The position numbers and the translations under genes are program-made. 36,789 nt of DNA from IMG/VR virus record IMGVR_UViG_3300031645_000004, positions 1 through 36,789 of that record, one strand, 5' to 3'. The notes beneath the pieces are model-generated. The model worked only from the letters and a program-made list of their open reading frames with translations, had not been told where the DNA came from and did not search any database. The DNA comes from a virus. Shown here in pieces: positions 1-36,789 of this stretch (position 1 is its first letter; each line of letters begins with the position of its first letter).

Positions 1-1
1 T

Positions 2-64
2 GAGATGTTTACTAAGCTAGCTGGGTATCTGATTGAGTATCTAAGTAACCAAGGTTTATTGTAA
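2..64 (+). CDS. C-terminal end of an upstream gene (partial)
   Basis: An open frame enters from the left edge and stops at TAA 62-64. The 20 visible residues (ending GYLIEYLSNQGLL) look like a helical C-terminus. It is followed 47 bases later by the next gene in the same direction, which suggests co-transcription. Too little is visible to name a function. Confidence 0.5.
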   Translation, partial: EMFTKLAGYLIEYLSNQGLL

Positions 65-111
65 AACAGCAAGAGATTGCAGAGTAGTTCACCTATTTAA
101 GGAGACTGAAA

Positions 112-864
112 ATGTCAGTCGCTAACATACCTATCGTATCCATCCAGGACAATAACCTAACAACCACATCCCTCTCTATTGCTGAGGGCGTACAGGTTCA
201 GCACAAGAATATTGTAGGGCTAATTCGTAAATACTCCAATGATTTAGAGGAGTTTGGTCAACTCGCGTTTGAAACGCGAGTTGTCAGTTCTGGTGGGGCT
301 GGTCAGCAAACAGAAATTGCTATTCTAAATGAGCAGCAAGCTACCATCTTACTTACCTATATGCGTAACAGTGAAATTGTACGTAGCTTTAAGATAGCCC
401 TAGTCAAAGCTTTCTATGAAATGCGTGACCAACTAAAGCAGCCTGCAATAGACCTAATGAATCCTAGAGAATTACGTGGGCTATTGTTATCTTATTCTGA
501 TAAGGTAGAAGAGTTAGAGGATACTGTGAAAGAGCAATTACCTAAGGTAGCTGCGTTAGATCGTATATCTACTGCAGATGGCTACACCTGTATTACTAAC
601 GCTGCTAAGACATTGCAGATTCGTCCTAAAGACTTATTCAAGGCACTATCCTCTAATCGCTGGATCTATCGTCGTGCGGGTGGTAAGACTTGGATTGGGT
701 ACCAGGCCAAGATACAGCAAGGGTATTTGACACACAAAGTAGTCACAATACTATTACCTGATGGGTCTGAAAGATTGCAGGAACAAGTATTAGTAACAGC
801 TAAAGGAATGGCTAAGCTAGGAGAGTTATTCACGATTGCTTTGGCTAAAAAGGCCGCAAGGTAG
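112..864 (+). CDS. Rha/KilAC-type phage antirepressor-like protein
   Basis: A 250-aa protein of two parts. Residues ~15-110 resemble the phage regulatory Rha family (VQHKNIVGLIRKY, then the segment ending LTYMRNSEIVRSFKIALVK, then FYEMRDQL). Residues ~145-245 resemble the KilAC/ANT C-terminal DNA-binding domain (TADGYTCITNAAKTLQIRP, GYLTHKVVTILLPDG, LVTAKGMAKLGEL). Proteins of this build are usually phage regulators or antirepressors. The start is supported by AAGGAGA 10 bases upstream. It converges on the RNA polymerase operon, with back-to-back hairpins between the two. The family call is by motif recognition; the target is unknown. Confidence 0.8.
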   Translation: MSVANIPIVSIQDNNLTTTSLSIAEGVQVQHKNIVGLIRKYSNDLEEFGQLAFETRVVSSGGAGQQTEIAILNEQQATILLTYMRNSEIVRSFKIALVKAFYEMRDQLKQPAIDLMNPRELRGLLLSYSDKVEELEDTVKEQLPKVAALDRISTADGYTCITNAAKTLQIRPKDLFKALSSNRWIYRRAGGKTWIGYQAKIQQGYLTHKVVTILLPDGSERLQEQVLVTAKGMAKLGELFTIALAKKAAR

Positions 865-867
865 CAT

Positions 868-900
868 GAAAAAGCCCTCTCTATAGATTAGAGAGGGCTT
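868..900 (-). terminator. Hairpin terminator, best in the minus direction
   Basis: A perfect 12-bp stem AAGCCCTCTCTA / TAGAGAGGGCTT (872-883 and 889-900) has a 5-base loop. Read on the minus strand the stem is followed by a run of T (A run at 869-873). On the plus strand no T run follows. It lies between convergent genes and would back up termination of the leftward RNA polymerase operon; the hairpin could also end the rightward transcript. Confidence 0.7.
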
Positions 901-953
901 AGATTCAAACGGAAAAAGACTATTACAATACCTTCTTTTTTAGTATACCCACT

Positions 954-977
954 GAAAAAGTAGTGCTATAATAGCAC
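954..977 (-). terminator. Terminator right after the RNA polymerase gene
   Basis: The palindrome GTGCTATAATAGCAC (963-977) directly abuts the stop codon of the leftward gene. On the minus strand it is followed after three bases by TTTTT, as in an intrinsic terminator. Together with the hairpin at 868-900 it closes the minus-strand operon. Confidence 0.65.
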
Positions 978-3900
978 TTATCCAATTTCGACTACATCAG
1001 TCATTTTAAGCTTACCAGCATGATAATCATCCCAAGCTGCCTTGACATTGTTGTACTTATGCATCTTACCAGTACGAGGTTTATCTAAGTTTACTGTAGC
1101 CTTGTAGAGACCTAGTATAGGTTCCTGAGTAGGAGCATAAAGTAGATCACCCTTCTTTTTATCTGAGTACATCAACTCAGAAGGCATCATCTTTTTAGCA
1201 TCTTCAATGCCTTTGTCTGTAACTGGTAGGTGGACAGACATTGTATCATAGACAACAAAACCAGCCTCAGTAACCATTGTATAGGCAGGAGGTATAGTTA
1301 AGTCATACGCCTCAGTAATCTCGGGGAGCGGTGTAACAGTCTTAACTACTTCCCAGTCGATGCTATCATCTAGCACCATCTCTTTCCACTTAGCCCAGAA
1401 CTCTGAGGTTTCAAATAAGTCCAGATCTAATTTAAACACCTTAGTAGCTAAGAGCTTTGTGAGAGGCAGACCCTTCTTAACACTCTGCCATACTGATGTA
1501 TATAAGGTATTCCGGTCTCTATAGCTACTGAGCTCATCCCCAATAAACTTGAATTCTTTAGTCCGAGGATTCTTAACCTCTTTGTACCCAATAGCAGTCC
1601 TCAACTCTTTAACTCGTTTCTCTGAGAGAGTTGGAGTGTACTTCTGAGCATTGAGATTCTGTGGAATCACAGCCTTCGCTAGGATACCAGCTTTATACCC
1701 TACAAAAAGTTGTAGCCTACCTTGCATTTTACCAATAGACTCATAATTAAAGGTAACCATCCAAGCTTCTTTACCTGTAACTGTCAACTTACTAAACAAG
1801 CAGTTAGCTGTTAAGTCCAAACTATGTGCTAACGCCACTAGTTCAAATGCTAATGTCCTAGAGGTTGTCGTGTAACTTACCTGAGTCTGAGACTTCTTCT
1901 TAACAGCAGCTTTTACTAAAGTTACTGTACCATCTGTATCTATGAGACCCGCTAGTAGGCCCCATCGGAATTCTTCAGGAGAATGCATCCAGTAAGGAGG
2001 TAAGCACTTGTTTTCTGCGCCATGTCCTATGTTGTTTCTGAAGTAATCAGCAATAGGCCTGCAGTTAATACTAACTTTCTCAGAGTAGCAGTCATGACCA
2101 TCAAAGGTATGTAGAGATTTAACTACTGTAGCACCTTTAGCAAATCCTTCACTAATTGAGCGTATGCAAGACTCGAACTCATTTCTGACTTCTATTGAAA
2201 CATTAGCCAGCATAACATCACTAGGGCGGAGCGTAGCATTGATCCAACCATCACCTATAAAACTACCATTAAGATACCCGAACTCCTTATCCAGAGGAAC
2301 AAATACACTACCTACATCTGAAACTTCTATTTCTGTAATAGGCTCAGCCATCCTACTAACTGACTCACGCAAGCGGGGGACTACCATACCGACAGAAGGC
2401 TCTGCTTTTATATACTTAAGATCCACATCTATGGTTACTAGAGAATGATCTTTTGAGCACTGTATAGAGCCATTAGTATGGGTTTTTACCTCTACCATAG
2501 TTAGATCTTTATGGATGTGAAAGCTTTCTACGGGGAGCCACGCCTTAACGCCATCCCTAACAGTAAGTACTTCAAGATCATCAGGTACTTCGAAGACCTC
2601 TTTATTGCCTGTCACTACTCCAGTACCTTCTATCCTTGGAAAGTCTCGTAAATTCATCAGACCATAATTGTACCGTACCCTTACTTCATTAAACGCCATA
2701 TCAAGTTCCTTAGTATTAGAGGTATTAGACTCTATATAAGAGGAACTATTGATTCGATTTTTAAGTACTAAATTCTGATTTATAGACGATGCTTTAACTC
2801 TGTAAGCTATTGAATTTACTATGCAGTCACCATCAAAGTCACTATTAAGAGCATTCTCCCACAATGTATTAATAAAAATAGTCTTGCCTGGGCGAAGAAC
2901 GGGTTTAGCTGCATTAATACTATATTTCCATAAAGTAGGAGCTCTATTGACTAATACAGGGCGATGCTTTAGTTCCTCTAAGAGTATCTGACGAGCCATG
3001 TCTGATCTATCATCAATAGCATCTTTAGCTTCGAGTGCCCCATAGCCCATCTGAACCATCTTACGAACTAGGAAGGGTTTGTACATCCCCCAAGCCATAT
3101 CCTCAGGTAATCCAATTTCATCCATAGCTAAGGTATTGTCTGGAGCGATAGTGCCTCGCCCAGTAAAGTTCTGCTTAGAATACATAACCTTGCGCTGGAA
3201 GAATCCAGTCTTAGGATTGTCACCAGCGATGTAGCGAATAGCACCCTTGACACCTTTGTTACGCATCTGAGCTGAGGCTGGATCAGAAACACCCGTAACC
3301 TCTTTTACACGCTGCGACATAGACTGACGATTCTCTTTAATATCCTCGTCACTCATACCAAGCTTCTTGAGATCTTTAATGCTGTTGTTCTGCAAAATTA
3401 GATCTCTGTAAAGCATGTTAGCATCACTAGGCATTAAGTCCCCACTCTTACCAACCGTGATAGGTCGCATAGTAGGAGGCATAATAGGTACCTTAGACAT
3501 AATGTAAGCATCACCAGCTTTGTTACCTGTAGCTATCAAGGCTTTGAGATACTTAATTTTCTTAACCATCTTGTCGAGGTCACCACCTTTTAGCTTAGGA
3601 TCACGGACAGACTCCTCAGCAATACCTAGTTCTTTTTCTAGGTTGATAGCATTCAATTTCTTCTTAAGAGACTTACCACCTTCAGTTACAAAGGCTTCCT
3701 GCAAGTTCTTAGATGTTCCATAGCCTAATAGGTTCTGGACAGGGCCTTCAAAAACAGGGTTAATAACAGGCTCTTCTAAATCAACATGAGTCCATCTCTC
3801 ACCTTTCATACCACCAGTTAGAACGTCGTCAAAGAGACCACCTTTTTCAGTATTTAGCTTTGCATCAATTTGTAAGGCGTTCTTAACCTCACCAGAAGAC

Positions 3901-6900
3901 ATAGCCATTACATCTTTATCAGTAAGAGGTCCAGCAGTAAAACCACCGTTCTTCTTATCAACCTTGATACCTGCCTGCTTCAGCATGTCCACAAACTTAG
4001 AGAAAGTCTTCTTCTCGGTAGGCATGTGTGAGATTCCTCCATACTGAAAGCTTCTCCAAAACTCATCATTCTTTGAGCTACGAAGTATGGAACTCTCTTG
4101 CATAATGTTACGAGCGTTGTGAGAGATTAAAGCATTAACCTCCATAACCCCTATGCCCTTAGGACCATTCTCACCAGAGCCTACTGGTGCTTCGTCTTGA
4201 TCATAGGCACCTTCGACACCTCGAGTAGAGTAATTAGCCTCAGTAGTTTTAAAGAGCTTATGAATATGTTGAACACCTACAAAAACATTAGGGATCTTCT
4301 TACCCGTTACAGGATCAAAGACAGTTTCTTTGTCTTTAACATTGTGTTTCTTCATCTCATCCTTAACGAACTGCACGTTGTCTTTAGATGAGAAGTTCTC
4401 AATACGGTAAGGCTTGCCTGTCTTCTGAGCAATCTTACCTAGAGTACTCTCTAGGATCTGGGCAGGGTTAATACGACCTGGGACACCTGCAGGAGTAAAG
4501 ATAATGTCAATAGGATCTCCGTTAGCATCCGTAGGCATCTGATCATCCGGTACCAATTTAGTAGCTACACCTTTATTACCATAACTACCAGAGAGCTTAT
4601 CCCCTAGGGCCAGAGGCTTCTCCAAGCGAAGCATGACTGTAATAGTCTTGCCGGCCTTATGCACCTCAAGGACTTCCCCTTCATAATCATGATCATAGAT
4701 CTCACTGATATCACGGTACGATGTCATTAAACTCTTGTGCAGTTGACCGAGGACAGCATTAGCACGGCTATCAGAATTATCTTCAAGAACTAGAATAATA
4801 GGATCTTTGCTGTGAAGAATCTCACCCTTCTTAACAACCCCATCAGAATCGAGCTTAGCTAGTTGCTCTTTAGTGAAGTTAGTTGGGTAATTAGCAGCAT
4901 ACTTGCCTTTATCTAAAATCTTACTCTTATCTAGTGTGACACTAATTCTATCAGCATGAACACTTGTCATCTTTTTAGCAGCACCCTCAGAAACGACAAT
5001 ACCGTCCTCATGGTTCAGACCTTGATAAGGCATGTAAGCGACTTTTAGGTTTCTACCTAAGGCTAACTTACCATCCTTACTGAAGTTGTTATCTCCAAGG
5101 ATCTCACCCTCTTTAACAGTATCCCCGACTTTAACTAAAATATCATTATGTAGAAGGGTCTTACTAGAAATAGGAAGATTGTTTTGGTATTCAACCTTAT
5201 GAGTTTCTTTACCACTCTTGATGTAAATAAAGTCATCATCAATCTTAGTAACAGTACCAGCAGCAGGGGCAATAGGCTTCAGGAAGTCATTGATACGATC
5301 TTGAATGTTCTTGCCTTCTTCAGCAAAAGAACTATTAGCAGTATCAACAAGTCGTGCATCCCGCTCTTTTAGAGGTAGAGCTTGCTGCAAATGCTTGTTA
5401 CCCATTACAACACGGTTAGCTTGATTTGAGTTGACTAAGGGTAGGGCGGATACTGAAGCAGACATAATATGGTGAGCTGAGATAATCTGATAGTCCAGCT
5501 CAGAACGCTTAACCTTAACAAGACGACCACGCTTAGTAGCTGGGACAATCTCGTTAGGTTTCTTACCGCCCCCACTAGTAGTAGCATCATCAGGAAAACC
5601 TACAGCCTTATCTGCAAGGTCAATAATCCTTAAGGTTTCCCTCTTACCAGTCTTGATATTGATTACTTCCTTATAAAGCTCATTATCATCCCCACGTAAA
5701 GCCCCCATTGCAAACTGGTTATCTATCCCAATCTTAGAGCTTTCAGGAGTTGCCACAGGATCAATAGTACCTAAGTAACTATAATTGACTGCACGAGTCT
5801 CATTTGGTACCGCCGATTCCGAAGATATTGCACCCTCACCAAGACGAGTAACCGTTGCTGCGCTCTCAAGGATACGCATAGGATTAATATTATCTGCTAG
5901 ACGACTAATAGAGCTACTCACTAAGAAGTTCTTTACAGGCTTACTAAATAGTGTAGGGGAGAAAATATCTTTAAGTTTCTCAGTATCACTACCCATAGAT
6001 AGATTTAAAGCATCCAACTTACTCTTGATACGACGAGGAATATCTGCAGCTTTGTCAACAACTTCCTTTATAATATCCTCAGCACTGTAGACTTTCTGAA
6101 ACTCTAGATTGTCACGCTCATCAATGTCTCCTTCATCTTTATACACACTAAGGATTCGTTTAGCGGCACTAAGGATAACTTCACCACCAACCTTACTAAA
6201 AGCTTTGCCTAGAGTTAGCTTGGTTGTGTCCTCACTAAGCTCCGTACCATCAAAGTACTCTTTGATCTTATTGATCTTCTCCTGAGTGGAAGCATTGTCT
6301 CCAAGCTGAGTATTGTACTTAACCAACTTATCAAACAAGGTATTAATAGTACGATCAATCTGATTTTGGGAGATAGCAGTATTAATAGCATAGAGGTCTT
6401 TACCAAGAACAGTTTTCAGGGACTCAGGATTGGTTCCTAGAACTTTTAATACACCATACATAGGAACGGTAGCATGTAAGATACTTATCTTAAACATACC
6501 GCTGTCTGGGTCCATAATGAGCTTGAAGTTAGCTCCCTTCTCTAAGTTAAAGGAACTCTCAATCTCATCATTGCCTCGTTTACGCGTATAAACACCTGAC
6601 TTAGTACGAAGCTGATTAACAATATTGTACTCATTACCATCAATCATAAATGTCATTCTATTAGTAAAATAGGGGACATTCATAATACGATGCTTCTTTA
6701 ATGTAGTAAGCAACTTACCTGTTGCTTTTTCAGTTACAGTAATATCACCATAAACAGCATCAGAAGCATTACCCTTAGCAAGTATCAACATCTTCTGCTG
6801 GTTCTGACTCAAGGACACATGTTTGATTGTAATATTGCTAATGTTAGCAACATATCTGTTGCTAACAATAGGGAACTTATCTCCTACAGCCTTAATGACA

Positions 6901-6965
6901 TTGCGAGAAATTGCATCGCGAATGGTTTGTGGGTCTGTAAGTATTGCTCTAATATTAGTAGTCAT
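978..6965 (-). CDS. Fused beta-beta'N multisubunit RNA polymerase with intein
   Basis: A 1995-aa precursor of a DNA-directed RNA polymerase of the cellular multisubunit type. Residues ~1-1090 are beta-like: GLNHEDGIVVSEGA near 650 and GDKLSGSYGNKGV near 785, followed by a stretch like the RpoB hybrid-binding domain. Near 1090, GLFDDVLTGGMKGERW marks the start of beta'; HRPVLVNRAPTLW follows at ~1332 and the catalytic NSDFDGD at 1374-1380. All three metal-binding Asp are present. A 527-aa intein follows immediately, and the C-extein TMSVHLPV resumes the RpoC sequence at 1908. The protein ends at 1995, near E. coli RpoC residue ~530 by analogy, so bridge helix and trigger loop are absent and must be a separate subunit. 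The spliced product would be 1468 aa. The start ATG overlaps the preceding gene by 11 bases, indicating translational coupling. Split phage RNA polymerases are known in giant phages; this beta-beta'N arrangement is read directly here. Confidence 0.92.
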   Translation of the reverse strand: MTTNIRAILTDPQTIRDAISRNVIKAVGDKFPIVSNRYVANISNITIKHVSLSQNQQKMLILAKGNASDAVYGDITVTEKATGKLLTTLKKHRIMNVPYFTNRMTFMIDGNEYNIVNQLRTKSGVYTRKRGNDEIESSFNLEKGANFKLIMDPDSGMFKISILHATVPMYGVLKVLGTNPESLKTVLGKDLYAINTAISQNQIDRTINTLFDKLVKYNTQLGDNASTQEKINKIKEYFDGTELSEDTTKLTLGKAFSKVGGEVILSAAKRILSVYKDEGDIDERDNLEFQKVYSAEDIIKEVVDKAADIPRRIKSKLDALNLSMGSDTEKLKDIFSPTLFSKPVKNFLVSSSISRLADNINPMRILESAATVTRLGEGAISSESAVPNETRAVNYSYLGTIDPVATPESSKIGIDNQFAMGALRGDDNELYKEVINIKTGKRETLRIIDLADKAVGFPDDATTSGGGKKPNEIVPATKRGRLVKVKRSELDYQIISAHHIMSASVSALPLVNSNQANRVVMGNKHLQQALPLKERDARLVDTANSSFAEEGKNIQDRINDFLKPIAPAAGTVTKIDDDFIYIKSGKETHKVEYQNNLPISSKTLLHNDILVKVGDTVKEGEILGDNNFSKDGKLALGRNLKVAYMPYQGLNHEDGIVVSEGAAKKMTSVHADRISVTLDKSKILDKGKYAANYPTNFTKEQLAKLDSDGVVKKGEILHSKDPIILVLEDNSDSRANAVLGQLHKSLMTSYRDISEIYDHDYEGEVLEVHKAGKTITVMLRLEKPLALGDKLSGSYGNKGVATKLVPDDQMPTDANGDPIDIIFTPAGVPGRINPAQILESTLGKIAQKTGKPYRIENFSSKDNVQFVKDEMKKHNVKDKETVFDPVTGKKIPNVFVGVQHIHKLFKTTEANYSTRGVEGAYDQDEAPVGSGENGPKGIGVMEVNALISHNARNIMQESSILRSSKNDEFWRSFQYGGISHMPTEKKTFSKFVDMLKQAGIKVDKKNGGFTAGPLTDKDVMAMSSGEVKNALQIDAKLNTEKGGLFDDVLTGGMKGERWTHVDLEEPVINPVFEGPVQNLLGYGTSKNLQEAFVTEGGKSLKKKLNAINLEKELGIAEESVRDPKLKGGDLDKMVKKIKYLKALIATGNKAGDAYIMSKVPIMPPTMRPITVGKSGDLMPSDANMLYRDLILQNNSIKDLKKLGMSDEDIKENRQSMSQRVKEVTGVSDPASAQMRNKGVKGAIRYIAGDNPKTGFFQRKVMYSKQNFTGRGTIAPDNTLAMDEIGLPEDMAWGMYKPFLVRKMVQMGYGALEAKDAIDDRSDMARQILLEELKHRPVLVNRAPTLWKYSINAAKPVLRPGKTIFINTLWENALNSDFDGDCIVNSIAYRVKASSINQNLVLKNRINSSSYIESNTSNTKELDMAFNEVRVRYNYGLMNLRDFPRIEGTGVVTGNKEVFEVPDDLEVLTVRDGVKAWLPVESFHIHKDLTMVEVKTHTNGSIQCSKDHSLVTIDVDLKYIKAEPSVGMVVPRLRESVSRMAEPITEIEVSDVGSVFVPLDKEFGYLNGSFIGDGWINATLRPSDVMLANVSIEVRNEFESCIRSISEGFAKGATVVKSLHTFDGHDCYSEKVSINCRPIADYFRNNIGHGAENKCLPPYWMHSPEEFRWGLLAGLIDTDGTVTLVKAAVKKKSQTQVSYTTTSRTLAFELVALAHSLDLTANCLFSKLTVTGKEAWMVTFNYESIGKMQGRLQLFVGYKAGILAKAVIPQNLNAQKYTPTLSEKRVKELRTAIGYKEVKNPRTKEFKFIGDELSSYRDRNTLYTSVWQSVKKGLPLTKLLATKVFKLDLDLFETSEFWAKWKEMVLDDSIDWEVVKTVTPLPEITEAYDLTIPPAYTMVTEAGFVVYDTMSVHLPVTDKGIEDAKKMMPSELMYSDKKKGDLLYAPTQEPILGLYKATVNLDKPRTGKMHKYNNVKAAWDDYHAGKLKMTDVVEIG
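1245..2825 (-). other. Intein with LAGLIDADG endonuclease in the NADFDGD motif
   Basis: Residues 1381-1907 (527 aa) interrupt the RpoC motif exactly after NSDFDGD. The first residue is Cys (CIVNSIAYRV). Block B-like sequence is NGSIQCSKDHSLVT. Two dodecapeptide-type motifs occur, LNGSFIGDGW (~1563) and LLAGLIDTDGTV (~1667), as in DOD homing endonucleases. Block F-like sequence is EAYDLTIPPAYTMVTEAGF. The C-terminus is VVYD followed by Thr, not the usual HN plus Cys/Ser/Thr, so Asp and Tyr replace the canonical Asn and His. Precise excision restores DFDGD-TMSVHLP, matching DFDGDQMAVHVP of cellular enzymes. Boundaries are inferred from that join. Splicing activity is not proven. Confidence 0.9.
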
Positions 6966-7434
6966 GATTAGGCATCCCTTGCGGAGTATTATCTTTTAAG
7001 AACTGCTTAGACAATTCCTCCATTGTATCCTCAGCTTCATTAGGTTTAGGTTCATCAGTACGAGCCACTGGTGGTGGTGGTGGTGGTGGTGGTGGTGGTG
7101 GTGTATTAGAGGAACTTATACTGGAGCTATTAACTAACTCTAGGTATTTGACTAGGAGGTTATAATTACCCTCCTTATCAAAGTTCTCAGTCTCCCGAAT
7201 AACCAGGACATCTCCAACTTTAACAGGTGCATCCTTACAATCCATACTGCGTGTCATAATGTCTTCCACATAAAGACGATCTGCATCATCAGACATGTTG
7301 GCAATAAAATACTTAACAATCATTTTATCAACAGACTTAGCAGCACTCTTACGAGCAGACTTGCTGGAACCAAATACTGGTGCCTCCGAGCTGCCCATGC
7401 CTTCCATTTTTTCTTCAGCTTCTGTGTATGCCAT
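6955..7434 (-). CDS. Unknown 159-aa protein with an 11-proline tract
   Basis: No family recognised. The N-terminal third is polar and helical with a Ser/Ala/Lys-rich stretch (SSKSARKSAAKSVDKM). Residues ~35-105 form a mixed globular region (IANMSDDADRLYVEDIMT, VKVGDVLVIRETENFDKEG). An 11-residue proline run then links to an acidic tail. It sits between portal (3-base gap) and RNA polymerase (11-base overlap), so the three are surely one operon. A virion or morphogenesis role is possible from position only. AGGA lies a few bases upstream of the ATG. Confidence 0.75.
   Translation of the reverse strand: MAYTEAEEKMEGMGSSEAPVFGSSKSARKSAAKSVDKMIVKYFIANMSDDADRLYVEDIMTRSMDCKDAPVKVGDVLVIRETENFDKEGNYNLLVKYLELVNSSSISSSNTPPPPPPPPPPPVARTDEPKPNEAEDTMEELSKQFLKDNTPQGMPNHDY
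7069..7101 (-). repeat. Trinucleotide microsatellite (CCA)11 in coding sequence
   Basis: Eleven perfect tandem TGG units on the plus strand read as eleven CCA proline codons in the 159-aa protein. Using one synonymous codon throughout points to repeat expansion by slippage rather than selection on protein alone. Unit changes keep the frame. Confidence 0.95.
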
Positions 7435-7437
7435 TAT

Positions 7438-9210
7438 CTATCCTATAGCTGAGGGTTGTTGAGGTTGCTGAGGCATGCCTACTTGAGCGGCTCCACCAGG
7501 CTGTTGTTGTAATCGAGCCTCTTTACCCTCACCCTTGTTATTTGCAGATTCCAACAAAGTACGAACCATGCTGTACATAACGTAATCTTCACCTTTTAAC
7601 TGAGCTAGCTGACTACGACGGTCTTCATAAGGGATAGCAATCATCTGAGATACGAGTTGTTGTGCTGCAGCCATAAGCTTCTGCTGATTATATTGCGGGA
7701 TGGTACCATTCTGCTGAGCTTGTTGATCTTGAGCAGCTTGATTAGCTAAATCATCTTCGATCTCTTTCTGCTCCTGGGCAACACGCTTCTGAACTTTTAG
7801 ATCGGCTGTAGCATCTGTAACAATCTTATCATCTTCCTCATCTTTATTGAGATTCAGAGCCTCAAGAACAGTAGTCTTAGAAACACCGTTACCCATAGCC
7901 TGCATAAGAAGTTGTTTCTGACTAAGATCATCAGCAAGAGTAAAGGGTGAGAATTTAATGTGGCAGAAGTTCTTGTCGTACTTAGCGTTGATAGTATCAA
8001 TAACCCAGTTAACATACTTAGTAATCTGAGCTACGTAAGGACGAAGTTGATTCTCTAGAATCCGTAGAGCTACTGGAGAGTTATTAAGGTTACTGGTACC
8101 ATATACAAACTCTATAGGGATATCTAAAGCACGGAGCATATCTTCTTCAGCAGCTTTGATCTCTGCTGTAGGAAGAAGACCACGACCTTGACTACCAATA
8201 TTAGTTACTCCAGTAGGATACGGAGCAAGCATTACATAGTTAGGATCATGACGCCACTGAGTCAAAGCCTTTTGAACCTGAGCTTTCCAATCACCCATAG
8301 CAGTCATAAGTGATGGATCATTACTAGTGCCTTGAGGAAAAAGAATACGCTGTGGTGTAATATGCTCTAGGCCAATACTCTCTACAGACTTACGTAAAAT
8401 AGCTGTGTAAAGATATAGTTTCAGACAAGGTAGCAGCGGTGAAAGACCCCAACCTGTAGAAAAGCCGGCAATTGAATTAGTCTTGGTATGATAAAAGTTA
8501 TTGGTGTGCTCAATAGCTTTATTCTTCTTGAAAGACTCAAAGAATACTTTAGGTACATACCCAACAACATTCTTATCACCAGAAGCAATTCCTTTTCGAA
8601 GGGCCGGAGGCATACGATAATAGTAACGGCAGGTTCCTGTAATAGGATTGCTGTTAAGCTCGATATTCTTTGGGTCCCAAGTAACTAGCTTAATATCTTT
8701 AAAGCTCTGTATATCTCGATCCTCAATATTAGCAATAGCTGTTCTCTGACAATTAGCACAGGAAAGTAGGAAGTCGCCCTTCTTTAACTTATAGTTAGCT
8801 TGCTCTATATTAATCTCGGTACCACAAATCTTACATTTTAACATACGAACAAAAGGGAAGTATATACTACGAAACGTATTCCCGTATATGTAGTGATCTA
8901 CACCCATGTTCAATAAGTGGGAAAACATGTCCAAGTCTTCCTCTAAGAGCTTCTTAGTAGCCTCCTTAATATCCTTGGAGTCTGACTCATAGATGAAGTC
9001 TGTGATTGGGTAGTTAATTAGCTTGTTGATGCCATTAACTAGGGCTGGTGAGTTAGCGTAAACCATCTCACACCACTTAAACATTTCACTATGATTACGG
9101 GGTAATTGTTCTGAAAGATAATCAAAGAATTGATTATTATACATTCTAGTAAATCTAGTATCTGTGCTGGCTCCAAGAATTCCTGTTGGAGTCTGTATGG
9201 TCTCTGGCAT
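7438..9210 (-). CDS. Portal protein
   Basis: A 590-aa protein with portal features: an N-terminal region with alternating helices, the core VTWDPKNIELNSNP, a long middle part with DIPIEFVYGTSNLNNSPVALRILENQLRP typical of portal stems of large phages (residues ~365-395), and a Gln/Ala-rich C-terminal tail. Residues 126-154 carry a zinc-ribbon-like insertion, C126-x2-C129 and C151-x2-C154, in the wing region. It forms the dodecameric channel at the capsid vertex through which terminase loads DNA. AGGTGG lies close before the ATG. It is first in the leftward operon, yet the terminase large subunit is about 22 kb away, also on the minus strand. The portal call rests on sequence feel and context. 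Confidence 0.8.
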   Translation of the reverse strand: MPETIQTPTGILGASTDTRFTRMYNNQFFDYLSEQLPRNHSEMFKWCEMVYANSPALVNGINKLINYPITDFIYESDSKDIKEATKKLLEEDLDMFSHLLNMGVDHYIYGNTFRSIYFPFVRMLKCKICGTEINIEQANYKLKKGDFLLSCANCQRTAIANIEDRDIQSFKDIKLVTWDPKNIELNSNPITGTCRYYYRMPPALRKGIASGDKNVVGYVPKVFFESFKKNKAIEHTNNFYHTKTNSIAGFSTGWGLSPLLPCLKLYLYTAILRKSVESIGLEHITPQRILFPQGTSNDPSLMTAMGDWKAQVQKALTQWRHDPNYVMLAPYPTGVTNIGSQGRGLLPTAEIKAAEEDMLRALDIPIEFVYGTSNLNNSPVALRILENQLRPYVAQITKYVNWVIDTINAKYDKNFCHIKFSPFTLADDLSQKQLLMQAMGNGVSKTTVLEALNLNKDEEDDKIVTDATADLKVQKRVAQEQKEIEDDLANQAAQDQQAQQNGTIPQYNQQKLMAAAQQLVSQMIAIPYEDRRSQLAQLKGEDYVMYSMVRTLLESANNKGEGKEARLQQQPGGAAQVGMPQQPQQPSAIG

Positions 9211-9226
9211 ATACCCACCTAATTAA

Positions 9227-9255
9227 TAAGTTAACAACTAATATATAGTGGTCAA
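9227..9255 (-). promoter_or_regulatory. Possible promoter for the portal-RNA polymerase operon
   Basis: On the minus strand, TTGACC (complement of 9250-9255) is followed after 16 bases by TAACTT. The -35 is good, the -10 is weak. It is the only promoter-like site seen in the divergent gap upstream of the portal start. Confidence 0.3.
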
Positions 9256-9300
9256 TACCTCTACAAAAATGAAGTAACTCTCTCTAAGATTCCTCATCTA

Positions 9301-9311
9301 TTTGTTATAAG
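9301..9311 (+). promoter_or_regulatory. Putative phage promoter, TTTGTTATAAG copy 1
   Basis: The exact 11-mer TTTGTTATAAG occurs three times on the plus strand, each in a gap upstream of a gene set. It reads as an extended -10 (TG, one base, TATAAG) with no recognisable -35. Here it lies 72 bases upstream of the chosen helicase start, leaving a leader of about 65 bases. Confidence 0.5.
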
Positions 9312-9383
9312 AACATGCCTAAAGCTACCCGTACTTCAAATCCCTTCCTTTGTGACCACTATCTATCACACAGGAAGGGTGAG

Positions 9384-11525
9384 ATGAATATGCCGGTAGT
9401 AAATGAAAAGTCAGAGAAGACAGCCGTGGACAGCGTATCCTTACGATACGATGACAGGAACAACATGTTCTATTTCACAAGCCTAGATTTCAACGCCATG
9501 AAAATATTCGGAGTGGCTAGATCACTTCAGGATGGGAGGTACTTATATTACTTTGAAGCTGTATATCCAGACGGATGGTTTGCCTTAAAAGATTTCAAGG
9601 CTTTGTTCCCTAAGAGCACTATCTCTAAGAAGGCAAAGGAAAAATTCCTCTACTTGAAGTCTGTACCAGACCAGATAGTAGACTTCACTGAGCTAGATAA
9701 AAGGAATCACGTTTACAAGAAGTACCAGCCCATGACTCACCAAGCTAGATGCATGGAGGCTATGTTCCACTACCCAAGGCTATCTATTTTAGCAGAGCAA
9801 GGGCTAGGTAAAACCTTTATTAGTCTCAACCATGTTGCTATGAAAAAAGCTGAATTGGGAGTCTACAAAGCTTTAGTTTTTGCACCCAAGATAGTGTTGC
9901 GTAACTGGAAGGCTGAGACAGAATTACACACAGATTTAAAAACTATAATTTATCGAGGAGATGAACTACAGCGTAGGAAAATACGTGATCGCGTATTAGC
10001 TGGAGAGGATTGGGATGTAATTGTAACTAATTATGAGTGTGTCTCAAACACAGAAGTAAAACTCAAAGAACATGAGAAGATTGGTAAGCGCGAGATAGTT
10101 AGGGGTGACGAAGTACAGATAGCCAAGGATGGTGAATGGTACAGAGTATCTCAGGTAGAAGGTAAGGGTACTAAGCGAGAATTCATTCTTAAAGACATGA
10201 GAGTAGACTCACCTACAATTGTAAAGGCTCGAAGAAAGCTAGACAATGGTAGGTTAGTAAATTTAGACTTCAAGTTCTTTAAAGACGACTTAGATTTCCA
10301 GGTCCTATTTATGGATGAAGGTAGCCGAGTCAAAGGATATAAGAGTTCTAGGAGCCTGTCAGTAAAAGCTATAGCTGAGAAGATATCTAGTAGGTATATA
10401 CTCAGCGGTACAATCACACTAGGTAATCCCTTGGATGTCTATATGCCTTACACCATCCTAAACCCACTTATCTTTGGGGCTAACTATTGGAAGTTTCGAG
10501 CTAAGTACTGCAAGTTCCCTCCCTGGAATAAGCACATCATCACAGGGTACCAGAACCTAGATGCTCTAAAAGGTAGGATGGACCCATACACCATCTCTTT
10601 TACACGAGATGACTGTTTGGACCTAAAGCCTAGAACCCTGCTTGACCGTTACTATGACCTATCACGAGAACAAGCTGAGATGTACAACGATATTATTGAG
10701 GAGGAGAGTGTCTGGATAGGAGATATTGAAATGGATGTCTCAATGCCTGTAGTTAAAATTAACAAGCTAATGCAGTTAGTTAGTGGCTTCTTGATATTAC
10801 CACATACTCGAGATGACTCAGCCTGTAATAAGTGCTCAGAATTATGTGAATGCATTGAGGACGACATCTATCCCTGGAATAAGAAATGCCTGTTCTATGG
10901 GACTGAGAAGGTTGCTCATGTCAAGAAACCTGCCCGGGAGTACTTCACTTTTAAGAAGAACCCTAAGCTTGAACTGTTTATTGAAGATCTGCAGGACATA
11001 GAAGGCCAAGTAATTATCTGGACCTATTATAAGAAAGAGCTGGACGATCTTATGTGGGCTATGCATGAGGCTAAGATTAACTATGTCTTAGCATCAGAGT
11101 TCAACTGTGATCTTAAGTTTACAAATGATCAGAGCATCAAAGTGTTCGCTGGGCAGATATCTCAAGGTATTGGTATTACTCTCAACACTGCTAAGCATAT
11201 GATTTACTACAGTCAAAGTCTATCTCTAGAGGATCGCTTGCAATCAATGGATCGCAATTATCGTATTGGTCAGGATTCTAAGGTTGTTGTAGCTGACTAT
11301 CAATGTCCTGGCACTTTAGAAAGTACGGTGCTTAAGCTGCTACGAGATAAGCGAGATGTTAAAGACTTTATACAGAGCAGTATAGAATGCTTAGAATGTA
11401 ACAACTATGACTACTGTACAGAGTGTGGCATACGCCCTTACAGTGAGGATTGTGCTCTCTACGGAATTCGAGAAGCAGCCGAGACTAAGAATACAATTAA
11501 ACTAAAAACTATTAAACTAGATTAA
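9384..11525 (+). CDS. SNF2-like superfamily 2 helicase
   Basis: A 713-aa ATP-dependent DNA translocase. Motif I is LAEQGLGKTFISL; motif Ia follows (VFAPKIVLRNWKAE); a DExx-type motif II is LFMDEGSR; motif III is YILSGTITLGNP; the C-terminal lobe has QVIIWTYYKKEL and the motif V/VI block SQGIGITLNTAKHMIYYSQS then DRNYRIGQ, characteristic of SNF2 proteins. Two Cys clusters, one between the lobes (CNKCSELCEC) and one near the C-terminus (CLECNNYDYCTECG), suggest zinc sites. An in-frame ATG at 9315 was not chosen because AGGAAGGG sits just before ATG 9384 and the 9315 codon almost touches the putative promoter. Likely role: DNA remodelling, fork repair or branch migration during replication. Confidence 0.88.
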   Translation: MNMPVVNEKSEKTAVDSVSLRYDDRNNMFYFTSLDFNAMKIFGVARSLQDGRYLYYFEAVYPDGWFALKDFKALFPKSTISKKAKEKFLYLKSVPDQIVDFTELDKRNHVYKKYQPMTHQARCMEAMFHYPRLSILAEQGLGKTFISLNHVAMKKAELGVYKALVFAPKIVLRNWKAETELHTDLKTIIYRGDELQRRKIRDRVLAGEDWDVIVTNYECVSNTEVKLKEHEKIGKREIVRGDEVQIAKDGEWYRVSQVEGKGTKREFILKDMRVDSPTIVKARRKLDNGRLVNLDFKFFKDDLDFQVLFMDEGSRVKGYKSSRSLSVKAIAEKISSRYILSGTITLGNPLDVYMPYTILNPLIFGANYWKFRAKYCKFPPWNKHIITGYQNLDALKGRMDPYTISFTRDDCLDLKPRTLLDRYYDLSREQAEMYNDIIEEESVWIGDIEMDVSMPVVKINKLMQLVSGFLILPHTRDDSACNKCSELCECIEDDIYPWNKKCLFYGTEKVAHVKKPAREYFTFKKNPKLELFIEDLQDIEGQVIIWTYYKKELDDLMWAMHEAKINYVLASEFNCDLKFTNDQSIKVFAGQISQGIGITLNTAKHMIYYSQSLSLEDRLQSMDRNYRIGQDSKVVVADYQCPGTLESTVLKLLRDKRDVKDFIQSSIECLECNNYDYCTECGIRPYSEDCALYGIREAAETKNTIKLKTIKLD

Positions 11526-11534
11526 GGAGAACTT

Positions 11535-12251
11535 ATGAAGAATTTAAAAGGACTTTCTGGCTTACTAATCTGCATTATATGCCTAGGAACTATAGGTACG
11601 GGTATACACATGTGGTACAGAAGCTCAGATCGGGCTGAGATATTGAGAGTTTCTATGCAAGAAACTGTAGTAGAGGAAGCATCCCTAAATGCCTTCGTAC
11701 ATATTCCTCTCTCTCAAGAAACCCAGGATATGATTGAGTTTATTATGCATCGTAACTACAAGATCTATCCTGGCATGGCAGAAGAGATCGCAATTGCTAC
11801 AGTTAAAGCTTCAGTTGAATTCAATGTGCCTTCGAACATCTTACTAGCAATCATGGATATTGAGTCAGACTATCGCTATGATGCCGTGTCTAAGGCTACT
11901 GCCGTAGGCTTAATGCAAATACATGTTGCTACATGGCTAGATTCTAAGAACAAAATCAATCTTATGCAGGCAGGTATTGCTGATTCTAAGAAAGATCTTT
12001 TTGACCCAGACACTAATATCAGAGCGGGAGCGTACATTTTACAAATGTACATGAAAGAAGGTATGCGAAAGAAGGTGGCTAACCTTGTCCAGTATGCAGC
12101 TACTCGGTATTTTGGTGGGACTAAAAACACTTACTATGCAAAGCTTATAGCTGCTCTAGGGGAGTACCAAATCTTTAATTGCACACATATTATGCAAGAA
12201 GCTCAAGTGTTAACAACCAGTATTAGGAAGCAGGATTCAGATAATGGCTAA
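11535..12251 (+). CDS. Membrane-anchored lytic transglycosylase (SLT family)
   Basis: A 238-aa protein. Residues ~6-26 are a hydrophobic anchor (LSGLLICIICLGTIGTGIHM). Residues ~80-215 match the SLT/lysozyme-like fold: LLAIMDIESDYRYDAVS with catalytic Glu about residue 110, then ATAVGLMQIHVATW, DPDTNIRAGAYILQMY and VQYAATRYFGG. It would cleave peptidoglycan in the periplasm, either for lysis or DNA entry; the anchor resembles a signal-arrest segment. AAGGAGA precedes the ATG. It overlaps the next gene by 8 bases. Its place inside replication genes is unusual for a lysis gene. Confidence 0.88.
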   Translation: MKNLKGLSGLLICIICLGTIGTGIHMWYRSSDRAEILRVSMQETVVEEASLNAFVHIPLSQETQDMIEFIMHRNYKIYPGMAEEIAIATVKASVEFNVPSNILLAIMDIESDYRYDAVSKATAVGLMQIHVATWLDSKNKINLMQAGIADSKKDLFDPDTNIRAGAYILQMYMKEGMRKKVANLVQYAATRYFGGTKNTYYAKLIAALGEYQIFNCTHIMQEAQVLTTSIRKQDSDNG

Positions 12252-13143
12252 AGGAGACGCTTACGACCCTCAGGCTAGAAAGCCTATTGACGATTGCCCA
12301 TATACTCTTCCAAGAGATTATATGTCTGCTTCACAAATAAATACATACTTACGCTGCGGAAAGTGCTACTACTTTCGTTATATATTAGGTATCCAGTCTG
12401 CTCCTGCTCTACCAATGACTATGGGGTCTGCAGTGCATGAGACGTATGAGCCTATGTACCAAGCAGTTATTGATGGTGAGCCTTTATGGACACCGAAGCA
12501 GGCTAGTGAGTTTGGTATCTTCCGTCTTGAAGAAAAAGCGGAGGACGATGGGCTACCACTAGTAGGGGCTGAGAAAGATGAGTCTATAGGGGTGGTCCAG
12601 AATGTAATTTCCAGTTACGTGACACTATTAGCTCCCCATATCAAGCCCGTTGCTGTAGAGTTAGAAATTAGAGAAACCTTAGCCTGTGGAGTTCCTATTC
12701 TGGCTTACATTGACCAGATACGTGAGCCTACTCTCTTAGAGAAATCCAAGGGTCGTACAGAAAATGTAATGGTGGATTACAAGGTCACTAAAAGTAAATG
12801 GGCTGAGAGCAAGCTAGCTAATGAATTTCAGTTTAATCTGTATGCAACCATTACGGATATAAAAGACACTGAGATCCACAACTGCTCAAAGAATACTAAA
12901 GCGTTCAAAGTCAATAAGACTGTAGAGGCTGATTTCCTAGCCTCTAAACATGATTTAGCAAGTAATCTTAGAGTACTACGTCACCGCTATGCTAAGAATG
13001 TTGGTGTCCATGTAAATAATCTTGTAGAAAGTGTAGCTGATGGTATATCTAAAGGCTCATTCCCTATGGCTCCTATGGACTCATGGGCATGTAATGACCG
13101 TTTTTGCGGATACTGGCAATATTGCAGGGGTAAAAAATCTTAG
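12244..13143 (+). CDS. Cas4/RecB-like PD-(D/E)XK nuclease with Fe-S cysteines, copy 1
   Basis: A 299-aa nuclease. SASQINTYLRCGKCYYF (residues ~24-40) holds the first Cys; GSAVHETY carries the motif His; the active-site region is LAYIDQI then MVDYKVTKS (Asp and Lys of D/E-x-K); QFNLY is the Q-x3-Y motif; the C-terminus CNDRFCGYWQYC supplies three more Cys. The four-Cys arrangement is that of AddB/Cas4-type iron-sulfur nucleases. Likely job: DNA end processing in replication-recombination. It shares its plan with the nuclease at 16851-17747. Confidence 0.85.
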   Translation: MAKGDAYDPQARKPIDDCPYTLPRDYMSASQINTYLRCGKCYYFRYILGIQSAPALPMTMGSAVHETYEPMYQAVIDGEPLWTPKQASEFGIFRLEEKAEDDGLPLVGAEKDESIGVVQNVISSYVTLLAPHIKPVAVELEIRETLACGVPILAYIDQIREPTLLEKSKGRTENVMVDYKVTKSKWAESKLANEFQFNLYATITDIKDTEIHNCSKNTKAFKVNKTVEADFLASKHDLASNLRVLRHRYAKNVGVHVNNLVESVADGISKGSFPMAPMDSWACNDRFCGYWQYCRGKKS

Positions 13144-13156
13144 TGAGGTAACAACA

Positions 13157-13443
13157 ATGTATAGCAGGTGTGCACGCTGCTCAATAGAAGCTGAACTTTA
13201 TACTTTTCAACAGAACATGTATGTGAGGATTGTTTAAATAAAATATCGGACCAGGATAGTCTATGCCCAAATTGTGGATTCTCTACAAGTGCTTCAGATG
13301 AGGTCTCAATCCTGCTAACACGGCCTAAAGCTACTGCTGAAGAGAAAGCAGCTGCTAATGAAGTACCTATCTTAGTGTGCTCGAAGTGTAAGATCCTCCA
13401 TTTTGACAGTTTTACATATAAGATCCTCGAAGGTCTTCGATAG
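13157..13443 (+). pseudogene. Zinc-ribbon protein broken by a -1 frameshift
   Basis: ATG 13157, with GAGG upstream, opens MYSRCARCSIEAELYTF and runs out of frame to TAA 13235-13237. Stepping back one base at CTTTTC (~13203-13208) continues as STEHVCEDCLNKIS, then LCPNCGFS and VCSKCKILHF to TAG 13441-13443. The joined product would be ~95 aa with four CxxC pairs, a clear double zinc-ribbon design, and the second frame has no start codon of its own. So either a deletion has broken the gene, ribosomes slip at the T run, or there is a base error in the sequence. Confidence 0.7.
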
Positions 13444-13447
13444 TTCT

Positions 13448-13480
13448 AATAAAGCCCTACCTACTAGGTAGGGCTTTATT
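13448..13480 (+). terminator. Strong hairpin terminator
   Basis: A perfect 15-bp stem AATAAAGCCCTACCT / AGGTAGGGCTTTATT with a 3-base loop, five bases after the zinc-ribbon stop. The 3' arm supplies TTTATT. The symmetric A/T ends allow use in both directions. Confidence 0.8.
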
Positions 13481-13488
13481 AAGTATAT

Positions 13489-13500
13489 CCCCCCCCCCCC
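13489..13500 (+). repeat. Homopolymer of 12 C
   Basis: Twelve consecutive C lie just after the terminator in an otherwise A+T-rich gap. Such a run is rare in this window (next longest G/C run is 8) and prone to slippage or assembly error. Confidence 0.95.
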
Positions 13501-13823
13501 TTTAGCTACCCTACCTCTAATTATTACTCAGTAAGTCATTAGTATATCTAAGAATTACCTTATAATATAAAATAGTATATATTAGTAAAATAAATATTGA
13601 CGTCCTTAATTCTGAGGAGTAGTTTACTCAAACTAAACAGCATAACTTTAAGTTAATAGATCGAGTACAAGCTTATTCTATTCTTGACTAAGTTACCGTA
13701 GTATAGTAATATATCTACAGTTGTTACAGAGATATTTGGCCTGTGCAATTAAATGAAAATAAATACTTCAGTTAAATGTAAACAGTTCCCAGTATCTCAG
13801 TAACCAAACTTACAGGAGGCCCG
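13501..13823 (+). promoter_or_regulatory. A+T-rich gap with sigma-70-type promoter before the sigma gene
   Basis: The gene-free stretch holds a very good host-type promoter: TTGACT (13684-13689), a 17-base spacer and TAATAT (13707-13712). A weaker candidate is TTGACG (13597-13602), 17 bases, TAGTTT. The predicted leader before the sigma factor is about 105 bases. A promoter readable by host enzyme upstream of the phage sigma factor fits early expression. No small ORF with a ribosome site was seen. Confidence 0.6.
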
Positions 13824-14762
13824 ATGAGCCAGGAAGCTAGTACGGAAAAAGACAGTGTTAAAAATATTGGTCTATCTCCAACTGAGACAATGGATTCCGT
13901 TAAATTTGTCACAAAGTATCTAAGTGTTAGTAAAGCCCCAATTATCTTAGATAAACATATCAGGGGGAAGAAAATTCATGAGTGGATAGTTATGTACCGA
14001 AACACTGATCTTCCTATGGATGAGCGGTTAAAGTATCGGGACTATGTTATCTATAATGTCTTTTACTTATTTCCATATGTACTATCTCGAAGGCGTCTGC
14101 GCTTCTCCTTGTTTGATGAAGCTCTACAGCAACTTGTGATAGGTACTATCCAGGCAATTGATAACTATGATTATGTAAATTACTCGAGATTTACAGTGTA
14201 TCTATCTAAGTACATCACAGAGTCCATTAGCATCTGTATGCAAGATGACACTTTGATCACCATTCCAAACTCTGCACGAAAGAAGATTATTAAGAATCTT
14301 CGAGAGCAGAATGAACAGAATGAGATAGAAGGGGATTCTAGGGTAGTTCAGGTAGCTGGAGATCCAGTTAATCCTTCTAACTCAGATACTCACCCAAACG
14401 TATTAGGCTGTTTTTATCAAGGAGAAGAGTATTTGGAGGAGATAGGTTATTCTTCTATGAGTGATGACGACGATCCAGATATCTACACCGCTGTAGAAAC
14501 TAAGGAATACCTTAAAGTCTTAGAGTTTGCTCTAAGCGAGGAGGGTGAGGTCCTTACAGACAAAGAGCGTTTAGTAGTCACATACCGCTTTGGTATCTTT
14601 GGTGCACCTAAGCTAACCTTAAAGCAGGTAGCAGAGATGTTTCACTCTCATGGATGGCGTGCCACCATTGAATGGATCTTCCAGTTAGAGAAGCGTGCCA
14701 CTGAGAAGCTACAGAAATTCATGAAGAAATGTGGCCTTACTGAGGGCCTAGCAGTCAGATAA
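13824..14762 (+). CDS. Sigma-70-family transcription initiation factor
   Basis: A 312-aa protein. Residues ~68-139 match sigma region 2: RDYVIYNVFYLFPYVLSRR, LFDEALQQLVIGTIQAIDNY, SRFTVYLSKYITESI. Residues ~228-300 match region 4: LTDKERLVVTYRFGIFG, LTLKQVAEMF, then a recognition helix and the segment IFQLEKRATEKLQKFM. Between them is an acidic linker (SMSDDDDPD). It would direct RNA polymerase, probably the phage-encoded one, to phage promoters. AGGAGG six bases before the ATG is the best ribosome site in the region. Divergence from bacterial sigma factors is strong, so partner and promoter class are inference. Confidence 0.82.
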   Translation: MSQEASTEKDSVKNIGLSPTETMDSVKFVTKYLSVSKAPIILDKHIRGKKIHEWIVMYRNTDLPMDERLKYRDYVIYNVFYLFPYVLSRRRLRFSLFDEALQQLVIGTIQAIDNYDYVNYSRFTVYLSKYITESISICMQDDTLITIPNSARKKIIKNLREQNEQNEIEGDSRVVQVAGDPVNPSNSDTHPNVLGCFYQGEEYLEEIGYSSMSDDDDPDIYTAVETKEYLKVLEFALSEEGEVLTDKERLVVTYRFGIFGAPKLTLKQVAEMFHSHGWRATIEWIFQLEKRATEKLQKFMKKCGLTEGLAVR

Positions 14763-14810
14763 TTTAAGCACCACACCCAACAACACTACAACAACTAGAA
14801 GGGTACTATC

Positions 14811-15344
14811 ATGGGCGACGAAGAAGTAGGAATTGCACAAGAAGCGAGCAATCTTGTAGATGAGGTAAAGACAGATGTAGCTAATGCCTCATTATCATCA
14901 ATTATTGATCAAGAGTACGTTAAAGACAATGTTCTTGATGTAGCGCAGGTACTGCAGAGTTCAAAAGACCTGCTAGCCACAGGGCAAGCATCTTTTAACA
15001 CAATGAATGAATTGTCTGAGTGGAACTCAGCCTCAGAAGTTATTGCTAATATCAAGACTCTTAACGAGTTTCTTATTCAGGTCGTATATGCTGTGGAGGC
15101 AGTAGTCTTAACCATCGACAATGCTAAAGACTACATTACCTCAGAAGATAAGCTGGATATGGCCGTCACTATTGTTGATAACGCATTGAAGCTCCCTTGG
15201 TACTTAGAAGGTATTGATGGTCTTGTACTAAAAATGCTTATCTCTTCAACAGTAACTTTTGTTAATAAAATAGGCGGTCAGACCTGGGACTTATCAGGTA
15301 TCTTGAGGCACCTACAACAAGGTAAGGAAATTCTAGAGCGGTAA
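14811..15344 (+). CDS. Unknown 177-aa acidic helical protein
   Basis: No family recognised. It is almost wholly helix-forming, acidic at the N-terminus, with hydrophobic heptad-like stretches in the second half (TLNEFLIQVVYAVEAVVLTI). No signal peptide. It follows the sigma gene by 48 bases in the same direction, with AGAAGG before the ATG, and ends before a terminator, so sigma and this gene form a short operon. It could be a sigma partner, which is only a positional guess. Confidence 0.7.
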   Translation: MGDEEVGIAQEASNLVDEVKTDVANASLSSIIDQEYVKDNVLDVAQVLQSSKDLLATGQASFNTMNELSEWNSASEVIANIKTLNEFLIQVVYAVEAVVLTIDNAKDYITSEDKLDMAVTIVDNALKLPWYLEGIDGLVLKMLISSTVTFVNKIGGQTWDLSGILRHLQQGKEILER

Positions 15345-15383
15345 GCACTCCCCCACCCCTCTGCAAACCGTTCTAGAAGCATG

Positions 15384-15415
15384 AAAAGCCCCAACATGAA
15401 GTTGAGGCTTTTTTT
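15384..15415 (+). terminator. Intrinsic terminator after the sigma operon
   Basis: Stem AAAAGCCCCAAC / GTTGAGGCTTTT with one mismatch, loop ATGAA, and a run of T through 15415. It overlaps by three bases the promoter-like TTTGTTATAAG that begins at 15413, so one operon ends where the next starts. Confidence 0.85.
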
Positions 15416-15423
15416 GTTATAAG
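15413..15423 (+). promoter_or_regulatory. Putative phage promoter, TTTGTTATAAG copy 2
   Basis: Exact copy of the 11-mer found at 9301 and 34588. It sits directly behind a terminator and 152 bases before the ssDNA-binding protein gene, as expected for an operon promoter. Confidence 0.55.
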
Positions 15424-15464
15424 ACCGTGACTAATGTATGAACCACACTTTAGTAATCTCTAAT

Positions 15465-15539
15465 AGGAGCATTAAAATGAATTAGCGACTTAAGTTTTAC
15501 TTGGAGGGGACCCAGTATTACTTACCAGTTATTACTGGG
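15465..15539 (+). promoter_or_regulatory. Leader with two-codon ORF and hairpin
   Basis: AGGAG (15465-15469) stands seven bases before ATG-AAT-TAG (15477-15485), a start-Asn-stop mini-ORF. A hairpin CCCAGTA / TACTGGG (15511-15517, 15533-15539) follows, ~35 bases before the real gene. The arrangement could set translation of the downstream gene; it may also be the relic of a small gene. Confidence 0.35.
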
Positions 15540-15575
15540 AGAAGTACTAACACTTAACACAAAAAGGATTTAACT

Positions 15576-16487
15576 ATGGCTAAATTTGAACTAGTAACAG
15601 TATCAACGAACGAGAATGATGCAGTATTGGCAGTAGATGAGGAGGGTTTTCACAAACTCAGTAATGGTGAGCAGGCTCTGATCACAGATACCCCCCACTT
15701 TTACAACATCGTACAGCCTGGTTCTGTTAAGAAAAATCCTGCGCTTAAGAAATTTAAAGGCAAGTTTATGAATGCTGAGCTTGGCCTGGACTTCGAGCAA
15801 AAACGTTTTGTTTACATCGGTAACTTCGCAGAAGGTCGTAACCACTTTCCCCCATTCGTGGAAGGCGATAACTCAGAGCCTCTATGTAAATCCTATGATG
15901 GCATTGTACCTGCTTTTAATGCTGAGCAACCTGGTGCAGCCTTATGCAGTGAATGCCCATTCGGTGATTTAATGTGGAAAGATGGTAACAAGCCTGAGTG
16001 TGCTAAGTATCTTGAGTTACTTCTACTTGATGTGGATATCAAGTACCCAATGGTACTTCCTATGAAGGGGACTTCCTTAGGCGCATGGAACCTATTCAAG
16101 AAGTCTATTACTCAGAAGATCAGGCTATCCAATGAGTTCAACAAGCTCGTTAAGCTGGGTCTGAAGAAAGTTGACAATCCACCTGAAGGTTATGTGGATG
16201 TAACTACTTGTGTAATCCAGGTAACTATGAGTGACGAAGGTACTTACTATGTCCCTAGCTTTGAATTGGTAGAGGCTCCAGAGCTAGATCAACAAGCTCT
16301 ACTTCCTCTAATCAATCACTATGGTTACAAGTTTATTACTGAAGCTGCTATTGCTCGGGAAGCTAAGAAGCTTGAGTACGAGCAGAACAGCACTATTGGT
16401 AATCAAGCCCTTTTTGAGTCTGCTCCAGAAGCTCAGGTAGAACTAGGTGATGATGCTGCTGAAAGTGACGAAGAGTTTGACGTATAA
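15576..16487 (+). CDS. Probable single-stranded DNA-binding protein
   Basis: A 303-aa protein, not matched to a family with certainty. Residues ~108-150 have a Cys pattern (CKSYDG, then LCSECPFG, then PECAKY) that looks like a zinc site, followed by a beta-rich core (YPMVLPMKGTSLGAWNLFKK). The last ~20 residues are strongly acidic and end EFDV, like the tail by which phage and bacterial ssDNA-binding proteins recruit partners. Position between sigma and HU/primase genes supports a replication role. AAGGA precedes the ATG. Alternative: a recombination mediator or other conserved phage DNA-metabolism protein. Confidence 0.6.
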   Translation: MAKFELVTVSTNENDAVLAVDEEGFHKLSNGEQALITDTPHFYNIVQPGSVKKNPALKKFKGKFMNAELGLDFEQKRFVYIGNFAEGRNHFPPFVEGDNSEPLCKSYDGIVPAFNAEQPGAALCSECPFGDLMWKDGNKPECAKYLELLLLDVDIKYPMVLPMKGTSLGAWNLFKKSITQKIRLSNEFNKLVKLGLKKVDNPPEGYVDVTTCVIQVTMSDEGTYYVPSFELVEAPELDQQALLPLINHYGYKFITEAAIAREAKKLEYEQNSTIGNQALFESAPEAQVELGDDAAESDEEFDV

Positions 16488-16541
16488 TTAGTCACTTACT
16501 CTTAAGTTCTTAACCCCTTAATACAACCTGAAGGACATGTT

Positions 16542-16790
16542 ATGACAAAATCGGATTTAGTTAAACAGATGGCTGCAGAGTTTGACCTTACACAAAAGGC
16601 CGCCGCTGCACAGATTGCATTTGTTCTAGACACAGTAACTACTGCTGCAAAAGAAGACGGTCGCGTTCAATTTGACCAACATATCTTCGTTAAGAAAGAC
16701 CGTGCAGCTCGCAAGGGCCGTAACCCACAAACTGGTGCGGTTATCGAGATCCCTGCAAAAAGTGTAGTTACTTACAAATTCACTGGTTAA
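16542..16790 (+). CDS. HU-family DNA-bending protein
   Basis: An 82-aa protein matching the HU/IHF fold over its full length: helical N-terminus MTKSDLVKQMAAEFDLTQ, then DGRVQFDQHIFVKKDRA, the arm region ARKGRNPQTGAVIEIP (with the Pro at the tip in NPQTG) and AKSVVTYKF. It would bind and bend DNA in genome compaction or replication initiation. AAGGA precedes the ATG and a terminator follows. Confidence 0.93.
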   Translation: MTKSDLVKQMAAEFDLTQKAAAAQIAFVLDTVTTAAKEDGRVQFDQHIFVKKDRAARKGRNPQTGAVIEIPAKSVVTYKFTG

Positions 16791-16800
16791 TTAGTGAGTT

Positions 16801-16833
16801 GGTGGTGAAGCCTAAGCTCCACCACCTTTTTTT
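16801..16833 (+). terminator. Intrinsic terminator after the HU gene
   Basis: Stem GGTGGTG / CACCACC (16801-16807, 16820-16826) followed by seven T. The next gene begins only 17 bases later, so read-through or a promoter inside the HU gene must supply it. Confidence 0.85.
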
Positions 16834-16850
16834 AATTTAATGGAGGTCGA

Positions 16851-17747
16851 ATGTCGAATCACAATTGGGATGCTCTGGTAGAAGAGCTAAATAACTTGAA
16901 AGCACTACCACTTAGCTACTCGAAAATGAATACGCTATTTAACTGCCCATTGCGTTATCAGCACCAGTACATTGAAAAGTCTGAGCGTGGAATACCTAAG
17001 GTTAAAGAGCCTGCTGTTGTAGGCAAACTGATCCATAATATCTTCGAGACTTGTGTTAATAGAGGTAATACCTTTGGATTTGAGGATGATGTAGTTGATT
17101 TCAATCGTGTCTGGGCTTCTATCTGTAAGCAAACTCCCTTAACTGGGAAAGAATACGATATGGCTCAAGATCAAAAAATTCATGCACATAAGGTGTATAA
17201 ACGTATGGTTGAGATCCTTAAGAAACAAAAGTTCACGTCAATCCCAGAACTACAAGTTATCTGTACAAAAGACCTCAGAGTTGTTCGGCAAGCTAAATGG
17301 CCTGCACGGCTCCTGTTTGGATACATAGATTATTTTGGTATCAGTCCAAAGGGTACTAAGGCCTTAGTTATTGACTACAAGACTCATAAAAAAACTGACG
17401 ATAATGCAGAAACTGTGGATGTCCAGACACGTATCTATGGATTTTTAATTATGTTGATGTTTCCCACTATCCAGACTTTGAAAATTGGTGCTGCGTATAT
17501 ACCAGACGAACTAGTAGAAGCACCAGTTACTTTTACTAGAGAAAATATTGGTCAGTATGAAAGCTACGTATTTGATATTTTATGCAAATACAGGGATGCC
17601 CTAGTAACAGCTAATTCTATAGGGTTTGAACCTATCACGAGTAAGAACTGTGATTGGTGTAACTTCCATACTAAGTGCCCTCTTATGATTGCTAAAGCAG
17701 AGAAGAAAGCAGCACGCAAAGCTAAGGCAGACGCTAAGAAGGGTTAA
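16851..17747 (+). CDS. Cas4/RecB-like PD-(D/E)XK nuclease with Fe-S cysteines, copy 2
   Basis: A 298-aa nuclease built like that at 12244-13143. LSYSKMNTLFNCPLRYQHQY (~20-40) bears the first Cys; GKLIHNIFE holds the motif His; LFGYIDYFGI and ALVIDYKTHKK supply the acidic and Asp-x-Lys residues; QTRIYGF is the Q-x3-Y motif; CDWCNFHTKCPL gives the other three Cys. A Lys/Ala-rich tail ends the protein. GGAGG is just before the ATG. Low identity to copy 1 outside motifs suggests an old duplication or separate acquisition, and distinct roles. Confidence 0.87.
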   Translation: MSNHNWDALVEELNNLKALPLSYSKMNTLFNCPLRYQHQYIEKSERGIPKVKEPAVVGKLIHNIFETCVNRGNTFGFEDDVVDFNRVWASICKQTPLTGKEYDMAQDQKIHAHKVYKRMVEILKKQKFTSIPELQVICTKDLRVVRQAKWPARLLFGYIDYFGISPKGTKALVIDYKTHKKTDDNAETVDVQTRIYGFLIMLMFPTIQTLKIGAAYIPDELVEAPVTFTRENIGQYESYVFDILCKYRDALVTANSIGFEPITSKNCDWCNFHTKCPLMIAKAEKKAARKAKADAKKG

Positions 17748-17758
17748 TCAATACTATA

Positions 17759-17813
17759 TACGGTTGGGCTACACAGCAGGCATCTTCGGGTGCCTGCTGT
17801 TGCTTGTGCCGTA
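17759..17813 (+). ncRNA. Two-tier hairpin in the primase leader
   Basis: Outer stem TACGG / CCGTA (17759-17763, 17809-17813) encloses, through internal loops, an inner perfect 10-bp stem ACAGCAGGCA / TGCCTGCTGT with loop TCTTCGGG. No T run follows. It ends 25 bases before the primase start, so it may be a leader structure or processing site. Confidence 0.5.
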
Positions 17814-17838
17814 CAAACAAATTAGCTAAGGTGACTAA

Positions 17839-20800
17839 ATGGCAGAGGCAAAGGCTAAGAAGACACGAACACGTACTTCCAAGCGCGGAGGTACTGTAAA
17901 TAAGAAAGCTCTTACTAAACTGTGGAGCTGTGTACCAATTAATGAATGGCTGATGTACTTTCGAGAGATTGCTCCTGATCAAAAGTGGCAACAAGCATCC
18001 TCGTCAATTGTACGTTGTTGCTGCCCTTACCATGATGAGAAGAGCCCCTCTTTTACAATCAACTTTGCTAAAGGCTTTGCTCGGTGTTTTGGTAGTTGTG
18101 AAAAGTATGTGTCAGACCCTATCTCACTAGTAGCTAAGTTAAAAAACTGTGGCACTCGTGAAGCACAACTATCCATCTATGAGCGATTCAATCTGCAAGA
18201 TACATTTAGTATTAGCTCAGATAATTTAGATCACTATGTCCAGATCTCAGAGATGAAGAAGGCAGCAGCCACAGCTTTCCAACAGGTTACTGCAGAGCTT
18301 ATCCGAGAAGATCCACCACACTTGGCATACTGCAAGAATGCTCTGTACTACCTTACAGAAGTTCGTAAGATTCCACTGAATACGTTACATGCCTTACCTG
18401 TAGGAATCTTTGCCAAGCCAATTCATGTAAAGAAGTATATGCCTGAGATGGCAATGCACCAGCTCTATGATGAGTACTTTGCGAAGTACAACAATAACAA
18501 CTTCTGGGGAGCTATTGCGTTCCACTACAATGACTCCCCAGGAAGTATCTCCCGCTTCAAGCTCAAGATACAGAACAAGAATATCCTAGCACAGTTTAAA
18601 AATGACATCACACAAGTTCCTGAGCACCAGAGCAAACTCACTTTTGATAAGCAGATGCCTTATGTAGAAGATTCTTTTGCTGAAGGGGTAGGGCTATTTG
18701 GTCTATTTACTTACCGTCACATGCTTGGTAAAGAAGATGTAAATGCTTACGTCACTGAAGGTGAGTTCGATGCTCTGTCTGTTATGGCTGCACAGCTTGA
18801 TGCTGATCGTCCTGAGTTCATGATCCTATGTGCTGGTGGTAAAGGATCAACAGATATCTCAGCTCTACGTGAGTATGGTGTAAAGACTGCTTGGTTAGTT
18901 CCTGATCATCCAAGCCAATCGGGTAATGGGTGGGCTCAAGGAATCTTAGGTAAAAAGGTGAACTTCCAAGAGTCTGCAGACCTGTACGCACTAACAGTCA
19001 AGCTTTTCATGTGGCCTGTAGAGATGCAAGGCTTTGATCTTGATGAAGCTGTGCTTACTAATGGGTACAATCTTGTCTCGGATTATATCTTCCGTAAACG
19101 TAATGACTATTTCATCAATGCTACACCTTGGGTTCGATCTCTATGTGATAAAGAGATTGAGTCAGTAGAGCTTAATACTAAGACTGAGCTGGGTAAGTTA
19201 GTAATCGCTGATGAATCTTATGGAGTTCGTAAGGCTAACTTGGTAGATGAGAGGTCAAGAAAATTAGCAGAGGTTATAGGTCGCTGGTTTAGATACATCC
19301 ATGACCACACAGACAAAGCTAATTTTATCCAATACTACGCCACTGAAGTTGGCGTAGACATTTCAAAGTTAGACTCGGTCAATGATTCGCTCTACTCCTT
19401 AGATACTGTTAATGGGGTAACTCAGAAGATCGAGGACAGTTTTACCTTATTATTTTCATTTGCATACTACGAGCGAAGAGCATCCGGGAATGTGTACCAG
19501 CTATGGGTTAAGCATCGTGAAGAGTTAATCGAGATGAATATGCAGGACGGGCAGTTACAGAACATTATGTGTCAGTATGCAGGTAAGAACATTGTGAGTT
19601 GGTTAGATAACTTACTGGGCCCCAACCAAATCCTACTAGAAGGTACGGATGGAAAGGAAGCTTTGGAAACAGATAAGGTAAAACGTCGTAATGCTGCTCA
19701 TTTAATTAAGAGAGCTACGGAGAACTTGATCCACTTAGCAGAGCCTAAAGACGATCTAGCACGTTTCGCACAAGGTGTTCACTATCTAGATCTACCAGCA
19801 GCAGCTAAACGAGAAAACTGCATGTACTTTGTTAATGGCAAGAAGATCTTTCGCGGTGATTTCAAACCAGATAACCGTCTAGATTGGACTCAGCTTGAGA
19901 ACATTGTAGATAATAACATTCTCTTTGAGCAGTTAAATGCTGATAGTAAGTGGTCATTTGTGAATACAACGAATGACTTAGAACAAGCTACCCAGATTGA
20001 TCTGAAAGACCTATTTAAGAAGGTTCGTAAGCTAGTAGATGGGTGGAAATTTGAGAATCATGATGTCATTGCTGAATACTTGACTGCTTATATAATGTCA
20101 GTCCCAGTAATGCGAGCAGTAGGTGATGTAAACATTACTTATGTGACTGGTGAAAAAGAGTCAGGTAAGACTTCACTTGTTAACGGTCTCTTGGGTGGTG
20201 ATGAAAATAGCTCTATTACACCATCTATTTTAGAGTCTGCTGTAACTAACTTCGATGCTTCTCCTGCCGCTATGTATCAGATGATGGAAGGTTCTAGCTT
20301 AATGTTCGTGCTAGATGAGGCTGAGTTTTCTAATAGCCATAATACTAAGCATGACCAGCAGAATAAAGAGATCGTTCGTATGTTGTACTCTATGCCTATG
20401 GGTGGAGTAACAATTCGTCGTGGGGGTGCTACTAAAGACCAAACAGTGAGCTACAAATTACGTATGCCTGTTATGATGGCTGGTATTAACTTACCTGCTG
20501 ACTCCACATTCTTATCTCGTGTGTTTGTTGTTTATACAGAAAAAGATAGGGCACGTAAACACTTAGGTGACTACATTGCTCAGCACTTCTCCGATGAAGA
20601 GTTAGAGAAGATTCGTCACGATGTGACTCTGTGTATGCTCCCATACATTCCTAAAATTATCACTCGTAGGACTCAGCTACGGGAACAGTTATCTAATATT
20701 GGTGGTGAGATTGCACATATCTCTAACCGATTCCTTGGAAGTATTCTGACCCCCTTAACAGTGTATGACCTCTTAGGCTATGACGCTGAGAAAATCTACA

Positions 20801-21480
20801 AGACCATCCTATTTAAGTATAAGGACCGTCTTGAGGCTATACACAATGATGACTCTCAAGCAGATGTTATTACAGCATGCCTGTTCAGTAAGGCTGTGAA
20901 GGTAACAACTGATGAGAACATCCAAGACTTCGTAAGTGCTCGTCACCTTATCATGAGCCATGAATACAATATATTAAATCAGTCAGACTGTGGTGTGTAT
21001 TACTTGCCAGATCCAGGGACTGACATGATTATAATTGTATGGCGACAAGCTAAATACGATGTTTTGAAGTATAGCCCACATGCACAGATCGAGGAGCAAG
21101 CTCTGCGGGAGCAGGCTCAGAAAAGTAACTTTGTTATTGCTGACATTTCAACCGATCAAGATGCATACATTAGAGAATCCCTGGCTTTAAGGGATGTTAA
21201 GAATGCTTCTCAGTACACAGTGCTAGATGCAGCGTATTTGATAACAATGACTGATGCCATAGGCCAACGGATCACGTCTTTTCGTGAAAAGGCTGAACGA
21301 GACTTCAAAGCTGAGGATGAAGCAGCTAGTACTCTCGATCCAGCTAAACCTACTAACCAGATTAAGAGCAAAATAAGGTCTGTGAAGAAAGGGAAGCCTA
21401 GAGCTAAACCTGTTGTTCGAGCAGAGGACAACATAAACCTAGAGGGTGAAATGCCAGACGATTCTGAATTTGACTTCTAG
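17839..21480 (+). CDS. Primase-helicase fusion
   Basis: A 1213-aa replication protein. A DnaG-like zinc site lies at ~60-87 (CCCPYHDEKSPSF, ending FARCFGSC). A Toprim-like centre is TEGEFDALS at 306-314 with the following Asp in LVPDHPSQSG (~356), the metal-binding residues of primase. A second half carries a P-loop NTPase: Walker A GEKESGKTS ~771-779 and Walker B LMFVLDEAE ~821-829, then an arginine-finger-like RVFVVYTEKDRAR. The motor looks like SF3/D5-type rather than DnaB-type. The tail is basic then acidic, ending EFDF. It would prime and unwind at the fork. The gene lies between nuclease and DNA polymerase on the same strand. Confidence 0.9.
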   Translation: MAEAKAKKTRTRTSKRGGTVNKKALTKLWSCVPINEWLMYFREIAPDQKWQQASSSIVRCCCPYHDEKSPSFTINFAKGFARCFGSCEKYVSDPISLVAKLKNCGTREAQLSIYERFNLQDTFSISSDNLDHYVQISEMKKAAATAFQQVTAELIREDPPHLAYCKNALYYLTEVRKIPLNTLHALPVGIFAKPIHVKKYMPEMAMHQLYDEYFAKYNNNNFWGAIAFHYNDSPGSISRFKLKIQNKNILAQFKNDITQVPEHQSKLTFDKQMPYVEDSFAEGVGLFGLFTYRHMLGKEDVNAYVTEGEFDALSVMAAQLDADRPEFMILCAGGKGSTDISALREYGVKTAWLVPDHPSQSGNGWAQGILGKKVNFQESADLYALTVKLFMWPVEMQGFDLDEAVLTNGYNLVSDYIFRKRNDYFINATPWVRSLCDKEIESVELNTKTELGKLVIADESYGVRKANLVDERSRKLAEVIGRWFRYIHDHTDKANFIQYYATEVGVDISKLDSVNDSLYSLDTVNGVTQKIEDSFTLLFSFAYYERRASGNVYQLWVKHREELIEMNMQDGQLQNIMCQYAGKNIVSWLDNLLGPNQILLEGTDGKEALETDKVKRRNAAHLIKRATENLIHLAEPKDDLARFAQGVHYLDLPAAAKRENCMYFVNGKKIFRGDFKPDNRLDWTQLENIVDNNILFEQLNADSKWSFVNTTNDLEQATQIDLKDLFKKVRKLVDGWKFENHDVIAEYLTAYIMSVPVMRAVGDVNITYVTGEKESGKTSLVNGLLGGDENSSITPSILESAVTNFDASPAAMYQMMEGSSLMFVLDEAEFSNSHNTKHDQQNKEIVRMLYSMPMGGVTIRRGGATKDQTVSYKLRMPVMMAGINLPADSTFLSRVFVVYTEKDRARKHLGDYIAQHFSDEELEKIRHDVTLCMLPYIPKIITRRTQLREQLSNIGGEIAHISNRFLGSILTPLTVYDLLGYDAEKIYKTILFKYKDRLEAIHNDDSQADVITACLFSKAVKVTTDENIQDFVSARHLIMSHEYNILNQSDCGVYYLPDPGTDMIIIVWRQAKYDVLKYSPHAQIEEQALREQAQKSNFVIADISTDQDAYIRESLALRDVKNASQYTVLDAAYLITMTDAIGQRITSFREKAERDFKAEDEAASTLDPAKPTNQIKSKIRSVKKGKPRAKPVVRAEDNINLEGEMPDDSEFDF

Positions 21481-21488
21481 ATAATCTA

Positions 21489-21512
21489 GGGGGTCAGTTC
21501 AGGCTGGCCCCC
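21489..21512 (+). other. Hairpin between primase and polymerase genes
   Basis: A 9-bp stem GGGGGTCAG / CTGGCCCCC with a 6-base loop begins nine bases after the primase stop. It has no T run, so it is more likely an mRNA-end or processing structure than a terminator. Confidence 0.5.
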
Positions 21513-21554
21513 AATCCATTGTAGGCACGTACCCCTACAGAAGGGATTAAAAGT

Positions 21555-23975
21555 ATGACAGATAGTATAGACAGCATAAACGATACAGATGATGCAGATG
21601 ATCAACCGAAACACCGCTTAGTAAAGTATGACACCTGCACAGGGTGTAGGCTCCTCGATGACCCTATCATGCGCCCAGAACCTATCATCGAGAATGACAT
21701 CTTGATAGTAGGTGGATACCCAACAAGCAGAGACATTGAAAAAGGCCCGTTCATGAGTAAGGGGGGTTACTTAGTCCGTAATATCCTAAAGGATACAATC
21801 ATGAAGATGGACGTAACAAATACTCCATCTATTGCTTATACCTACGGTTTAAAGTGCTGCCCAGATTCAATCGAGTACAAAGTAAAGAAAGAGGATATTG
21901 ATTGTTGCAAGAGAAACTTGTGGGCACGAATAGATAGAACTAGGCCAAAGCTTATTATTGCACTAGGTAAAGACGCTTTGATGAGCTTAGGTATTAGTCT
22001 ATCGGTTACTAAGGTTCGAGGCGCAGTAATACGCGCAAACCTGCAAGGCACAATGGTTCCTGTAATAGGATCTTTCCACCCAGTAGCAGTTCTCAGAGAC
22101 CCAGGACTAGTCCCAATCTTTAAGAATGACCTGAAGAAAGCTCTGCAATATGTAACCTCAGAGTTTGAGAACGAAGCTTTTGATATTAGAATGCCTATCA
22201 AGTATAACGATATCATTGCACAATTTACGGAGTGGGAGAGGGCCCTAAATGCTTCACAAGAAAAGGGTAAAAAGTTATTAACAGGTATTGATACGGAGAC
22301 CACATCTTTACAGGCTTTTAATCCTATAGAGAGAATGATCGCAATATCAGTATCGTTCCACAACAATCAAGGCTTTGCCTTTCCTTGGAAGCATAGAGAG
22401 TTCCCATTCACAGAACAGGAGATGCAGGGTATTTATGAAACATTTAATAACCTCTTACAGCATCCGGCTCTTGCAGTATCAATGCATAATGCTAAATTTG
22501 ACCAGCAGTGGTTAAAACATAAAGAGAAGCTTAAGTGCCCGATGGCATCTTGGGATACTCAGATAGTAGAACACATACTTGATGAGGATAAGAAAGGTAA
22601 TTACTCCTTGAAGACCCTAACAGCTGACCGCTTTCCAGGGTCTGCAAAGTATGAGGCACTACTACAAGGTGAGCTACAAAGGATTCGTAATGAGAGGACT
22701 GAGAACTACAAGGAAATTGTTAAGGTCTATGCTGACTCATTAAAAGATGTATTCGTTCCTTATTGGATTAGTTTAACCAATGATGAACGAACTGCTAGGA
22801 GGTTCAGGTTCTTGGATGAGTTAGGGATTCCGTTAGAAGTATCTTCGGCACTCACTAATATTAGGTATAAAAAGCTTACTAAGGCTAATTGGGAGTATGA
22901 CGAAAATGGTGTGTTGTTGAATATGCACACTGATCAATTACTAAAGTCATGCTCTACTGCCCTATTCACTAAGCTTAAAAGGATTCCTCCAGAGATACTC
23001 GGCGTGGAAGGCCATCCTGATATGCCACAGACTCCAGTGTTACCTGAGGATGTAACCTTCGAGGATATTGATCCTGCTATTATGCTCCGTTATGCAGCTA
23101 TTGATGCAATCGTTACACGCAAGATTGCGTTTGAGCAGATCGAAGAGATGACTGAGGAAGATAACAATATTGCGAAGTTAGCAGAGAAGCAACATTTCAA
23201 GACTAGGCCTGCTCGATGGGCAATGAACAAGTTCTCTAATCCTATGCAACACATTATTAGTGGTATGGAATACACTGGTGTAAATATGGATAGAGAGAAT
23301 ATCCAGAAGTATATTGACCAATTAGATGTCTCAGCGGCTGAAGCTAAAGAGACATTTAATAATCAAGCTGGGTACGAAGTAAATCCAGGATCAGCAGTGG
23401 AACTAAGTAAGTTGTTATATGACGAGCTAGGTTTTCCTGTCCTAAAACTAACTGATTCAGGTCAACCTAGTACTGATGCTGAGACTATTAAGTTCTTAGC
23501 AGATGAAAACGATAATCCTATCTTAGAGGCTTTGTTGATATACCGCAAGCTAACAAAGTGTCGAGATACTTATCTGAAGAACTGGCTAAATATGTCTGCT
23601 ATTGATGGACATTTACATGGTCAGTTTAACTTAACAGGGACCGCTACCTACCGTCTAAGTAGTAGTTCGCCAAATCTGCAGAATGTCCCATACCAGTTAA
23701 AAGAGGCAAACCTTAACTTAAAAGCATTGTTCCTTCCAGACTCAGACGAGTATGACTTTTATGACCTGGATATAGCCAATGCTGAGATGAGGGTTTTATG
23801 TGCGTATAGTCGAGACGAAGCCTTGATTAATGCGTTTAATACTGGGAAAGACTTACACTGTCTTACTGCTGCTGGCATAAGTGGTATTGACTACGATTTG
23901 ATATATGCCAACAAGGAAGATAAGACTACTGAGGAATATCGTGTTCGTCAGATAGCAAAAAAAGTGAATTTCGGT
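21555..23975 (+). CDS. UDG-like/family A DNA polymerase fusion, exon 1
   Basis: 807 residues of a 984-aa split product. Residues ~20-200 resemble family 4 uracil-DNA glycosylase (CTGCRLLDDP, ILIVGGYPTSRD, GKDALMSLG, IGSFHPVAVLRDP). Residues ~235-400 are a DEDD 3'-5' exonuclease (GIDTETTSL, then MHNAKFDQQWL). The polymerase domain has TGTATYRLSSSSPNLQNVP, motif A YDLDIANAEMR and the first half of motif B, RQIAKKVNFG. The frame then hits TAA, but the missing half (TIFCMGAESLA) continues at 25066; the interruption is a group I intron. AAGGG lies before the ATG. UDG fusion could remove or recognise uracil ahead of synthesis. Confidence 0.92.
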
Positions 23976-25065
23976 TAATGTGGCTGAAGTAAAACTCGCT
24001 CAATTGCTGGAACACCCTACTCCCAAATAGTGAATTCTATGGAGACGATTATGAAAAATTCCGAGAATACTAAATGGTCACGTGATTACTCTGCATGTCA
24101 GAGATGTGGCACTACTGAAATACCTCATCGTAACTATGGCCTTTGTAGAAAATGTTTTAAGTATAAAGTGTATCGTAACCTTCCCCAAGTATGTCCTGGG
24201 TGCGGAAACACCTTTACACCACTAAACAAGCAGGACAAAACAAGCTATAGAAAATTCTGTACTCCTAAATGTCGTAATGCTTATAGGGTTGAGAATAACC
24301 TTATGCCATCCAAGCCTGCAAAGTATAAGACAAAAGCACAGTTCTTAGTAGCTGTAGAAAAAATTATACTAGGTAAGGGCAGGTACGTAACTATGGATGA
24401 GCTTTGTGCTGAATTAAAAGTGTGCGGGAATAGTACTTTTAAGAAGTGGAATGTTTCTATACTAGGTACTCATAATAAACTAGGGATTAAAAAACCTGTT
24501 AGTGTAGTTACTGAGATAGTTATTGGAGGTATTCAAGACCTACTTCCAGACATGATCAGAGAAGCTACTTTTGAGGATTTAATATCTAGTAAAGGAATGG
24601 TACTCCGCTTTGATCTATATTCAGAAAAATATAGATTACTCATTGAAGTCGATGGGTCACAACACAAAGAGGGTCATGATTGGTACTCAGAGCATCGAGC
24701 ATCTAACGATAGAGCTAAAGAGGATTTTGCAAAGAAGAATTACCTCAACCTATTAAGGATTCCTTTTACTAAGAGTCATAAGATAGATATTGAGGAAGTC
24801 CGAAAGGTAGTCAGTAGAATAGTAGAGCTAGGAGTTCAGGATCGTAAGGCCTGTGAAGCTAAGCCATTTATTGGTGAATGCCGACAATTCACAGGATGGG
24901 GCAATCAGCAGCCAGAGGTAGTAGGGATACTACCAAATGGTCCAACGACTCATAGGCCGTCTAGAACAGATGGCACTAGGACGGAATCTTCCGTAACATG
25001 GCGAGACAGGGCATAAACTCCTGTAAGGTATAGTCTAGTCCCTTATGAAAGTAAGGGTAGTAACG
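23976..25065 (+). ncRNA. Group I intron in the DNA polymerase gene
   Basis: A 1090-base insertion between ...GGT (T before the 5' site) and ACA, with final intron base G (25065), the usual group I ends. Conserved core elements are visible: P-like CAATTGCTGGAA (24001), Q-like AATCAGCAGCCAGAGG (24903), R-like GTCCAACGACT (24940) and S-like AAGGTATAGTCT (25025); GACT of R pairs with AGTC of S to form P7. A terminal hairpin CCCTTA/TAAGGG-type follows. Exact joining restores the polymerase motif NFG-TIFCMGAESLAKQL in frame. Introns at this gene are known in Bacillus phages SPO1 and SP82. Confidence 0.93.
24051..25016 (+). CDS. Intron-encoded Vsr-like (EDxHD) homing endonuclease
   Basis: A 321-aa protein starting at ATG 24051, where GGAGA lies five bases upstream; GTG 24030 and ATG 24039 have no good site. 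Two N-terminal zinc-finger-like clusters (CQRCGTTE...CRKCF; CPGCGNTF...CTPKC) precede a DNA-binding middle. The nuclease core LLIEVDGSQHKEGHDWY, then RAKEDFAKKNYLNLLRIPF, is like the very-short-patch repair fold seen in some phage homing endonucleases. The last ~50 residues overlap the ribozyme core and are unlikely to be functional protein. It would cut intronless polymerase genes and spread the intron. Confidence 0.85.
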   Translation: MKNSENTKWSRDYSACQRCGTTEIPHRNYGLCRKCFKYKVYRNLPQVCPGCGNTFTPLNKQDKTSYRKFCTPKCRNAYRVENNLMPSKPAKYKTKAQFLVAVEKIILGKGRYVTMDELCAELKVCGNSTFKKWNVSILGTHNKLGIKKPVSVVTEIVIGGIQDLLPDMIREATFEDLISSKGMVLRFDLYSEKYRLLIEVDGSQHKEGHDWYSEHRASNDRAKEDFAKKNYLNLLRIPFTKSHKIDIEEVRKVVSRIVELGVQDRKACEAKPFIGECRQFTGWGNQQPEVVGILPNGPTTHRPSRTDGTRTESSVTWRDRA

Positions 25066-25599
25066 ACAATTTTCTGTATGGGTGCAGAATCACTAGCAAA
25101 ACAGCTATGGGCTGATATGAGGATCAAGGTAACGGACGAAGAGGCTCAGGATTATCTGAACCAATTCTTTGTCACGTACCCGAAGGTCCAAGACTACATT
25201 GCTAATACTCAGAACATGGCTAGCACCTTTGGATACACAACAACTTTTACTGGGCGAAGACGTCGTTTTCCTATCATCCAGTATAACCGAGGCATGCAAG
25301 GTCGTGTAAGTAGGCAGGCAGTAAACGCCAGGATCCAGTCTACTAGCTCGGACTTAGTGCAACGCAACATGATTGAGCTACATAAGGCTATCCGGCCTCT
25401 CGGTGGAAGACTAATTCTAACCGTGCATGACTCAATAGGTTTTCAAGTACCAAAGGGCACTAGAGGGATGGCTACTCTTTTGGATAATGTTATCCGTAAA
25501 AAGACAGCTAAGATGTTTCCTTGGATGCCTGTCGAATGGATATTCGATGTGGCTAAAGGTCCGAACTATGGGAACTGTAAGTACAAGGTTGAGGATTAA
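25066..25599 (+). CDS. UDG-like/family A DNA polymerase fusion, exon 2
   Basis: The last 177 residues of the polymerase: TIFCMGAESLAKQLW completes motif B (finger helix); GYTTTFTGRRRRFP follows; NARIQSTSSDLVQRNM is the palm/finger segment; LTVHDSIGFQVP is motif C with the catalytic Asp. Usual VHDE reads VHDS, a known variation. An in-frame ATG at 25045 lies within the intron and is not a real start. Confidence 0.92.
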   Translation, partial: TIFCMGAESLAKQLWADMRIKVTDEEAQDYLNQFFVTYPKVQDYIANTQNMASTFGYTTTFTGRRRRFPIIQYNRGMQGRVSRQAVNARIQSTSSDLVQRNMIELHKAIRPLGGRLILTVHDSIGFQVPKGTRGMATLLDNVIRKKTAKMFPWMPVEWIFDVAKGPNYGNCKYKVED

Positions 25600-25678
25600 T
25601 AAAATAATCACTTCAATCAAGTTCTAAAAGACCCATGATTATTGTTACAAGATATTGTGATACCAGGAGTTATCTCAT

Positions 25679-25894
25679 ATGCACGAGGGTGCAAAGATGA
25701 CTAATGGACAAGGTTACGACTTAATCATTACCTTCGTCGGACATGAAGTACGTGTGTTTCTTTGCAATGGGGCTGTTCTGTCTGGAGAGCTAAAATCATT
25801 AGAAGGGAAGCACATCCGTATTAAGAAGTCCGGAGCAGAAGGTTTAGAGGCAGTAGTAAACTTGGACCACATGGTTAGCATAACCAAGGTATAA
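25679..25894 (+). CDS. Small Sm/Hfq-like RNA-binding protein
   Basis: A 71-aa protein with the beta pattern of an Sm fold: residues ~15-40 (LIITFVGHEVRVFLCNGAVLS) correspond to Sm1 with the NG turn, and GELKSLEGKHIRIKK then LEAVVNLDHMVSITKV to Sm2. Hfq compares as V..YLVNGIKLQGQIESFD...H.ISTV. It would form a ring that binds RNA. AGGAG lies nine bases before ATG 25679; an alternative ATG at 25697 has GAGGG at good distance. A TTGTTACAAG site (one base off the promoter motif) lies ~30 bases upstream. Directly downstream is an array of structured RNAs, a likely set of ligands. The fold call is by pattern, not by search. Confidence 0.55.
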   Translation: MHEGAKMTNGQGYDLIITFVGHEVRVFLCNGAVLSGELKSLEGKHIRIKKSGAEGLEAVVNLDHMVSITKV

Positions 25895-25910
25895 TTTTCG
25901 ACTAGAGATT

Positions 25911-26030
25911 GAACGACAACATCTGGAGAGTAAAGCTCTCCACTAGATGTAGTCCTGCTTGTTTCACAGCAGGACATCCAGGATCTGCAGACTCGAGTTC
26001 TCCCGGGTCCTATGTATGTACTATCAGTAG
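25911..26030 (+). ncRNA. Structured RNA module 1
   Basis: Outer stem ACATCT / AGATGT (25919-25924, 25945-25950), inner stem GGAGAG / CTCTCC, loop TAAAG, 3-base bulge ACT on the 3' side. It is followed by a hairpin GTCCTGCT / AGCAGGAC and an AGGA/TCCT-bounded element, then ATCAGTAG. It begins 17 bases after the Sm-like gene stop, so it may be part of its 3' UTR. Confidence 0.7.
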
Positions 26031-26074
26031 TCAAAATTTCACAGTTCAGTTAAAGATTAAACTAATATGCAGTC

Positions 26075-26160
26075 AAGCAAAAGGCTAGCAGAGTAAAGCT
26101 CTGCAGACTAGCTTAGAGCACCTTTGGGAATCCAGCGATTCCTTTACACTACTCAGATAT
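26075..26160 (+). ncRNA. Structured RNA module 2
   Basis: Outer stem AGGCTA / TAGCTT (26082-26087, 26109-26114), inner stem GCAGAG / CTCTGC, loop TAAAG, bulge AGAC. The sequences of both stems differ from module 1 while pairing holds. A short hairpin GGAATC / GATTCC follows. This is the shortest module. Confidence 0.65.
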
Positions 26161-26189
26161 TAGTGAATAAGATACAGGATTAAAATGCT

Positions 26190-26364
26190 TTAGATAGGAA
26201 CGAAAGTTACTTAGGGAGGTAAAGCCTCTCAGACTAAGTAGCCTTCAATAGACTTCAGAGTTCACACAACTCCAGTTACCTTACGCTACGCTTTATGTAA
26301 CTGGAGTTGATGCTACCTACTGAAGTCTATTGAAAGCGCCCGGATAGAAGAAGGAATCAGTAAA
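26190..26364 (+). ncRNA. Structured RNA module 3 with a long rod
   Basis: Outer stem GTTACTTA / TAAGTAGC (26206-26213, 26235-26242), inner stem GGGAGG / CCTCTC, loop TAAAG, bulge AGAC. The 3' rod has a perfect 15-bp stem TTCAATAGACTTCAG / CTGAAGTCTATTGAA (26244-26258, 26320-26334) and an inner 11-bp stem ACTCCAGTTAC / GTAACTGGAGT. The end motif is ATCAGTAAA (26356-26364). Confidence 0.8.
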
Positions 26365-26380
26365 GCATGTAAGACTTTTT

Positions 26381-26570
26381 TGTTTAGAGAAATACCCATT
26401 ATTTCAGGGAGGTAAAGCCTCTCATAAGAAATAGCCGGTACGGAACGTCTTCAGCGGACGCAAGGTAAACTTTTCGGAGGATCTCACAGGTGAGATCTCA
26501 TGCTCCTCAAGTAAACCTAGCTACCCGCCATGACGTTCCGTACCGGCCCAGAGATGAATAATCAGTAAAC
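26381..26570 (+). ncRNA. Structured RNA module 4 with a long rod
   Basis: Outer stem TTATTTC / GAAATAG (26399-26405, 26428-26434), inner stem GGGAGG / CCTCTC, loop TAAAG, bulge ATAA. The rod starts CCGGTACGGAACGTC and closes with GACGTTCCGTACCGG (26435-26449, 26532-26546; 15 bp perfect) and contains GATCTCAC / GTGAGATC. Upstream GAAATA can also pair with TATTTC, excluding the outer stem. The end motif is ATCAGTAAAC. Its first 46 bases match module 5 with one difference. Confidence 0.8.
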
Positions 26571-26593
26571 AAAGGAAAGAGAGTAACAAATTA

Positions 26594-26788
26594 TGTTTAG
26601 AGAAATACCCGTTATTTCAGGGAGGTAAAGCCTCTCATACGAAGTAGCAGATCATACGCCCGAACATCCAACCGTCCTAGGTATGTGAGTACACGCCGTC
26701 TAGGTCTTCGACCTTGCACCGGCGTACACACAAATACCCAGACTTCTGGATGCTCGGCTCCTGATCTGCAGTAAGAAGAATCAGTAAA
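26594..26788 (+). ncRNA. Structured RNA module 5 with a rod
   Basis: Outer stem GTTATTTC / GAAGTAGC (26611-26618, 26641-26648), inner stem GGGAGG / CCTCTC, loop TAAAG, bulge ATAC. Rod: GCAGATCA / TGATCTGC (26647-26654, 26762-26769) then CCGAACATCCA / TGGATGCTCGG with one mismatch. The end motif is ATCAGTAAA (26780-26788). The tRNA begins 11 bases later. Confidence 0.8.
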
Positions 26789-26799
26789 CATAACAGTAA

Positions 26800-26875
26800 G
26801 GGTGTATAGCTCAGTTGGTAGAGCCGACCGCTCATAACGGTCTGGTCCCAGGTTCGATCCCTGTTGCGCCCACCA
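26800..26875 (+). tRNA. tRNA with anticodon CAU (Met, or Ile2 if modified)
   Basis: A 76-base cloverleaf: acceptor GGGTGTA / TGCGCCC with two G-U pairs, D arm GCTCAGTTGGTAGAGC, anticodon stem GACCG / CGGTC with loop CTCATAA, T arm with loop TTCGATC (one stem mismatch), discriminator A and encoded CCA. CAU could read AUG, or AUA if C34 becomes lysidine. It lies between RNA modules 5 and 6 and would be released from the same transcript. Confidence 0.95.
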
Positions 26876-26889
26876 GTAACAAAGTTAAA

Positions 26890-27085
26890 CCATTTAGAGA
26901 ACGTACAGTTAGTTCAGAGAAGTAAAGCTCCTCATACGAATTAGCTGGCACACGTTTAGTCTACTCTATCTCCAGGTAATTTGGCTCCCGATCTCACTAT
27001 GTCTTCGACATCTATTCATCGAGATGCAAAATAACCTGGCTTCCGAGTAACTAAACTGTGCCTGCATAAGTGAAAAATCAGTAAA
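26890..27085 (+). ncRNA. Structured RNA module 6 with a long rod
   Basis: Outer stem AGTTAGTTC / GAATTAGCT (26907-26915, 26938-26946; 9 bp with G-U), inner stem GAGAAG / CTCCTC with one mismatch, loop TAAAG, bulge ATAC. Rod: GGCACA plus TTTAGT / ACTAAACTGTGCC (26947-26960, 27050-27062), with an inner CCAGGT / ACCTGG. The end motif is ATCAGTAAA (27077-27085). Confidence 0.8.
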
Positions 27086-27100
27086 TGGTAAGCACGAAAT

Positions 27101-27170
27101 CTACTCCTCCTAACCTAAACAAGCTGTTGCCTTGATCGAGCAATGAAGGCTGGGGTTAGGAGGCGAGTAG
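27101..27170 (+). ncRNA. Terminal rod hairpin lacking the UAAAG module
   Basis: CTACTCCTCCTAACC (27101-27115) pairs with GGTTAGGAGG and AGTAG (27154-27163, 27166-27170), all 15 bases paired around a two-base bulge. It resembles the rods of the modules but has no TAAAG domain before it, so it may be a truncated seventh unit. Confidence 0.65.
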
Positions 27171-27193
27171 ACTCGGAAGAAAGTCTATTTTTT
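27168..27193 (+). terminator. Terminator of the RNA array transcript
   Basis: Stem TAGACT / AGTCTA (27168-27173, 27182-27187) followed by six T plus one. It would end a transcript running through the Sm-like gene, six modules and the tRNA. Confidence 0.75.
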
Positions 27194-27225
27194 AACAACT
27201 AACCTATCACACTAAGGAGAACATC

Positions 27226-27615
27226 ATGTACAAACAAGCCGCACAACTGAAGCTACGGTTCGATTCCAAAGTAGGACAAATCACAGCAGAAGATCTTTTC
27301 GACCTACCTCTTACCTCTAAGAACAAAGCCTGCCTCGATGATATCGCTAAGGGTCTGCATCGTGAGATTAAAGACGGTGAAGAAGAAAGCTTTGTTGTCA
27401 GCAAGTCTCGTGGCAATGCTCTATTAGAGCTCAAGTTCAATATCGTTAAAAGTGTTATTGCAGACAAGATCGAAGCAGCTCAGGCAGCGCAGAACAAAGC
27501 TGAGACAGTAGCTAAGCGTACCAAGCTTATGGCTAAGATTGCTGAGAAGCAGGATTCAGCTCTTGACGAGAAATCACTTGAGGAGTTGCAGGCTGAGTTA
27601 GCTGCTACTAAGTAA
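27226..27615 (+). CDS. Conserved phage protein of unknown function, coiled-coil C-terminus
   Basis: A 129-aa protein of a type I recognise from large phages by its start (MYKQAAQLKLRFDSKVGQ) and LFDLPLTS; function unknown. Residues 30-80 are globular (CLDDIAKGLHREIK, EEESFVVSKSRGNALLELKF) and ~80-129 are a long Ala/Glu/Lys helix, probably coiled coil (QAAQNKAETVAKRTKLMAKI). AAGGAGA precedes the ATG. It is 30 bases upstream of the next gene and likely co-expressed. Confidence 0.8.
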   Translation: MYKQAAQLKLRFDSKVGQITAEDLFDLPLTSKNKACLDDIAKGLHREIKDGEEESFVVSKSRGNALLELKFNIVKSVIADKIEAAQAAQNKAETVAKRTKLMAKIAEKQDSALDEKSLEELQAELAATK

Positions 27616-27645
27616 CTATTAATAAAAATTTCTGGGGGGGGAACT

Positions 27646-29667
27646 ATGCCAAACTTCGACACTTTTAGAGATGCAGTACACGTTCAGTTTACTAAGATGG
27701 CTAAGCTAGAGTTGTTTCAAACTGAAGTGGATAAAGACAAATTGTGGGAGACGTACTTGGCTAGTTTCCCTGCCGGCACTAACCCAATCTACAAAGAGCG
27801 TACTAAGCATGATTGTACGTGTTGTAAACAGTTCATTCGTGCTTGTGGCAGCGTTGTAGCTGTAGTTGACAACAAGCTGGTATCCATTTGGGATATCGAA
27901 GTAGACGGCTTCTTCCAAGAGGTAGCTAACGCTATGTCTGCTCTGGTTAAGTCCTACCTCATCAAGAATCTGTATCTGCACGATGTCCGAGCACTTGGTA
28001 ACAAGGCAACTCACCAGGAGCTAGAAGGAGGTGAAGTCCTTACTTGGAGTCACTTTTACTTTAAGCTCCCTACAAAATTTATAGCCACAGGCGATACGCT
28101 AGGCTCTAAGTTATCTGAAGCTCGTAGCACTAAGGACGTATTTAAGCGGGGAGTCTCTGAGATCTCTGATACATCAATTGCTATAGTAATTGAGTTGATT
28201 AAGCAAAAGGCTATCTACCGTGGTGAAGAGTTCTTAGGCATAGTAAAAGCTTTTGCTGAGGAAAAAGCAGTGTTTAATATGATCAGTAATCTAGTAGAGC
28301 GGGATATCTTCTGCTGGTTACGTTCTATGTCTATAGGTGGTGCAGCTGCACGAGTACGTAATACATCTATTGGTACATTGCTAGTGGATCTTTCTTCTGG
28401 TATGGAACTGGATGCAGCAGTTCGCTTGTTTGAGAGCAAGGTAGCTCCATCGAACTACAAGCGTCCTACTTCAATAATTACGAAGAGCATGATTGAAAAG
28501 GCTGAAAAGACAGTCAACGAGTTAGGCATTGGTGCATCTCTACAACGGCGCTATGCAATCATGGAGGACATCAACGCTACCAATATCCTTTTTGCTAACC
28601 GATCAGCTAAAAAGATTATGAATCCTTTTGAGGAACTCAAGCATGAGGTTCCTACCAATATCAAGAGCCTTAACAAGGTCACTGAGATTGGTATTGAGGA
28701 GTTCATTAGCACGGTACTGCCTAAGGTCAACAGTGTAGAGCTAATGTTTGAGAACACTCACGAGAACAACTTAGTGAGTCTCATTGCTCCTACAGATCTG
28801 ACTGCTCCGAACATTTTCAAGTGGGCTAACAACTACACTTGGTCTTATGCAAATGAAGTGACTGATTCAATCAAGACTCGGGTCAAAGCTGCTGGAGGTG
28901 ATGTTGGTGGTGTATTACGTTTCTCTATACAGTGGAATGAGAAGAAGGATAACCAAGATGATCTAGATGCACATTGTCTGGAGCCTACAGGTGGTCTGAT
29001 CCACTACCGTAATAAGGGATGCCGGCATGAGTCTTCTGGTATGCTGGATGTTGATATTCAAGATCCAGGTCAGAACATTGCCGTAGAGAATATTACGTAC
29101 AATAACAAAAGTAAGATGCCTGAGGGTGATTACTCCTTCATGGTTCATAACTATTCCAAGCATGGTGGAAAATCTGGCTTTACTGCTGAGATCGAATTTG
29201 ATGGTAAGATTCAAACTTTCTACTATCCTAAGCCTCTACGTAGCTCCCAGAAAGTTAAGGTAGCTATTATTAATTTGAGTGCTTCTGGCGTGTTCTCGGT
29301 AGGTAAGTCTCTTCCAGAGGCTAACGCTTCTAAAGAGCTGTGGAATATTCCTACCCATCAGTTCCACAAAGTATCAGTTATGATGCACTCACCTAATCAC
29401 TGGGATGAGCAGGGAGTTGGTAACAAGCACTTCTTCTTCATGTTAGAGGGTTGTAAGAATGATGAGCCTTCTCGTGGATTCTACAATGAGTTCTTAGATG
29501 AGCGACTTAGTGAGCATCGCAAGGTGTTTGAAATGTTAGGTTCTAAGATGAAGACAGCTCCATCCGAGAATCAGCTCAGTGGGTTAGGCTTCTCATCTAC
29601 ACAACGTAATCATGTCTTCGCTAAGGTAGAGGGTACATTCTCACAGACCTTGAAGATCTTGTTTTAA
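27646..29667 (+). CDS. Large conserved phage protein with DUF2135/YfaP-like domain
   Basis: A 673-aa protein. Residues ~55-70 contain CTCCKQFIRACG, a possible metal site. Residues ~425-540 resemble DUF2135/YfaP-type beta domains: VLRFSIQWNEKKDNQDDLDAH, LIHYRNKGCRHESSGMLDVD, then NITYNNKSKMPEGDYSFMV. Such domains occur beside von Willebrand A and TerD-type proteins, but no MIDAS motif is seen here. The rest is unassigned. The ribosome site is a run of eight G (27634-27641) rather than AGGAGG. The protein lies between two RNA-rich zones. Alternatives include a tail or an internal virion protein. Confidence 0.7.
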   Translation: MPNFDTFRDAVHVQFTKMAKLELFQTEVDKDKLWETYLASFPAGTNPIYKERTKHDCTCCKQFIRACGSVVAVVDNKLVSIWDIEVDGFFQEVANAMSALVKSYLIKNLYLHDVRALGNKATHQELEGGEVLTWSHFYFKLPTKFIATGDTLGSKLSEARSTKDVFKRGVSEISDTSIAIVIELIKQKAIYRGEEFLGIVKAFAEEKAVFNMISNLVERDIFCWLRSMSIGGAAARVRNTSIGTLLVDLSSGMELDAAVRLFESKVAPSNYKRPTSIITKSMIEKAEKTVNELGIGASLQRRYAIMEDINATNILFANRSAKKIMNPFEELKHEVPTNIKSLNKVTEIGIEEFISTVLPKVNSVELMFENTHENNLVSLIAPTDLTAPNIFKWANNYTWSYANEVTDSIKTRVKAAGGDVGGVLRFSIQWNEKKDNQDDLDAHCLEPTGGLIHYRNKGCRHESSGMLDVDIQDPGQNIAVENITYNNKSKMPEGDYSFMVHNYSKHGGKSGFTAEIEFDGKIQTFYYPKPLRSSQKVKVAIINLSASGVFSVGKSLPEANASKELWNIPTHQFHKVSVMMHSPNHWDEQGVGNKHFFFMLEGCKNDEPSRGFYNEFLDERLSEHRKVFEMLGSKMKTAPSENQLSGLGFSSTQRNHVFAKVEGTFSQTLKILF

Positions 29668-30191
29668 AACGCCCTCTCTGCCTCTGAGAATTATCCTAAT
29701 TACTCATGCACACTTACGAGGAGTCAGCACTGGATACGAGTCTGTCCTACTGCTTGCTTATTGAGGACTCAACGGTTGGTACTTACGTTAGTACCCTGCT
29801 AGGTGATTAGGAGCCTAGTAGCTTTTAGTTGGTGCTGAAAAATGTAGCGAAGCCTACTGGTCTAGGTAAATGAAGAGTCCTACCACATCTCTGCTAGCGG
29901 CTGTTAACTCAGTGAGACTAGAGTCTGCAATAGCTGTTGCAGAACTAAGTATATGACGGTAGGGGGGACGAAAGGGCCTCTTAAACACAAGGCCAGCAAC
30001 TAATTATCTTACCTACCAAGTCGTAGGAAAAGGAACGGAATCGTTGTAAAGCGATTCTAGCTAATCTACTAAGTCTCTGATGAGTGTATAGGGTTCGATT
30101 CCCTTCAGGGTTTTCCTGTCACGTGGTGTGAATTAAGGCTTAAGACCGGAGGTTTGAATCCTTCCGCTTAGTAGTTTATTTAGGAGACGTA
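29668..30191 (+). ncRNA. Gene-free RNA-rich zone with tRNA T-arm-like motifs
   Basis: 524 bases without a credible ORF but full of hairpins: GGTAC / GTACC (29778, 29791), CTGCAA / TTGCAG (29925, 29937), CCTAC / GTAGG (30012, 30023), GAATCG / CGATTC around a loop ending TAAAG (30038-30057), an AGGAAAA / TTTTCCT pair (30025, 30111) and CTACTAAG / CTTAGTAG (30066, 30167). Two B-box-like sequences, GGTTCGATTCC (30092-30102) and GGTTTGAATCC (30151-30161), resemble tRNA T arms, the second directly before the 3' strand of the CTACTAAG stem. No normal cloverleaf could be built. It may be a large structured RNA or decayed tRNA genes. Confidence 0.55.
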
Positions 30192-30428
30192 ATGTCAGAC
30201 ACAATCATAGTCTGTAAAGACGAAGCTCTCGTAGAGGAGCTTAACGAAGCTACCCCAGACAACGTTAAAGTTGTTGGTCTTGTAGGTGCTGGTCATCTGC
30301 AAAATGCAGAAGCAACATTCCTTTTACAGGCACATGAATATCAACTAGCCCCTTGCCGAGCCTATGTCGAAGGCCTGGGTAAGAAGACTCGTAGACGAGG
30401 CCAGCGACAGGCTTACAATAACTATTAA
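30192..30428 (+). CDS. Unknown 78-aa protein with basic C-terminus
   Basis: No family recognised. The N-terminal half is acidic (CKDEALVEELNEATPDN); then VVGLVGAGHLQNAEATF; the C-terminus is basic (LGKKTRRRGQRQAYNNY), suggesting nucleic-acid contact. AGGAG lies seven bases before the ATG. The next open frame on this strand, from 30651, is in the same phase, and no other stop lies between them. Confidence 0.65.
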   Translation: MSDTIIVCKDEALVEELNEATPDNVKVVGLVGAGHLQNAEATFLLQAHEYQLAPCRAYVEGLGKKTRRRGQRQAYNNY

Positions 30429-30650
30429 CAATTATGGGCTAGAGGCGGTCTTGTTATTCCTGGTACCAGGATCACCAAGAACGGCGACTCTTATAAAGCG
30501 GATATAACTCAGGGGCAGGTACCAAGAACTGAGGGAAATAAGTGTAGCGAGGTTCGACTCCTTGCCTACCCTCTCATTCACAGGGGCAGACTAGATCGTT
30601 TCATAACCTTTACAAAGTTAGTTGAAGCCTCATCTTTAGTACTGCGTAAA
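30429..30650 (+). other. Gap with T-arm-like motif and in-phase open frame
   Basis: 222 bases. It holds CTTG(..)TCCTG-GTAC-CAGGA(..)CAAG, a two-tier hairpin at 30450-30479, CTCAG / CTGAG (30508, 30527) and the T-arm-like GCGAGGTTCGACTCCTTGC (30547-30565), followed by CTACCC. Upstream GGGCAGG could pair with CCTACCC except for one base, but the enclosed segment (59 bases) is too short for a full tRNA. At the same time the phase of the flanking genes has no stop for 74 codons. Coding by read-through and a structured RNA are both possible. Confidence 0.4.
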
Positions 30651-31109
30651 ATGCATTCTGATCTTGACACATTGCCTATTGCAACCAATCTGCGTTACCC
30701 CTACATACACAGCTCTCTGTGCCCTGTATGCCGTACTGACACCATTTTATACAAAGGCATTCCAGTCACGTTCAAGTATTCTCCAGTAGAACCTTCAGCT
30801 ATTCTTGACACAGTATATGAGTTGATAATGCAGCCTAATGGTGAAGTTACTATTGACTGGGCAGGTGAATTAGATGTGGATGGTGATAAGTTTGAGGATG
30901 CTATTATGGGTTATGTACATGATGGTGGTATGTGTGGTGGGATGAATCCTATACTAGGTCGGAAGTTAAAGACTGGTGTGCCTCAACCAGATTCTATCTG
31001 CCTTAATGCTATTAAAAAAGCTGCTATGCAGGCAAAGAAGAAGTTCAACTTTACCCCTGGACCATGCTATGTCCGAGTCTTTAGTAGACACTCCTTCTAC
31101 CTTAGGTAA
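30651..31109 (+). CDS. Unknown 152-aa protein with CPVC motif
   Basis: No family recognised. CPVCRTDTILYKG (~24-36) may be part of a metal site; later GYVHDGGMCGGMNPI and ICLNAIKKAAMQAKKKFNF. No ribosome site is visible before ATG 30651, and there is no in-frame ATG, GTG or TTG between it and TAA 30426, so translation may depend on coupling, read-through or an unusual start. A terminator follows. Confidence 0.6.
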   Translation: MHSDLDTLPIATNLRYPYIHSSLCPVCRTDTILYKGIPVTFKYSPVEPSAILDTVYELIMQPNGEVTIDWAGELDVDGDKFEDAIMGYVHDGGMCGGMNPILGRKLKTGVPQPDSICLNAIKKAAMQAKKKFNFTPGPCYVRVFSRHSFYLR

Positions 31110-31186
31110 ATCTATTACTGCTAGTATTGCTGAACCACCTAGTAGTTACACTGGTGGGTGTGGATCGCCTAGAGACTGTTAAACGT

Positions 31187-31224
31187 AAGAAGCCCAGACA
31201 GTAATTTGTCTGGGCTTCTTTTTT
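31187..31224 (+). terminator. Strong terminator between convergent operons
   Basis: A 14-bp stem AAGAAGCCCAGACA / TGTCTGGGCTTCTT with loop GTAATT, then TTTT. It ends the rightward transcript two bases before the stop codon of the leftward terminase gene and may serve both sides. Confidence 0.9.
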
Positions 31225-31226
31225 AG

Positions 31227-32816
31227 CTATTGTGAACAGGTAAAGTTCAGCATGTTACTAATGACTCTGCAACAGAACCATCCGAACACCATGCTATGTA
31301 AGATGTCGTCTGGCTTGGTAGGATACCTACGCCAGACACGCCTACCTTTCCCTAATTCCTCACCGATGACCTCTTCTTTTATAGCCAAGAGATCGTTTTT
31401 AAAGGGTTTGAAATCTTCCCAACAACAAGTTCTAACTTCTTTCTGGCGCATTGCCATGATAAAACCATCAATCATAGTTGTGCGGTTTACTGTATAACGT
31501 TGAGCTGCTTCGTCCCAGTTATAAGGTTTACTCTGCTCCGTGTACATGACTGGAATAACACGAACACCAGGCACTAGGGCAGCTAACTGACTCATCGCGA
31601 AGTTACCACCACCATGATCACCGAACACCATAGTTAGTTTAAAGCGATTAGCATGGTAAGCAATATTTTCAACGTGCTTAGTAGGCTCACCACCTGAGTA
31701 TATCTTGTTAAAAATGTTCCAGAATTTCCCACGCTCAGGCCATATAGCGTAAACACTGAGTGTTGTTCTACTTGTACCGTTACCTCCACCACCCCCCCAA
31801 TCAATACCTGCTACTAAGTGAGCAGCACCAGTCGAGTTGGCAGGGGATCTAATGTCTTCCATGCGAAGTCCAGGAATACACATATCCTGTAGTAATTGAT
31901 CCGTGATAGGTGAGTCACCTTCACCTGAAGGCAATCCCATGACTTCGTTGTTAAATTTATATTCTGGGTAGTTCTCTAATTTATAAAGAACCCCATCCCA
32001 TTTACTCTGTGTGCAGCAATGTAGTGGTAGTACAATCTGAGGGATATGAAAGCCGTCGTAAGCTGCCTTTTCCCCAGGAGTGTTGAAGTCTTGCCACTGA
32101 CCTGTGTAGGTATCAAGAGCTTTGCCACATTTTTTACAAATCAATCCATACTTACCAATACAATCCGTATCAGGAATATTCCATTTTTTACAACCAGTGC
32201 ACTGGATAATCCACTCTTTCTTAGTAGACAAGGTCCAGAAGTATTCTAAGGTTGATATTACTGTCTTAGAAGTACCCGCGTATCGGTAGCGAGGTTCTTT
32301 TGCGGCCGACAGACACTCTTCTGCATCAATTATTGCATCATAAAGAATGTCCTGGACTTCATCTAAATAAAAACGGAATCCTGTTTTACCCCGGATACGG
32401 TCAGCAGAATCAGAGAAGTAGGATAGTATAATCTCAGCAAAGTTATCAAAACGCTTATGAAAGACATTGTTAATAACATACTTAGATTTCATAAGTGTAT
32501 TATATACAGCTGGGCTATGTAGTAGAAATGGATCGAGCTTAGAGGTCGAGAAACTGGATGTCTGAGCACTAGACGCATTGGCGTATATGATGGGTAGGTG
32601 AGGAGTAGTTACAGCCTCACAGATCATGTCAGCGCCCATAGTGACCGTCTTAGAAACCTGACGACCAGATTTCATCAAAGACCGATCATACGGACTATTA
32701 AATATGTCCACAAACATAGGGTACTCTCTTAAAGAGTAGTCGTCTCCCATGAATTTAAGGACACTCTGAGCTAAGTCAGAGGTGTATATATTGTCAAGTG
32801 TTACTTTGTTAGCCAA
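31227..32816 (-). CDS. Terminase large subunit
   Basis: A 529-aa packaging motor. The ATPase has a Walker A-like GRQVSKT (51-57), Walker B FYLDEVQD (149-156) and the coupling segment YAGTSKT. A zinc-ribbon insertion lies at C206-x2-C209 and C227-x2-C230. The RNase H-like nuclease has VAGIDWGGG (Asp 339), VFGDHGGGN and a late acidic residue near KPDDILHS. It resembles GpA/large-phage-type terminases. The start codon is TTG, with AAGGA five bases upstream. It is the last gene of the leftward operon 34500-31227, with 16 bases to its neighbour. Confidence 0.93.
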   Translation of the reverse strand: MANKVTLDNIYTSDLAQSVLKFMGDDYSLREYPMFVDIFNSPYDRSLMKSGRQVSKTVTMGADMICEAVTTPHLPIIYANASSAQTSSFSTSKLDPFLLHSPAVYNTLMKSKYVINNVFHKRFDNFAEIILSYFSDSADRIRGKTGFRFYLDEVQDILYDAIIDAEECLSAAKEPRYRYAGTSKTVISTLEYFWTLSTKKEWIIQCTGCKKWNIPDTDCIGKYGLICKKCGKALDTYTGQWQDFNTPGEKAAYDGFHIPQIVLPLHCCTQSKWDGVLYKLENYPEYKFNNEVMGLPSGEGDSPITDQLLQDMCIPGLRMEDIRSPANSTGAAHLVAGIDWGGGGGNGTSRTTLSVYAIWPERGKFWNIFNKIYSGGEPTKHVENIAYHANRFKLTMVFGDHGGGNFAMSQLAALVPGVRVIPVMYTEQSKPYNWDEAAQRYTVNRTTMIDGFIMAMRQKEVRTCCWEDFKPFKNDLLAIKEEVIGEELGKGRRVWRRYPTKPDDILHSMVFGWFCCRVISNMLNFTCSQ

Positions 32817-32832
32817 AAGAATCCTTCAGTAG

Positions 32833-33480
32833 CTAGTAGGGTTTATACAGAGTGCATCCTACTAACTTACGAATCATAATATTACGAGGGGTATCCTCAA
32901 GTAAAGCGTCCAACCCTTTAGTATCAGGTGTAACTGAGTCTAATTGCTCTGAAATAGTACGAGCCTGTTCAACTACTGCTCTAATATCAGAGTCTTTTGT
33001 ATCCCAACCCCGAATACCATTAAGATTATCAAGCATCTCTCTAGCAAAATCTAAGCTTTTAGGTAGAACAATCCAACCATGATATTTACCAACTCCAGCT
33101 ACGTATCCTGGAATCTCGCCAGTGAACACTATGTCTTTTGCCGCCAAATCTTCTTGAGAGGCTAGAATAATGTCTATTATGTAGGGTAATGACCAGTATA
33201 TTTCTTCAATCTGTGGGGGCTGAGTTACATCCATGACACAATGATTATGGCAGAAAGCATGCACTATCTTCTCAAAAGCTCTATTATCTGTAGTTGATAA
33301 CAGAGCATTTCCAGCTAATGCTTGAATAGCTAATACTTTATCCTTACTAAGATCATCTTTCATAGATTTATCTAACATACGAACAAGAGTCTCTGGTTCC
33401 CAAGTAAGCCATGCTTCATCTGAGAAGGAGGAGTCTAGGTATCTATATATCTCAAAAGGGGTAGATTCCAGAATATCCAT
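32833..33480 (-). CDS. Unknown 215-aa protein, terminase operon
   Basis: No family recognised. Mostly helical, acidic, with conserved-looking VFTGEIPGYVAGVGKYHGW and a Cys/His cluster HAFCHNHC. It lies between the terminase (16 bases) and the 338-aa gene (3 bases), so it is translated in one operon and may take part in head assembly or packaging. The ribosome site is weak, consistent with coupling to the gene upstream. Confidence 0.75.
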   Translation of the reverse strand: MDILESTPFEIYRYLDSSFSDEAWLTWEPETLVRMLDKSMKDDLSKDKVLAIQALAGNALLSTTDNRAFEKIVHAFCHNHCVMDVTQPPQIEEIYWSLPYIIDIILASQEDLAAKDIVFTGEIPGYVAGVGKYHGWIVLPKSLDFAREMLDNLNGIRGWDTKDSDIRAVVEQARTISEQLDSVTPDTKGLDALLEDTPRNIMIRKLVGCTLYKPY

Positions 33481-33483
33481 GGA

Positions 33484-34500
33484 TTACACGTCTTTCATTT
33501 CTTGCTCAGGTTGGAATGCTTGTTTAAGCTTTGCCACCTCTTTTAGCTTTTCATGATCAATTTTACCGTCATCACCCTCAACCTGCTCTAGAGCACCTTC
33601 ACCATATTTACCTACGACAGAAGCTTTATCCATCTTTTTTAGCTCATCATCGTCTTTGTCAGTATCCTTAGAAGACTCCTCAGCCATTTTGTTAAAAACA
33701 GATGAGTAAGCACAGGGGATTTGTTTGTCAAAACGTGGGCTATCAAACCCTTTACTTACGTCTAAAGTATGCAAGACCTCAGCTAACTTAGTTAATTCTG
33801 CAGTCTCTGGGGTCTCAGTAACAGTGCCAATGTCTGCAGCAAGCTTCTCATAATCAGAACCATCTTGACCTGTACGGCTAGAAAGTAGTGCTCGGGCTTC
33901 CACAAGATACTTAGTGTTCTCTAAGTCAGTATCTAATTGTGAGGCATACTTAGCAACTAAGACTGGGTATTTAGTTACGTTAAAATGTGAGGCTGCTTTA
34001 ACGAAGTTCTGTGCAAAGCTTACACGTTCCGGAACTGTAAGGTTCATGCCATCCCGAGTGAATAACCCACCTGCAGAGTTCAGATCCTCCTCAGAAGCTA
34101 CCTTACAAAGGTCTTGTTCTGGTAGAAGCGTAAAACATTCCTGGGCATTGGCGACTTTTTCTAAGTCCTTGTACTTAAAAATCTCAGAGGGGAGACCATG
34201 TATATCCAGGAAGGCATCTAGTCTTGCCGAGATATCATTAGCGACTTTTTCATGAAACTGATCCCGTTGGTGGTCAAAGTACAACTTACTTAAGATTGTG
34301 TTTTCTGCTGTGTCAACAGGGAACAAGGATTGGTCTTGATCGGCAAACCGATCACTAGAAAGTTTATCCATCCCATCATAATCAATGGATAGGCTCTCTA
34401 GAGCTGTTAGTAGTGGTGCACTAGCTACCTTTTGCAGAATCTGGTGCATAGCTTTAAAATCAGTGTCTGTGCTTTGGTCCAAAATATTTTGGTTGTTCAT
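33484..34500 (-). CDS. Unknown 338-aa acidic protein, terminase operon
   Basis: No family recognised. Rich in Asp/Glu/Lys and helical, with several repeats of a short K-V/L-A pattern (LQKVASAP, LEKVANAQ, DLCKVASEE, FVKAASH, LTKLAEVL), spaced along the chain. Such recurrent sites occur in scaffold or internal virion proteins cut by a prohead protease, but no protease gene is seen here. The C-terminus is acidic and charged (SSKDTDKDDDELKKMDKASV). It is the first gene of the leftward operon. Confidence 0.7.
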   Translation of the reverse strand: MNNQNILDQSTDTDFKAMHQILQKVASAPLLTALESLSIDYDGMDKLSSDRFADQDQSLFPVDTAENTILSKLYFDHQRDQFHEKVANDISARLDAFLDIHGLPSEIFKYKDLEKVANAQECFTLLPEQDLCKVASEEDLNSAGGLFTRDGMNLTVPERVSFAQNFVKAASHFNVTKYPVLVAKYASQLDTDLENTKYLVEARALLSSRTGQDGSDYEKLAADIGTVTETPETAELTKLAEVLHTLDVSKGFDSPRFDKQIPCAYSSVFNKMAEESSKDTDKDDDELKKMDKASVVGKYGEGALEQVEGDDGKIDHEKLKEVAKLKQAFQPEQEMKDV

Positions 34501-34587
34501 AAGTACCTGCCTAGTAATAGTTAGAATGTGTTGTTACTTAAACTATTAAATAATGGGCAAATAGGGGACAAAAATTAATCACTTATT
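34501..34587 (-). promoter_or_regulatory. Divergent gap upstream of the terminase operon
   Basis: A+T-rich gap between divergent operons. On the minus strand no clear -35/-10 pair was found before the 34500 start. ACTTAT / ATAAGT (34581-34586, 34593-34598) makes an inverted repeat across the plus-strand promoter motif and could be an operator. Confidence 0.3.
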
Positions 34588-34598
34588 TTTGTTATAAG
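34588..34598 (+). promoter_or_regulatory. Putative phage promoter, TTTGTTATAAG copy 3
   Basis: Exact 11-mer as at 9301 and 15413, here 60 bases before the 213-aa gene. No -35 is seen. The ACTTAT / ATAAGT inverted repeat overlaps it. Confidence 0.55.
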
Positions 34599-34612
34599 TA
34601 ATTGAATGTAAA

Positions 34613-34631
34613 TGTGTAGTAAAGCTACATA
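34613..34631 (+). ncRNA. UAAAG-loop hairpin in the RT operon leader
   Basis: Stem TGTGTAG / CTACATA (7 bp with one G-U) closes a TAAAG loop, the same loop as in the six modules at 25919-26946. The outer stem of those modules is not evident here. It sits 28 bases before the start codon. Confidence 0.5.
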
Positions 34632-34658
34632 ATCTAATCATCTATTTAGGAGTAAAGT

Positions 34659-35300
34659 ATGCAGAGAGAAGATCATGTACCAAGTGGCGAAGTAACCGTC
34701 CCTGAAGGGGTAGAGCCAATTCCGGCTGACATGTGTGTAGAGGCTAGTAATCCAGACTTAGTAGCAGAACAATCTGATCTCAGGGAAGCATTAGTTCATA
34801 TTAGTTTCAATGATAATCCAGAAGTGTCCACAATTGTACGTTCTATGTTCTTGATTGATAGAGAATATGTACAAATTCATGGTGTAAAATCTATCACCTC
34901 AGTCTTCAAGAATTGCATTATCTATGATGTAGCTCAATGCCTGAACTTCAAAGCACAGTCTATTAGTCTGTCTGAGAGGGATTACATTAACTCACTATTT
35001 CAAACTCACCTATTAGTGATCCCTATCCGTGGAGTCACCTATAAGGGGGGTCAATACTCTTACTCTAGCTCGGCAAAGATTAAATTTGCAGGGTTTGACT
35101 TTAAACAGTTTGCAGGTAACAAAGTATTTTCTTATGTCCCAAGTAGTGGTCTTAGTATCAAGGGGCTAATTCTATTTGGTAAACTGGTTACAGCTTTCCC
35201 ACCTAGATACCCAGGAATACCTATTAACTTAGCACACGACTTTGAAGAACTTGAAGCCTCTATGCAAACCGCCATAACTACTATACTTGACAGTATTTAA
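34659..35300 (+). CDS. Unknown 213-aa protein, partner of the reverse transcriptase
   Basis: No family recognised. The N-terminal ~35 residues are acidic and probably unstructured; the rest looks alpha/beta (VRSMFLIDREYVQIHGV, FKNCIIYDVAQCLNF, THLLVIPIRGVTYKGG). The gene has AGGAG seven bases upstream and lies only 14 bases before the reverse transcriptase, so both are made from one mRNA. Adjacent genes of RTs often encode toxins, effectors or accessory proteins, but nothing in the sequence selects among these. Confidence 0.75.
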   Translation: MQREDHVPSGEVTVPEGVEPIPADMCVEASNPDLVAEQSDLREALVHISFNDNPEVSTIVRSMFLIDREYVQIHGVKSITSVFKNCIIYDVAQCLNFKAQSISLSERDYINSLFQTHLLVIPIRGVTYKGGQYSYSSSAKIKFAGFDFKQFAGNKVFSYVPSSGLSIKGLILFGKLVTAFPPRYPGIPINLAHDFEELEASMQTAITTILDSI

Positions 35301-35314
35301 CGGAAGGACCAGCT

Positions 35315-36670
35315 GTGAAAATCACAACTTTTGACAAATCTATATTTGATACTCCTCAAGGTCGTAATAGCCTAGTACATGATTACCAAACTCTAGGCAT
35401 TAGATCGTATATTGCTCCTCAAAGATTGTCTTGGATTCTCAAGAAGACTGATGGTGGTATACGTAATATCCAGGAAATGACTAAAAAGGTAATGATCGGT
35501 GGGCGGATTACTTATAATAGTGCAACTCCTCTAAAGATTGTACAGAACAAGTTAGGGGCTATGCTCCTGTCTGAGCAGGAACGCCTGCCTATGGATCATG
35601 TATGGAGCTATCGTCCTAATGTAGACTTCTATAAAGAGCTTTCTGATTTTACAGGTGCTCAATACTTAGTCCAGTTTGATATCCGCAAATACTTTGATAC
35701 CATACCTATCACGAAGATTGTGGATGTTCTCACTCAAGAGGAACATGGCTTCTCAAAAGAGGGTGCTACCTTAATTGCACGGTACCTCACAGTTCGACGC
35801 AAGTCTCACATAGGTAACTTCTTTGATAACACACTGCAGCAAGGAAGTCCTGCCAGCCCAGTAATGTCAAATATTGTAGGGTATCACTTATTTGATAAGC
35901 CTTTACTGGCTATGTGTGCTCAGCTTGAGCTAGATAATCCTAGGCTGAAGATGCGCTACCGACGATACTGTGACAATATATTTGTATTTGTAGATGGAGA
36001 AATACCTTTAGCAGCAATCCAAGATTTTAAAGAGGCTGTACATACTACAGTTGTAGGAGCTAAGTTCCGATACCATCAGTGGTCAGTCACTCCAAATAAT
36101 CACCCAAAGCGTAATCAGAAAGTACTGGGAGTGGTTTTAAACGACAAGACCCGTCTTGAAAAGAGCAAATATACAAAGCTTCGTTCAACCCTATTCAACT
36201 CTTGCACTCTTGGTAAGTCCATAGCCATTGATAAATTCTTTGTAGAGAATCCCATATTCATGTCTCCATCCACACCAACACCTTTGATTATTGAAATTTA
36301 CGCCAAGAAGTTCGATATGATTATGCAGGGTAGGGTTAGTAATATGTGCTCAGCTAGTTCCATTCTAGGTCTACAGACTAAGAAGCTTTTCAAAGCATCT
36401 AAGGTCTTGTCTGGGAAACTAGGTAGTACCCACAAATCGCTGTTACCTACTGAGATTTTTAAGGCACTTAGTTCCTATAAGGATGCAAGCATTACCTTAG
36501 ATAAGTATCTAGAGAATCTTACTAATGCTTGTATAGATGTTGAGGAGACTGAAAGAGAGAAGTGGAAGGCTACACAAGCACAGACTCAAGTTAATTATAG
36601 AGCCCTTAAAAACAAGCAACTTTCAATGGGTAACTATAGCACTAATACTACTACGTCTTATGGTGCTTAA
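35315..36670 (+). CDS. Reverse transcriptase of unassigned class
   Basis: A 451-aa RT with GTG start and GGAAGGA just upstream. Motif A FDIRKYFDTIP (Asp 122), motif B QQGSPASPVMSNIV (~175), motif C YRRYCDNIFVF (Asp 220; the second Asp of YxDD is Asn 221), and the later segment VLGVVLNDKTRLEKSKYTKLRS resembling the VTG-type C-terminal region of retron and unclassified phage/bacterial RTs. N-terminal RT0-like helices are followed by WILKKTDGGIRNI. A helical tail of ~130 residues (FKASKVLSGKLGSTHKSLL) is extra. QGxxxSP, rather than the (I/L/V)GxxxSQ of diversity-generating RTs, argues against a DGR. Could be a retron-like or defence RT; a priming RNA has not been identified. Confidence 0.88.
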   Translation: MKITTFDKSIFDTPQGRNSLVHDYQTLGIRSYIAPQRLSWILKKTDGGIRNIQEMTKKVMIGGRITYNSATPLKIVQNKLGAMLLSEQERLPMDHVWSYRPNVDFYKELSDFTGAQYLVQFDIRKYFDTIPITKIVDVLTQEEHGFSKEGATLIARYLTVRRKSHIGNFFDNTLQQGSPASPVMSNIVGYHLFDKPLLAMCAQLELDNPRLKMRYRRYCDNIFVFVDGEIPLAAIQDFKEAVHTTVVGAKFRYHQWSVTPNNHPKRNQKVLGVVLNDKTRLEKSKYTKLRSTLFNSCTLGKSIAIDKFFVENPIFMSPSTPTPLIIEIYAKKFDMIMQGRVSNMCSASSILGLQTKKLFKASKVLSGKLGSTHKSLLPTEIFKALSSYKDASITLDKYLENLTNACIDVEETEREKWKATQAQTQVNYRALKNKQLSMGNYSTNTTTSYGA

Positions 36671-36679
36671 TTAATATGT

Positions 36680-36754
36680 AAGTAATGTAATCTATTACTT
36701 AATAAAGTTATCCTAATAGCCCATTATCTGTCAAGAAGTATAGTGGGCTATTAG
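36680..36754 (+). other. Paired hairpins after the RT gene
   Basis: AAGTAAT / ATTACTT (36680-36686, 36694-36700) is followed by a 15-bp stem from CTAATAGCCCATTAT to ATAGTGGGCTATTAG (36713-36727, 36740-36754) with a 12-base loop. No T run follows, so it is a poor intrinsic terminator; it could end the RT mRNA or be an RNA linked to the RT. Confidence 0.55.
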
Positions 36755-36778
36755 CCATAACATATTAGTGGTAGGACT

Positions 36779-36789
36779 ATGGACAACAA
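36779..36789 (+). CDS. Possible start of the next gene (partial)
   Basis: ATG-GAC-AAC at the right edge follows TAGGA by two bases, close for a ribosome site. Only three codons are visible. Confidence 0.25.

Follow-up and report, generated by a model that had tools for sequence, protein, structure and literature searches.

What kind of RNA occupies a long gene-free stretch in the genome of a large phage, and what could such RNA do for the phage? The DNA analysed here (hereafter the window) is a linear 36.8-kb IMG/VR virus record from an uncultivated tailed phage, with genes for a terminase, a portal protein, a beta-beta' RNA polymerase fusion and a family A DNA polymerase. The polymerase region and a gene for a 71-aa protein (25679-25894) are followed by 1.3 kb with no plausible gene, up to the next one at 27226. 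The original prediction, made from the sequence alone, had placed there (25911-27193) an array of six related structured RNAs of a form without known parallel. Known retrons combine one RNA with one reverse transcriptase (RT), and most retrons whose role has been established protect their hosts from phages.

The array and its gene surroundings

Inspection of the sequence and of its inverted repeats located all six predicted modules on the plus strand. The array is present, but its limits differ from those proposed: the array proper extends from 25900 to 27089 and encloses a tRNA-Met gene (CAT anticodon; 26800-26875, plus strand) between units 5 and 6. On its upstream side it is adjoined by the plus-strand gene of the 71-aa protein, a homologue of which (62% identity) is likewise found directly upstream of the array in a related phage (G002). 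PDB matches of this protein are weak but unanimously Sm/Lsm/Hfq-like (E 0.06-0.8), and as a lead only, it could be an RNA chaperone.

The window also encodes an RT of 451 aa (35315-36670, plus strand; Pfam RVT_1), directly preceded by the gene of a 213-aa protein of unassigned function (34659-35300, plus strand). Homologues of the latter, ranging from 213 to 246 aa, occupy the same place in G002 and in a further relative (G003), and profile and family searches with it returned no family match. AlphaFold models of the RT (pLDDT 45) and of the 213-aa protein (pLDDT 47) were too poor for use.

Several other features of the window are recorded here in their own right. The RNA polymerase fusion (978-6965, minus strand) comprises 1995 aa, compared with 1471 aa in the relative L010, and harbours an intein-like insert of about 520 aa, with Cys as its first residue, directly after the catalytic NSDFDGD motif. 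The DNA polymerase A gene is split at the NFG motif, both in the window (23978-25045), where a homing-endonuclease-like gene (24030-25016) occupies the gap, and in G002 (L137:13712-13923), where the split site holds a group I intron (Rfam match). Two non-coding stretches (29668-30190 and 30430-30640) contain the T-arm-like sequences GGTTCGATTCC and GGTTTGAATCC; ARAGORN and Rfam call no tRNA in them, and we read them as putative decayed or unusual tRNAs.

Anatomy of the six units

All units share a 5' module, whose two-stem architecture agrees with the original prediction except that the outer stem measures 6-10 bp instead of 6-9 bp; it is followed by a bulge of 3-4 nt on the 3' side, an inner stem of 7 bp and an AAA triloop. 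The letters UAAAG, previously taken for the loop, are present as described but more plausibly represent an AAA triloop closed by a U.G pair, on the basis of the G002 counterpart GGAAACC, which has the same AAA loop. What had been overlooked is the identifying feature of the units, namely a closing stem of 5-10 bp that is formed by complementary ends (a1 and a2) and is different in each unit. In six of six window units a G lies directly 3' of a1 and an AG directly 5' of a2.

Unit 1 (25900-26032) is closed by a1 GACTA (25900-25904, followed by G 25905) and a2 TAGTC (26028-26032), i.e. by 5 bp plus a bulge, which is short for the range reported from retrons, and its AAA-triloop hairpin (about 25915-25954) is followed by two short hairpins. 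Unit 2 (26061-26164; a1 ACTAATAT 26061-26068, G 26069, a2 ATATTAGT 26157-26164) consists of the AAA-triloop hairpin and a short 3' hairpin, with almost no rod. Unit 3 (26185-26368; a1 ATGCTTTA, G 26193, a2 TAAAGCAT 26361-26368) has the hairpin GTTACTTA..TAAGTAGC (26206-26242) and a long rod (26244-26335), and unit 4 (26377-26575; a1 TTTTTGTTTA, G 26387, a2 TAAACAAAGG 26566-26575) similarly a hairpin and then a long rod (26434-26547). In units 5 (26591-26793; a1 TTATGTTTA, G 26600, a2 TAAACATAA 26785-26793) and 6 (26889-27089; a1 ACCATTTA, G 26897, a2 TAAATGGT 27082-27089) the hairpin is followed by a long interrupted rod. All six lie on the plus strand. The predicted rod stems TTCAATAGACTTCAG/CTGAAGTCTATTGAA of unit 3 and GCCGGTACGGAACGTC/GACGTTCCGTACCGGC of unit 4 are both real, and units 3-6 indeed terminate in ATCAGTAAA. 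Units 4 and 5 have 55 nt in common at 94.5% identity. Among the phage sequences compared, no targets of the rods were found.

Beyond unit 6 a last plus-strand rod without 5' module (27094-27190; inverted repeat and fold, stem CTACTCCTCCTAACC/GGTTAGGAGGCGAGTAG) is followed by a TAGACT..AGTCTA hairpin and T6, which probably represents the 3' end of the array or a terminator; the sites listed by a terminator scan do not include it.

Support for a selected RNA structure

The claim that the RNA structure is under selection, with compensatory changes in the stems, is borne out by folding statistics and by permutation. Whole-unit folding gave z values of -4.3 (unit 1), -6.7 (unit 3), -8.2 (unit 4), -6.3 (unit 5) and -6.5 (unit 6), with no shuffle equalling the native sequence, while unit 2 folds less convincingly (z -2.0 for a piece of 121 nt, with 9 of 200 shuffles folding as well). 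Swapping of 3' arms among the six window units yielded P values of 0.001 (a1/a2), 0.003 (outer stem) and 0.009 (inner stem). When the five units of G002 are included (11 units in total), 90 of 90 pairs are formed in a1/a2, 78 of 81 in the outer and 76 of 77 in the inner stem, as against means of 50, 37 and 53 pairs, respectively, with permuted 3' arms; none of 20,000 permutations matched the observed pairing in any of the three helices. Compensatory pair types occur at most positions of all three helices in the two phages. In the pairing table of the 11 units G.U pairs number 22 and A.C pairs only 2, an asymmetry that identifies the plus strand as the one transcribed into RNA.

As predicted, no Rfam family fits: the sole match at gathering level is the tRNA, and at E<=1 nothing else of relevance was found over 25600-30650. 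The covariance-model search that had been suggested as a check was of no help, because a model built from the five best modules missed even the orthologous array of G002, in which the shape is conserved and the sequence is not. Shape grammar together with RT homology succeeded where the covariance model failed. A strict whole-unit grammar scored four hits in the window, four in L137, none in the other scanned loci and one in ten simulated 36.8-kb controls; a looser grammar, applied to 1,388 kb, gave clusters only in the window and L137 arrays, with scattered single hits elsewhere. Exact-pattern scans for the TAAAG module found, outside the array, only chance or coding matches.

The reverse transcriptase

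The RT scored 88 bits with the retron St85 profile, compared with 42 for group II, 24.5 for Drt2 and 16.5 for AbiA. Its best PDB match is the RT of retron-Kva2 (1e-8), and Ec107-like RTs are among the top PADLOC matches. A search of viral contigs with the single protein gave no relatives, while an alignment of the window and G002 RTs recovered two further phage types, to which additional scans added none. In a tree with retron, group II and DGR (diversity-generating retroelement) references taken from bacterial genomes and from G003, and with DRT and UG/Abi RTs left out, the RTs of the four phage types group together (95/91) on the retron side; the split between that side and the group II and DGR RTs has support of 100/100. 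Membership of the DGR RTs is thereby contradicted.

The motifs of this clade deviate from those of retrons. All four RTs carry YCDN where retrons have YADD, keeping the first Asp. NAXXH (region X), found in 14 of 16 validated retrons, is absent from all four, although several sampled retron-profile RTs miss it as well. VTG (region Y; likewise 14 of 16 validated retrons) is also absent from the four; its position holds xLG (VLG, FLG, LLG or ILG) and then a conserved N. Outside these phages, a search of bacterial genomes matched only a YADD Treponema RT and a group II RT. Among published phages (about 50,000 records, at the sensitivity used) there was neither an RT of the phage clade, the nearest find being a 27% partial RT match in two staphylococcal phage records, nor an array, the only matches being to tRNAs.

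Arrays in related phages

The RT clade thus occurs in four phage types, the window and three other uncultivated ones, and arrays are present in four of four. Their architecture is the same and their stem sequences are unrelated; RNA-family searches miss these arrays because the four types share almost no primary sequence.

The closest relative, G002, has an RNA polymerase 75% and an RT 40% identical to those of the window. Its array of five units (L137 14831-15867) is syntenic with that of the window and has perfect a1/a2 stems of 7-12 bp; G follows a1 and AG precedes a2 in five of five units, hence in 11 of 11 together with the window. The record G001 represents the same phage (99.9%) and stops within the first unit of the array, so that its lack of an RT is uninformative. 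In G003, whose RT is 35% identical, the contig starts inside the array and shows two units (L139 1-340, z -10.3), and a terminator hairpin shortly precedes the terminase gene. An RT with 25% identity to that of the window is shared by G004 and G005, which are identical to each other over a stretch of 20.7 kb. The G005 array (L148 5145-7054, minus strand, at about 65.1-67.1 kb) contains stems such as AAGATCTCT/AGAGATCTT, AGAATCCT/AGGATTCT and AATCTCCC/GGGAGATT. Here, too, a1 is followed by G and a2 preceded by AG, and CTAYRYYTAG is conserved at the 3' end. A Vibrio phage (2.275.O) had no RT and no match to the covariance model, a weak comparison in view of the insensitivity of that model.

Further observations concern these relatives. 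In G005 the 3' arm of one unit (AGGATCTT, AAGATCTCT) doubles as the 5' arm of the next (L148:5300-5625, minus strand), and since neighbours share arms, adjacent units may be mutually exclusive folds. A non-coding stretch of the same phage (L148:3890-4095) holds several copies of the palindrome TACTTTCCGGAAAGTA and of its halves. In G002 a perfect 17-bp hairpin without a T run follows directly after the RT gene (L138:2540-2590). Zn-ribbon-like and RuvC-like ORFs lie downstream of the RT in both G002 (L138:3108-4325) and G003 (L139:6007-7034), and in G002 the two are separated by an inserted TnpB/OrfB-like gene. Finally, G003 carries, beside its RT of the array clade, an apparent diversity-generating retroelement (L139:7511-12475, minus strand) with a second RT (YMDD), an Avd-like ORF (8843-9178) and a large protein with a template-repeat-like C-terminus.

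RT and array are separated by 8 kb in the window and by 4 kb in G002, and in G005 they lie 40 kb apart on opposite strands. A single transcription cassette of msr, msd and RT is therefore found in none of these three, and the link between RT and array is by co-occurrence only. This co-occurrence comprises four phage types, without complete RT-less relatives as controls, which leaves a residual chance of coincidence.

What the array may be

The form that had seemed without parallel matches the msr-msd anatomy of retrons (PMC6868368), a match that emerged when the a1/a2 stem was recognised and a retron-clade RT was taken into account. Anatomy, covariation, co-occurrence of RT and array and the placement of the RT together make it probable that the six units are retron-like templates of msr-msd type, served in trans by the phage's own RT. 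Each unit would fold closed through pairing of its ends, the G right after a1 would be the likely 2'-OH primer, and the 5' AAA-triloop hairpin, common to all units, the likely recognition element of the RT. Copying would begin just upstream of a2 and proceed through the rod, with every unit yielding its own small, msDNA-like hairpin of DNA, branched or linked to RNA and about 50-145 nt long. The copying of the array RNAs by the RT, the priming site, the processing of the array and its biological role are inferred, the copying and the priming from the layout of the units and from the co-occurrence of RT and arrays. With regard to the role, our best guess is that the set of DNAs would act on nucleic-acid-sensing or repair functions of the host or of competitors during infection, for instance by serving as decoys or titrants. 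The diversity of the rods would be in keeping with multiple targets or with fast change under counter-selection.

Alternatively, the array could consist of structured regulatory or decoy RNAs that act as RNA, for example as bait for host RNases or RNA-sensing defences or as ligands of an Sm-like protein, with the RT being unrelated and serving another purpose. The distance between RT and array, the possible Sm/Hfq-like protein directly upstream of the array in both the window and G002, and the tRNA inside the array would all suit such RNAs; the presence of arrays in every phage type with the RT clade, and a layout in which retron templates are matched in several independent respects, among them the G that follows a1, render this explanation rather unlikely. 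It is still less probable that the RNAs are templates of an RT of DRT/UG-Abi type, with protein-primed or rolling-circle synthesis instead of 2'-OH priming. Other RT systems with structured RNAs nearby do exist (DRT2, PMC12039810), and the lack of NAXXH and VTG would agree with them, but the Drt2 and AbiA profile scores are far below those of retron profiles, the RT belongs to the retron side of a tree built without DRT reference RTs, and closed a1/a2 ends with a G constitute the layout of retrons. Least credible of all is the view that the array is what remains of mobile or repetitive elements, for instance of a hairpin element that has multiplied, and no longer has a function: the units are tandem and partly similar, as units 4 and 5 illustrate, but pairing is near-perfect and compensatory in every unit of two phages, the position is conserved in G002, and arrays recur in distant phages.

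If the array does comprise retron-like templates, a phage that encodes a retron-like RT of its own together with a library of templates would reverse the relation between retrons and phages, a single RT would be able to serve many templates in trans, and the system would be a natural multiplex producer of ssDNA with a small common recognition hairpin. It would also permit a direct test of how phages benefit from msDNA production. We lean, with some reserve, towards a class of large phages that have multi-template retron-like systems, in which an RT with altered catalytic and recognition motifs works in trans on up to six different templates and the DNAs, made during infection, serve the phage, in counter-defence or takeover, instead of host immunity. 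The findings suggest one enzyme serving many DNA-making RNAs, of which we found no earlier description in the open-licence literature; open-licence papers likewise contained no report of phage-borne multi-template arrays.

Comparison with known systems

The msr-msd RNA of retrons has complementary ends of 8-30 bases with a priming G at the inner end of the 5' arm, one to three msr hairpins and one long msd hairpin (PMC6868368), and the context of the priming G is commonly TAGC (PMC6868368, Simon et al. 2019). The phage units resemble bacterial retrons, e.g. Retron-Eco1/Ec86, in their complementary ends, in a G placed where the priming G would be expected and in a 5' hairpin followed by a long one, from which unit 1 with its two short hairpins and unit 2 with almost no rod deviate; the phage RT, moreover, falls in the retron clade. 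The G follows a1 in all 11 units, but its context is mostly TAGA or TTGG and not TAGC (TAGA in window units 1 and 3-6, AAGC or TTGG in G002). Unlike bacterial retrons, the phages have up to six templates per RT, an RT outside the cassette with NAXXH, VTG and YADD replaced, and no known effector gene, the conserved 213-246-aa protein upstream of the RT being a possible candidate without family match, and their arrays are carried by large uncultivated phages beside packaging genes. By its layout and RT clade the system is retron-like and not a retron of known type, because NAXXH, VTG, YADD and the single cassette are all missing.

Both Retron-Kva2, whose RT is the nearest in sequence among those with solved structures, and the Ec107-like elements are bacterial retrons. 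Retron-Kva2 (type IX) functions in defence, with a HEPN protein as effector and a canonical YADD (PMC13405049), while RT-Eco5 (Ec107) has YCDD (PMC6868368). Diversity-generating retroelements likewise involve a phage-borne RT with an RNA template, but their RTs form a separate clade, and the window shows no pair of template and variable repeats. For multiplied templates the only precedent found is Retron-Nex1 (Ne160) of Nannocystis, with several msr-msd repeats and no RT within a kilobase (PMC6868368). Its repeats are apparently duplicated and reside in a bacterium, whereas the phage units are strongly diverged, have their own stems and rod each, and recur together with a related RT.
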